From Ochromonas danica (Eukaryota > Sar > Chrysophyceae > Chromulinales > Chromulinaceae), in NCBI GenBank assembly GCA_015146655.1, contig VKHL01000021.1, forward strand, positions 208,934-272,933: a DNA stretch of 64,000 nt, in the 5' to 3' direction. Of this stretch, positions 1 to 64,000 are shown piece by piece; position 1 is the first letter of the stretch; the number at the start of each line of letters is the position of its first letter. The notes beneath the pieces were generated by a model, which was not told where the DNA came from, did no database searches, and saw only the letters and a program-made list of their open reading frames with translations. The position numbers were made by a program, and so were the translations under genes.

Positions 1-318
1 GCATTCCACAAGAGGAGAATAGCACATATATACCATATCCATATTGAACATCTTCTCCCCATTTGGGATTGATAAATGTGGATTCTGATGATTCAATTTC
101 GTTCAGATCTTGGAGATCATTCATGTTATTGTTGTGCTGCGCGGGCATTAACACCATTACCATTACCAAAGGATCTATTAGATACCTACCGGTCCGTCTA
201 AAGTGCACTTACACAAACACACAGCTTAGCTTAGTTAATTGGCTTTACTAGACTACTCGTCATAGTGAGCTTGAGTGTATTAAGGTTGCTTAGCATTTAT
301 ATTAACATAAAACAACCA
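1..318. other. Window edge, no gene recognised
   Basis: No convincing gene is seen here. The stretch lies beyond the 3' end of the minus-strand gene at 319-3036. A short plus-strand open frame is present but shows no recognisable domain, splice pattern or start context. Confidence 0.5.
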
Positions 319-3036
319 TCAATTTACAAATGATACAAGATCTCGAGGGAAATCATATTCTTTGGATGGAGGTGAGAGACAATTGACGATCTCAAGAGGA
401 TAAATGGAAGAGAAAGGTGTATATCGATTCACAAAAGTACGAAGAAGCTCTAGAGTATATTTTCCCCATCCAATAGCAACTTCAGTGCTATCAATGCGAT
501 TAAGATAACAAGGACTGTGCTCGCTCTGATGAGACTCTTGTTCAGCAAGGCCTTGATCTCTCCACCAAAAGTAAAGCTTGCGAACTGACCATAGGTAGCC
601 ATGCCGATAAACAGTAGGATTCTCTCTCCAAGAAGCAATACGTCGCCAGCTCACTCGATAACCTTCCTCTCGACGAGCAGAAATAACCTCTGCCTCTGCT
701 AATACATTGCGAGCTTCCTTCAGAAGAGCCACACTTGCACTATTATCACCAGCATGAACTTGTTTATCACGTGCAGAATAAAGAAGATGAACTTGTCTTG
801 ACCGCAAAAACAACATTCGAACACAATCACGAATCTCTTCAATTAATTGCAAAGCCGAAAAATCTAAAATACTATCTTGGCAGTCCTTTCTCGCTTCTTC
901 TAAAATCAGATCAGCCATGTTGGCATGAGTCAGAAAGGTATCTTCCATGGCGGACAACAACAAGAGTACTCTCGGCCACAAGGGGTCATTCGTCTCTTTC
1001 AGATGCACTTTATCGGGCTGGGTGAAAGACAAGCCAAACATGCGTGGGAGATCAACCCACGTATCAAATCCGCTGAGATAGGCTATTCCATTAACTTTCT
1101 TCAGATTTCTTTCGGGTTGAAAGGATTCATCAGGAAGTAAACCAAAGAGTAGTAAGCGAGCTTGATCTCTACTCAATGATACTAATAATGATCTGATCTT
1201 ATCACCAAGGCGTGAGCCAAAGATGTGGGTTACAGCATAGAGACTTTGATAGAACACGTTCCATTGCTCTTCGTCATCAAGCGTGTGCTTCTGAAGAATA
1301 TTCTGATCTGCCGAGCAGTACTGGAACTGTTCCTCCTCCCCACAATTTTCATCCACAGATGGAACTATTGGATTCCAAGAGCTTCTCGCAGTAATAACAT
1401 CACTAATCCAATACCCCCACTCCCACCCCGAATCAAAATTCATTTGTCCATGCATACGAAAACCTTCCGCTCGCTCTCGTCTTGCAATTCTGCGAAGGTC
1501 CCTTTGCCTTCTTTGGCCATATATCGGAAGAAATAGCGGTACGTCGATATCCACATTTACCCAATATGATGTCTCACCATAGAACATGACCGCACGCTGC
1601 CCCAGCTTCGCTTCATAGACTAGATAATCTTCGATGTAGCTGAAGTTAGCATTTCCATAGCTACCCGCCGTGGGGTCATCTAATGCATACATTTGTACAG
1701 TGTGGGGAAAGATACCCATGGAAGGATGAGCAAATGTTGGTAGGAAATTGAAGTTGGCAGGGTCGCCAGTACGTGGATCTAGAAAGGTCTCGCAAGTCTG
1801 GCCAGTAGAGCAATGAACCTTGATAGCTGCCTCTCTACCCCATGTACCGTTAACATATTCAGCAAATAGATTCATCAAATCCACCATCAGTCCACATTCT
1901 GGATGAGTAAACTCGCTCAAACCACTCTCAGTCGTGATGAAGTCAAATCCAGCCGTGCACAGCCAATCGACACGTTCACGGATTTGCTGTCTCTGTCCCT
2001 CAAGAGAAAGCCGCACATTGACTATATACCATCCATGCTGCTGAATATTCCCCAACGGGACATCAGCGCCAATCAACAGGCTGTATTTGTGTCCCAAATC
2101 AGTTAGTTGACTCAAACGAAAGTGACGTCGTGAGAGCTCGTCTCCCCATTTATAGTTATCTAAGAGCAGCCATTCCACCTTATTCAAACGATTTGCGACT
2201 GCCCATTCAAAGAAGACATCAACATCAGCCACCATATCTTCCCATCTCTCACAATAAGGTTCGTTAGAGTTCGATTTTGGCTTTGTCTTACTCTCAAATC
2301 GTTTACTATGCGCACGACAATGCGGTCCATGTGGACCGAATTGAGGAATATCATGACCTTGTAATACCTCCGTCAATTCCAAAGGGTGTTGGGTATGAAG
2401 ATGAAAACCTCGCTCAGGCCAATAGGGCGATTCGACTAAATCGAGTTGCCACCCAGTTGCAGTGTGATTCAACTTAGAAGAGTCCAAGCGAAGCATTGTG
2501 GGAATATGGGGCTCTAAGGGATGAAGGAAAGCAAACCCCAGAAGCTCTAATAGTGCATAGGAGCCTACCACAGCTCCATAATGCACAGCCTGGGGATTGA
2601 AAGAGACATTCTTATGTACATGATCACTCAATGGCAAGCCATTGACAGTCATCATATAAGAGCAAGATGTATCAAAGTGACTACCTTCTCGTAATAGGAT
2701 ATGGAAGCTTTCTTTGGGTAAAGAGAGTAAATCTTGTTGAGGTAGTATTGCCTGGGAGAGACTAGCATTACCAAAAGATAACAATAAGTTATATCCTTCA
2801 CAAGGCATGGAGTGGTTACTATGGAATGCATTTAAATCCAATGAGTCAGTAAAACGCACTTCCTTCAAAGTGTTTACAGAGGAAAGTAGATGACGTAATC
2901 GATGTTGGACATGATCACCAAGATTACTGCCAAATTCTACATGAATACGATGGAATCTAAGGAAATCATTATCATTTGATCTTGAAAAGACTCTTATAAA
3001 CTTGATAATAAGTAATAAAAATATAGTAGAGATCAT
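319..3036 (-). CDS. Secreted glycoside-hydrolase-like protein, 905 aa
   Basis: Single-exon gene. The N-terminus is a hydrophobic segment (residues 2-14, rich in Ile/Leu/Phe), so the product is probably secreted or anchored in the ER/vacuole. Several N-x-S/T sites fit a luminal protein. Around residue 205 it has an SPYWPERGFHLHTQ motif, followed by aromatic-rich stretches such as VEWLLLDNYKW and repeated strand-like segments. These resemble TIM-barrel polysaccharide hydrolases of the GH20/GH67/GH115 kind, where an N-terminal alpha/beta domain precedes the barrel. I could not place it in a numbered family or assign catalytic acids, so the substrate is unknown. The gene is divergent from the armadillo gene at 3400, with about 360 bp between them. 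The ORF is certain; the function is tentative. Confidence 0.6.
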   Translation of the reverse strand: MISTIFLLLIIKFIRVFSRSNDNDFLRFHRIHVEFGSNLGDHVQHRLRHLLSSVNTLKEVRFTDSLDLNAFHSNHSMPCEGYNLLLSFGNASLSQAILPQQDLLSLPKESFHILLREGSHFDTSCSYMMTVNGLPLSDHVHKNVSFNPQAVHYGAVVGSYALLELLGFAFLHPLEPHIPTMLRLDSSKLNHTATGWQLDLVESPYWPERGFHLHTQHPLELTEVLQGHDIPQFGPHGPHCRAHSKRFESKTKPKSNSNEPYCERWEDMVADVDVFFEWAVANRLNKVEWLLLDNYKWGDELSRRHFRLSQLTDLGHKYSLLIGADVPLGNIQQHGWYIVNVRLSLEGQRQQIRERVDWLCTAGFDFITTESGLSEFTHPECGLMVDLMNLFAEYVNGTWGREAAIKVHCSTGQTCETFLDPRTGDPANFNFLPTFAHPSMGIFPHTVQMYALDDPTAGSYGNANFSYIEDYLVYEAKLGQRAVMFYGETSYWVNVDIDVPLFLPIYGQRRQRDLRRIARRERAEGFRMHGQMNFDSGWEWGYWISDVITARSSWNPIVPSVDENCGEEEQFQYCSADQNILQKHTLDDEEQWNVFYQSLYAVTHIFGSRLGDKIRSLLVSLSRDQARLLLFGLLPDESFQPERNLKKVNGIAYLSGFDTWVDLPRMFGLSFTQPDKVHLKETNDPLWPRVLLLLSAMEDTFLTHANMADLILEEARKDCQDSILDFSALQLIEEIRDCVRMLFLRSRQVHLLYSARDKQVHAGDNSASVALLKEARNVLAEAEVISARREEGYRVSWRRIASWRENPTVYRHGYLWSVRKLYFWWRDQGLAEQESHQSEHSPCYLNRIDSTEVAIGWGKYTLELLRTFVNRYTPFSSIYPLEIVNCLSPPSKEYDFPRDLVSFVN

Positions 3037-3157
3037 TGAAATAGAATACTTCTTACAATAAATTCTGCCTATTTCATCAGCAGATTTTATCCTCTGTTCC
3101 TTACACCCTCTTATTAAGTTAACACAAACGATCCCATCATAATAAAACTTCTTAAGT

Positions 3158-3180
3158 TAACATTACCTCCCGCGCAATGA
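3158..3180 (-). promoter_or_regulatory. GCGCGGGAGGTAAT motif in divergent promoter
   Basis: On the minus strand this reads TTGCGCGGGAGGTAATG. It lies between the start of the glycosidase-like gene (3036, minus) and the ARMC2-like gene (3400, plus). It is one member of a motif family repeated in other divergent intergenic regions of this window (11120, 25611, 39202, 39231, 48840, 51113, 51135). Role is inferred from position and recurrence only. Confidence 0.4.
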
Positions 3181-3399
3181 AAAAGGATAGTGCAGGAGCA
3201 TGGAGACCAGACTCCTGCCAGACTGCCAGAGACTAAACCATCTAGACCGCTAAGTTAACAAAACCTGCAAGACAATGAGAGTCGTTGTTTGTTGTTTGTT
3301 GTGCTGCCAACAGGAGAACAAAACAAAAACAAAATAACAAAAACCAACAGAAGTTGTTCACTCAATAACGATTCACTCTATATTATTTTCATACTCAAT

Positions 3400-6113
3400 A
3401 TGAGTGAACAACAAGATTCTCTTTTTATAAATAAAACAGTTAATGGGATAGGAAGAAGTCGTAGTTCATCAACAAGAGGTCGAATTGCTCAAGTTTTGGC
3501 TAGTGCGCGAGCAAGTCTTCATGAACCTTCTCGTCCTGTTACACCACTCGCCTTGGAAGAGAGAACAACCTTGTCCTTTCCTTTGTCATCTACTCCACTG
3601 TCGTCCTCTTTCTCGATAAGTGGTAACAGCAAGGCCCATACCCAGTCCTCGTCATCATCTTCTTCCTCATCATCGTCGTCCAGTGTGAAAAGTCATCACT
3701 CCACCTCTGCCACCGTTACTTCGTCTGATACACCAATTAATAACACAAGTAATGCGCGAACAAAGGCTCCCTCTCCGTCCACCATCAACTCTGCTAATAA
3801 TCCTAAAGCTGTCTCCGCCCCCTCATCTTCCTCACCCAGTGCCTCTGCGTTTTATGAGATCATGCGCTTCTTATCAAATCTATATGAGCTTGCAGAGATG
3901 AAGCAGATGAAAGATAATGAGTTCTTAGAGCTATTAGAACAATTCAAAGTCTGTCAGGCCAACTCCATGCGTCTTGCAAAAGCTCGCCCTGATAAGGAAA
4001 ATCGAATCACTGTGGAGGGGACAGAAGAAATACACCAATTAGTGAATAAGTTGCGACCAGCTATTGCTCAGCTTCCTATTATGCAAGAGTTAAAGGAGGC
4101 GTACTATGCATTGCTCCTGCGCCTGGCCATTCAATTCAATCAACTGGCGACGTCCAACAACAATGAGAATAATGATGACAAAGAGTTTGGTATGGGACTG
4201 CTAGGCGAATGCTGCCAAGAACTTTATACGCTGCGATGTGTAGAAAGCAATCAGGCTATTGTCAAGTCGGTGGGATCGTCATCTCTTTACCAGTCAACTG
4301 ATAAATCTTTTGTCTTTCAAGTTGTTCATGTTCCAGAGGCAGCTTGCGATGGTCTCAATTGTATATGGAAATTCATTTCAAATTCTCTTTCAAGCAGAAC
4401 TTTTGCTTATACTCCGCCAGTACAGCACGCATTCAAATGTGCCGCCTATTGTGCAGGTATTCTGAAAGCCAGTACAAGTGACGATGAAACAGAAAGGAAG
4501 CGTCTTATTCATAGTGGATGTCTCGATGTGATCGCCTCTATCCTTGATCGATATCTTCAACATTCCCAGTTGCGCCTGTTGTTACGTGACCATCGCGTTG
4601 AAGAGGTTTCTGCAGTGTTGGTGCAAGTAGTAGCTATTGTTCGCAATCTGTCTTTGGACAAAACAGGGAGAAATGCCTTGTTACAACGTGGTACAGCCTC
4701 AGTTCTGTGCAAGATGCTTGGTTTCTATAGAAATCATGCAGATATTGTTCTCAACATTACTCGCGTTCTCGCGAAGCTATCCCTTTATGAGGCTTTTAGG
4801 GCTCAGTTAAGTGCTGATGGTGCGGCTAGCTGCCAAGAAATGATGCGTCTTCTCCAGCATGAGGCCAAGCAATGTGAAGCACTTATGGAAAACTCTCCTG
4901 CCAGTGGCGCTGATGAAGAGTCTTGGCCTCGTTGGTACACGTGGCCTCTTCTCTCACGAATTGCGTTTGCTTTGGCCAATCTAACCAATTCTAACGATCG
5001 CAATCGATCAGTAATTGGCAGTCTGAATGATTCCGTGAATGATCTCGTGCTTTTGGTGCAAATATCATCATCTACACTATGCCAGCTCCATATGCGTAGA
5101 CAACGCCGTGCATTAGCTGCTAAAGAGAGTGTATCTACTATATTCCGCTTTACTATTGGTGCTATCAATGAAGATAGCAATAATGGGGGCAAAGTTGACG
5201 AGGAAGAGGAAGAAGAAGATTTGGATGGCGCTGGGGAGGAAGAACTGCGAGGGGCAATCATCAAACTTATACGATTGTTGGCAAACCTGAGCATAGACGA
5301 GAAAGTGGGTGTGCAAGTTGGTAGTCGCTCAGATTGTCTGCAAACCCTGCTTGAACTACTGCTAATTTGTGATGATTCTGCCGACTGCGAGGAAATGCTG
5401 CTTAACGTCATAGCGGCGCTGACTAATCTCACCTATTATAGCTGCCAGGTAGGATCTCCTTGCATTTTCTTTTACTATTGTGTTTCAACAGGAACTCTCT
5501 CTCTGTGTTTTGATAGCAGCAAGTAGCCAAGGAGGGTGGAGAGGGTGCCAGTCAACGCTCAATACAACGCATGGAAAAGACCTCTCTTGCACTCACAAGA
5601 CAGCTTGGACATTATCTTTTTCATGAGAACTCAGAAATAGTGCTTGAAACGGCACGTGTCTTGGGTAACCTCACTCGGCGAGAACAAGTGGTTTCTTGTT
5701 TTGTGCAGCAGCGTCTTCATCGCGCTCTTTTGTTGTTGCTGCAACATGCACAAACAGATGTTGTCAGTGCTGTATTGGGAGTTCTTGTGAACATTTCTTC
5801 TCATTCGATGGGTCGATCAGCTTTATTACAAGCTTTACCAAATCAACAACCTCTAGTAGAAGAAGTGAGCGGTTTATTACGCCGATTATCTTTAGCTCAA
5901 CTCTCAACACTTGGTTTGTTATCTTCTCAACTGCTTTACAATTTGTTGACATCCTCTGAGTTAAAACAAATGGGAGTGATCTATCCACTGAATCAGTTGT
6001 CGGAGACCTTAGATATATGGATTGATACTGCACAAGAAGTTGCTGAAAATAGAGAGTCGTTAGAGAATTTTCTACAAGTAGCTCAAGCTTTATTACGCTT
6101 TCTTATTGGATAG
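3400..6113 (+). CDS. Armadillo-repeat protein, ARMC2-like
   Basis: Two exons, 3400-5448 and 5517-6113, joined in phase 0 across a 68-bp GTAGGA...GATAG intron. Retaining the intron gives an in-frame stop at 5524. The start is set at the ATG at 3400 (MSEQQDSLF); the frame is open further upstream but that part is T/A-rich leader. The N-terminal ~150 residues are Ser-rich, including a poly-Ser run. From about residue 290 the protein is built of armadillo-type helical repeats, for example segments reading VIASILDRYL, LIRLLANLSIDEKVG and ALTNLTYY. Layout (disordered N-terminus, then Arm repeats) and sequence flavour match ARMC2, which is needed for radial-spoke transport into the flagellum. A short acidic insert lies near residue 600. 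The ARMC2 assignment is by recognition only; another Arm-repeat family is possible. Confidence 0.65.
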
Positions 6114-6401
6114 AGGTTGGTGAGGAACAATTAACTGTGCAGAATATATTTGTACATTAGCGTTCAATTCTTTGCTGAAGAATGTGGTTTTTGTTGTATA
6201 TTAATTATTGGTTGTACATATGATAGTTGAAAGGAATTGTTTTCCATGATAGGCTTTATATGGCAATATATGGCAATATGGGTAAAAGTCTTGGTAAGTT
6301 AACCGCATCGCGCTCTTCTCCATTGCATTGCCAATTGTGATTGATTGCGATTGGTGCAAGGCTAGAAGGGTATTGCTGCCAAGTCCACTAAGAAAAAGGC
6401 A

Positions 6402-7789
6402 ATGCTTTCTATTGTTATCTTCTCTTTATTATTCCTGCTAAGCTTGAGCAATGTGGAAGCTTTCCAATTCTGCATTGCATCATCATCATCTCATCGACAA
6501 GCACCAAACAACCACAACAATCAAAGAGCATTGGATAGCATCAACACACGCCCTTTCCATCCTTCTTTACTGAACATTCAGAGACGATCTTTTAGTACAT
6601 TTAGTCACTCTTCAGATGAGCAAGAGAACCAATCTGACATATATTCCTTCTTGTAAGTTACATTGTGCAGCTACTGACTACTGACTGTGTTGACTGACTG
6701 ACTGACTGACTGACTGACACTGACTGCTTTTCTTTCTTCCTTCCTTCCTTCCTTCCTTGTTCCGACAGAAAAGAAGCGTTCAATAGCCTCAGCAAGGGTA
6801 AACCAACCATTAACTTCAACACAGTATTACGCTGGTCGGAGATTCAAGCGCTGCTAGCAGACGGTCTGTTGACAGAAGATCAACTGCGTGACCTTTACCT
6901 CTCCGTGTCCAAGTCAAGTGAAGGCGGAATCACTATCAATCAGTTCATCGAACTGAATGAGTCAATTGACGAACTAGTTGGATATGATGATGATGATAGT
7001 GAAGGTGGTTATGACGATGATGATGAGGAAGAAGAAATGGAAGGCGAGTTAGAAGATTTGCCTGAAGATTTCGATGTCTGGGATCCAACTATTGATGCTA
7101 CTACACTCTTTGAAGAGACATATGTATCATACTTAACAGATTTCTTTTCTTCTAATGCCCAAGGGGAAGGTTCGGAAGAGAAAAGGTTATCTTTGAAATC
7201 CTTCATAGCCTGGCAGGATGTCCAACAGCTACTAGATGGTGGAAATATTGATGAAAGCATGTTGAAAGAGCTATGGGTAGAAGCTGTTCAATATCAATCT
7301 TCTAATGAAGAACCAGAGATTTCTTCTGGAAAACGAAACCCAAAGCGTGTGAAAGCAGAAGATCGACAAATCTCATTAGATACTTTCTTGAGAATGAATT
7401 TCCGTCTAGAAGAAACAATTGAAGATATTGAGAAAGCCATTGAAGATCTTACTGATGAAGATATGGAGAAGTATTATCGTGTAGAGTTTGATAAACTTGC
7501 TGATCGCAATGGTCTGTTAACTTTTGCTCGTTTGTTGAAATGGGATTTCATGCAAGAGATGTTAGAGAAGAAGGAGTTTAGTATGGATCGTCTCACTGAG
7601 CTCTGGACTGTGCTTCCAAAGCAACCTGTGAAGCCAGTAAAGACAGCATCAGGCTTCAGTACTGTTCCACCTCCACCTCCTGTAGAAGGCATTGATTTCA
7701 ATACCTTTGTTGTCTTGAATAACGAGCTTGATCGTGTCAACAGTCAGGGTGATGAGGAAGAAGATGAAGAAGAAGAAGAAGAAGAATGA
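6402..7789 (+). CDS. Plastid-targeted EF-hand-like acidic protein
   Basis: Two exons, 6402-6652 and 6769-7789, joined in phase 2; the predicted protein is 423 aa. The first ~20 residues form a signal peptide ending VEAF, followed by a Ser/His/Asn/Arg-rich stretch. This is the bipartite presequence with the Ala-Phe junction typical of import into red secondary plastids. The mature part repeats a helix-loop-helix-like unit (about W-S-E-I-Q-A-L-L then ITINQFIELN), resembling degenerate EF-hands. It has strongly acidic runs (residues ~160-180 and a poly-Glu C-terminus). A shorter relative with the same layout is at 17968-18645. The intron consists largely of GACT and CTTC microsatellites. Calcium binding is not assured because canonical loop residues are not clear. 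Confidence 0.7.
6686..6757 (+). repeat. GACT and CTTC microsatellites inside an intron
   Basis: Within the intron at 6653-6768 there is a run of about seven GACT units, followed by about six CTTC/TTCC units that also serve as the polypyrimidine tract before the acceptor at 6767-6768. Confidence 0.85.
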
Positions 7790-7982
7790 GAGGAAGATGA
7801 GGAGTAGACCTTGATCTGTATGTAGTAACTCGCTAAATAGGATACCAATGTACTGTGATTTAGTAGACAATATTGTACAGTGTAGATTGGGCTCAGACCA
7901 TAGACTGGTGGGCTAGCCCAGAATCTGGCTATCTGGCCCCTGTTGGTGGTGTCATCGTTATCGTGAAGAACAAAAGGAAAAG

Positions 7983-8788
7983 ATGTCGAAAAGTGGATTC
8001 TCCATAGCGGATTTACAATCTGCTGCAAAGAAATTGAACACTGTAGAGGAGCCTTCTTCTTCTTCTTCTTCCTCTTTGACAGCAGATAGTAAAGGTGCTA
8101 AAGGTGAAAATACAGAAGCATTACAAGCCTTGGAAGATCTTTACAATAAATATGATGGAGACCTTGACCTCATGTGAGAGACAGACTTTACTACTATTGC
8201 CCCTCCTCCTCCTGCTCCTCCTGCTGCGTTTGATTTATTGAGCTAATCGATGTGTTTGATAGATTTGGTGAGCTAGGTGCTGACCCTTCCAAGGCGAAGA
8301 AACCACACCATCGCCCCAAGAATGCCAGAGAATTCGCTAGCAAGTATTTGGAAGGCTTTTACTCACTTGTGGAAGAAGGTGGTAGTGTTGATGCGGATGC
8401 TAAGAGTCATCACAAGTAAGCCATGCTGGCTGTCTGTACTCGTCACACGAACCCTTTACCAGGTCATGAACAGCATACAGACTAGCACAACTACAACTGC
8501 TGGAATATGTTAACAGACACAACTGTGGTGTTGTGATATGATAGAAGTTGACTCAAATGTTTGGTGAATAATTTAACTACTAAACAAACTCATTGATTAT
8601 GTGTTGTAGAACTTGAGTTACAGTATACAAAACGCATCACAGTATTACGTTATATTGTATTGTCCGTATACTATAGAACATTTCACAACAATTTCCAAGG
8701 GGCTTCAATTATCAACTCCCAAGAGCTTGTCAAGTTCAAGGAGAAGTCTCGCCTAGGCAATCACCAGAGTACTCGCAGGTATAACTGA
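7983..8788 (+). CDS. Small hypothetical protein, three exons
   Basis: Exons 7983-8173, 8263-8415 and 8677-8788 join in matching phases (2 and 2) to give a 151-aa protein. It starts MSKSGFSIADLQSAAKKL, has a poly-Ser run near residue 25, then a segment FGELGADPSKAKKPHH, and ends in a basic Gln/Asn/Lys-rich tail finishing STRRYN. The third exon joins in frame after a longer intron (about 260 bp). If that intron is not removed, the protein stops after KSHHK at 8417-8419, giving 115 aa. The last exon also contains a possible donor at 8779; using it would lead to a stop almost at once. I do not recognise the family. It lies just after the EF-hand-like gene, on the same strand. Confidence 0.5.
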
Positions 8789-8904
8789 TTGTGTCGCTGT
8801 GCAAGTGAACCTGCTGAAACAAAAACAACGAAATCATTAGTCTCAATCAGATGAACTATCTCAACAGCACGAAATACAATAACAGAATGAAATATCCAGT
8901 CCAA

Positions 8905-9772
8905 TCAACGAGAAACAGTCACAAACTTCTTAAAGCTGCCTTCACTCCAAGCCATGCTGGCGTCCTTGTGTTTGTACAAAGACTTGTCCCAGCAAGGCCA
9001 CAGAGTGGGGCAAGCAATAAAACGACTGCGCCTCAGTACAGAGACTGCATTATTCTTCCATGCTTTAAATTGTTATGTTGCAGCGCATACTATGCCACCG
9101 AAGTGAGTATGGCAGCGACCGTCAGCATGGGTTGGTCTATCTCTCTATAGACCATTACAAATGCTCGTCCTCAAAAACTCACCTTATTAATTCCAGTGAC
9201 TTCATTTCAATCACAGTGACCCTTGGTCGATAAGGGAGAACAAACTTGACGTCCTGATAACAACAAGCAGAAAGTGAGCATAGGCATAACGGAAGTCACA
9301 TGAAGATAAAGTAAATTAAAAATAAAGATAGAGGAGTCAGCGATTTTGATTTTCATTTGTACGTAATGCACATATGTGGATTCACCAGGAAAATCGTCAT
9401 CACACTCCATTATCACCACACAGAAACAACAGAGAAGAAGAGCTTACCATTTCATAGCGTGTCAGGTAGAGACCATGTCAAAAGACTGGTTCAATGGATC
9501 ATAGCTGGCAGAGGCTCATCACTCACGATGTCTTCATCATCTCCTCTGCTGTTGTTGGATTTGATTGTGAGGCGCTCCTGTGGGCAGACAGGCAACTTCG
9601 GGATATTCGCAGTTTCGGGATCGGTGACAACAAAAACCAGAAACACAACAAAACCACAAACACCTACTATAAACTAGATAGCTTTTTAAAAACAGTTTTA
9701 ACTTGTCTTTTGGCGAATGTCTACAAATCCCACCTACACCCTAGACCAGTGTTGAAGAGTTACGAGATACAT
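8905..9772 (-). CDS. Unrecognised multi-exon gene (partly resolved)
   Basis: A run of short exons on the minus strand keeps one frame across GT/AG borders: 9527-9577 (reading ERLTIKSNN...DDEDI), 9363-9404 (CDDDFPGESTYVHY), 9183-9253 (DVKFVLPYRPRVTVIEMK...), 9099-9136 and 8905-9044 (ending SFKKFVTVSR, stop at 8905-8907). The first of these may extend upstream to about 9680, where the open frame continues through TDPETANIPKLPVCPQ behind a hydrophobic stretch. A possible first exon with ATG at 9772 and donor at 9739 also fits in phase. The 9183-9253 exon has the best splice sites and is the most secure. No family recognised. The gene sits about 90 bp downstream of RNASEH2B on the same strand. 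Exon ends at both extremes are uncertain. Confidence 0.4.
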
Positions 9773-9859
9773 ATATACAAACAAATTATCTTCTATCCTA
9801 CCATAGTAACACATACTTCAGGTTCAAGACAGAAGAGATAACACTAATATCTTGTTATT

Positions 9860-10993
9860 TCACTTCTTCACTTGAAAGTAAGAGTTCAAGGCCTTTGTAC
9901 CTCTAGCAGCAGCTTCATTGGCTTTCTTGGTCTTCGCTGTTGTATTCTACAGAGCAGATAACGTCATAAACAAAGAAATATCGAACACTATTGGGTGTAT
10001 GCTGCAGACCTGTGGTTTGACCGCGGCGACAGTTTTTGCCGTAGAGTTAGAAGAAGTTGGAATTGCCTTAAATGCAGTAGCCTCTTCTTCCTTTTCCCTC
10101 TACAATAATACCATGATATCGTGAAATAGACAGTGTGCGAGTCAGTCAATTAGTCAGTCAGTCAGAACAGCAGCAGGAGAATATTAGCTCACCTCCAGTT
10201 CAATCTCCCAATCAGCTTTGCGCTTCTGACTCACAACACTTTCGATTTCATTGACCTCTTGAGGGGGCAATGCGAAGACATTCACCAGAGACTCACTCAG
10301 AGCAGGTGTGAGATTGTCAACAACTACTTCGATGGCGATGCGCAGGTCTTCTGTCTGAGGAGGATCTGCACTTTCCTCCGACATGTCCCCATTGTTACCA
10401 CCATTGTTACCACCACTGGTGTTATTGCTACGACTGCCAAAGAGATTCAATGCTGTTTGATGACTAGCTTGTTGTTTCTTTATCCTTTGCGCCTTCACCA
10501 CCATAGCAGTACGATGTACTTTGTCTTGCAGCCAACGCAGAGTTTTCTCTCGATTGAAGCGGAAAAGCAGCAAATCATCGCCTAGTTTGTCGTTAACATC
10601 ACAGATTACCTCCATCATCGACCTGGTGACTAACTCTAATGGTATAGGTGCATAGCCTGGTAGTCGAGTGACAATCTGATCTAATGGACTAAACTGGTTA
10701 GTTGTGACTTTCTCAAGGAAAGGTAGAAGAAGGAATCGAAGGTCTAATTTGGTTAAGAAGTATAAGCTTTTGCTTGAAGAGACACGGTCATTAATGAACC
10801 AAGAAGCATGTCTTGGATAAAGATGACTAGCTTGTAGTTCATAGAGATGGTTCTGTACTACCACACAAAGTGTACTTTGATTGACAGGATGTGGAAGATG
10901 AAGAAGAGAGACTGTGGAAGGTTGGAAATTATTAGTTCCTCCTCCTAGAAGTCCTTCTCTTGGACCAATTATAATTAAATGCTTTTCTGACAT
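9860..10993 (-). CDS. RNASEH2B: Ribonuclease H2 subunit B
   Basis: Exons 10193-10993, 10010-10099 and 9860-9946, all phase 0, give a 325-aa protein. This is the accessory B subunit of the RNase H2 complex, which removes ribonucleotides and RNA:DNA hybrids in the nucleus. Recognition rests on the N-terminal triple-barrel part (residues ~1-100) with SWFINDRVSSSKSLYFLTK and DLRFLLLPFLEK, a family hallmark, followed by the helical wHTH part (LRWLQDKVHRTA). A Gly/Asn-rich linker is found near residue 195. The two small C-terminal exons add a basic tail ending in KALNSYFQVKK, a PCNA-interacting-peptide-like motif matching the place of the PIP box in the animal protein. Introns are 93 and 63 bp. It is divergent from the prolyl hydroxylase gene at 11216. 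Confidence 0.85.
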
Positions 10994-11119
10994 AGATATG
11001 ATGAATGAATATGATCACACAATAATGATCCAATTATTGACCACACCACTGAATTAGCACATCAAATGGTGGCAAAGGGCTTTCAAATCTCCAAAGTTCC
11101 AAATTTGAAGTCTAGGATA

Positions 11120-11142
11120 TTGTGCGGGGGAAGGTAATAATA
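11120..11142 (+). promoter_or_regulatory. GCGGGGGAAGGTAATAATA motif in divergent promoter
   Basis: Reads TTGTGCGGGGGAAGGTAAT between the RNASEH2B start (10993, minus) and the prolyl hydroxylase start (11216, plus). The GGTAATAATA tail is shared with the site at 39231-39249. Regulatory role inferred from recurrence only. Confidence 0.35.
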
Positions 11143-11215
11143 GTGCACTTCATTCCCTTTGTCTGTTGATATGAGATGAGAAGAAAGGCAATAGACAACA
11201 TAGTAGTAGTAGTAC

Positions 11216-12700
11216 ATGTTACATAAAGCTAAAGATAGTCGTATTATAGACCAAGACGATTCCTATTTACATCCAAAAGAGTGGAGAATAATGAAGTTCT
11301 TTATACTGTCTTCTCTTGTTAGCTCTTTGTTCATCGGATTTCTTTGGAATTCGACTGGATTCAAGCAGATTGTGAGGGGATTGACTGTGATAGATGACGT
11401 CAATGACCTGCCACAGATTGACTACTCTATCCGCTATCACACTAGAGCCCATCCCGCTGTGAAGCCTCTAGATCCACACTATCGATCTTCAACCAGCATG
11501 TCTGCCAAGTTCAGGTGAGCGACTGACTGCGTGTGTGTGTGTCTGTGTGTGTACATATATATACTGTAGGTATAGGTGTGTGTACTCTACTTTGTCTTGG
11601 CTAACATCGACACCTGACTGTTCTGTCTTTCTCAAAGATCCTTGTCACCAACACCTGTTCAAATATGGTGGGATGATAATCAAGGAGGGATAGAGAATGG
11701 TCATCTTCAACTAGGCCAAGAGTCTACCACCAACACCTATGAAGGACACGTCTTCTTCTTCACAGATGCTACAGACAAGAGTCGTGTACTAGCTCGACAT
11801 GTCATGAGAAGTGATCAAGTGCTTTATACTATTGAAGATCCTCTTTATCCAGCACCCGCTGAGTTGAAGAGTTACACAGATCAAGAAGAAGCCTTCATGG
11901 CTGACTATTTCAACAGAACAGGTCTACAATGGAGACAGTATTATGGTCCTGATGGACCTCGTCCTCCTCCCAAACTCTTCATGTGGCCTGCCAAACAGAT
12001 CGGAGAAGTACATTTAATTGTCAGCCAGCACAGCTTTTGGCATTGTACAGGCACGAAAGAACAATGTCAATCAAAGGAACCAGTACGCTTGGAATTGGAA
12101 GTCATCTCATTGAAACCACGAGCTTTTGTCATCAAAAACTTCTTTAGTGACTTCGAAGCAGATCATATCATACGCATGGCTGCACCTTCTATGAAACATA
12201 GTTCAGTAGGAGATACAGAGACAGGTGCTTTTGAAAGTGATACTCGTACTTCTAGTAATACTTGGTTATCTAGATCTACTTCACCAATCATTGAGAGTCT
12301 CTTCCGTCGTGCTGCTGATTTGTTACAGATTGATCATCATCATCTTCAGCGTAAGACAGGAGCAGAAGATCTACAAGTTGTTAATTACAAGGTAGGACAG
12401 AGATATGATTCTCATCATGATTGGGGTGTTAGTGGCTATCCTGAGTCACGCTTTCTGACTCTATTATTATACCTTAATAACCAAGTGAATGATCATGCTG
12501 GAGGTGAGACATCATTCCCAAAGAGTGAAGGTGGACCTATTAAAGTCCATCCAGGCAAAGGCAGTTCAGTTCTCTTTTATGATTTGTTGGAGGATGGAAA
12601 TGGTGATGATCTCTCTTTACATGCTTCATTACCTGTTCTAGCAGGAGAGAAGTGGTTAGCTAACTTCTGGGTGTGGGATCCAGTCTTCCATCATGGATGA
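11216..12700 (+). CDS. Prolyl 4-hydroxylase, 2-oxoglutarate/Fe(II) oxygenase
   Basis: Exons 11216-11514 and 11638-12700, joined in phase 2, encode 453 aa. A single membrane anchor (residues ~26-45) makes it a type II ER/Golgi protein. The C-terminal ~200 residues form the P4H double-stranded beta-helix: iron ligands H359 and D361 (YDSHHDWG) and H428 (SLHASLPV), plus K438 (GEKWLANFW) for 2-oxoglutarate. The H-to-K spacing of ten is as expected. The enzyme would hydroxylate proline in secretory proteins such as cell-wall or collagen-like proteins. The intron begins with a GT-rich microsatellite. Divergent from RNASEH2B. Confidence 0.85.
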
Positions 12701-12860
12701 AGTAAAGGGTATTCTTGTAGTAAAGGGTATTCAAAAGATCATTTTGTATTATTGCCATGTTATCTTCTATCCCATACTAACAGTAGACATGTTGTTGAGA
12801 ATCTTCTAATTCTAAGTCATTACACTAACTTCAACGTACTCGAGAAAAGACAAATTCCCT

Positions 12861-13229
12861 TTAAGATCTAAATGCAAACACGTAGTTTCCAATCTTGATG
12901 TCATCACAACCAGTCATTTCACGAACAAAATCAGCAAACTTTTGAGTTTCCTTTGTTTGTTCTTCAGTCACTTTGATATCAATCAACGCACTATCTCCAC
13001 AAGGAAGTCTCGTTCGTGTAGGAACTTTAATCAACGACGCGAGAACATAAATAAAGACATCAGCAGCTTCGTAACAATCAAAAGAAATCTTGAAAATCCC
13101 GATTTCGCATTCCTCGTCTAATTGTTCCCCATTGTAAGTCCATTCGCTTGGCGGAAACTTAAAGGCAGAAGCGAATTCATCAGGCACTATAAAACCATAA
13201 CCCATAATCACTTCAACGTCAATTCCCAT
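12861..13229 (-). CDS. Small hypothetical protein, 122 aa
   Basis: Intronless ORF beginning MGIDVEVIMGYGFIVPDEF and ending YVFAFRS. It has a mixed alpha/beta composition with two Cys (CEIGIF, DCYEAADVF) and no signal peptide or membrane segment. The even amino-acid make-up and lack of low complexity suggest a genuine small globular protein. I do not recognise its family. It is convergent with the prolyl hydroxylase gene, about 160 bp away. Confidence 0.5.
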   Translation of the reverse strand: MGIDVEVIMGYGFIVPDEFASAFKFPPSEWTYNGEQLDEECEIGIFKISFDCYEAADVFIYVLASLIKVPTRTRLPCGDSALIDIKVTEEQTKETQKFADFVREMTGCDDIKIGNYVFAFRS

Positions 13230-13567
13230 GGTTTGTAGAAACTATCAAACGATGGTGAAATCAGTCAACAGCAACTCAGTCCCCTCGGACGGAATGAATT
13301 GGAGGGGGGGGGGGGGCGGGAAGAAGGGAATCGAAATTCCAAAAGATCAAAACTCCGAAACACTGCATTCCCAGCCGTTTCATCCTCCATTGACCGTTCA
13401 AAACCGCCTTGGCTTGAAAAAAGTTCGTGGTAGAAGTGGACTACTTTGTGTTGGCTGAGAATTGTGGGAAGAATTTGCCGTGTAGGTGTGTTGGTTTGGC
13501 CAGATTTTTTCCTCTGTAGGTTTAGATCTTATCGTCATTCAGTATTGGTCTTTGTTGACAGTCGCTC
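13230..13567. other. Intergenic, G-run
   Basis: No supported gene. It contains a run of about 12 G at 13303-13316. This is the upstream side of the small minus-strand gene at 13229 and of the decayed gene that follows. Confidence 0.5.
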
Positions 13568-14435
13568 ATGTTCTGGAGTATTAAGTATTGCAAGGCAAAA
13601 ACTGCCGAGGAGCGATCAACCATCATCTGCCGCGCTCAGCTCATGAATTGTGCTGTGGTTTATGATGGCAAGCTGTTCAATCTTGATGTCTTTTCCAACA
13701 AGTTCTAGTATGTTGGTAACTGTGACAATCAGACTCTGAAATCTGTACTATCTCGGTCGGGGTTTCTATGGCAGCACTTAGAAAGACTTCTTCCCATTCG
13801 GAGAACGATCTTGAAGTGTTGAAAGAACTTGCTGCACGCTGTCCCAAGGCGATTCAAGAGCTGGATCATTTCAGAACATGGGGGCATTCAAGATGAAGCT
13901 ATCCCTGCCTGAGCACATCCTGATGGACAGCGATTTGGACGGCACCCATTTCATCAATCGACGATATGATTTGAAGACATGCAGCTTCCATTCTCGCCAA
14001 TGGCCAAGTTTTGAACAGCTGTACAGCTTCGTCAGCAAGGTAACTTCATATCGTTCGTTGTTTTACTTACATATCGTTCGTTCAGATACCTCTCACAGCT
14101 GGTGGTGGTAAGAACTTCCTCGACCCCTCCTGTCAGACCAGGCTGACCACCACTGACCATCTCTTCTCTTCCTGCATAATTAATAGCTAACTTCATTGAC
14201 TTGGTGAACTATGGCTGGTCTGCACTTTCACCGTGTCGTTCCTAACTTCAGGAACCAGTTTAGCACTTGTTTTGAGGGACCATACTCTTTGAGGCGAAGA
14301 ACAATGCACCAACTGGCACTGGTGGACCTAAGCCTAAGACTCAATACACCTATGTGGCTAAGGATGGCACCATCAAGACTGTCACTAGTAGAACTCATGG
14401 TGCAGCGAACAGCAGGAAATCTATCAAACAACAGG
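13568..14435 (+). pseudogene. Decayed cyclophilin (peptidyl-prolyl isomerase)
   Basis: Pieces of a cyclophilin appear in order on the plus strand, but in different frames. After an open stretch at 13878-14039 (MGAFKMKLSLPEHIL...FVSK), a 46-bp GTAACT...TTCAG intron leads to IPLTA. A second intron (14102-14186) then gives ANFIDLVNYG. In a shifted frame at about 14217 comes GLHFHRVVPNFRNQF, and in another frame at about 14284-14430 KNNAPTGTGGPKPKTQYTY. ANFIDLV-NG-GLHFHRVVPNF-NAPTGTGGP is the order found in plastid/cyanobacterial-type cyclophilins. At least two frameshifts break it: one about 8 bp short between NYG and GLHF, the other after NQF. Upstream, 13568-13708 (46 codons) and the frame following its stop may be more of the same old gene. 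Confidence 0.6.
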
Positions 14436-14522
14436 CCCCCTTCCCCTCCCTTTTTTATTATATGCACTCTCAACAAATGGCGAAAACACTATTGGCTGGA
14501 CCAATTCCTGTACAATAGTTAG

Positions 14523-14833
14523 ACCAAATAATAGTAAACGGCAAATACCATTAATTTGTTAAGTCAGCAATCAATGTGATATTTTTAGGAAATTACACGT
14601 GATGGGCAAAGTACCAACTAGTCTATCTACAAGGTCAATCCTCTGATGGACTATAGTATGTAGGTACTGTACCACCCTGCTGGACTACATAAATTTATAC
14701 TTACACTAAGTTATATCAATCTGTTTATACTGGTCTACATCATATATTGTTAGCATTGTGTAAAGAATGTGTCTTTTAAGGATGTGTTGTTTTAAGACCA
14801 TTCTAATCCGTTGCCCAGATAGAATTTAAACAA
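14523..14833. other. Intergenic, nothing recognised
   Basis: AT-rich stretch beyond the decayed cyclophilin and at the 3' side of the PC-esterase-like gene. No open frame or structured element is convincing. Confidence 0.5.
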
Positions 14834-15826
14834 TCAAGTACTTGTCCCCGATTCGATTTCTTTCAAAAATTGAAGGAAAGCTAAGTTTATCTCTCGGTAA
14901 ACAGAAAAGTGGGCAAAGTGGAAGTTGTCAATAAATCCTCCTTCTGCAAAAGCAATATGCTTTGTTAAGGCAAACGCATCAAAGAAGAGGAACCCCATCT
15001 CTGACAATCTCTTGCGCAAATTATCATCTTCATATTGCTTAGGATTCCTGCAACCAGTTGTTGTTGCTTTCCACACAGCATGCTTAGTGGTATTTGCAAG
15101 TATTTGCTGTAGAAGAGGAAGATAAGTAGGCTCGTGAACCATCTGTGGTTTCCAAAACCCATGATTGAAAATGAAATAATCAGGTTGAAAAGGTGTGATT
15201 TTATCGCTGATAAACTTTTGGACAGTAGCATAAGAATATTTTGCCTGCGCTGAGATGGTAGTGTTCGTATGAGATGTGCCTAAACAACGAGAGAAGAATT
15301 CCTCGGAAGTCGGTATGTCTCTGCCAAGGTGGATGGTTCTACCTGGTAGATAAAGGTTCATGGAGATGGTGAGGTTCAGCCCGAAGTGATGAAAATATCG
15401 ATTTTCACGAATATCCGGGTAAAACGGTCCTTCAGGACGATAAGCATCCAAAATCTCATGACAACCAAGACGCATGTTGGTGGAATGGAAGAATCTTCCC
15501 CAGTGTCCCCATTGTTTCTCACAAGTCATACTAGGCAGCCCCGAGTCTTCAGACCATTGACCTGAGGAGAGGAACCAAGCTAATGCCAAGTACTGATAAC
15601 GCGTAATTGAATCTCCCACAAAACTGATGCGTTTATTGCGAAGAAAGTTCAACCACTTCATGTCTATTCCCTTGCGGAGAGGATGGTCTTTGAAGACTTC
15701 AAGGTAGATGGTCTCCCACGACCCATCTCCATGCCAAGAATAATCTTGTACACAGTCCACAAGGATAAGCCACGTAGAATAGAGGATAAAGATGGGAATG
15801 ACCGAGCTTAATAGAAGAAACCCCAT
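14834..15826 (-). CDS. TBL/PC-esterase-like acyltransferase
   Basis: Intronless, 330 aa. Residues 2-26 form a signal anchor or signal peptide. The GDS motif ISFVGDSITRYQY (G71-D72-S73) lies where the nucleophile Ser of the trichome-birefringence-like/PC-esterase superfamily sits. Near the C-terminus IDNFHF (D300...H303) takes the place of the family's DxxH catalytic pair. Members O-acetylate or deacetylate polysaccharides or glycans in the Golgi or outside the cell. Two or three N-glycosylation sites are present. Length is typical for algal and animal relatives rather than the longer plant TBLs. Substrate unknown. Confidence 0.75.
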   Translation of the reverse strand: MGFLLLSSVIPIFILYSTWLILVDCVQDYSWHGDGSWETIYLEVFKDHPLRKGIDMKWLNFLRNKRISFVGDSITRYQYLALAWFLSSGQWSEDSGLPSMTCEKQWGHWGRFFHSTNMRLGCHEILDAYRPEGPFYPDIRENRYFHHFGLNLTISMNLYLPGRTIHLGRDIPTSEEFFSRCLGTSHTNTTISAQAKYSYATVQKFISDKITPFQPDYFIFNHGFWKPQMVHEPTYLPLLQQILANTTKHAVWKATTTGCRNPKQYEDDNLRKRLSEMGFLFFDAFALTKHIAFAEGGFIDNFHFAHFSVYREINLAFLQFLKEIESGTST

Positions 15827-16664
15827 TCAATTTTCAATGATTTCAAAACAATGAAGAGATTGGGCAGTGGGAAGAAACTTCTACACCCAGAAGATCAAGT
15901 GGTGATAAACAAGCCTGGTAGGAAGAAATATTGACACAGTTAATGACAATACTATATAAAATAAAACGAAAATAGTCCAGACTGATTATATGATGTGACT
16001 GATTGTAATTCAACTTGAGAAGTCCGCGCAGACAACCACCACACGGCAAACTCAAACTCAGAGGTGGAAAGTCAGCTGAAGTTCAAAATTTTCGTTTTCG
16101 GTTTTCGGAGTTGTATCGGAGTTGAATGGCTGTTATAACTCGCTTTTTATGATTTTTCCCCGATGACCATCCCGAAAAGACCGTTTATGCTGCCAAAAAC
16201 AGACTTTTTCCCAATGAAAACGATAAAAATGTTACAGGGGTGACTTGCCAAGCCAAATTGCCATAACCAGCAGGGTGTGGTTAACATAACATTTCCAGTA
16301 CATAAACAAACATTTCCTCTGTCTCGGTGAGAAATGTGTTGTTTCCGGATAAGATTATTTCCTTCGATGGCTTTTCCCTTAGTTAGACGAGTCATGAACA
16401 AAATTAATTAGCTTTGATGTATTTCCAGTAGTGTGATTTGTGGTGATTTGGGTATTGTCTTTGTGCGTGACTTTTTGCCCGAACGACGCGTTTCTCTCTC
16501 CCAGCGGTGTGTTTGCATCACACACCACCACTCACCACACCGTGACTGACCCTGACAGTATCACAACACAGTGGTGGGGTGATGGAGGTAGAGAAAGAGA
16601 ATCAAGTCACTCAGATCCATCATCTTGTCTTGTCTGGCAAAGACTAAATTGACCACAAAAGAAG
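15827..16664. other. Long divergent intergenic region
   Basis: This 838-bp gap separates the PC-esterase-like gene (minus) from the TLC gene (plus). Short open frames on both strands are present (for example 16147-16401 minus), but none has a recognisable domain or good start. It presumably holds both promoters. An undetected small gene cannot be excluded. Confidence 0.4.
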
Positions 16665-17438
16665 ATGTCAATCACCTATGATGCTCAATTCCTTCAAGCT
16701 CTTGGCTATAGCAGTCAAGATCTTGCTCTCACATCTGGATTTTGTCTTTTAATCACAGCACTTTTCTTCTTCCTTGAACAAAGAGTACAAACAGAGAAAA
16801 GCAAATCTTGGATTGTCATGCTGATCTCTTCCACGGTCTTATCCATCGTAGGAATAATCTATGCATTCTATGGAGAATTTGTCACTGGATGGACAATCGA
16901 ATTTCTTTATGCACAAGAGTCTTTCTCACGAAGTGTGCTTCTCTTCTTCCTTGCTTCCAATATTATGGATATCGCTTTAGGATTGCTCTATTATCCCAAG
17001 CAAATGGAACTATTAACCACTTACTTCCATCATACCTTCTATGTTGCTTTCATCACGGGGTTGTTGTCGGCAGGATATTCGAGAGGATTCATGTTGTGTT
17101 TTTTTATGGAAATCCCCACATTTTTCTTGGCTTTAGGAACAGTATGGTCTTCGATGCGATCGGATCTCTCTTTCGGTGTTTCTTTCTTGTTTACTCGGTT
17201 GCTCTATAATGCTTACATGGTGTATCGTCTCTATAGCCTGCATTACGTGCCAGTGATTTGGAAGATTTGCCTTGCCGTGCTGGGTCTCCATGTCTTTTGG
17301 TTCTCTAAATGGGTCAAAGGATATGGAAAGAAGCTTTTTCGCAAGGAAAAGTCTTTACCCTCTCCAACTGTTTCCAAGAAAGAGAAAAATGGAGTGGAAA
17401 GTGAAAGCAGCAAGTCAGTGGTCATGCCTCATATGTAA
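16665..17438 (+). CDS. TLC-domain membrane protein
   Basis: Intronless, 257 aa, with about seven hydrophobic segments between residues 22 and 215 and a basic Lys/Ser-rich cytosolic tail. TLC-domain hallmarks are YFHHTFYVAF (paired His near the middle) and MEIPTFFLALG, which resembles the conserved Glu-x-Ser/Pro-Thr segment of TRAM-LAG1-CLN8 proteins. It lacks the long Lag1 motif of ceramide synthases, so a TLCD/TMEM56-like lipid-handling protein of the ER or plasma membrane is more likely. Precise activity is unknown. Confidence 0.7.
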   Translation: MSITYDAQFLQALGYSSQDLALTSGFCLLITALFFFLEQRVQTEKSKSWIVMLISSTVLSIVGIIYAFYGEFVTGWTIEFLYAQESFSRSVLLFFLASNIMDIALGLLYYPKQMELLTTYFHHTFYVAFITGLLSAGYSRGFMLCFFMEIPTFFLALGTVWSSMRSDLSFGVSFLFTRLLYNAYMVYRLYSLHYVPVIWKICLAVLGLHVFWFSKWVKGYGKKLFRKEKSLPSPTVSKKEKNGVESESSKSVVMPHM

Positions 17439-17967
17439 GAGAGACTGCCGTGACTCTCATTCCTGGTTCTTATGCATTATTATGCCCACGTGTTGCTATT
17501 GATCGAGTGATGGATGAACTTTGTTTTGACGGTTCTCTCCTCATCGCTAGTATTAGAACGTTCTTTTCCTTTTCTTTTGTAGATTGTTGATAGTATTGTC
17601 TTCTTCTTTACTACGTGCTATCTTGCCAGCTGCATGGCTACGCCTTTTTAGACTTGCTTTGCTAAAGTGGCCTTAGTAACAGAAGGACAGTGAGAGTAGT
17701 GTTTAGAAAGATGTACTAGTACAGAATTGGTTATGAGCTTCATTTTTGTTGAGCTCAAATCCAAGATATGAGGTAGCTTGTAACTTGATGTTTTCAATGC
17801 TGATTCTCTTAGTTGTTTTGTCCAAGGTTTGAGTTATAATTATGCTGTCGAGGATTACTTAATCTAATGATGATGCCACGACTGCCTCTTTCAACTCTGC
17901 CACCCTCACATTTCCTTCATCTCATTCTCTATATACAGCGAAAGGTAATCTGCGAAAGGTAGTACTA
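17439..17967. other. Convergent 3' intergenic region
   Basis: Lies between the tail ends of the TLC gene and the minus-strand EF-hand-like gene. No gene or structured RNA recognised. Confidence 0.5.
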
Positions 17968-18645
17968 TTATAGCTTCGGCCACGATGGAGGGCCTTCGGG
18001 TCTTACAACGTCTGAATCACTGAAGAAGGTACTAGTTTCATCTTCGAAATCTCCGTCAACAGCATAGTCCCGGTCATCAATTGTACTCTCTAATGTTTCA
18101 TTCACTTGGTTGACTAGATCAACAACCTCTCGAAATTGATCATACGTGATGACATCGTTTGTCACACCAGCTTCAGACAAGATGAAAGAGATGGTCTCCT
18201 TATCCATAGTGCCATGAGACAAGATTTCTTGGATTTCATCCCATTGCAAGAAACTATCCACAGATAACCTCTCATCGAAACCTTTTAATTGGTTGTAGAG
18301 GTCTTGTGACATTTCTTCTTCAAGGCTGTCAGTGTCATCATCATCGAAGTATCCATCTGGCTCCTCATAGAGGGGTTTATAAACACCTGTGGGGCTGCTA
18401 TTGATGTCCGTGGTCACTTTTTTAGAGTCTACAATGTCATCATTCTCACCATTTGCAAGAGGAGTAGCAGTCATGGTCAAGACAGAGGCAGAGGTTGGGG
18501 TAGGGTGGTGAAAGAAGAAGCAATGACGAGAAGAATGCACAGAACATGATGACTTGCATTGATGACTAGAAAGAAATGCTTGACATTGACAAATAATAAC
18601 CAGTAGAATCAAACCACCAGAGAAGATAGAACTTAAGGAGCTCAT
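17968..18645 (-). CDS. Plastid-targeted EF-hand-like protein (short paralog)
   Basis: Single exon, about 225 aa from the ATG at 18645 (MSSLSSIFSGG). The frame is open upstream, but only this start places the hydrophobic core at the N-terminus. The signal peptide ends CQAF and is followed by a Ser/Cys/His-rich stretch, again the Ala-Phe plastid junction. The mature part has an acidic stretch (DDDDTDSLEEEM) and two helical units, FLQWDEIQEILSHGTMDKE and VITYDQFREVVDLVN. These match the repeated units of the 423-aa protein at 6402-7789. The two are therefore paralogs of one plastid EF-hand-like family, function unknown. Confidence 0.65.
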   Translation of the reverse strand: MSSLSSIFSGGLILLVIICQCQAFLSSHQCKSSCSVHSSRHCFFFHHPTPTSASVLTMTATPLANGENDDIVDSKKVTTDINSSPTGVYKPLYEEPDGYFDDDDTDSLEEEMSQDLYNQLKGFDERLSVDSFLQWDEIQEILSHGTMDKETISFILSEAGVTNDVITYDQFREVVDLVNQVNETLESTIDDRDYAVDGDFEDETSTFFSDSDVVRPEGPPSWPKL

Positions 18646-19056
18646 TATGATCTGATGACTCAATTGCAATTCCAACACTGCGGCGATGCAATGAATACAC
18701 AGCGAGACGACACTGTCACTTATAACTACATAAATCAACCTTTTACTACTGGCGAGATGGACTTCTGATGTGCTGCTGAGATTGAAAATAGCTATCCCAC
18801 CGTAATCCTGGCTATGCTACAGACTGAGCTATTAGCTAGTCTATGGTCTGTGCTCCATGGAACTGCATTGTTCTATTTCTTTTTATGAAAAAAGTAGTAA
18901 CATATTTGCATGAAAACGTCTTCCATTTTCATTTATATTATACACTTTATACTATGCAACTAAATTTAGCAATAAACTGGGACACATTTAATATACACAA
19001 TCAAACGAATGACAAATAGTCTGCAATAAATTATGCATCATGCATCAAAGGCAATC
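18646..19056. other. Intergenic, nothing recognised
   Basis: AT-rich upstream region of the short EF-hand-like gene and 3' region of the LOV/PAS gene. No gene, repeat or motif stands out. Confidence 0.45.
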
Positions 19057-21959
19057 TCATGCAGGAGGAGACTCTGTGGGGCCTCCGCCTCCTCGTCGTC
19101 GCTTAGTCATGCTTTTGAAGTTTGGATTCACCGGCGAAGTACTTGCAGAGCCATTCTCGTCTTTGCTACTTCCGACGTCGTGAGAAAGATTATCCTCGTG
19201 TCGATAAGGACGCTTCTTCTTGTTAACTGATCCATTATTATTGGGATGGCTTCTTCGCAAATCTTCCTCTTCAATCTCATCATCACTATCTTCATTGCTT
19301 GCGCTGTGGACACTACCACCACGACTACTACTGTTCGCGGAGATATGACTACCATTGCCATTTGTCGGATTATGATGCCCAGCAGGAAAAGCAGCCGAGT
19401 GAACCGCTGCCATGTTCGCATATGGAGCGCTGTGATTATGATGAGCAGCGAGCAGTTTACTGCCCGATGTGTTGTTGCAAGACTGATTCTTGCCATTGTT
19501 GATGATAAGGCTATCTTCAACAGCACCCTTTTCATGATTGCGACCACCTTCATTATTTCCGCTATCACTGCCACTGCCAGTACTCAAACCAGAGTTGACT
19601 GCTTGCATGCCTAAAGCATCTGCATCAGCTGCTGTTAAGGGTTCTCCCACTATGTGCGGCATATTTATGAATGAATTGTCTCCGCCCTCATTATTGTGCG
19701 AAAAAAGGTCATCTTCACTTTGTTTGGAAGTGTTTGGATTCAAAATTCCACGTTCGCCATCCCTTCTTTTGGAGTTTTCGACACCAGCATCATCAGAAGA
19801 TACCGCACCACTATCACTATCGCTTCCGTTGACACTATTGCCATTGCTACTACTTGGAGCACTATTACCCTGCGAACTGTTGGCGTTGCTGCTGCTCAAG
19901 GAAGAAGGCTCACTATGAGAATCACCAACCCGCGTAAAGTTCTGGACAGTCACATTGCGGACTGCATTGAGACCATCTCGACTGCTTCCATCACTGTGAT
20001 TTCCATCTGAGCCGCTCGAACTTTTCGTCTGAGAGCTTCCAGTGTTGGAATAAGTGTCTGAACTATCTAGTCCTCCACTTTCAGAACCACTTGAGCTTTC
20101 ATCCATCATCGTAAGCAACGCACAGAAGTGAGTAACGCGAGCATTCAAATATCCACCACGAATAGGCACCATAGTCAATCGATCCAAGAAGCGATCCCCA
20201 TTATGTTTGTAATGATAAACAACCATTTCAAATGTTTGGGCGGTTTCCATAGCATGCTGGCATTGACGAATAAGAACGTCATTTGTCTCAGCACCTTGCA
20301 AGATCTTGCTTGTCTGTCCTTCAATATCGTCCAATTCGTACCCTGTAAGCTGAGTGAATGCTACATTCACATGGACGATGCGACCTTGATTATCGAGTAG
20401 CATCATAGCATTTGTGCATGAAAGCATGAGGCGAAGAAGGTTAGACAGCCTCAAAGTATCACCAAAGTGATAAAAGTTCTATGGAAACCGAATAATCACA
20501 AAATTAGATAAAATAAACAATGAATGAAATGAGCGGGTTTTCACATACCTCAGCAGATAACTTGCATCGCGCCTCCATCCGTTTCGACGACCGATGCCTT
20601 CTATCGTCATCTCCAATAGTGCCGATATAAATGGGGTTGCGATTAGAGTCTTCAAAGGGCTTTTTCTCGCTGTTGCTGGTGGAACGACTGTCACTGCTAG
20701 TGAAATTCGTGGCCGATGTTGTCTCGCTGATAGCTTTGCGACTGCTACTACTATTACTATTGCTATTGTTATCAGAACTGCTGTTGTTGCTTCGAGTCTC
20801 AGCTTCCTGATGGTCACCAGGAAGCTTTTCACTGTGCTCCGTTGCCATCGGATGGTAGTCATCGGATGACGATACATCCATCATTGTAGTTCCTCTACTG
20901 TCACCATTGCTGCTACTGTCGCCATTACTTGGATGATCAGTTCGAGCAACACTGCTGTCGCTACTCGTTGCACACTCCATCGCGCAGGCGTTAGGCATCT
21001 CTTTGAAATTGGTCAGAATACTAGCAAAGTGCGTGAGGACCACAACTTCCGCCTCGGGACCAACAGGGCTTATGGAATCGAAGACAGGATAAGCCACGAC
21101 ATCTACTTCATAAGCCTGTCCATCTTTTCGATAGTTGACGATGTGCATGTTGGCATAGCCCAGCTCAGTAACATCTTTTATAAAATCTCGGGCGGTCACA
21201 TGATCCGTCAACTACAAAACAATATACACACAATTTGTGTTAGAAGATGCAGACATATACAAAACAGCACAGGTATGCATGGCATGGCCTCCCGACAGAC
21301 AAAATACGTGTGAAATACAACGCGGTTTGAAGCAATAGCAAAGAAGTTTGTATAGAAACCAGACAGAATAAAGAAAACCGAAGGGCCACGCATACCGAAT
21401 GTGATGTCACATAAAGTGAACTCAAAGCGCGATTCATTACCTCTCCCTGCAAAAAAGAGCAGGTGAGGCCCAATATTTCAGAGGCTTTCCAACCACAACG
21501 TTGGCACCATTTCTTGTTCACATACTAAATATCACCAGACCAAGAGTTTCACAGTGTTAGATGAGTTAACAAAGATCAGAAGAAGGATCTAACCTCGATA
21601 TGAAAAGGCGGTTGGCAGGATGTGACGAATAGGATCTGATCATTTAGTTGTAATAACTCGCAAATAGATCGACAAGGATTCTTGACAATATTATTGATGT
21701 AATGCGAGTCACGAACAACATTTCTGGCTGAACTGGATTGCAATTCTGTTAGCCAGTTCTTGAAAAGAGTCGACATACGGGAGACATCTTGATTCAAGAG
21801 GTTCTTTTCTAATTCCAAACGCTTGGTCTCCCCTTTGTAATAGGCTATTTCGAGTTTCAATTCTTGAACTGTTGCGGCTAATCGAGCATTAGCTATTCGG
21901 AGTTGTTCCATATCCGCAGCGCTGAGAGGTTTACCTCGTCCATCAGGCATCTTGGACAT
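19057..21959 (-). CDS. Coiled-coil tandem LOV-like/PAS protein
   Basis: Exons 21594-21959, 21441-21524, 20549-21211 and 19057-20478, all phase 0, encode 844 aa. Residues ~15-65 form a coiled coil without a basic region. The first PAS domain (about 95-205) contains GLTCSFLQGE, aligned with the GxNCRFLQG of LOV photoreceptors and keeping the Cys (C144), and later VNYRKDG. However, the flavin-contacting Asn before the Cys is Thr and the FWN Asn is lost. The second PAS domain (about 390-490) has GQTSKILQGAE, where the Cys position is Ser (S428). The long C-terminus and the linker are Ser/Asn/Gly-rich with a basic end. Light sensing by the first domain is possible but not assured; redox or ligand sensing is the alternative. 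Ochrophytes have LOV-bZIP aureochromes, and this protein is distinct from them. Confidence 0.7.
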
Positions 21960-22698
21960 AAGATTCTAGTGAATTGTGGTATTAATTCAAAGTTTGATAG
22001 AAGAGAGTGGGTTCTCTTGATTAGGTCTAATGATCAGATAGATTGATCTAATATATATATATGGATCTATCTGAGATTATAGGGAGGCTGGGAAAGAAGA
22101 AAATTATGGAGATCAATGATCGTTATGATACTGGAGAAGGGAAAAGGAAATCAATGATCATCCACCAGAAATGAAAAATAAATCACCACAAGGATCTCAA
22201 GAGCAACACAACGGAGATTGACTTTATTTTAACACAATAAGAGGAAGTCCTTTTCACTCACTTCTAAAAAGAACACCCAGTTGTCACACTCACACTCTCT
22301 TGCTTCTTTTGGTTCTTCTTGGTCCAATTCAATGAGGAGAGGGCAGTACGGTGCGAGTCTGTCTGTTTGTTCTGCATTCATTCCTGCCGTCTGCCCCGCG
22401 TAACGCTGTCTGCGTGGCCCAAATTGAAGGTGAACTTGCTGTTCAATGGCACTGGCTGCCGCGTGGGCGGATCTGCGCTTCTACTTGGCATAAATGAATC
22501 CAATCATCAATGCACTCTCTCTGAAGAAGTTGACTGTTGAGGAATCCAAAATTGCCACAGGACCACAAATAAAATGGATCTGCTGAATACAGCATCAGAA
22601 CAATGCAAAGAATTTTTGTGGTTGTCATGATTATTGCGAACAAAAGTACAAAAAGAAATTTGGATAAGGTGTTGGATTTAATTTCAATTAACCTAAAA
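21960..22698. other. Intergenic between LOV/PAS and PhoD-like genes
   Basis: A 740-bp region holding the LOV/PAS gene promoter (with a short TA repeat at about 22051-22062) and the 3' flank of the PhoD-like gene. Short open frames show no recognisable protein. Confidence 0.4.
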
Positions 22699-25470
22699 TT
22701 ATACCATGTGAATACTAGAACCAAGACTTTCATCATCACCATTGGTCGCAAAAGAGGCTATTGCAAAGTTTATCACAGCTATTCTTTTCTTTTCCTCCAC
22801 AGCAGCATTTATGTCGACTGAGAAGATCTCAACGTAGAGAGTATTGTTGGCCAAAATCTGCATCTCGCAGGTAGTTAGACAATCGCCTTTATTATCATCC
22901 TGGCTTAAATAACTGGTGGTACCAACAAGACCAGGCGAATATTTCCACCAGCCATGACTTCCGCCATCGCTCAACTCAGTATTGGTCCCTAGACTCAACT
23001 CTGTACAAAAGCCCATCATGGTGGAACTATTCGACAGACTAGAGCTCACAAGAGTAGGTGCAATGGATCCTGCGTTCAGAGAATCAAATGTAGTCACAAA
23101 ACATGGCGCAGATATCTCGTCGACTTTACTGTATAGCACTTCATACTGCAGAGGTGCGGATTGGATGTTTGCATTTGACGAAGGTTTTGATCCGCTGTTC
23201 GGTCTGCTGTTCGAGCCACTATTCTTTGAACTTGCAGTGCTGCCCGTTGTGCTGCCATTTGTAGTAGCTTTTGCCCCATTGCTTTCAACGCGTGGAACAG
23301 CTGCAGCAGGGTCGCTGACGGTTGGGTCAGCGCTTTTCACAGGTTTAAATGTGCGAGAAATGAAACTAGTAACGCCCGAAGTTATAAGAATCACACCCGA
23401 GGAAACATAGACAGATTTTTGCTCACAGCCTTCTGGGGCGACCAACAACTCGACAGGGGCCAGTTCGATAGGCGTTGGCATTAATAGATTGCTCTCCGTG
23501 ATTAGCCATTTCTCATATTCGGCAAGAACATGTTGCAGACTATATTTCGATCGGCCATAAACCTCATCGACGTCATCATAGAGATTGCTAGCACTTGCGG
23601 CAGCAGCTCGACTGGTAGCTTCTTCCTCATTGGCTTGGCCACCGCTCGTATCAGTAGTACCTTGTTCAGCACTTTCCTCAGCGTTGGACACAGGAATTGA
23701 TGAAGCCTTTGCTTCCTCAGCAACAGATTTACCTTCCTTAGATGACTCGTAATCAGCCACGCTATCCAAGGGAATGATCGCATCATCGAATGCAGAAATG
23801 CCAAAGCATTTTCCACAGGCAATAATCTTCCAAGTCGCCACACTATGTTTCAAAATATGATGGAGCCAATCTGCTTGTTCCTTGCCTAGATAGTCACTCC
23901 CCAAAGAAGATTGTTTACCAATAGTGCGTCGTATGTCAAGAAAGATCAACTGTACGTCAGGGTTCAGATAACGAGTGCGATAAAGCATTCTACACGAAGT
24001 TGGAGTGAGAACATCTGTTTCTGCCTGCGCAGCATCAGACTTGGCTTTGTTAGGTGGAGCAGCTGCTTCTTGGGCAAGAAAAGACAATGCAGGAAAGGCT
24101 TTCATAATAGCAGTTTGTTGTAGGGAAATAGGTGGTCGCTTAAGCTCGGGAGGAGGGGGGATGTGAACATTAGCCTTTGCTGCAGCAGCTGTAGAGCCTT
24201 TCGCTTTCCCTTTGCCTGGTTCTTCTATCCCATACTTTTTGTTATAGCGCTTCAATTCATGACGATATTGTTTTTGTGCGACTTCTTCAAGGCGTAAAGC
24301 ATTGCCACTATGTGCATGACTATCCCTCCAAGCAAGCATGAGCGAATTGTAGCGTAAACCTTCAAAACTATTGGCCAGGCGAGAGAAGAAGTTGATCAGC
24401 TGAGAGATATAGCGATTAAGGTCTTCGTGATATTCAACATGAAAGAGCACATCACCCAGAATGCAGGCGTAACCTGGGGCCCTTATTGTGCCCGCTACCA
24501 GACGACGAGGATCTCTTTTACCATCTTGATCTGGATTCCCCAACGAATGATCTGACAGCGCAAACCCGCTAGGAAATTGACCAAAGAAGCTTAGCATAAA
24601 CTGTACATCAAGAGAACGCATGCTCTCCATGGAAAGTGCATAGGCGTTCTGTAAATCGAGGAAAGAATCTGTGGGAAGTGTCCAGGTCTCACACATAAAT
24701 GCATTCTTCCAACGATCTGCAATTTGTTGACTTTCCTCGTCAAAATCAGACAAGGTAACGATATTTGGTACTTTAACTGTCGCAATAGAAGCTTGAAGGC
24801 CTTGCTCTTCAAAAGAAATCGCAAAGCAACGCACAAAATACAGTGTGTTTGGAGAGAGTCGTCCGACTTCAGTATGTAGCAATAAGTTCTTTCCCCTTTC
24901 CCCATCATTGAGATCACCAACGACATTACTTCGTATAGTACGTATCACATGACGAAACTCTCTGTCCGTGGCGAGTTGTACGTAGACAGTGGCAGGTTTG
25001 AGAGGTTGGGCAGTGATGATAAGCTTCGTGCCAGTGACAGCATGTGTCAATGGACCCCATTGAATACCTGCACTCAACTGACCAATACGCTCCACAAGCA
25101 GCTTTTGTGTCAATAACTGCTTCATAGCATGTTTTGCACGGAAGGAAAGTCTAGCCTGAGCATTCACTTTGCCCTGTCGTCGACTTTCCACACTACGTGG
25201 ATGAGCCCACGAGATATAATCACTTAGAAACTTGAAAGGATCAAAACCATAATCAAAAATGAAAGGTGGTTCCTGATCATCGCAGTCTGGTCCTCCATAG
25301 ACTTTGAGGAAGTCTTCCTCTGTGATTAGAGGAGTGGGATCTGCTTTTCGTCCATAAGGAAAATCAAGAAAATTATTCTCTCGAGCATGCTTACAAAGCT
25401 CTTCTATTCCTTTTCTTATAATCCGATGAAGCTCATTCACTTCTTCTTGATATCCACTTTCATCAGCCAT
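22699..25470 (-). CDS. PhoD-like phosphatase domain protein
   Basis: Intronless, 923 aa, no signal peptide. The order is an N-terminal helical region (1-110), a fibronectin-like/PhoD N-terminal beta domain (about 140-235; for example KPATVYVQLATDREF and LSPNTLYFVRCFAIS), then a PhoD-type metallophosphatase region. The latter includes ACILGDVLFHVEYHEDL, DVQLIFLDIRRTIG and YLGKEQADWLHHILKHSVATWKIIACG, which matches the PhoD LGxEQ-x-WL-x-TWKV block. Two inserts of low complexity (Lys/Ala-rich near 430-475, and Ser/Asn/Gly-rich near 740-790) break the domain. A full set of metal-binding residues is not obvious, so enzymatic activity is uncertain. Divergent from the SAS-6-like gene. Confidence 0.65.
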   Translation of the reverse strand: MADESGYQEEVNELHRIIRKGIEELCKHARENNFLDFPYGRKADPTPLITEEDFLKVYGGPDCDDQEPPFIFDYGFDPFKFLSDYISWAHPRSVESRRQGKVNAQARLSFRAKHAMKQLLTQKLLVERIGQLSAGIQWGPLTHAVTGTKLIITAQPLKPATVYVQLATDREFRHVIRTIRSNVVGDLNDGERGKNLLLHTEVGRLSPNTLYFVRCFAISFEEQGLQASIATVKVPNIVTLSDFDEESQQIADRWKNAFMCETWTLPTDSFLDLQNAYALSMESMRSLDVQFMLSFFGQFPSGFALSDHSLGNPDQDGKRDPRRLVAGTIRAPGYACILGDVLFHVEYHEDLNRYISQLINFFSRLANSFEGLRYNSLMLAWRDSHAHSGNALRLEEVAQKQYRHELKRYNKKYGIEEPGKGKAKGSTAAAAKANVHIPPPPELKRPPISLQQTAIMKAFPALSFLAQEAAAPPNKAKSDAAQAETDVLTPTSCRMLYRTRYLNPDVQLIFLDIRRTIGKQSSLGSDYLGKEQADWLHHILKHSVATWKIIACGKCFGISAFDDAIIPLDSVADYESSKEGKSVAEEAKASSIPVSNAEESAEQGTTDTSGGQANEEEATSRAAAASASNLYDDVDEVYGRSKYSLQHVLAEYEKWLITESNLLMPTPIELAPVELLVAPEGCEQKSVYVSSGVILITSGVTSFISRTFKPVKSADPTVSDPAAAVPRVESNGAKATTNGSTTGSTASSKNSGSNSRPNSGSKPSSNANIQSAPLQYEVLYSKVDEISAPCFVTTFDSLNAGSIAPTLVSSSLSNSSTMMGFCTELSLGTNTELSDGGSHGWWKYSPGLVGTTSYLSQDDNKGDCLTTCEMQILANNTLYVEIFSVDINAAVEEKKRIAVINFAIASFATNGDDESLGSSIHMV

Positions 25471-25610
25471 GATTTAAATAACTTGACACAGTCTCATCAG
25501 TCAGTCCATCATCCTTGTAACCGCCGGTATCTCAACAAACCCGCTTATCCAATAAACGTCAACCCGCTTGTCCCGGTTCCGGGATCCCTCTGAACGTTAT
25601 AAGACTTGAC

Positions 25611-25625
25611 TTGGCGCGGGTTTCC
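25611..25625 (+). promoter_or_regulatory. GGCGCGGG motif in divergent promoter
   Basis: TTGGCGCGGGTTTCC lies between the PhoD-like start (25470, minus) and the SAS-6-like start (25703, plus). It is a looser member of the recurring G-rich promoter motif family and also resembles an E2F-type site. Confidence 0.25.
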
Positions 25626-25702
25626 ATGAGAAACATTTTTGGAGTCAAACGCTCTTGAATCGTGCAAGGTTTGAACTAGGGTAATCATTCTTTAACTATT
25701 CC

Positions 25703-26579
25703 ATGTCATTGAGTCAAATGAGCAATCTAACAATCTCTGTATCTGAGGACAGGATAATGATGAGTGAGCAGGGTGATCATTCGCCCACGATGGACTACGG
25801 AGGCATTGACGGTAAGATATAGACTACTTCTTCTTTCTCCTGGTAATGTTATTTACTTTTCATTTGATTGCAGAACTTGACCCGAGTCTTGCCAATGGAT
25901 TTCGTGTGATCTATGATCGAGAGGTGAGTTCAATCAAAGATCCACTGCCTGGTGACACGAACACTAACACGATGGTCCCTATCAGGTGCCTGTTGAGGTA
26001 CGCACTCAACAAGGTGATGAACGCGCAAAGCAAGGCACGCTGGAGCTGATCAAAGTCAAGATTCTGCTCCTCGGCCCTGAAGACACCCCCTCAGCTGTGC
26101 GAGTGGAGGCATCCAGTGAAGCTGATCTCTTCTTCCATTACACGCATATCACGGATGAGAAGGGATTTATAAAGATTCAGGAGCAACAGAAATTAGTGGT
26201 GGACTTTGTGGACTATGCTGGTGTGCTCATCCGCATGCTCAACGCCTGCATCAAGGAGCCACACATTCACCTTGCGATCTTCACCATGTACAATGAGAAT
26301 GATGCACGGCTAGACTTCATCCAAAATATGGAGTATAAGTTCGTGGAGTTGATGTACTGTGGTTTCAATCGCTCACCTGACGAGATTGTTCAACATCATA
26401 TCACTTATCGTTACAACGCCATGAAACAGAAGCTGTCGGTGGTTCAAGGTCGATTGCAGGAGATTACAAACCTAGTTAAGATCAAGAATCCATCGCTATT
26501 ACTGCAGCTCCAAAAAACAAATAATATTTCATCAAATGCCTCCGTAGGAGGGCAAAGCACAGGCTATGGTAGACGATAA
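25703..26579 (+). CDS. SAS-6-like protein (SAS6L)
   Basis: Exons 25703-25811, 25874-25923 and 25986-26579 join in phases 1 and 0 to encode 250 aa. An alternative start is the ATG pair at about 25757. The body is the SAS-6 N-terminal head domain, recognisable by DEKGFIKIQEQQKLVVDFVDY, AGVLIRMLNAC and LAIFTMYNENDARLDFIQNM. It ends with a short Gln/Asn-rich tail and lacks the long coiled coil of true SAS-6. This matches the SAS6L family, found at basal bodies and, in apicomplexans, at the conoid. It implies the organism builds flagella. The first exon is short and Met/Ser-rich. Divergent from the PhoD-like gene. Confidence 0.75.
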
Positions 26580-26616
26580 GTCGTCACAGACGGCTTCCAC
26601 TCCTCTCCAACTCCTC

Positions 26617-26674
26617 TCCCAATCCTCTCGTCCACTGTCCTCCCCCCCCCTTCCCAATCCTCTCGTCCACTGTT
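26617..26674 (+). repeat. Short tandem repeat, 20-bp unit twice
   Basis: The string CCAATCCTCTCGTCCACTGT occurs twice about 37 bp apart, separated by a C-run, in the 3' flank of the SAS-6-like gene. The whole flank is CT-rich. Confidence 0.7.
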
Positions 26675-26766
26675 CTTCTCTCCCCCCTTCTCCCCTCTCT
26701 CTTCAGTATACATAATGCTACTTCGCTATAGCTCTGTCGTGGATATAGTTTGATGTGTTGCTATGG

Positions 26767-27511
26767 CTAATAGTGTAATAACTTCTTCTTCACCTCTTCT
26801 TTTGCTTGTTGTAACTTCTGCAGTTGTGCTTGAAGCTCAGTAAAAGTGAGATCATCTGCAAAGGTGGCACATGCTTGATGATTATTAATCTCCCAGTAGT
26901 ACGTCAGGTTCTCCTCATACGTCATAAGGTAGTTTTCCTTGCAACTGTTATAGAAGTCTTGCAGGATATCATGACTAACTTTTAGTGGACCAAGAGATCT
27001 CTCACATTGATTCTTCTATTGCACAACAACAATCAGACGGGAGAAGATGGTGTTGGAGAGGTCTGTCTCACCATGCTTCGTGCAGCAGATGTTAGCTTTT
27101 CGATCTCCTCGGAGTTCTTCAGGCTAACAAAAATACTGTCACAATTATTGACAACTCCCAATATGATGAAAGAAAGGTACTCACTATATTTCTCTCATTT
27201 CTTCGATTTCTTGGCTTTCAATATCAATAGTAGAGCAAACTTCGGCTTGATTGAAGATGATAGTGGAGTCAGAACAGTCTAGTATTACAGTAAGAGATGT
27301 AATAAAGTACTATACCTAGTTTTCTTTGCATCTCTGCAGCTGCTAGATTACTCTGTGTGAGATCATCGATTTGATCTTGTTGTCCATTAAAAGAAGCAAG
27401 GATTTGGTCTTTCTCATGAATCTGTTGCTGGAGATGTTGGATCTTATATAATTTATCTTCACAAAGATGATGAAGTTTCTCTAAGGTTGATTGTACTCGT
27501 CGATCATCCAT
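26767..27511 (-). CDS. Coiled-coil hypothetical protein, four exons
   Basis: Exons 27316-27511, 27185-27278, 27072-27123 and 26767-27015 keep frame through phases 1, 0 (after two bases) and 0, giving 196 aa. It starts MDDRRVQSTLEKLHHLCEDK and continues as heptad-like helix (IQHLQQQIHEKDQIL, SQEIEEMREIYLKN). It ends in another helix (FTELQAQLQKLQQAKEE) and KKKLLHY. Introns are 37-61 bp, with good GT/AG borders. No family recognised. It is head-to-head with syntaxin-5 and tail-to-tail with the SAS-6-like gene, so a cytoskeletal role is possible but is only a guess. Confidence 0.6.
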
Positions 27512-27657
27512 TTCCTTCCAAACAATTCGTTTTTGATGTGGGGAGGGACTGATGAGGAGGAGGGTGGGAGAATAAACTCGTTTTTACTATAACCGCGTTT
27601 TTCTCTATTACAGTGATGAAAATCGATTGATTAGACTGGAAGACAATAGACTGAGAG

Positions 27658-29076
27658 ATGGATCGAACGTCAGAGTTTAGTAGTATTGTGGATATTTACC
27701 TACAAGATCCACAACAAGAAGGAAAGCAGGAACAACGACTTCGACCGAAAGCACGCAACACATCTTTCCTTCTGGATGCTGTCACCTTGTATGAACATCT
27801 CAAACACAACGATGATCTCGTGCAAGACATCAGCAAATTGTAAGAGACTGTTCATCTTCTTCTCTCTTGTAGATGCTATCGATCATGTGCTTGCTCTTAC
27901 TTGATTCATGTCCCTCCCTTATAGAGCATCGAAGAAAGAGTTCTCAAATGATCCTGGGAAAGGTATGCAGGAACTTTCTCAAGTCTTCCAGTCAAGATTG
28001 ACTTGGATACAAGATAGTATCAAGAAATTGAAAGAAGCATCAGAAATACAAGCTGAGGTGGGTCTCTCTATCTGTCTTTTCTCTCACACACAGTCGTCAC
28101 TTCTTCCTCTGATTGTCAACCTGTTGGTCCAACAGACTCTTCATCTTCAACAACATAAGAGATACATAGCACAGTGGTTAACCAAGTCAATGGCAGCACA
28201 GATCAATGCATTCAAATTGGCTCTTAAAGAGCATGGCAAACATGTCGCGGAACGAAATAAACGAGTGATGCAGTATGGAGGAAGTGAATATGCTTCGTCA
28301 GATAGTAAAAGTTTCGCTATGGCCACTCCTGTTAACAAGAATCCACTAGCAGAAAATGCTCAAAAATATGCCATGTTTGGTGGCCGACTTGCAAGAGATT
28401 CGTCACCGTTGGTGCGAGTTGACAATGGTAATAGCCATGCAGGCAATAGGAAAAGCGGTGGTGGTAGCAGTACTCTGTCTAATGACCAGGGTAGTAATCC
28501 TAAAGATGCTGGTGTAGGCTTCCTTTCTTCTACTGGTCTCCATCAGCGAGCTGCTACTACTCAAGGGAAAGTTGGGAATCGTGCTCAAGTAAACCTTAGG
28601 TAAGTAAGACAGTGTGGTGTCACGAACTATAATGATAGCTCACGGCCTCCATTCTTTTAGGAACAAATACGATAGTGTAAATAGCAACTCTGATGGCGAT
28701 CTTCAGCAGCAGCAACAACAGCAACAGCAGCGTTATGTGCGAAAAGATGATTTCAGGTTGCGAGCAGCCGAGAAAGTGGAATCTTCCATCCGTCAGGTAA
28801 TGCACAAAGTTCTCTGTTTTGTGGTCATATTATTGTGCTAAACTGATTATGTTTCAGATGGGAGAGCTATTTAGTCAAATGGCAAGCTTGGTTGCAGAGC
28901 AGGGAGAGACTATTTCCAGGATAGAAGACGATGTGGAGGAAGGATTGATAAACACTAAAGAGGCGCATGATAGCATCCAACAAGTCTATGAAATCACCAA
29001 AGGCAATCGTTCGATGATCATCAAGATATTCTTAATATTGCTCTTTCTTATTTTTCTCTTTTTAGTGTGGACATGA
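27658..29076 (+). CDS. STX5: Syntaxin-5, Qa-SNARE
   Basis: Exons 27658-27839, 27925-28057, 28136-28599, 28661-28796 and 28858-29076 encode 377 aa. It starts MDRTSEFSSIV (RTxEF is the Sed5/syntaxin-5 hallmark) and then has the Habc helices (to about 180). A Ser/Asn/Gly-rich linker contains a nine-residue Gln run. The Qa-SNARE motif follows, with VAEQGETISRIEDDVEEGL, where the Gln of EQGE is the zero-layer residue. A C-terminal membrane anchor (IIKIFLILLFLIFLFLVW) completes it. Role: fusion of ER-to-Golgi and intra-Golgi vesicles. The second intron (28058-28135) is 78 bp, a multiple of three with no stop, so its retention would simply add 26 residues. Confidence 0.9.
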
Positions 29077-29186
29077 TGATGATTTAATAGTTGATAATGT
29101 CAAAGTAGTTGACTGTAACATATTTAATGTTTAGCTGCTGTGTCTCATGGCAATAATCCCTTCTCATAACAAAGAAGTAGAGGCTC

Positions 29187-30028
29187 TTAGACAGAGGAAG
29201 AATCCGTAAATCCGGCACTTTCCGATGAAGTAGAGGATAGGTTAATTGGTATGGTGATATTCTTGCTCGTGACGACTTTATCCAAAATATCGATCCTATC
29301 CTGTGCGAGCAGCAGAAGACGTAAGGAATCATTGTATTTCTTCTCCAATTCATCGTAGTCCATGCATTTATTCGCGTAATCTAACTAAGTCATCCATAAC
29401 ACTCAACCTCGTAAAAAAACCGATGACATGTAATCATCTAATGCTGTACTAACCTTTGTCTTCACTAACTGCTCCAAAATATGCTCATTGTCACCTTTTA
29501 GTTTCCAAACCTGTCTTTGACACATTTCCACTGCACGTATAGCTTCTCGACAACGTAACATCTCTTCACATCGTTGAGTCTCACAAGCTTCATAAAGTCT
29601 ACGAAATTGTTCACAGTCTGCCATGAACTTGTCCTTCTCTTCAGATGACAACCGATGAGCTTCTTTCTCTACTTCCGCAGTTCGCCAAGCTTCTGATAAC
29701 ATCTTTGCTATGCTAATATCTGCTTTGTGACTTGCTACAGAGACTACCTCTCTTGCCAGCTTTTCTTGTCGAAGCTGATCCTGAAGGATTTCCACTTCAC
29801 GTCTGAGGCTTTCTACTTCAGCATTGCAGTCTGTTGACTTGGTGTGTTCTTCAGAATCCTCTGAGCTGATTGCAAGAGAAGACTATATAACACAAAGGCA
29901 GAGCACATAAGGTGGAAGAGGTTGAGTGGACAAAGAGTGAAGAGTGTTCCTACATTAGGAGAAGCTTCTTCCGAAATACCTAAAGCTGGCACGAAAAGAG
30001 GATCCAGTTTTTCCTCAGCATCCGCCAT
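29187..30028 (-). CDS. Coiled-coil hypothetical protein, three exons
   Basis: Exons 29954-30028, 29454-29882 and 29187-29384, all phase 0, encode 233 aa. It begins MADAEEKLDPLFVPALG. The middle (residues ~50-190) is a long charged helix, for example EVESLRREVEILQDQLRQ and AEVEKEAHRLSSEEKDKF, with five Cys near CETQRCEEMLRCREA. The tail is Ser-rich. Start and splice borders are clean. No family recognised. It is convergent with syntaxin-5; the two stop codons are about 110 bp apart. Confidence 0.6.
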
Positions 30029-30306
30029 TTTGTTCGAATAAGGTCAATATGAAAGTATAGTTGCAGATTGGTGCGAGATGTTCTCTTCTTATGACCAATG
30101 CAGTTGAATTTGACCACAACTTCTTTCAATCACACCCTTTGAACTTCTCCTCTCTCACTGTACTCTTGAGGTCAAACGTTCTCTTTCGATCTGTCACTAT
30201 AGATGAAGAAGATTGTCTTTGAAGATGAGCACAATAGAGAGTCATCTAATGACTATGTCATACGATGACGGAGCTAGTGAAGGGACGAACTGTTGTGTGT
30301 GTGTAT

Positions 30307-30339
<33 letters not shown>

Positions 30340-30433
30340 AGTGTGTGTGTGTGTGTGTGCAGAGGGATTAGTCTACCAGAAGCGTTTTTATAAACAAAAC
30401 CTTGTAAATTACAATGACTAGACTAGATAATGA
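30029..30433. repeat. Intergenic with GT microsatellite
   Basis: Between the coiled-coil gene start (30028) and the kelch gene end (30434). It holds a long, slightly interrupted GT dinucleotide run at about 30293-30359. Nothing else stands out. Confidence 0.8.
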
Positions 30434-33099
30434 TTAAAGGTGTTGAATACCGTATAGGGCGAGTAATTGATAGGCTTCAGTATTTAATATCTTCAATTTC
30501 TTTTCTCGATCCAGTGCTTGATCTAGTAAACTTTGCAACTTCTCTATCTTTGCGTCTTTCTCAAGAGCTTCAGTCTCGCTCTTGGATCGAAAAGACTCTA
30601 ATTCTAAGCCCAAGTCCTTTATTCGAATCTCGGCTGCCAATAACTTCTCCCTCTCTTCTTTCACAAGCATGTCAGCAAGTGCTCGTTCTTTACGTATCTA
30701 CATGAAAACAAGTTTTCAGACAAACTTTTGTGAGCATGGATATGAATGGTGAAATACCTTCATGATGAGTTGAGAAGGATCTTCCCCTTCATCGTCTCCA
30801 CCCTCAGCATAATTTTGTTGGTTTGACGCACTGCTAAGATGTTGAAGGAGCTTCATCTTGTTGGCCTTGGTTGAGACTTCAGATGTACTTGTATTGGGCA
30901 GAAAAGGTTCCGAAGCAGAGCTCCGCATTGTGGATTGGCCCGTGTACTTCGCACTGTTCACCGCCACTATATAAGGGGTAGATCTGGCATTACCTAAATC
31001 GGAAGTAGAGAAGGGCACTTTAGTCAGTGTGTGGGCTGGTATTTCATCATCGTCGTCATCTTCTCTCGTAGAATAAGTTTGCTTGAGCTGTTCTTTCAAT
31101 CTCAAAGCCATCGTATCATCAAACTGGCCAAGTCCAGCTTCCCTCCATTGTAAATCTAATACCCAAGCATCCCCCACCGCTTTGCTAATGTTGACGCCCC
31201 CAAAGATGATTATGCTTCCTGTGGTTTCTGGATTGTGATTATTGTCGGAATAAAAGGCAGATAGGTCTAAATAGAAATCTTCTTCATCAGCCACATCATG
31301 TGCACTGTTGATGAAAGAGACTAATCCTGTTGTCATCGAGTTCGTTCGTTTTAATTGACTGACATTTTTCCCAGCACTATTATTCCGCTGTAAAGACGTG
31401 CTTTCGAAGGGCAATTCGTGGAAAGGTGACCAATTAGGGACAAAGTTAGCTGAATGAAAACAACGAGAAGAAGGAAATTGTGATGCAGTCAATACTCTGC
31501 GCCATTCATGTGACGCCAGATCAAATGCAAAGAGTTGATGATAGCCATGGCCTCCTATATCACTGGGATGGGAACTACCTCCAAATATCATTACTTCATA
31601 ATCCTCACTTCCTCTAATATTGAAGCTATCGTCAGCAGGTGACTTGCTTAGGACTGGTTTACGTACTGGAAAAGCAACGTGCCCAAATACTCCCATAAAG
31701 GGTCCCTCCCCACCACGAAGTTGATTTAAAGTCGTTGCACTCTGAACATTATTTTCTTGTAACTCCTTTATTTGAATCCATGTCAGTGACCCCAAGTTTA
31801 AAATATGAACATCATTTAGTGAGACGCTAGGATCTTTGCCGATTCCACCTATCATGACCAATAACTCTTCTCGCTCTGTAGAGACAATGCTTGTTGTATG
31901 TCGATATCTTCCACAAGGGGGAGGCCCTCGGCATTGTACGCTTCTCCAAACAGCTGGGCGTAGTGTCTCTTCCATTATGACAACAGATGCAGTTGCCGCG
32001 TCAGAAAGAGATTTGAATGATTTCGTGCGCTTTCGGGTTACCATTTCCTGAACATACTTCGATACTTGTTCTGTCTCACAAACTAAAATAGAATTACTAA
32101 CAATAGCAGATTCAAGCGAATATCCTCCCGTGACGAGAAGAGATCGCTTGCCATAAACTCGGCAGACATTGATCGTGTGTCCTTTACGAGGCAGCGGTGC
32201 TAATTGACATTGAACTTTAACCCAAGTCAAAGTGCTGCAATCCAACGCATATAAATCATCCAAACAGTGAATAGGAGGCGCTCCGTAAGACTGATCGTTT
32301 TTCTGGTTTCCACCGGATAATGTTGCGTTATTTTGTGCTGTCTGGTTCATGAATCCAGGCACTGATTAGGAAGTAGAGGACACAAGGAAAATCAGCACTC
32401 ACCTGAACATGTCCAGAGCCGAAAAACGAAGGTTGAATGGTATCGCCTGGACAAATGCCCTCTAATGGCTGACTGCTGCGATATTTTGGTTTGGACTTGA
32501 TCTTGTCATTAACAGAGGATGCAGAAGTGGACACGCTGCTATCTTCAAAAGAAGCAGTCCGCAAAGGTTCTTTTGAAACTTTATCTAAAGGTCCTTCACC
32601 TCCGTGAATGATCATCAGCTCATCATATGCACAAGCTGCATGAAAACAACGAGGAGGTGGCAGATCGCCTTTGCATGGCAAATTGCTCCAAGAGTTGTTG
32701 ACAACATCGAGGTAAACCGACGAATTTACTCTCTATAGAGCATATCAAGCACTCAGTATCACTCAGTCAATGTCCAGTAATAAAGGTGTACTGCTACCTG
32801 TCCAGCTTCCACACCTCCGAAGACGACAGCACCATATCCCACAGTGATGGATGTATGTCCCTGTTCATAAAATAGCATGAAAATCAGCAGGTAGGATAGT
32901 GTTAAGTAGTTCATAGAAGAACAATAAGTTCACAGCACATCGTGAGATGGAACAGCATTTGACTCACAATTCGTGCTGATGGTTGAAATCCTGGTGTTTC
33001 TAGCTTTCTCCAGACAAGAAGTCTCTCATTCTCTTCATTTTCATCATGAAGTAAGTCACCAGTTTGATGACTAGATAGAAGAGTAAACTCTGTCTGCAT
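30434..33099 (-). CDS. Kelch-repeat protein with C-terminal coiled coil
   Basis: Exons 32968-33099, 32798-32860, 32403-32732, 30758-32341 and 30434-30697, all phase 0, encode 790 aa. Kelch beta-propeller blades run from about residue 40 to 500. Signs are the paired Gly strands (VVFGGVE, MIIHGGEG, LLVTGGYS, VMIGGIGK, VMIFGGSS, IIIFGGVN), each followed by a Tyr/Trp spacing typical of kelch, and PRCFHAACAY-type turns. The C-terminal exons form a Lys/Glu coiled coil (REKLLAAEIRIKDLGLELE). Such proteins usually scaffold other proteins; the partner is unknown. A string of Ser/Asn low complexity lies between blades. Divergent from the histidine kinase gene. Confidence 0.75.
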
Positions 33100-33386
33100 T
33101 GATTATTGATACAAACACTCCTCCTATTCAAACCAAACAACAAACAACATTCGACCGTTTTCTCCTCCAAGCCAAGTCTGGACTTTTGGCAAACTAGCGG
33201 TTCTACAGCACTCTGTCACCAGAGGTTCCACTATTGTTGTGTTGCGTGTGAATGGCTCGTCAGTGGCCCAACGTCATCGTCATCGCCACTCTGTCGCACT
33301 CCGCCAAGTCAGCTCCCAACACATTACATTGACATTGATGAATAATATAGTCTAGTCTAGTCTAGTATATTATAAACTATGAAAGA

Positions 33387-36137
33387 ATGAATGAGTTTTC
33401 TATGAAATCACGTTGTCGATCTATACTTGACTTAGAAAGTCAAGTGTTTCATAAAGATGAAAAAGAAGAGAAATTTGATATTCATCCTTATTGGTTAGTT
33501 TTCATTGAAAACAGTCAACAAGAACAATTCAACCGAACTATCCAACAAGAGTCTTCACGATCTGCTTATGCTCTCTTAGCATGTCTAGATCTCTTTCTCT
33601 GTATCTTTGAAGTAATTCCTTTAGCTCTTATTCATCATCAAGGAAGAAAAAGTGATATTATTAATTATCTCCCTGCTATTCTGTCTTTTGTATTATTTCT
33701 CTATTCGATGTATTTATTTAAAGAAAGGAAAGTCAGAGTTGCTAGTCAAGGATTGACTAGGAAAAAGCAGGTTATTCATCAATATGTCAGGCGGAATGAG
33801 CAAATCTTTGCCGTTCTCACCACCACAGCGATGGGTTTGATCGTTCTGTTGCACTCCTTTATGACAAATTGTCACAGTGATAACCTCTTTGGTAGCTCAC
33901 TTTGTGAGCATTCAATAAGACATCCTATGATTGTACAATATGGATTTGCAGTCTTAGTGGTGACTCCTTTATTTTTGGAGGGAGCCTTGACTTCATTGAT
34001 CTGGCCAGTAGTTTGTCTGTGTTGGCTTATCGCTATCGTCTTCTTGCTCATTATTGTGAGTCTAAATGAACAACCAGAATCATTTTTCTTTCTCTTTATC
34101 CTTGTTCTCTATCTTATTGCTGCCATGTATTTTCGACGATACAAACAGCTTGCTACTTATCGTATTCTACACTCTTCCGTTCAGGAGAAAGATCGTCATA
34201 TGAGACAAGATTTAGAGTGTACACGTCGTAAGATCGTAGAATCTGATGCTGAAGAATGGCGTTTTATTATTGCTAATATGGCTCATGATGTACAAACGGT
34301 GAGTTTTCTTTATTAGAATATCATGCGAAAATGTCTCTCATGAGGATTGCTTTTTGTTCATGTTTTGCTGTAGCCTTTGGCAGCGTTTCGTACAGGTTGT
34401 GATTATATCTCTTCCGTTTTAACAGATCTAGCTGGATCGACTTCAGCGCCGTCATTAGACATGAGCAGGTTGAATGAAGACGTTCTCTCTGGCCTGGCGT
34501 CTCTGCAGAGCCTGCAACACACTTGCTCCTATATGCAAATGATCATTAGCCGAGTCCTGGATTATGCAAAAGCTAGTCGTGGCTTGCAATTAGTTCCTCA
34601 TGCAGAAGCGGTGGATTTGTTAGATTGTCTCGCAGCACCGCTGGCATGTTTGAGAGATCTGCAGTCTAAATTAGCTCTCGTCGTCGAGCCTCTTCCCCCT
34701 AATGTTCGCAGAATAGTGCGAACAGATCCAAAGTGGTTACAAGAATCTATTCTGTGCTTAGTTAGCAATGCTGTCAAATACTCCATGAATAAACCCGCCA
34801 CTTTGCGTATCTATCTGGTGCAAAGAGCTACTGTTGATGGTAACGAGGACTCAATTAGCGAGATGAAACCTCAAGAATATGAGTTCTCAACTAGTCGAGT
34901 TAGAAAGGCACCATCAGTTGACTTTGAATATCATCTTTGCTTTGAAGTGGAAGATAATGGAGTGGGAGTGCGAGAGGAAATGCAAGAGAAGATATTCGAG
35001 CCTTTTTCTCAAGCTCAACGAACCACTGGAGGAATGGGATTGGGTCTGTTCTCTCTGTCAGTTCGCATGAAAGCCTTGAAAGGCTCTTGTGGAGTCACAT
35101 CACGTCGTGATGGAAAAAATGGTGCAAGGTTTTGGTTTGCTATTCCATACTATCCCGTGGAACTCAATTCATATCGATCGCTCTCGGCTACATCATCCAA
35201 TCACAATATAATAAGGAGGAGCAGCACTGCAGTCTCAATAGGACCTCAAAACACACCTCAGGTTGCATCTTCTCCTCCAACATACGATCATTCATTCGAT
35301 AACGACAACAACAACAAGAGTGATGAGATTCAACAGTCGGAAGAGACGGCTGCGTTAATCGCTCAGAGAGAAGCTGAACAGAATATCCGCTGCTCCACTC
35401 CAATAATATCTGAGAAGGTTCCAGTTGATAATTCGAAGTCTGTTGCTTCTTCGCCAGTAGTGACTTCACTGATCTCATCTCCAGCTGTTGCAGAGGCTGC
35501 TGAGAGTAAGATAGCTTCACCATCATCACCGCGAAGCAAAGTCGATGAGCCTCAGCGACAATGGCGAGTGCTAATAGTAGATGATTCCTTACCAATCTTA
35601 AAGATGGCTCGTAGACTATTAGAGAAGGATGGACACGTTGCAGTCACAGCAGAGAATGGATACGAAGCTTTGATCGCATTGAGTCAAGACAATTTTGATA
35701 TTCTTGTCATGGATCTTCAAATGCCTATCATGGATGGATTTGAAACTGTACGACGTATACGCTTCCTTGAGAAGCAGATCAAGGAAGGATCTTCCGCAAT
35801 GCTTAGGCTTCCTGAGAAAACTTCTTCTCCTACCGATCCTTCCTTAGGCCCTGTTGCTCCTATAATTGATGCGGCATTTTCAATAACTCATCAATCAAGT
35901 GAATCTGCGCATGGATCATTTTGCGTAGATGTTGAGAAAGTTATGGAGAAGTTATACAATAGTTTACAGAAGCAACGGGCCAATGACTTCGTTATAATAG
36001 GATGTTCAGCTAACGGCGACGAAGGGACTATTCAAGAAGCATATAATGCAGGCATTGATGCTTTCATCCCCAAGCCAATCAATCTCAAGGTGTTCAAGGA
36101 AGTCACTGCTGGGATATTGGCCAAGAGATTCAAATGA
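33387..36137 (+). CDS. Membrane hybrid histidine kinase
   Basis: Exons 33387-34298 and 34374-36137, phase 0, encode 891 aa; the intron falls exactly inside the H-box. Six or so membrane helices lie at residues ~55-255. The HisKA H-box reads NMAHDVQT-PLAAF with phospho-acceptor H300. The HATPase part shows the N box LVSNAVKYS, G1 EVEDNGVG and G2 GGMGLGLFSLS. After a ~150-residue Ser-rich linker comes a receiver domain with VDDS, D751 (LVMDLQMPIMDG) and the lysine of IPKPI. About 68 extra residues sit between the D751 strand and the CSANG strand. It should autophosphorylate on His and pass phosphate to its own Asp. The signal sensed is unknown. Divergent from the kelch gene. Confidence 0.85.
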
Positions 36138-36725
36138 ATGAATCAACAGTGTGATTTTTTTACGTCTTTACATTCATATACAAGATAATAACGAGGTGGT
36201 TGTAGGATCTGCTGTGGTCCGCATCTACAGCACAGTACAACACAATAGAATAGCATTTCATACGCTCCAAACAATTCTGTCGAGAAAAAAGAGAACATTT
36301 TGTCGTGGGAAAGAAAGTTCTGAAGTCAGAAAATGGAGATAATAGACCTGTTGATGCGTATTTTCAGTTGATCTGAAAGTATTCGTTAGGGTATTCACCT
36401 CACGGTTCAATTCTCATTGTATTAGTTGTTTTTGTTGTAAACAAATCGTATTTAGTTTCGAGTTAGTTTGGTTATGATAACTATCTCAACAATCCTGTAG
36501 TATACTAACTCTTCTCTAAGCCTGTTGTATATTCAAAATAGTACATTAAAACATGACAGAATCTAGACTATTCTCTTTCGCATGTCCTTCCTTCGTGTAC
36601 TACGATTAGCTCTGAGGCTATGCAATGCCATGGAGTACCCGACAACACGGATCTTTGATAGCGATGGTGAACAAGTACACACACCATAACAATAACATGG
36701 TGTCATTGTAGACTTGGTGAATTGA
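36138..36725. other. Convergent 3' intergenic region
   Basis: Separates the 3' ends of the histidine kinase and the amino-acid transporter. No gene, repeat or RNA structure recognised. Confidence 0.5.
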
Positions 36726-39004
36726 TCAAAGCGAAGAGAAGATGGTCACCATCCCGATGACGAACGAAGCAACACCAAAACATACCATAAAGAGTGGCAA
36801 GGCAAACTTTCGTATGATAGATGATACTGTCAATGTCATACAATCAGATTGATGAGCACGAATATAAATCATAGCAGGCAGTGTGTATCCTAATGTTGAC
36901 GCTGCTGCCACACCTAATACAATCATGATTGAATGCTCACAATTAACAGACTTACTGTAGCTCTCAGAATAACGACTTACGTACCTGTTAACGAAGAAAC
37001 CAAACCTAATTTCCTTGCTACCAATGCTATGGACATGGTACTTATCCAAAGAATCAAAGTGACCAAAACATGTTCTTGGTTGCCAATATGATCATGTCCA
37101 TAATACTCTTCCTCTTCTTCCTCTTCTTCTACTGTTGTTGTTGTTGTCGACTGTCCCTCTTCTCCTCGAGATGATGATTCAAAACCTTTATGCTCTTCAG
37201 ATAGTCTTTTATTCTCGCTTTGATCAAGATCTTTGATTCGGACCATTTCTACTCCCATTTCTCCTTGAGGAAGCTGTTGAAATGTCTGCTGTCTTGATGA
37301 AGACGGATGACCAGATGATGAATGCAATGGAGAAAAGTGTGCAGAGGCTTGAGACTGTGTCTTGCTTCGATTGTCTTGAAAGATGAATGAGGAAAACCCT
37401 TTATTGCTACCATCAGCATTGGTACCGCTATCTGTTGGGTTATTGTTGTGTCTCGATGCATCCAATGAGACCTCCTCAAAGGCATCTTCTCGGTCTTCTT
37501 CTTCATCTGAATTCGAATAATTACCAAGAGGTTGACTAAAATATCGTAATTGTTTGTGTTTTCTGGATATAGAGGGCATCAATATTGAGGTAGAAGAGGT
37601 AGGAGATGCTGTGCTTGTTGATGACGAAGAAGACCTTGAAGATGATGAAAACAAACCCAAGACAACAGAACGAAGTGCGTTAGGCAGGAAAGCTATTCTT
37701 GACATGGACAAAGGGGTTTCCATCTTAGAAGGTGACATGGATGCCTCTAAATCCTCATCAAAGCAGATGACATCCCCTTCTTCTTTTCCTTCTTCTCCTA
37801 CCTTCCTATTGTTGTTATCATGCATTAATGATCGATGTTGAGAAGGTACCAAACGAAATGACTTCTTCTTCCATAATAAACGACGAGCTAGACTATGTAA
37901 GCAATGTCTAGCCACATAGCATTCCATAGGATAGGTAAAGACCATGGAAATAGCCAATAGCAATCGTCCAATGGTCACGGAGAGATAGTCTTTGGGGAAG
38001 TTATTCAAGAGGTCTCCATCTACATGAGGATAGAAAGCAAAGAAGCCAATCAGACCTAAGGCTAAGCATAGAAGATAGGCTGAGAAGATAGACAAGCCTG
38101 CTACACGTTTCCAATTCGACAATGTAGGCCTTGATAAAGTCTTAAAAACCATAAAGGAGTTATGCTGACATACAAAGGCAAATGACATCGTTCCTACACC
38201 AGTAAACATGGTTAATCCAAACTCAGACAAGTCATGAGCTTCGAAATGCTCTGATTGCTTCTCAGATGCACTCTTTGAAGCAAGTAGTAAAACCAAAATT
38301 AAGACTAAATCTGCAGAAATGGAAAGAAAAGATGTCCATGAAAGATGAGATAGATCCTTTAATAAGGACAAAGGCAAGATAATGACAGTAGAGAAGAAGA
38401 GAATAGCAAGTTTACGATTAGATAGCCAGGATGGTCCACCTAGGAAGACCTCGCTAACCATCGGCACGGTGTCTCCTAGAATGACCAAATAGGCTGCCAT
38501 GCCTCCATAGGCATAGAGCATCATAGAGATGACTGCTAGATAGTAACCAAATGGACCTAATAGATGTTCAGCGAGAGCTTCTAGATCATATTTCTTAACA
38601 GTCATGCCACAGTCAATTAGCATGATGACAGATCGATCAATGAGGAAAGCTACAAGTGCTAAACATAACATGCCTGCAATAAATCCACATTGTTGAATTG
38701 CTAATGGAATACCTATAATACCAGCACCTACGATAGAGTTGACAAAGTTAAAACTTGCTCCCCAGACTGTGCTATTGCCTCCTACCAATCCACTATTAGA
38801 ACTACTACTGTCTTCCTCGCCTTCACCTTGGTCTCCTCCACTAGAGACTGGTGAAGAAGGATGAAGAGAAGTCTCCTCACTATGACGATCTAGAGGAAAG
38901 GGACTAGGAGCAAAGGTGATACCATCATTCTGATCGTCGCCTACGCTGTCTTTCACGTCAGCAGCCCAAGGAGAGAAGACGATTTCTCGAAAATCAGACA
39001 TCAA
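36726..39004 (-). CDS. SLC38/AAAP amino-acid transporter
   Basis: Exons 36985-39004 and 36726-36913, phase 1, encode 735 aa. The AAAP-family core begins near residue 82 with NFVNSIVGAGIIGIPLA, the substrate-site helix 1 motif, and has about eleven membrane helices. It looks closest to SLC38 (sodium-coupled neutral amino-acid transporters, SLC38A11-like). An unusually long Ser-rich cytosolic loop (about residues 375-640) is inserted before the last helices, with acidic and poly-Ser tracts. The N-terminus is acidic and cytosolic. The last two membrane helices are coded by the second exon. Divergent from LSM5. Confidence 0.8.
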
Positions 39005-39201
39005 GAGATCAAAACTCTTCCTATTTTACTCTTCTTCACGATATATATATATAGAGAGAGAGACACACAGACCAACCTGGAATTGCGGTTCTTCTTGTAT
39101 GAGAAATATATATAATTCGTCAAATTAATTCCTTCTCATGGGAGTGGGAACAGATTGTTTTGACTTTGCGCTGGAATGGTAATAATAGTTACGTGGTACT
39201 C

Positions 39202-39249
39202 TTGCGTGGGAGCTAATAATACTGATACGATTGCGTGGGGAGGTAATAA
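39202..39249 (+). promoter_or_regulatory. Two GCGTGGGAG motifs in divergent promoter
   Basis: TTGCGTGGGAGCTAATAATA (39202-39221) and TTGCGTGGGGAGGTAATAAT (39231-39250) lie in the same orientation 29 bp apart, between the transporter start (39004, minus) and LSM5 (39296, plus). These are the clearest copies of the motif shared with other promoters in the window. Confidence 0.45.
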
Positions 39250-39295
39250 TAATACCACCCAACCAACAACAACAACAAATAAAACGAAAAATAAA

Positions 39296-39705
39296 ATGTC
39301 TGCGATTGTTCGTTTACAACCTTTAGCTGTCATTGATAAATGCATTGGTAGTAAAATTTGGATTATTTTGAAGGTATGATAACTTGAATTAATTACATTT
39401 TTATTCATATTCACTCATATGTATGTCATGTACAGTCTGAGAAGGAAGTGGTTGGTACACTGAGAGGATTTGATGAGTATGTCAATATGGTGTTAGATGA
39501 TGTTACTGAGATTGAATACACCGCGTCAGGTCGGAAGGAGGTGAGTCAGTCAGTCTGACACTGTTTTGCCCGCTTCACTCTGTCTGACCTGTATGTGTGT
39601 GTGTGTGTGTATGTTTGTGTCTTATAGACGGCATTGGATCAAATCCTATTGAATGGCTCCAATGTATCTATGTTAATACCAGGAGGCGATCCTCAAGCTG
39701 TTTAG
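39296..39705 (+). CDS. LSM5: U6 snRNA-associated Sm-like protein LSm5
   Basis: Exons 39296-39373, 39436-39540 and 39628-39705, all phase 0, encode 86 aa, the usual length for the family. Start at [20 protein letters not shown]. The Sm1 motif ([29 protein letters not shown]) and the Sm2 motif ([14 protein letters not shown]) are complete. LSm5 is part of the LSm2-8 ring on U6 snRNA (splicing) and the LSm1-7 ring in mRNA decay. The open frame extends upstream of the chosen Met but is Asn/Thr low complexity, including the promoter motifs. Confidence 0.92.
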
Positions 39706-39841
39706 GTCATTTGGTCGTGCCCACCTCCCCCTGCCTGCCCTCCACCTTCCAGTCCCTCGAATCACCTCTAACTAACCTATAATACCCCATACTATCCTCA
39801 TCCACACATATATTATTCTCAATAATAGCACGATTACAGCC

Positions 39842-40207
39842 ATGTACGGTCTCTACGATTATTCTCGGTCTGTTTGAGTGAACATCACGAGGGCACGATA
39901 AAGGCTAAAGCAGATGTGCACGCAGATACCCACGAACCCTCCATAGTCTCTGAACATTTCTCACTCCTAGATTCTCCTCTCCTCTTCTTACCAGACAGGG
40001 CAGAGAAAGGTTTGGAGACTAACCATCTTGGTTCGTGCTGTTGGGAGTTCTTTGATCCTTCGCTGGGCAGGCAGAAATCGCTTTCGTCACAAGAGCCTTG
40101 CGAAGAATCATGGAGACAACCCCTGGGTGAGGAAGGAAGTGCTTGGTAAGATTCATGAAGAGGAAGAAGCCAATGACAGTGCTCACATGATTAATAGTCG
40201 ACCTTGA
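39842..40207 (+). CDS. Possible small protein gene overlapping RCC1 gene 3' end
   Basis: An open frame at 39995-40207 (70 codons) reads as a believable small basic protein: KVWRLTILVRAVGSSLILRW, then RNRFRHKSLAKNHGDNPWV and KIHEEEEANDSAHMINSRP. A good acceptor with a long pyrimidine tract (CTCTCCTCTTCTTACCAG) precedes it. A first exon from the ATG at 39842 to 39871 fits in phase but with a weak donor. Size, basic helices and the DNPWVRKEV segment recall LYR-type mitochondrial assembly factors, but this is weak. Its stop overlaps the stop region of the convergent RCC1-like gene by about 25 bp. Confidence 0.35.
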
Positions 40208-41154
40208 GAGGTCTGTAGAGCTGTGAATGTGTCCCCGCAGTGTATTTCATCCACTTTCTCCACATCTTCATCAACAAATAGGTCATCATTTTCCAAGAGA
40301 CGAAGCCTTCTTGGCATTGCTATAATCTCTTCCTTCATCACGGTCGCACCGTCTGAGGAGGTGGGAAGAGGCCCAAGCTGTCCCCAACGATTCCATCCCC
40401 ATCCCAACACATCTCCTGTGCCATCGGCCACCACCACACAGTGCCACAAGCCACAACCTGCCAGACGAATCCCACTAGATCGACCATTAGGTAACAACCT
40501 ACCTACTCCACAGAGATTTTGAACCAGCTGAGGGTAGAATTGGTCACTATCGCTATCGTGCCCTAAGCGATAATATGCACCACAACCGAACGTGAAAACT
40601 TCACCATATGGCTCAGTGATAATTAATGAATGATGAGCATTGGCTGCCACCCCTCGAAAGCCACCAGCCTGTTGGTCGTGTGAAGGAGGAGGAAAGGCGA
40701 TCTCAGTGAGTTCGTTCACTTCCAGCAGGTCTGGCCCCAGACCCAATTCACCCGAGGGACCTTTCCCCATAGAGTAACATTTCCGACCTGTTGACACGAT
40801 GCAGTGGCTTCTACCGCAGGCTATTGACTTCACAACATTGGGAAGGTGAATGCTGTAGTAGAGGGCATCCACTCCTGCTGTGGTAATCTCTACCTTGTCC
40901 TCCTCTGCAACAGCAACAATACACTCGCCCAGAGAAACCTGCTGAGTGGAAGTAACTCGCTTGAGTGTGTCTGTTATACTGCCAAAGAGAGTGGAGTTGA
41001 GACAGGAGACCATAGACCTGTGAATGATCTGGGGTGATACTTTCTCCTCCATGCCAGCAACAAATAAGAAGAATGGATGCAAGAGAAAGATCTTTGGATA
41101 GATTTCCACCTCAAGTGAAACATTCTCATTCCACCCAAATGTTCTAACATGCAT
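40183..41154 (-). CDS. RCC1-like repeat protein
   Basis: Intronless, 323 aa from the ATG at 41154 (MHVRTFGWNENVSLE). The frame stays open 62 codons upstream, but that part lacks the repeat pattern. Blades of an RCC1 propeller appear as KSIACGRSHCIVSTGRKCY, GKGPSGELGLG, FRGVAANAHHSLIITEPYG, FTFGCGAYYRLGH, LAGCGLWHCVVVADGT and LGWGWNRWGQLG. About five blades are seen, fewer than the seven of RCC1. Family members act as scaffolds or exchange factors; the partner is unknown. One long stretch near residues 30-60 is hydrophobic. Confidence 0.75.
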   Translation of the reverse strand: MHVRTFGWNENVSLEVEIYPKIFLLHPFFLFVAGMEEKVSPQIIHRSMVSCLNSTLFGSITDTLKRVTSTQQVSLGECIVAVAEEDKVEITTAGVDALYYSIHLPNVVKSIACGRSHCIVSTGRKCYSMGKGPSGELGLGPDLLEVNELTEIAFPPPSHDQQAGGFRGVAANAHHSLIITEPYGEVFTFGCGAYYRLGHDSDSDQFYPQLVQNLCGVGRLLPNGRSSGIRLAGCGLWHCVVVADGTGDVLGWGWNRWGQLGPLPTSSDGATVMKEEIIAMPRRLRLLENDDLFVDEDVEKVDEIHCGDTFTALQTSQGRLLIM

Positions 41155-41497
41155 GGATAGGACAGAGTAGGATAAGATGATTCGATGATGATGTTTGGAT
41201 AAAGAAATTCGAAAATTGGTTGTGCAAAACCTTTTGGGGACTTTGCAACCTTGAAAAGGTGACATTTTGTTCCGAAATTTAGGGTTTGGCCCTTTCGTGA
41301 TATGAGATTTTGGACGGAAGTTTTTGGGGTTTGTGACCAAAAACCCCTAATTCCCTACTTTCACAAAAATCGAGCATCTGAGTTTAAACCCAGAGTTTTG
41401 GAGAGTTCGACTTAATTCTCACGAAACTCGACATTTTGGTCGATCACCACAGGGGGCTGTTCCTTGTCGTTCTCATTGATTGTCATTGTCGTGGGGA
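41155..41497. other. Divergent promoter region
   Basis: Between the RCC1-like gene and CLN5. A G-rich string CACAGGGGGCTGTTCC (about 41448-41463) resembles the GGGAGCTGTTCC part of the motif upstream of the second phospholipase gene. A small inverted repeat, GGGGTTT...AAACCCC, is near 41325-41346. Confidence 0.35.
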
Positions 41498-43167
41498 ATG
41501 ATGATGATGGCGAGATCTTGGCCCTCATGGCGGCGGATCTTCTCCTTCCTTCTCCCTTTCTATCTCTTTTTCCTTATAGATGCAACCTTCTACACTATTG
41601 ATAATGCACCTTCTTTAACCATGTCTGATACTATCGAAGTTTATATCTTAGAAGCTCCTTTCCCATTTAACACTCCCTCCTCCGTCAGGTAAGAGATATT
41701 CACCGACCTAAGCATCCACCCTGTCTTTTGATCTCATTGTTTCTTATGCTTGTCTTTTCTCCATCAGGAAAGCTGCCGGCTCAGCCTTCACCAGCTACGC
41801 CACCAATCATGCTGGACTGGGAATATGGGATACCACCACGGATGACAAGTTCTCCATTGAATTTATCAGTAATGACTATGTAGGTGCATTGTTTCCTGAC
41901 CTCTCTGTGCAGGGAGAGATTCGTTGGCAGAACCAGGCGTCCATCGTAATCCGATGGCCAGTCAATGACACAGAATGGCTAACTTCTCGTCTCATTACCA
42001 CCACAATTGGTAGTGCTTATTCTCAATTAATTGATTATTTACAAGATCATCGTGATGAGTTTCTATCTTATCAACCTATCACAGGACTCTATGTGAATGA
42101 GACACGATTAGCCACAACAACTTCCTTGACAAACAATGAGATCTATGGTCTTGGTAAAGTTGTTGTAGCAAGTCATGATTCCTATTGGTTTGTAGATAAG
42201 CTAATAGATCAGTTAGGAAGCTATGGGTGTGATTTAGATACCTTTCTTCAAGTCTATGCATCAGCTTCAAACTATCTCACCAAAAGTCTAGCTGCACCAA
42301 CTGTTGTCAACTGGAACAGTGTGTCTTCCCCACCTACTGAGGTCTATGAATGGTATAGTTTACTCTATACTTGCTATAATCAAGTCTATGATACTACAGT
42401 GAGTAATGGAGGAGGTGCGCAGTACTTCCTTCAAGCAGTGCAATCGTGTTATGCCAATAGTTCGTCAGCATATGTCTATAAGACCAATACCAGTGTCTAC
42501 AATCTCAGTCTACTTGATCCTTCTATTTCAGCGACATATGGAACTCTTCTTTTAGCTCAGTATGTCTATCATCTCCCTCCAGACGACAATGGAGACAATG
42601 AGAAGCTAACTGCATTAGATTACATTATGATTGCATTAGCCGCCGTGGCTGTTATTGGTGGTGTGGGTTACTTTCTCTACAAGTTCTTTGGGAAGAAGAA
42701 GCGAAGACATATTTCTTTTGAAGGCGAGCGTGTGGCTACGAATATCGCAGGGCCTCTAGCAGAGTTAGATCATGAAGAACGTGCCTATTACCAGTAAGTT
42801 GCGCACTGCTTTCATATGTTAGTACGTTCAATTTGATTGACAAATCAACTGTGGTTAATAGTGGTCGGGGTCGAAAGTCTCTTGCGGAGAGGTTCTCTAG
42901 TCCTTTCGTCAGTAATGACCCCACTAATATGAAGAGGTAGGTTTTGTAGTCTGTAAATAGCCTCACAATGTTTGCATATGTGATGGTGATATTGATGGTG
43001 GCTTGATTGGTATTAACATCTCTTCTCTCTTTGTTGTGTGGATTATTCATTCTCATTACTCACATCGCATCAAATGTCACATATACACCAATCGGTTGAC
43101 CAGGGCTATGATGGGTCATGATAATAGAAGTAGTGGCGAGTCCTCCCTCGAGCGGCCGCTCATATAA
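41498..43167 (+). CDS. CLN5: CLN5-like lysosomal protein
   Basis: Exons 41498-41688, 41768-42793, 42862-42936 and 43104-43167 encode about 451 aa. The signal peptide (to about residue 28) comes after a run of Met. Recognition of CLN5 rests on SDTIEVYILEAPFPFNTPSS (the DTIEVF-LQAP block), a region DDKFSIEFISNDYVGALFPD, and LGSYGCDLDTFLQVYASA. The latter matches the SYDC-x-FVLR active-site Cys block of the human protein. CLN5 is the lysosomal BMP synthase. Unlike human CLN5, this protein has a C-terminal membrane helix (about 350-370) and a basic cytosolic tail. An alternative last exon at 43308-43380 also splices in frame. Several N-glycosylation sites. Confidence 0.75.
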
Positions 43168-43307
43168 CAACACTCTGAATGAATGTTAGTACTTGAACAT
43201 CAAAGCTTGTTTCACTGTTCCTCGTGCTTTTGTACGCAATTCCGCTTCTCAGTGTATTCCATAATGTATTGACGGGAAATCTTCTTTGCTATGTTTGTGT
43301 AAATTAG

Positions 43308-43380
43308 GTTGAGCGAGGTGTCCAAGAGGCAGTTCAAAGAAGACTCAACTCTTGTGGCATCATCAACTAATGAAGTTTAG
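43308..43380 (+). CDS. Possible alternative last exon of CLN5
   Basis: After an AAATTAG acceptor, the sequence G-TTG-AGC... continues in the phase left by the exon ending at 42936. It reads LSEVSKRQFKEDSTLVASS and stops at 43378-43380. If used instead of 43104-43167 it would change the cytosolic tail of the CLN5-like protein. It is a phase match only. Confidence 0.35.
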
Positions 43381-44012
43381 TATCATACTAGTAATAGTTT
43401 TGAAGCGAAAGCATATGTGGACAGGATGTGTGTACTTAAATTATAAGCAATCAGAGGCAGTAAAGCTGTGCTAAAGTCTATGATATTGATGAGATAAGAT
43501 CTCCATTGAAGTTAGGCTACAATCGTCAACAACACTATCATTAGTTGTTCCAACTCCAAAGAGAAATAACATCAAATAAAAGCAACACCTAATACTACAT
43601 TACCACTGTGTCACCATCACCACCAACAACAACAACCTCGACTAGCATCATCATTATCACCATCGTTATTATAATTATTCCCATTACTCCTCCAGCTTAA
43701 CAGTTCAACGCAAAAAATTACATTGAACGGAAAGTTGCCAGTTTGCATGAGTGTTGTGACCTCTAGAATGTCTACACTGTAGTTGCAGTAACATAGCGAC
43801 TATTCTTACAAATAATCTGGCATATAGCATACTTCTTCATAACCAACACAACATAACACAACACAATACTACTAGTACACACAGTCAGATAGCACACCAA
43901 CACAAGTGTTTTGACTCCATAGAAAGCTAAGTTATTAAGAGAGAGAGGATAGTAGAGAAGATCTCACAGCAAATTCACTACAAAGAAAGGTATTAAAGTC
44001 TATTCAGGATGA
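43381..44012. other. Convergent 3' intergenic region
   Basis: Separates the CLN5-like gene from the 3' end of the RGS-kinase. It has CAN-rich simple sequence near 43600-43690 (CACCAACAACAACAACC) and no gene that I can support. Confidence 0.5.
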
Positions 44013-46169
44013 TCATCGCTTGGCATTATTGGCCTTGCTATTCAATGAAGTCGTAGAGGCAGTATTAGGTGAGCTGAGACTATTAGCCGCCGTTGTTGCA
44101 GGTGTGATGGCAGGAGTTAAATCTTTGCCCATCAATTTCTGCACTTTTTCATTACGATTATACTGGTCCCAAATATGAGCAATGCCGCTCTCGACACGAA
44201 CAATGTTCGGTGAAGTGAAGTTCCTAATAATACACACAAACCCACATGAGATTATTTGCACATCAACTCAATAACAGTAAGACTGTATTACCAATTAACA
44301 AAGTACTTCTGCAGTTCCGGATTGGGCAGCTCAGTGAGCCATTCTTCCTTGTGATGTTCTCGCATCAATGTTTCGAAGTCTGGGTATGGCACGAGTTCAT
44401 CTAAGAAACGTGGATGATCTGGTTTATAAGGTGGTTCGATATGTTTCGTTTCCAAACTATCCCTGTGATGGGGGCAAACATCATGAGAGACGTGTCAGAC
44501 TACTCAATATGATGGAAACAGCGCAGAGTCACTTTGGGAGGGCTTACCAGTCAATACTCTTGAAGAAGATATGAGATTTGATATTCTTGGCACCATTCAC
44601 GCCAGCTCCAAGTCGTGTCTTGGGATTGACATCTAAGAGCTTACTAATCAAATCCTTAGCTTCAGGACTGATAAAAGATGGGAAGGGAACCTCTTGAAAG
44701 AGGATAGCATACTCAGGACTATCACAATGTTCTCGTACTAACTGATTCATTGTTGTTGCCATCTCCACAAAGGTATTAAAGTTATCATCAGTGAATGGAC
44801 GATATCCTGTGAGTAACTTGAACATGGTTACACCTAAGGACCACCAATCCACAGCATAGGTATAGCCTGTCTTTTCATAAGAGGCTTGAGACAACATGAT
44901 CACCATCTCAGGCGCCATATAGCCAAAGGTTCCCATGATTGACAGTTTACGCTTTGGCTTAGGTGCTCTTCCTCCATTATTCAACTCTTCCTCTTCCTTT
45001 TCCTCACCAGCAACACTGTAGTAGTTCTTATGCCCACCAGCATTGCCATCCTCCTTGCCGAAATGCTGCGAGAATAATGGGATCGCACCACTATAATCTT
45101 GCTGCTTGCCTAGTGTGAGACCATATTCATCTGCCACACCTCCTAAATCAACGAGTTGTATGTGTCCATCTTCATGTAAGAGGACGTTGTTGGGCTTCAA
45201 ATCACGATACATCAACCCCATTTGATGCAAATAAGACAATGCCAAGACAATCTCAGCGACATAAAAGCGAACACGGTCTTCATTCAATCTCTCTTCAGGG
45301 GCCTTGTTCAAGGCTCGTTGTAAGTCACCCGCTGTAGCTAAACCCAACACCATAATTGCTAAACTTTCCGTCTGGAAAGAATAATCCAAATTCACTATAA
45401 AAGGATGTTGACAAGTTGCAAACGCTTGTTTTTCAAAGTCAGCACGGTAAGGATCATCAGCAAAGCATTCTAATAAGCCTTTCTTTGTTTGTAACTTCAT
45501 CGCATAATGTCGTCCTGTAGACTTCTTACGACAATGTACAACAAAACCAAATCCTCCTTCTCCTAACTTGGAAAAGTATTCGAAATCATTTAATTTGACA
45601 TTATTATATCTTTCTTGTAATTGCTTGGTTAAGGTAAGATATTCATTTGTTTGTTTGAAAGGTAGGTAGACATTGTAATATAATCCCGTGAAACATTTTG
45701 TTTGTACTTTGTCAAAGAATCGACTGGATATAACATGTGGATTTTCTCTAGAAGCATCTAATTCACTCTTATATCTTTCACGTTCTGCCATTTCAATATC
45801 ACCAATAACTAAAGCAGCATCAGGTTTAATATATTTATTATAAATTGTCATTGCTGTAGTACGACGAAAACCTTCAGAAGGGATTTTCTTAAATTCTAAG
45901 ATATCCATCCAACAAAGGAATAAATCCTGTGCCTTAGCAACTTCTGTAACATATTTGAAGATAACCGGCTGTGCGTGCGGGTCATCCAAGAGAGTCCGCA
46001 GTTCTAACTGCCCGGGGTCGCTATTCTTAGTGAGAGTTCCATCTGCTTCAAACTTCTTCCGTGCTTCGACAGAAGATGGAAGAATCTTCCATTCTACAGG
46101 TTGTGGAAGTTCAGAAATTTGATCATTATCATCTTCAGGTGAGATGGGTTTGGATGGATGACATCCCAT
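44013..46169 (-). CDS. RGS-domain AGC protein kinase, GRK-like
   Basis: Exons 44548-46169, 44292-44462 and 44013-44223, each joined in phase 2, encode 667 aa. The N-terminus MGCHPSK carries G2 and C3, a likely myristoylation/palmitoylation pair. An RGS domain spans about 55-170, with the kinase domain from ~196: glycine loop GEGGFGFV, K225 (YAMK), catalytic YRDLKPNN with D323, DLG at 341-343 and APE at 419-421. The activation segment carries about 50 extra residues (acidic, Gly/Asn/Lys-rich). An AGC C-terminal tail follows (WNFTSPN and PF-type segments). The layout is that of GPCR kinases. It would phosphorylate activated receptors or similar membrane targets. Its tail is Thr/Ala/Ser-rich. 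Confidence 0.8.
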
Positions 46170-46720
46170 TCTTTTCTCTTTTGATTCTTCTTGTTGTTGT
46201 TTATATTACTTTACTTTATTGCTTTATTCTTATAATCTTCTTGGTCTAGAGGATGACTAATTTAAAGGGAGAAGTAATATGATGAGAGGATATGACTATG
46301 ACTTGTCTAATTTCATCCAGTGGGTCAAGTCAAGTCAACTCAATCAGCAAGACAAGACAAGCAACAGTGTGATATGCAGTGAGTGAGCACTGCAACAGAG
46401 CCAGCACAGCAAACCAGTGCGTTGGGCGTTTCACAGAGACAACCACACGAAAACTCCATTTTCCGAATATCATCTGCCAAAGATGTAGTCTAGTTATAAT
46501 TTTAGATTACAACTCCTGTCCCTCTAAGACTTAATTCAGTTAGCTCTATACTACCTAGTAGGAAAGTGATCGGAGCATATAGAAGCATAACCAGTCAATT
46601 GTTAGTACGGAGCAAAAGTCCTGCAGTAAACCGCGGGTCGCCTTATTGAGGCTAAAGAGCCAGCGGGCCAAAAGCCAAAACGAAGACCATTCATGTGTTG
46701 ATTGGATTGTTGGAGTGAGA
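46170..46720. other. Divergent promoter region
   Basis: Upstream of both the RGS-kinase (minus) and NR2C2AP (plus). The string GTGCGTTGGGCGTTTC near 46418 is G-rich but does not match the recurring promoter motif well. No gene recognised. Confidence 0.4.
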
Positions 46721-47401
46721 ATGGAAGAAGAGATTCTGTTGACAACTGCAGGAAAGTTCAAATGTAAGACATCTTCCACTTTACAACCAGCAGCTAGATA
46801 TGCCTCCAAGGTAAGTGAAGGCGTGATAACCTGAGACTGTTTTCGTGTTGGTAGAACTAATGGAAGCTAATTGGCTGTGTTGGTGGGGGCGATATGATAT
46901 GCTGGCTCTATGGGTCATGATGTCTCCTACATAGTTCATGTTTGATGGAAATGCCGACACTTGCTGGAACTCTGACCAAGGGTCACCCCAGTACATCCTG
47001 ATTGACTTCGGCAGAGAAGTTGTGGCAACACGAATCGTCTTCGCCTTCCAAGGCGGATTTGTGGGGCAAGATGGGTAAGTCATCCCCAAGGCAATGAATC
47101 AATTCTGTGACAAGCTGGGTTAACCTGTCTCTTATGACCTGCTTGTCGCGATAGTGTGGTGGAGACGGGAAGTAGCTTGACTAGCCTGCATCTCGTGTCA
47201 CCCATACACCATTTGCGAGATGTCAATGATGACCAAGTTGTCTCTATATTGCCCACCATCGTCTCTGCGCAAGAATTGATAGCTTCTCCTGTGCATCAAG
47301 GACAATACTTGAAAATTGTTTTCAATTCATCAACAGACTTTTATGGTCGAGTGACCATCTATAAGCTAGAAGTCTACGGGCGTGAGGCATCAACCACATA
47401 G
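46721..47401 (+). CDS. NR2C2AP: NR2C2AP-like discoidin-fold protein
   Basis: Exons 46721-46810, 46935-47074 and 47155-47401 join in phases 0 and 2, giving 158 aa, close to the animal protein's length. Recognition is from FMFDGNADTCWNSDQGSPQY followed by LIDFGREVVATRIVFAFQGG in exon 2, and TDFYGRVTIYKLEVYG at the end. These line up with the conserved CWNSDQG, QFQGGF and DFFGRV-IY-L blocks of nuclear receptor 2C2-associated protein, a small F5/8-type C (discoidin) domain. Its role in protists is not known. Convergent with the RRP45 gene. Confidence 0.8.
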
Positions 47402-47510
47402 TACAGTGAGTCTGTATTGTATTGCAATGTAGTCAAAAGGATGGGTGGCGGTAATTTAGTTGTTTACGACGGAATGGGTTGTGACGTGACGTGTTCTCGT
47501 CAGCCTTCTT

Positions 47511-48755
47511 CTACTTGCTTTCTGCAGCTTGATGGAGATTTGCCCATTGTAATATGGGGTCGTTGCGGTCGACTCCTGTGATTTCTGGCACCGTCTCGGT
47601 TTGCACTTCCATTTTCTCACTATCTTCGTTTGTGCTTTGTTGCTCGCGAACCAGCAGTTGGTATTTTCTCAGTACCTCTTGCCGTTGCAAGCGATCTTGC
47701 ACAACTCGAGATTCAAGCTCATTCAACGCTTGCTGTAATGTGCTATGCAAAGTGGGGATGTGTCGAGAGCAGAGTGCTGCAGCTTGTAAAACCGCTTCTG
47801 CGGGCAAAGCCACACCACCAGGCTTGCTCACTGAGCACAGCTCTCTAAAATCAAAAAGTAAGCACTTAGTTAGTCCGAGCAACAGTGAAAATAGATTAGC
47901 AAGAGTAGGTCCTTACTTGTAAGCATTCATAGAGAAGGTAATGCTGCCATCCATGGCCATTTCCTCTGCTTGGCTGGGATCCAGCAGAAACACAAACTTG
48001 TCCTGCGCTGTCCTGTCCACAACCTTCTCTACTCCAGAGAGATTGGTTACCACGTTAACACGCTTGAAGATACCCAGTGTGAGAGTTAATGGCGTGTGTT
48101 GTAAGGCGAGTGGCAGAGGTTCTCTGTCATCACTGTGATGCAAGACAATCTTGCTGCTGAGATGTCTGGATGTTCCCATGGGAACACTCAGTACAGAGAT
48201 GTCAGGCCTTCGAAATGCTTTAAGAGCTCCCATTGTTGCTAACATGACTGCATCAAGAACATTCCCTCCTGATATATCTAATACTCGCACTTGGCAACGG
48301 ATTTGCCAAACTTTCTCACCGTTGATAATACAAAGAGATTCAAGGTCTAAGGCATCACTATGACGAATTGCACGTTCTAGATATCTACTTATCTCCGTAT
48401 GTGTGATAAACTTATTTTCGGTAATGTCAGTAGAAAATACCAAAAAGCCTTCAGATGGTCGATCGGGAAAAGGACTGACAATCTCTCCAGTCACTGCCAC
48501 TGCCACTATGGTCTCGCCTATAATAACTTCGCATGTGCTACTAGTCTCATTACGATTAAGCTTCATGGAAACAAAGCGATAATCTTCAACACCTCGCCCA
48601 TCAAGTCGTAACCCACTGCTCAACACAGCTTTCCGAATGAATGCTGGGAAGGAAAGAAACAGATGACATTAGTGAGATACTTTATTAACTAAGCTGGTAA
48701 AAGAAGACTTACTTTTCTCATAAGATCCTGTTGCTACACTAGAATTTTTGAACAT
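47511..48755 (-). CDS. EXOSC9: Exosome complex component RRP45
   Basis: Exons 48713-48755, 47917-48643 and 47511-47844 (phases 1 and 2) encode 367 aa. The RNase PH fold is clear: LRLDGRGVEDYRFVSMKLNR, GETIVAVAVTGEI, ISRYLERAIRHSDALDLESL, GEKVWQIRCQVRVLD and DAVMLATMGALKAFRRPDIS. This is the RRP45/EXOSC9 subunit of the nuclear and cytoplasmic RNA exosome ring, which is structural and not itself catalytic. The C-terminal ~100 residues include a helical, charged tail (VVQDRLQRQEVLRKYQLLV). Divergent from the first phospholipase B-like gene. Confidence 0.88.
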
Positions 48756-48839
48756 AGTTAATGATATTGATTCTCGGTAGTCCAGTTATTTCATCCAGCC
48801 TCCATTCACATGAAAGGCAAAATGTCATCTATTGTTGTG

Positions 48840-48857
48840 ATGCGCGGGAGCTGTTAG
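48840..48857 (+). promoter_or_regulatory. GCGCGGGAGCTGTT motif in divergent promoter
   Basis: ATGCGCGGGAGCTGTTAG lies between the RRP45 start (48755, minus) and the first phospholipase B-like gene (49017, plus). The GGGAGCTGTT core is identical to the two sites at 51113 and 51135 upstream of the second phospholipase copy. Confidence 0.4.
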
Positions 48858-48993
48858 AGATTTCAGCAGCAATCATCACATGATGAAGTAGAAGTCGAAG
48901 TCCAGGCTGGCTTGTTGAGAACTGTCTCCTCCACCCTCAATGGCACAAATATATTACTAGGTTACACCTTCTAGCTACACTCTGAAAAAGAGC

Positions 48994-50861
48994 GAGAGAA
49001 AAACAAGAAAATCGATATGTTGTTTCTGTCCTTCTTCATCACCTTGCTCATTGTTGTCCAGACCATTCTTGCCTATGAGAACAATCAAGAATATTCCGTG
49101 CGCTGCCTTGGCCACTTTTCGAATTGTGAGCTCGTGTCTGGTAAAATCTACCACCCCAATAGCCATGCATTTGGTACTTATTCAGATGAGGTGAATAAGG
49201 ATGGGTGGGGAAAGCTGTGGGTCCACGGAGATGCCACACTGGAAGGATGGTATCAAGCAGGATTCTTGGAAGGCGCGTTGACGAGTCAGCGCATTTACCA
49301 ACACTACATCTCATGGTATGACTACCAGTTCGGGTCCACTCCTCCTTCTGCAGGCACCATCCAGTTCATGTATGATCAGTATGACTTCGCGAAGCGTCTG
49401 TCGGTGAGAGGAGAGAAAGAAGACAGCACAGATCTTTATTACTCCACTCTTCGAAAGCTCTTGGCTCAGTTCCAAGGTATCTTGGATGGTCAGAACTATG
49501 CGGCTGTGAAGTCAGAGGAGAAAGTGGATTTGTTGGGTTTGCTGCTTCTGGAGGCTGCGGGTGATTTGTATGACATCATCCCTGCGACTGATAAGGATGG
49601 TTTCAAGCTGCACATTGGCAAACTATCTGTCGAGGAGTTCTTCGATCGTTGGCATAAGCAGATCTCTTGTTCTGCTTTGATCAAGTTGTCAGACAATGGT
49701 CAAGATGTCTTTGCCGGCCATACAACTTGGTCAACATATCAAAATATGCTGCGAACTTACAAACATTACGACTTAGATGCTGGACTCTTTCAGTCCTCTC
49801 ATTCTTCCAAGCCAGGAGAGCTCTACAGTAAGGATGACTTCTATGTTTTGCCCAGAAATAAGCTGTTGGTGATGGAAACCACAAATGGTGTGATGGATGC
49901 CGAGATCTACAAGCTTGTTACGCCTGAATCCTTGCTCACTTGGCAACGCCTTCCCGTGGTGAATGCGTTGGCAGGTTCGGGTAAGGAGTGGGTGGACTTG
50001 GTGAGTCGCTATAACTCAGGCACCTATGCCAACCAATGGATGGTGGTGGATATGAAGCTGTTCACACCAGGCAAAGGAGTGGCAAAGAAGGACTTTTTGT
50101 GGATCGTGGAATTAGCACCAGGACTGGCTGTGGCCAATGATGTGACCCAAGTGATGTTGAAACAAGGAGGATATTGGCCGAGCTACAATATTCCCTATGA
50201 TCGCAAGGTCTTTGTCTACACAGGCTTCCAGCAAGCGTACGATACGTATGGCGACCAGTACTCGTATTCCAACTCCACCCGTGCGCTGATGTTTGCTCGA
50301 GATGAAGGCAAGGTTCAGTCGGTGGATTCGATGAAGAAGATTCTGCGCTACAACGATTATCTGAACGATCCTCTGAGTGCTGGCAATGCCGCGGCTGCCA
50401 TCTCTTCACGCTATGACCTTCGCACGACGAGTGCCAAAACCTATGGCGGAGTCGACACGAAAGTAACATCTTATTCTCGCATGATGGGTCGTTTGGGGCC
50501 TGGTGAAGGGTATTCTTCAGCCGAATGCGGTCCCACTCATGATAACCTGTCTCCTTTCCAATGGTCCACTTCTGGTTTCGACCAACAGGTGCATGTTGGT
50601 CAGCCTGACGTCTTCAACTTCGGCTTCGTTGAGATGCACTTTGGACAACATTAAATATGATCCCTTTGGCGAATAGCACAGCATGTGTAACAGAGCTTTC
50701 GAATGACTATTGTATTACTGGGAATGCAAGGCCTCATCTTCTCTTGTTGGATTAGGTATTACATCGTAGTTTACAATGTGTAAGAGTAAACAGCAAACAG
50801 CTTTCTGTGAGATTGTTATGGTGGGGAGGTTTGTTCTGGTTGGTGTTCAAGGGGAAGTGAT
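48994..50861 (+). repeat. Left copy of a tandem duplication
   Basis: Pairs with 51248-53115 at a constant offset of 2254 bp. The two appear identical except for a cluster of differences at about 49645-49825. The unit spans the whole phospholipase B-like gene plus about 207 bp of 3' flank. Upstream of 48994 the copies show only partial likeness. Confidence 0.9.
49017..50654 (+). CDS. Phospholipase B-like protein, copy 1
   Basis: Intronless, 545 aa. The signal peptide is about residues 1-19 (LFLSFFITLLIVVQTILA). PLBD/laminin-A-family signature: QISCSALIKLSDN with C218 as the expected N-terminal nucleophile after self-cleavage, then VFAGHTTWSTYQNMLRTYK. The family also shows SGTYANQWMVVDMK and the C-terminal GPTHDNLSPFQWSTSGF, all present. 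These are lysosomal or secreted amidase-fold enzymes that deacylate phospholipids or N-acyl compounds; true substrates remain debated. It differs from copy 2 only within about residues 210-270. Mixed N-glycosylation sites are present. It is divergent from RRP45. Confidence 0.88.
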   Translation: MLFLSFFITLLIVVQTILAYENNQEYSVRCLGHFSNCELVSGKIYHPNSHAFGTYSDEVNKDGWGKLWVHGDATLEGWYQAGFLEGALTSQRIYQHYISWYDYQFGSTPPSAGTIQFMYDQYDFAKRLSVRGEKEDSTDLYYSTLRKLLAQFQGILDGQNYAAVKSEEKVDLLGLLLLEAAGDLYDIIPATDKDGFKLHIGKLSVEEFFDRWHKQISCSALIKLSDNGQDVFAGHTTWSTYQNMLRTYKHYDLDAGLFQSSHSSKPGELYSKDDFYVLPRNKLLVMETTNGVMDAEIYKLVTPESLLTWQRLPVVNALAGSGKEWVDLVSRYNSGTYANQWMVVDMKLFTPGKGVAKKDFLWIVELAPGLAVANDVTQVMLKQGGYWPSYNIPYDRKVFVYTGFQQAYDTYGDQYSYSNSTRALMFARDEGKVQSVDSMKKILRYNDYLNDPLSAGNAAAAISSRYDLRTTSAKTYGGVDTKVTSYSRMMGRLGPGEGYSSAECGPTHDNLSPFQWSTSGFDQQVHVGQPDVFNFGFVEMHFGQH

Positions 50862-51270
50862 TGATTCCTCATGGTCTGGAATAATTTCGTCGATGTTTTG
50901 TTGTCACCAAGTCCGGTTCACTTTTAATCGACTCAACAAGGAATATTATTTCTATACGCGACAGGATTTTATCCAAATATTACCAATTAGATTAGATTAG
51001 GTTTATACCAGAAATGTACTAGTAGCATTGGAGCATTAGAACTCAATCCCAGGCAAAACCAAAACATAACCTTGAAAACGGAAAACAGCATAGACTATTG
51101 TTTGTTGTTATTTTGCGTGGGAGCTGTTCTTCTCATGCGTGGGAGCTGTTCCCACCCGCTGTGATTCCAACAACCACAACAAATTCACGCCATCCTAAAC
51201 CTTAACCAATTATACTACTACACCTTCTAGATACCCACTGAAGCTTAGAGAGAAAAACAAGAAAATCGAT
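50655..51270. other. Spacer between phospholipase copies
   Basis: The first ~207 bp (to 50861) are repeated after copy 2. From 50862 the sequence is unique. It contains the two GCGTGGGAGCTGTT sites and leads into copy 2. A short open frame at 50776-51000 has no recognisable features. Confidence 0.6.
51113..51150 (+). promoter_or_regulatory. Two GCGTGGGAGCTGTT motifs upstream of copy 2
   Basis: TTGCGTGGGAGCTGTT (51113-51128) and ATGCGTGGGAGCTGTT (51135-51150) sit 22 bp apart, about 120-160 bp before the second phospholipase gene. Copy 1 has one related site (48840) at a similar distance, so this element predates or accompanies the duplication. Confidence 0.5.
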
Positions 51271-53115
51271 ATGTTGTTTCTGTCCTTCTTCATCACCTTG
51301 CTCATTGTTGTCCAGACCATTCTTGCCTATGAGAACAATCAAGAATATTCCGTGCGCTGCCTTGGCCACTTTTCGAATTGTGAGCTCGTGTCTGGTAAAA
51401 TCTACCACCCCAATAGCCATGCATTTGGTACTTATTCAGATGAGGTGAATAAGGATGGGTGGGGAAAGCTGTGGGTCCACGGAGATGCCACACTGGAAGG
51501 ATGGTATCAAGCAGGATTCTTGGAAGGCGCGTTGACGAGTCAGCGCATTTACCAACACTACATCTCATGGTATGACTACCAGTTCGGGTCCACTCCTCCT
51601 TCTGCAGGCACCATCCAGTTCATGTATGATCAGTATGACTTCGCGAAGCGTCTGTCGGTGAGAGGAGAGAAAGAAGACAGCACAGATCTTTATTACTCCA
51701 CTCTTCGAAAGCTCTTGGCTCAGTTCCAAGGTATCTTGGATGGTCAGAACTATGCGGCTGTGAAGTCAGAGGAGAAAGTGGATTTGTTGGGTTTGCTGCT
51801 TCTGGAGGCTGCGGGTGATTTGTATGACATCATCCCTGCGACTGATAAGGATGGTTTCAAGCTGCACATTGGCAAACTATCTGTCGAGGAGTTCTTTGAT
51901 CGTTGGCATAAGCAGATCTCTTGTTCTGCTTTGATCAAGTTGTCAGACAATCATCAAGATGTCTTTGCGGGCCATACCAGTTGGACCAGCTATCAAAATA
52001 TGCTTCGTGTCTACAAGAACTATGACTTAGATGCTGGACTTTACCAGTCCTCTCACTCTTCCAAACCTGGCGTGATCTACAGTAAGGATGACTTCTATGT
52101 TTTGCCCAGAAATAAGCTGTTGGTGATGGAAACCACAAATGGTGTGATGGATGCCGAGATCTACAAGCTTGTTACGCCTGAATCCTTGCTCACTTGGCAA
52201 CGCCTTCCCGTGGTGAATGCGTTGGCAGGTTCGGGTAAGGAGTGGGTGGACTTGGTGAGTCGCTATAACTCAGGCACCTATGCCAACCAATGGATGGTGG
52301 TGGATATGAAGCTGTTCACACCAGGCAAAGGAGTGGCAAAGAAGGACTTTTTGTGGATCGTGGAATTAGCACCAGGACTGGCTGTGGCCAATGATGTGAC
52401 CCAAGTGATGTTGAAACAAGGAGGATATTGGCCGAGCTACAATATTCCCTATGATCGCAAGGTCTTTGTCTACACAGGCTTCCAGCAAGCGTACGATACG
52501 TATGGCGACCAGTACTCGTATTCCAACTCCACCCGTGCGCTGATGTTTGCTCGAGATGAAGGCAAGGTTCAGTCGGTGGATTCGATGAAGAAGATTCTGC
52601 GCTACAACGATTATCTGAACGATCCTCTGAGTGCTGGCAATGCCGCGGCTGCCATCTCTTCACGCTATGACCTTCGCACGACGAGTGCCAAAACCTATGG
52701 CGGAGTCGACACGAAAGTAACATCTTATTCTCGCATGATGGGTCGTTTGGGGCCTGGTGAAGGGTATTCTTCAGCCGAATGCGGTCCCACTCATGATAAC
52801 CTGTCTCCTTTCCAATGGTCCACTTCTGGTTTCGACCAACAGGTGCATGTTGGTCAGCCTGACGTCTTCAACTTCGGCTTCGTTGAGATGCACTTTGGAC
52901 AACATTAAATATGATCCCTTTGGCGAATAGCACAGCATGTGTAACAGAGCTTTCGAATGACTATTGTATTACTGGGAATGCAAGGCCTCATCTTCTCTTG
53001 TTGGATTAGGTATTACATCGTAGTTTACAATGTGTAAGAGTAAACAGCAAACAGCTTTCTGTGAGATTGTTATGGTGGGGAGGTTTGTTCTGGTTGGTGT
53101 TCAAGGGGAAGTGAT
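51248..53115 (+). repeat. Right copy of a tandem duplication
   Basis: Match to 48994-50861, offset 2254 bp. The last shared bases are AAGTGAT at 53109-53115, after which the flanks differ completely. That edge lies inside the last coding exon of the minus-strand exonuclease gene (53070-53212). Confidence 0.9.
51271..52908 (+). CDS. Phospholipase B-like protein, copy 2
   Basis: Intronless, 545 aa, with the same signal peptide, nucleophile C218 and C-terminus as copy 1. In the divergent island it reads DNHQDVFAGHTSWTSYQNML, where copy 1 has DNGQDVFAGHTTWSTYQNML. Further changes are R-V-YKNYDL for R-T-YKHYDL, GLYQSS for GLFQSS, and PGVIYSK for PGELYSK. Family motifs are intact, so both copies look functional. 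The presence of silent as well as replacement changes, and their clustering, suggest the copies were homogenised elsewhere by gene conversion. Convergent with, and slightly overlapping in its 3' flank, the exonuclease gene. Confidence 0.88.
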   Translation: MLFLSFFITLLIVVQTILAYENNQEYSVRCLGHFSNCELVSGKIYHPNSHAFGTYSDEVNKDGWGKLWVHGDATLEGWYQAGFLEGALTSQRIYQHYISWYDYQFGSTPPSAGTIQFMYDQYDFAKRLSVRGEKEDSTDLYYSTLRKLLAQFQGILDGQNYAAVKSEEKVDLLGLLLLEAAGDLYDIIPATDKDGFKLHIGKLSVEEFFDRWHKQISCSALIKLSDNHQDVFAGHTSWTSYQNMLRVYKNYDLDAGLYQSSHSSKPGVIYSKDDFYVLPRNKLLVMETTNGVMDAEIYKLVTPESLLTWQRLPVVNALAGSGKEWVDLVSRYNSGTYANQWMVVDMKLFTPGKGVAKKDFLWIVELAPGLAVANDVTQVMLKQGGYWPSYNIPYDRKVFVYTGFQQAYDTYGDQYSYSNSTRALMFARDEGKVQSVDSMKKILRYNDYLNDPLSAGNAAAAISSRYDLRTTSAKTYGGVDTKVTSYSRMMGRLGPGEGYSSAECGPTHDNLSPFQWSTSGFDQQVHVGQPDVFNFGFVEMHFGQH

Positions 53116-56057
53116 GACTGAGGCTTGAAGGATATGAACACACAGCCATTAGCTGCTCGTTCAGCTGCTTTAAGAAGATCAGCCTCATCTTCGATAGCAT
53201 TCCATTCTGAACCTATCGAGAGGAATGAAGGTTGAGTGATGGGTCATATAGAAAAGGTTGAGAGGGAGGAAAGTGAAAGTGATGCACTTACTGAGTTTTA
53301 CTTGTTCCTGTCCTTTCATCATCGGCAAGGAGATTTTCTGATCTCTCTTGGCCATAGCCCATTTGTTGCGAATCTTCTTAGCCACGAGATGACGAAGTGG
53401 TATCAACGAATCTTGAGTCAACACCACCATTGCACTATCAGGTGGTAAAGAGGCATAGAGTTCATCGAGGCTTCTGTCCAACTCTAAGATTGACAACGAT
53501 CCACCATCTGCAGCTAATTTACGTCTTTTCACGTAAGGCTCATCCACCCCACTCTCCAATAAAGATGAAGGTGTTCGATTATAAAGTTGTAGATCACACC
53601 AAACAACCCGTTGTAATTGCTCCAAACCAGGTTCACTATTCTTTACCTCCTCATTCTTGAGCTTGACTGTTTTCATCATTTCTTCCCAGCTGTGATAAGA
53701 GCAGTTTGAACATGACAGAGAAGATGAACGAGATTTATGGTCCATAGAAGGGTTCTCTAATGCAAACTTTGCTTGACTGTCAGCACGATAACCAAAGCCA
53801 TCTGCTTCCCATAATGGCAGAGGAGCAGGAAGACAACAACTATGAACCTCAAACTGCAAACAAGAAGAATGTTCTTTACATGATTGCCAACAATGTTCAT
53901 GTAAAGGATATCGTGGTTGTTGATAATCTCTTTCTCCCAATTGCCATGAGAGTTGTTGATGTTCTTTCGCATTGTCATGATTGTTACTACCAGAGACATC
54001 ACCATTGCTTGAAGAGATCACCATCAACTCGTTGGCTTTTACCAGAGCTAACTCTAATGCTGCTAATGCATCTTGTGCGCTATCATGACCATTCTCTGAG
54101 TCTTGTATCTCTCTTCCAAGTATATCCTTCGATAGTTTCTTCAAGGCATATTTATAAGGCAAGCCATTGTGATGAGGATAGAGTGCTGCCACATCAATAA
54201 CATGATCATGGACAATTTGTAAGATTTTCAGATCAGCATCTAAAGAGTGACCTACTAGAATAGTCTCCTTGCTGATAATCAATCGAAGCATTTCTTGGAC
54301 ATCGCGGAGAGTTGTGCTAATCTTATCTAATGCTTCTTCTGTCACGCCTGAGAATTCAGTGTGATAGTCAATAATCTCTCGATCAGGCTTTACTAAAGTA
54401 TCCAAGAGTACACCATAAACAGGATGTACTACCGTAATACGGGTAAGCTCTAATCCATTCTTAGTGGAGCACATCTCACAATCAAGTGCAGCAATTTTGA
54501 GAGGAAGAGAGAGTTCAGATAGACGAGAGAAGAAATGAACAAAAGCTTGCTGACAGAGTTTGGTATGAATAGCTGCTAGAATATCTCCATTGTCTTCCTC
54601 ATCCAGTTCCTCTCCATCCTCCAGTTCTATCTTGTTGGCAGCAGAGTGTTGCTGTGTCTGTTGGTCATGAAACCAGCCCTTGCGAGAAGTCACCCAGCAA
54701 CGAGTGTGTTCTCCATCTATCATATATCCCATTAACTGCATTAGTTGTCGACTGAGCACAAGCTCCTCCAATCGATAGAAAGGAATAGTTTGATAACGTT
54801 GCATCACATCGTGTAGAATGGTTTCTGTTGTTGATTTGATCAACTCCTCCAGATCAACCTTTTGGTCAACACCATCTATGAGCTTGGACTGAGAAGTGTC
54901 ATCTTTCACTGAAGCGCCAACAACTCCATTGCCATTATTCCCTACTACACGTACAGATTTACCGTTTGTCTCGCTCTTTGCAATAGAGAGAGAAGGTACT
55001 GGATGAAGCATATTCAACGGAATCATGTTCTCCACTCTATCAACTATCTCCTCTCTCTCAAAGAGAGAGACATCGCCTCGATCCCAAATCAGCACGACTT
55101 GGTCAGTGGAGGGTATGACAGAGAAGAAGCCATTCTCCGCGATATCATGAGAGATGTACCACCCACAGACCTTCTTGTCTCCTTTTTCCACATTGGATAG
55201 AGAGCTAAAGCGAGGTTCCATGGAAGTGTGACTCTCTTTCAAGGCTTCCATGGTGGTCTCAATTATGCAATCGATCTCTGTCCAGACAGTCTTGTCTGGA
55301 ATCAAAGTGAGGCGACCACCACTATCTTTCTATAACATATGCATTCACTCAATACAGGGAAGAGGAAAGGTGTGACGAGGAAAGGGGTGTGACTAACCCG
55401 TACAGTGACAAGGAAGCGATGCAAAAGGTCTACAAGGCTGTGGCTGTGGAGATCCGCTTTTCCCCTTGGAATTAGAGGCCAGAGTAAGAACGAATTGAGC
55501 GGTTTGACATCGTTGTAGAACCACTCCTCATTGTAAGGGTTGCTTCTCTGTACGAGCAGGGAAGGCATGGAAGATGCCGTGCAGAGGAAGTGCCGCCGAC
55601 TGCCTCCTGCTGGCTGCTCTTCTTGCTGTGCGAGGTGAGCCTTCAACTCACTATGGTCCAGACCACTCACTGCAATGAGGTAGAGATGGTTGACCTTTCT
55701 CGCACTTGCTAAAGCGGCAGACTTCTTGCCAGACAGCAAGGAGGTGATGATTTCGCTCAGCAGATCTGCCTCCATACGACTATGAGAGATCCAATAGTTA
55801 AAGTCAAGGGGAAGAGATCCTTGATGTGGATAGACATTTCGCTGAATAGTCCAGTCATCAGGCAAACGTGTAGGATTGGTCAAAGTTCGCACTGATCTCT
55901 TCATTAATCTAAACATGAAGAACTGCCACGACTCCTCTCTGTTGATGGTCATCAACACAATGGAATCCATGGAATCCATCGTGTACTTCAGGGAGAGCGA
56001 AAGCTCATGACTCCACTCTGAGCCACATCTGTTAGGAGGCGATAGTGTCTCCCACAT
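53070..56057 (-). CDS. DEDDh RNA exonuclease, REXO-type
   Basis: Exons 55398-56057, 53292-55329 and 53070-53212 (phases 0 and 1) encode about 946 aa from the ATG at 56057 (MWETLSPPNRCG). The frame is open 32 codons further without an ATG, so an upstream exon is possible. The exonuclease core has ALDCEMC (D503, E505), VGHSLDADLKIL (D584), DVAALYPH and HDSAQDALAALEL (H635, D640): a full DEDDh set of the REX1/REXO1/REXO5 group, which trims structured RNA 3' ends. N-terminal ~480 residues hold an uncertain RNA-binding part. The C-terminal part has a Cys/His-rich stretch (CWQSCKEHSSCLQF) and an RRM-like end. The last 15 or so codons lie in the phospholipase duplication. Confidence 0.8.
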
Positions 56058-56107
56058 GACGAAGAGAGGAGATCTCACTCTACTGCATCCAAGACTGCAT
56101 CCCTTCA

Positions 56108-56230
56108 GCAGAAGTGTCACCCTGTAGAGCAGTCCATCACTTGGTTTCCCCACTCACCCAACAGAAGTGTCACCCTGCAGAGCAGTCCATTCACTCACCC
56201 AACAGAAGTGCCACCCTGCAGTGCCACTAT
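56108..56230 (+). repeat. Short tandem repeat at a divergent promoter
   Basis: CAGAAGTG(T/C)CACCCTG recurs at 56108, 56162 and 56203, with CAGAGCAGTCCAT following the second copy and a near-match after the first. It sits just upstream of the exonuclease start and before the ABC transporter. Confidence 0.7.
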
Positions 56231-56250
56231 TACCACGCAACACAATAATA
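56227..56250 (-). promoter_or_regulatory. TTGTGTTGCGTGGTAATA motif
   Basis: On the minus strand this reads TATTATTGTGTTGCGTGGTA, between the exonuclease (minus) and ABC transporter (plus) starts. Its 17-bp core ACGCAACACAATAATAT (plus) is found again at 63371-63387 upstream of the histone chaperone. Confidence 0.4.
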
Positions 56251-56414
56251 TCCTCCCCCAACAATCCCTCTGAAACAAGTCCAGAAGTGCATGAAATGAA
56301 GAATCCTGTGCTTGTAGTCGTCACGAATGGCGAGCATGTGGAGTACGACCATGTGTTTCTATTCTCCTAGGAGGTATTGTGTTGTCACAATTTAATTCCT
56401 TGTACCATAACAAG

Positions 56415-60673
<4,259 letters not shown>

Positions 60674-60989
60674 CACAGCGTTGTCAAGGACAGAGAAGAC
60701 TGCTGTTTACATTTTGTTTTCTTGTGTTCATGTATTCGTGGTAGGTAGTTATAAAGTAATAGTTCTTATTAGTAATAGTAATAGTCATTCGTAACAATAA
60801 GAGGGAATGCTTTACAACAATGTTATCTCACTCATAGTTGAACAGTAATTCCATCCACCATTCCATCCAAAATTCCATCCAACGTATTTCCATGGAAGAA
60901 CTGTTCACTCCATGGAATGGCCTGTCTGTTGTTCCATTCACAGTTCTTGTTTGACAAGTCTATTGCAGACCATTGAGAGGTATTGTGGT
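60674..60989. other. Intergenic, ATTCCATCC repeats
   Basis: The 3' flank of the ABC gene and promoter of the phosphatase. ATTCCATCC recurs three times at 60849-60880 with further CCATGG and GGAATGG near 60891-60935. No gene recognised apart from the open upstream frame of the phosphatase. Confidence 0.5.
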
Positions 60990-61868
60990 ATGGAAACTTC
61001 CAATGAACCATCACAAATCCTAAGCTATTTATTTCTTGGTGGGAGAGCTACTGCCAAGTCTAAATCTCTTCTCCTTCATCATAATATCAAGTATATCTTA
61101 AACTGTACACCCAATCGCACAGCTGATCCAGAGACTGGCTGTCCAAACTTCTTCGAGAAGGACTCAACTTTCAAATATCAACGAATCCCTATCTTTGACA
61201 ATCGTGCTGAAGAGATTCTAAACTATATGGAATTAGCTTATCTCTTCATTGAAGAAGGTAGACATTATGGTAATGTCTTAGTCCATTGTCATAAAGGAAT
61301 CTCACGATCTGCTTCATTTGTCATGGGATATCTCATGAAGAAGAATGACTTCACATGGGAAGAAGCATTGTCTTTCCTTCAAATGAGTCGTCCTATCGTC
61401 CAACCCAATGAGTCTTTTCTCCATCAACTCAAACAATATCATCCCAATAGAGGCATGGCGCAAGAAGGTCACAGTCAGAGACTAGATGAGGTTGTGGCAG
61501 GTCCTCAGCGATCTGCAAGAGCTAGTAGTGGAGAGCCGACAGCCAAACGTCCTCGTGTGGAGGAGACACTTGTCGCACCCTCCACACAAAAACAACAACC
61601 AGCAGCCAACCATCATGATGAGCATGATGAGCATGATGATGATGGTAGTAGTAGTGGTGGTAATGATAATGTTATTACCGTCAACAATAGTGGTGGTGAC
61701 GGTGATGAAGAGCAACTACTGCCATCGACATCACCAACTCCATTAGAGACGTTGCCAACAGGAGCATCTGAGTCGTCAATAATGGTGAGCAATAGACTAA
61801 TGCCCGATGAAGAAGGAGAAGAAGGAGAACAACAAGCAAAGCAGTCTGTCAAGGGGGAGATCCGATAG
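60990..61868 (+). CDS. Dual-specificity protein phosphatase
   Basis: Intronless, 292 aa from the ATG at 60990 (METSNEPSQIL). An earlier in-frame Met at 60912 is less likely because it adds only an unpatterned leader. The DUSP domain fills residues 1-160: ILSYLFLGGRATAKS, IKYILNCTP, the substrate-side Asp in PIFDNRAEEIL, and the signature VLVHCHKGISRS with catalytic C100 and the Arg of the HCx5R loop. It would remove phosphate from Tyr and Ser/Thr, as in MAPK phosphatases or atypical DUSPs. The C-terminal ~130 residues are low-complexity (His/Asp/Gly/Asn) with a possible nuclear localisation stretch TAKRPRVE. Confidence 0.85.
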   Translation: METSNEPSQILSYLFLGGRATAKSKSLLLHHNIKYILNCTPNRTADPETGCPNFFEKDSTFKYQRIPIFDNRAEEILNYMELAYLFIEEGRHYGNVLVHCHKGISRSASFVMGYLMKKNDFTWEEALSFLQMSRPIVQPNESFLHQLKQYHPNRGMAQEGHSQRLDEVVAGPQRSARASSGEPTAKRPRVEETLVAPSTQKQQPAANHHDEHDEHDDDGSSSGGNDNVITVNNSGGDGDEEQLLPSTSPTPLETLPTGASESSIMVSNRLMPDEEGEEGEQQAKQSVKGEIR

Positions 61869-61952
61869 TCCATCTCTCATAAGAGAGAGAGAGAGAGAGA
61901 TGATGATGGAAAGGTAATAGATAATTATTAAGTCAACGCATACTGTATATCT

Positions 61953-63314
61953 CTAAGGCTTTTCTTCTTTTGGTGACGTCATCAAATCAATCACTTCTTT
62001 TGGCTCAGCTTTGACTGCTCGCATGAAGAAGTCAATCTTGGCTTTCTTCACTTCCACTTTAGGCTCTGACTTAGTGATGACGTCTTTCACGGAGCGCTTC
62101 TTTGTTTGAGGTTTGTCGCCTTTCTTGACAACAGCAGCAGCTGCAGCAACAGGTTTCTTAATCACCACTTCCTCTACAGAACTATCATCTCCCTCAGCCA
62201 CACCATTCTCACCATCCAATACAACCACTTGTGTCTTGGAAGATCCAGACGTCTCTTGGACTGGCTCTCCTTCTTCATCTTCATCGTCACTACTCTCACT
62301 TTCACTTTCTGGTTCGCCAGGATCGTAATCCTCATCATCTTCATCATCATCGTCATCATCTTCATCGCCCAGTCGATCTGTGCCAGAGTTTGCTACAGCT
62401 GCAGCCTTATTGCGATTGCGTACTTCTAAATATGCTTTCACATATCCTTGCAAGCTTGGCAACTCCTCACGATCAATATTGACAAACTCATGTACCTTGT
62501 CATCGGCCATCTCCACCTTGAGGTCAACATAGCGGGTATTCCCTGAACCACCTCCTCTACCAGCTGTGATGGAGGCGATACTATCCACTGGCAAGAAGAC
62601 TAATGGCTTAAGAAAGATAATTCCACCTAACATCGGATAGATTGCACCTTCTTGTGTACCTCGATGACAACGTACAAATGGTTTTTGTTGTAAAATACTG
62701 CAAAACAGTTTGGGATTGGGACGATCGATTGCGACTTGTCCCAATGACCGAAAGGCATGCGATACTATATTTGACTCAATACCTACCTCTTCCACACCTT
62801 GCTTATCAACCATAGTCCGTTGAATGGTCCGTGACAGGTTGACCACCAAGCGTTGGAGCTCTTTGCCTCCAAACATAATCCCTTCCTTCAAGACCACCAC
62901 AAAGACATCTTCTCCTTCTTTCTTGGACGAAGTAATACTTGGTAATAAGGCCATATAGGCTAGATTGTCTCCTAAGATAATAGCCGAGCCTTGCTTTCCC
63001 TCTAGTGTTAGACGATCTCCATAGAACTTCGTCTTGAATCTTCCTCTGGGATCGAGTAACTGCAAGTCATCTACTTGAAGATGAATATCACCCCAGTCAT
63101 TCGCTTCATCCAATTGAATGGTTTTTTTGTTTTCTTCTGTGATCTTGCTGGTCAGCAGGGAGAGGGTTTTGGTGAGGAAGTCTTTCGCTCTGTGGAGGTT
63201 GTCCAGCCCAGTGGTGACCTGGGAAGAACTAGTAGATTCCTGTGAAGTAGTGAATGACGTGAGGAAGTGCTCTAGAAAGGTCGTAACATTGTTCTCAGTT
63301 ATTGATGACTCCAT
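61953..63314 (-). CDS. Rtt106/SSRP1-type histone chaperone
   Basis: Intronless, 453 aa. An N-terminal helical part (1-75) is followed by two PH-like domains: about 85-190 (FKTKFYGDRLTLEGKQGSA, VVVLKEGIMFGGKEL) and 200-300 (VRCHRGTQEGAIYPMLGG, FLPVDSIASITAGR, VDLKVEMADDK). This tandem-PH layout belongs to the Rtt106 and SSRP1/Pob3 middle-domain family, which bind H3-H4 histones. Length, acidic C-terminal tract (about 320-350) and no HMG box favour an Rtt106-like chaperone over SSRP1. The tail has a SUMO-interaction-like VIDLMTSP, and AKIDFFMRAV, which only partly matches a PCNA-binding box. Function inferred. Confidence 0.65.
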   Translation of the reverse strand: MESSITENNVTTFLEHFLTSFTTSQESTSSSQVTTGLDNLHRAKDFLTKTLSLLTSKITEENKKTIQLDEANDWGDIHLQVDDLQLLDPRGRFKTKFYGDRLTLEGKQGSAIILGDNLAYMALLPSITSSKKEGEDVFVVVLKEGIMFGGKELQRLVVNLSRTIQRTMVDKQGVEEVGIESNIVSHAFRSLGQVAIDRPNPKLFCSILQQKPFVRCHRGTQEGAIYPMLGGIIFLKPLVFLPVDSIASITAGRGGGSGNTRYVDLKVEMADDKVHEFVNIDREELPSLQGYVKAYLEVRNRNKAAAVANSGTDRLGDEDDDDDDEDDEDYDPGEPESESESSDDEDEEGEPVQETSGSSKTQVVVLDGENGVAEGDDSSVEEVVIKKPVAAAAAVVKKGDKPQTKKRSVKDVITKSEPKVEVKKAKIDFFMRAVKAEPKEVIDLMTSPKEEKP

Positions 63315-64000
63315 GCAGACAATTTGATTTCTTTTGAATTTGTTTGGTGTGGGGTGGACAGATGGACCGCACGCAACACAATAATATATCGACTGTGCTT
63401 ATGCAGGTCTTGTTAATAGCTGTACTCAAAAGTATGAGATTCTTCCACCCAAATAATGGTCATTTAAAAGGTTGAACGTTGATTAATCCTAATTACCTGT
63501 ATTGAGATGAGCAGTAGCATTAGATAGTTATTCGATAGTATTATTGTTAGTTTGCGTGTGGTGGATTGGTGACAAACATCATAGCTCATAAAGTGGTCTC
63601 CATCACAATCAAAGGTTATCGTACCTGCGTAAGTCTGCAATACAATAACAACGGCGGTGCAGTTGTTGCTGTAGCCAGCAGTTTTATGCGTTGGCAGTTT
63701 CTGTACAGAGTGTGGGGTGCAGCGGTGGTGTTCTAAGCTCAGACATTCCTAGCAACTCAGCAGCGCATTGTCAGACAGATCTCGTCCTTTGGTTGCTTCA
63801 AGAGGCCTTTGGCCTTTTATTGTTACGATGTGTGGTTTTTTGTAATGGTTTCGCAACTTTATGTTACATTATAGTTTTCTTCTTCTCTGTAGCAGGAAGT
63901 TACACTGGATTTGTTTTCCACACCGGGCCACCCAAAACCGACCGATCTACCACAGTCACCCCGCGCAACCCCACTCCACACCGCCCCACACCGACCCACA
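63315..64000. other. Upstream intergenic region and window end
   Basis: Promoter of the histone chaperone, with the ACGCAACACAATAATAT string at 63371-63387 and TTTGCGTGTGG near 63551. From about 63920 to the end the sequence turns C-rich (CCCCGCGCAACCCC and ACCGCCCCACACCG), unlike the rest of the window. No gene supported. Confidence 0.45.

Follow-up and report, generated by a model that had tools for sequence, protein, structure and literature searches.

The 64-kb window, by which we mean the whole stretch of DNA that was analyzed, contains two tandem genes in the same orientation, each of 545 codons and offset from one another by 2254 bp, both of which are phospholipase B-like (PLBL). In a repeat search with a minimum length of 40 and an exact seed of 16, this pair was the single direct-repeat family reported in the window.

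48994-50861, forward strand: repeat copy 1, composed of 23 bp upstream, the gene, and 207 bp downstream; identical to 51248-53115 outside the island described below
49017-50654, forward strand: copy 1 gene, 545 aa; Pfam PF04916 (E = 9.3e-142, profile positions 1-487 of 487); PDB 3fbx (E = 3.7e-76)
50862-51247, no strand: spacer between the copies, 386 bp; a copy of neither outer flank, residual upstream similarity excepted
51248-53115, forward strand: repeat copy 2, offset by 2254 bp
51271-52908, forward strand: copy 2 gene, 545 aa, phospholipase B-like; Pfam PF04916 (E = 3.5e-142)

Both proteins matched the full PF04916 profile (1-487/487), scoring 473.5 bits (copy 1) and 475 bits (copy 2) against a cut-off of 27, and in the PDB both matched mouse PLBD2 and bovine PLBD1. 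Over the aligned parts only, copy 1 is 38% identical to mouse PLBD2 and 37% identical to bovine PLBD1. We assign both copies, on sequence evidence, to the PLBL Ntn hydrolases of the lysosomal type. A hydrophobic N terminus is visible in the sequence of these proteins. A two-sequence AlphaFold2 model had a mean pLDDT of 36.8 and was not usable for the alpha-beta-beta-alpha fold of the family or for identifying pocket-facing side chains. Within the window, a tRNA scan returned no genes and Rfam returned no families.

Several other features surround the pair; introns in neighboring genes, together with the kinds of genes present, suggest a eukaryotic source. On the reverse strand, 44544-46169 encodes a protein in which an RGS domain precedes a protein kinase domain. 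Farther upstream lies a pair of open reading frames (ORFs) at 33387-36137, the second of which combines histidine-kinase ATPase and response regulator domains; this arrangement suggests a sensor kinase of the hybrid type, and an intron may separate the two ORFs. On the other side, at 56379-60089, two ORFs in different frames with 57 bp between them resemble a single ABC transporter interrupted by a short intron; the domain scan, which covered the second ORF, matched it to ABC_tran and ABC_membrane. The identity of copy 2 ends about 70 bp (53116-53185) before the stop codon of a convergent ORF at 53185-55305 on the reverse strand.

When aligned base by base, as the initial annotation had proposed, the two copies match without gaps over 1868 bp (48994-50861 against 51248-53115) and differ at 28 positions, the first at 49643 and the last at 49821. 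This agrees with the earlier description of a near-perfect match over about 1.87 kb with roughly 30 changes in some 180 bp, which had been placed at 49645-49825. Outside 49643-49821 everything is identical in this one assembly, and the identity takes in the 23 bp that precede the ATG and the 207 bp that follow the stop codon. Were the 28 differences placed at random, the chance that all would fall inside 179 of the 1868 bp is approximately 1e-27. All but one of them (27/28) lie within an even shorter stretch.

49643, forward strand: lone silent change in codon 209 (TTC/TTT), separated from the island by 54 identical bases
49668-49670, forward strand: codon of the presumed nucleophile C218, inside the identical stretch and aligned with mouse C249
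49698-49821, forward strand: diverged island of copy 1, 27 differences in 124 bp, codons 228-269
51952-52075, forward strand: diverged island of copy 2, at the same place with an offset of 2254

The initial annotation had the island starting beside C218. Codons 210 to 227 contain no silent changes, compared to about 5.9 expected at the island's own silent divergence (Poisson P of ~0.003), and the island is therefore best drawn at 49698-49821, its dense part beginning ten codons past C218 rather than next to it. The GHTTW/GHTSW segment (codons 234 to 238) does lie inside the island, as was claimed, and silent and replacement changes are indeed mixed: among the 21 changed codons, 12 are silent and nine are replacing (G228H, T237S, S239T, T240S, T247V, H250N, F258Y, E268V, and L269I).

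We estimated pS, dS, and dN by the Nei-Gojobori method, taking the island and the coding arms separately. Codons 228 to 269 gave a pS of 0.571 (15.5 of 27.2 silent sites), a dS of ~1.07, a dN of 0.126, and a dN/dS of 0.118; for codons 209 to 269 together, dS was 0.653 and dN was 0.084. The island dS is a rough estimate, drawn from only 27 silent sites, although the contrast between island and arms is still about hundredfold. The coding arms have no change at all at 135.7 plus 184.7 (~320) silent sites (upper 95% limit of ~0.9%, or 3/320). At a dN/dS of 0.118, each version of the island appears to be under constraint, and there is no sign of positive selection. We take these values to mean that the island is old, constrained divergence inside otherwise identical genes.

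Part of this picture could be an effect of assembly. Near-identical arms may have been collapsed into one consensus that was then used twice, which would overstate their identity, or the island may have been joined to the wrong copy, and a collapsed repeat would also give exact identity over the 1840 unchanged or non-island positions. We regard such an effect as quite unlikely. Arms as diverged as the island would be expected to assemble apart, so that low divergence in the arms would be real regardless, and the unlike flanks argue against one gene having been placed twice. On the latter ground, placement of one gene twice by the assembler was set aside.

The flanks also bear on whether the pair is old or recent. 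To the left of the repeat, identity breaks at 48993/48994, yet the adjoining 60 bp still align between the copies with a local score of 21, a value reached by none of 1000 dinucleotide shuffles and by none of 6372 other 60-mers from the window. Beyond this segment the signal is weaker: from -60 to -160 the local score was reached by 3/1000 shuffles and the global score by 666/1000, and from -60 to -300 the corresponding counts were 14/1000 and 87/1000. Downstream of the repeat we found no homology between the copies, the local scores there being reached by 946/1000 and 524/1000 shuffles. Two short motifs occur in the same order before both genes.

48841-48855, forward strand: upstream motif TGCGCGGGAGCTGTT of copy 1, an exact match to TGCGYGGGAGCTGTT
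48963-48974, forward strand: upstream motif TACACCTTCTAG of copy 1, in the residual homology beside the break of identity
51114-51150, forward strand: the first motif before copy 2, as two copies 22 bp apart (TGCGTGGGAGCTGTT twice)
51219-51230, forward strand: upstream motif TACACCTTCTAG of copy 2, an exact match

Exact matches to TACACCTTCTAG occur at two sites in the window, one ahead of each gene, and exact matches to TGCGYGGGAGCTGTT occur at three, one ahead of copy 1 and two ahead of copy 2. The TGCGTGGGAGCTGTT/TGCGCGGGAGCTGTT motif is possibly a promoter element. A relative with two mismatches is present at 39203-39217.

From the ~60 bp of upstream signal, with its weaker continuation beyond, we favor the view that the duplication predates the identity of the arms. 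This step is weakest where the upstream motifs are concerned, since they could be promoter elements shared without homology. The 386-bp spacer, which is unlike either outer flank, speaks against a recent simple tandem duplication. Retroposition was set aside as well, as the right end has no poly(A) and similarity carries on upstream.

If the pair is old and the identity of its arms younger, conversion would follow. The best explanation, to which we give a probability of about 0.5, is that old tandem paralogs were homogenized by gene conversion and that one tract was skipped. Two old PLBL paralogs would have been homogenized across ~1.74 kb, an identical stretch that includes 230 noncoding bases, while a tract of ~124 bp shortly after the nucleophile escaped conversion and kept its old divergence. 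The promoter side just past the converted stretch would likewise have kept its old divergence. That conversion was the agent, and that it was recent, we infer from this arrangement; we further suppose that the tract was skipped through its own divergence, which would have blocked strand exchange, and not through selective protection. Conversion between genes that differ by ~22% is normally inefficient, and hence the arms would either have been kept similar throughout or have been converted in more than one event.

We examined whether an island of this kind can form neutrally in a toy model in which two copies evolve under mutation and conversion (30 settings with freely chosen parameters, 12 runs each). 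A snapshot was counted as island-like if a 200-bp stretch held at least 20 differences and the remainder no more than 2; snapshots of the same run are correlated. With a divergence stop on conversion, island-like snapshots appeared in five of 20 settings (65/868, 48/923, 35/914, 7/922, and 5/939), and none appeared in the other 15. With the stop turned off, there was 1 in 948 snapshots in one setting and none in the other nine. These counts show that a sharply bounded island can arise without selection if divergence blocks conversion, for some parameters only.

The initial annotation had offered two readings of the island, an old divergence that survived homogenization of the rest or a patch brought in from a third gene. 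Both survive, and the diverged yet recognizable upstream flank tips the balance toward the first. According to the second, conversion from a third, diverged paralog would have brought ~124 bp into one of two recent or recently homogenized copies. A single short tract would suffice for this, and several protists have 2 to 12 genes of the PLBL family (PMC8053727). Composition is also relevant here. In codon use, the copy 1 island scores higher than just 3 of 135 arm windows, and its GC content at third positions (GC3), 0.381, lies below that of all 135, whereas the copy 2 island is ordinary (codon use, 42/135 windows below; GC3 of 0.50, 33/135); the 135 windows overlap and are not independent, so that the atypicality of the copy 1 island is a hint.

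An atypical copy 1 island fits either conversion of the arms from copy 2 to copy 1 or a third-gene patch in copy 1, which would make copy 1 the more likely recipient of such a patch. If the hint holds for the skipped-tract history, the arms would derive from copy 2 and copy 1 would have retained its own island. Polarity judged from mammalian residues is mixed, with the mouse or bovine residue present in copy 1 at five of the nine replaced sites and in copy 2 at three of nine, and the Pfam scores (473.5 versus 475 bits) leave it unsettled.

Searches for a donor returned none. In the 64-kb window, tblastn with copy 1 found the two copies and a 10-residue match (E = 9.3), and thus no third relative. 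Among public viral contigs, 15 and 19 pattern matches were obtained and none was confirmed by tblastn, and a 30-base exact pattern had no matches; a eukaryotic donor is not expected there. Public prokaryote contigs gave 5 and 131 pattern matches, again with none confirmed, which says little for a eukaryote. Although both sets of contigs are unlikely places for a eukaryotic donor, the window itself holds no third relative and the diverged upstream flank already indicates an old pair, and we consider a patch from a third gene unlikely.

The position of the island raised the further question of function. In mouse PLBD2, catalysis involves C249, H266, W269, T330, N432, and R463, with the polar groups S225, T238, N274, and T378 near the center (PMC2739207). 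In both copies, C218, H235, W238, T289, N391, and R422 align with the six catalytic residues, and the equivalents of the four polar groups, which are also the same in both copies, are A181, D194, N243, and T336; the alignment is loose near D194 and uncertain around 255-262. Both copies have their Pfam family and catalytic residues in common with mouse PLBD2 (3fbx, 3fgr) and bovine PLBD1 (4bwc). They differ in having no glycine immediately ahead of the nucleophile (KQISC), and in the alignment A181 and D194 stand at the places of mouse S225 and T238.

Selection might keep the island apart if each enzyme has its own substrates and alleles produced by conversion are eliminated. The island spans H235 to W238, corresponding to mouse H266 and W269, both of which act on the nucleophile, and it holds N243, the counterpart of the substrate-side N274; it has nine replacements in 42 codons, including T247V, E268V, and G228H; and a precedent exists in the divergence peak at opsin exon 5 (PMC3924837). 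Against this, the copies do not differ at any catalytic or near-substrate position named in the mouse protein, N243 included, dN/dS is 0.118, and a neutral stop of conversion can produce an island in our toy model. The replacements are mostly mild, three being T/S exchanges. Eight of the nine replaced columns differ between mouse PLBD2 and bovine PLBD1, compared to 18 of 33 unchanged columns, a tendency toward variable columns that is not significant (Fisher P of 0.12). Selective maintenance therefore appears very unlikely to us, and the two substrate preferences hinted at in the initial annotation find no support so far in the low dN/dS (0.12), the shared catalytic residues and N274 equivalent, or the mild replacements.

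A functional difference between the copies is possible but is not indicated. A natural loop exchange, in which the bodies are identical, a 42-codon pocket-lining segment alone sets two substrate preferences, and selection opposes ongoing conversion, would be a long shot. The natural substrate of the PLBL enzyme family is itself unsettled (PMC8053727 and PMC9140057). A pair that differs solely in the segment after the nucleophile would offer a clean comparison for what that segment does; otherwise, it is a further example of the way in which conversion leaves paralogs as mosaics of older and newer divergence.

Within the same protein family, Trypanosoma brucei p67 provides a parallel, as its two paralogs are described as essentially identical save for one segment. 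That segment is the transmembrane domain, compared to the region after the nucleophile here, and the term gene conversion has no occurrences in the part of the p67 paper available (PMC8053727). A literature search combining phospholipase B-like with gene conversion returned no paper titled on the subject. In other gene families, conversion has been reported to produce mosaics of high and low divergence, both in GOT1 from Tigriopus californicus, a copepod (PMC3728101), and in primate opsins (PMC3924837). For GOT1p1 and GOT1p2, several populations and alleles were compared (PMC3728101), whereas here there is one sequence per copy, a single island, and arms without differences. The opsins resemble the PLBL pair in that divergence peaks locally between paralogs that conversion otherwise keeps similar; their peak is explained by two known functional substitutions (PMC3924837), whereas the PLBL island comes without a known functional change. 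The PLBL pair combines low divergence over most of its length, noncoding sequence included, with a local peak, which is the pattern of a divergence island. Such islands in converted paralogs have already been published, and the PLBL pair would be another case.
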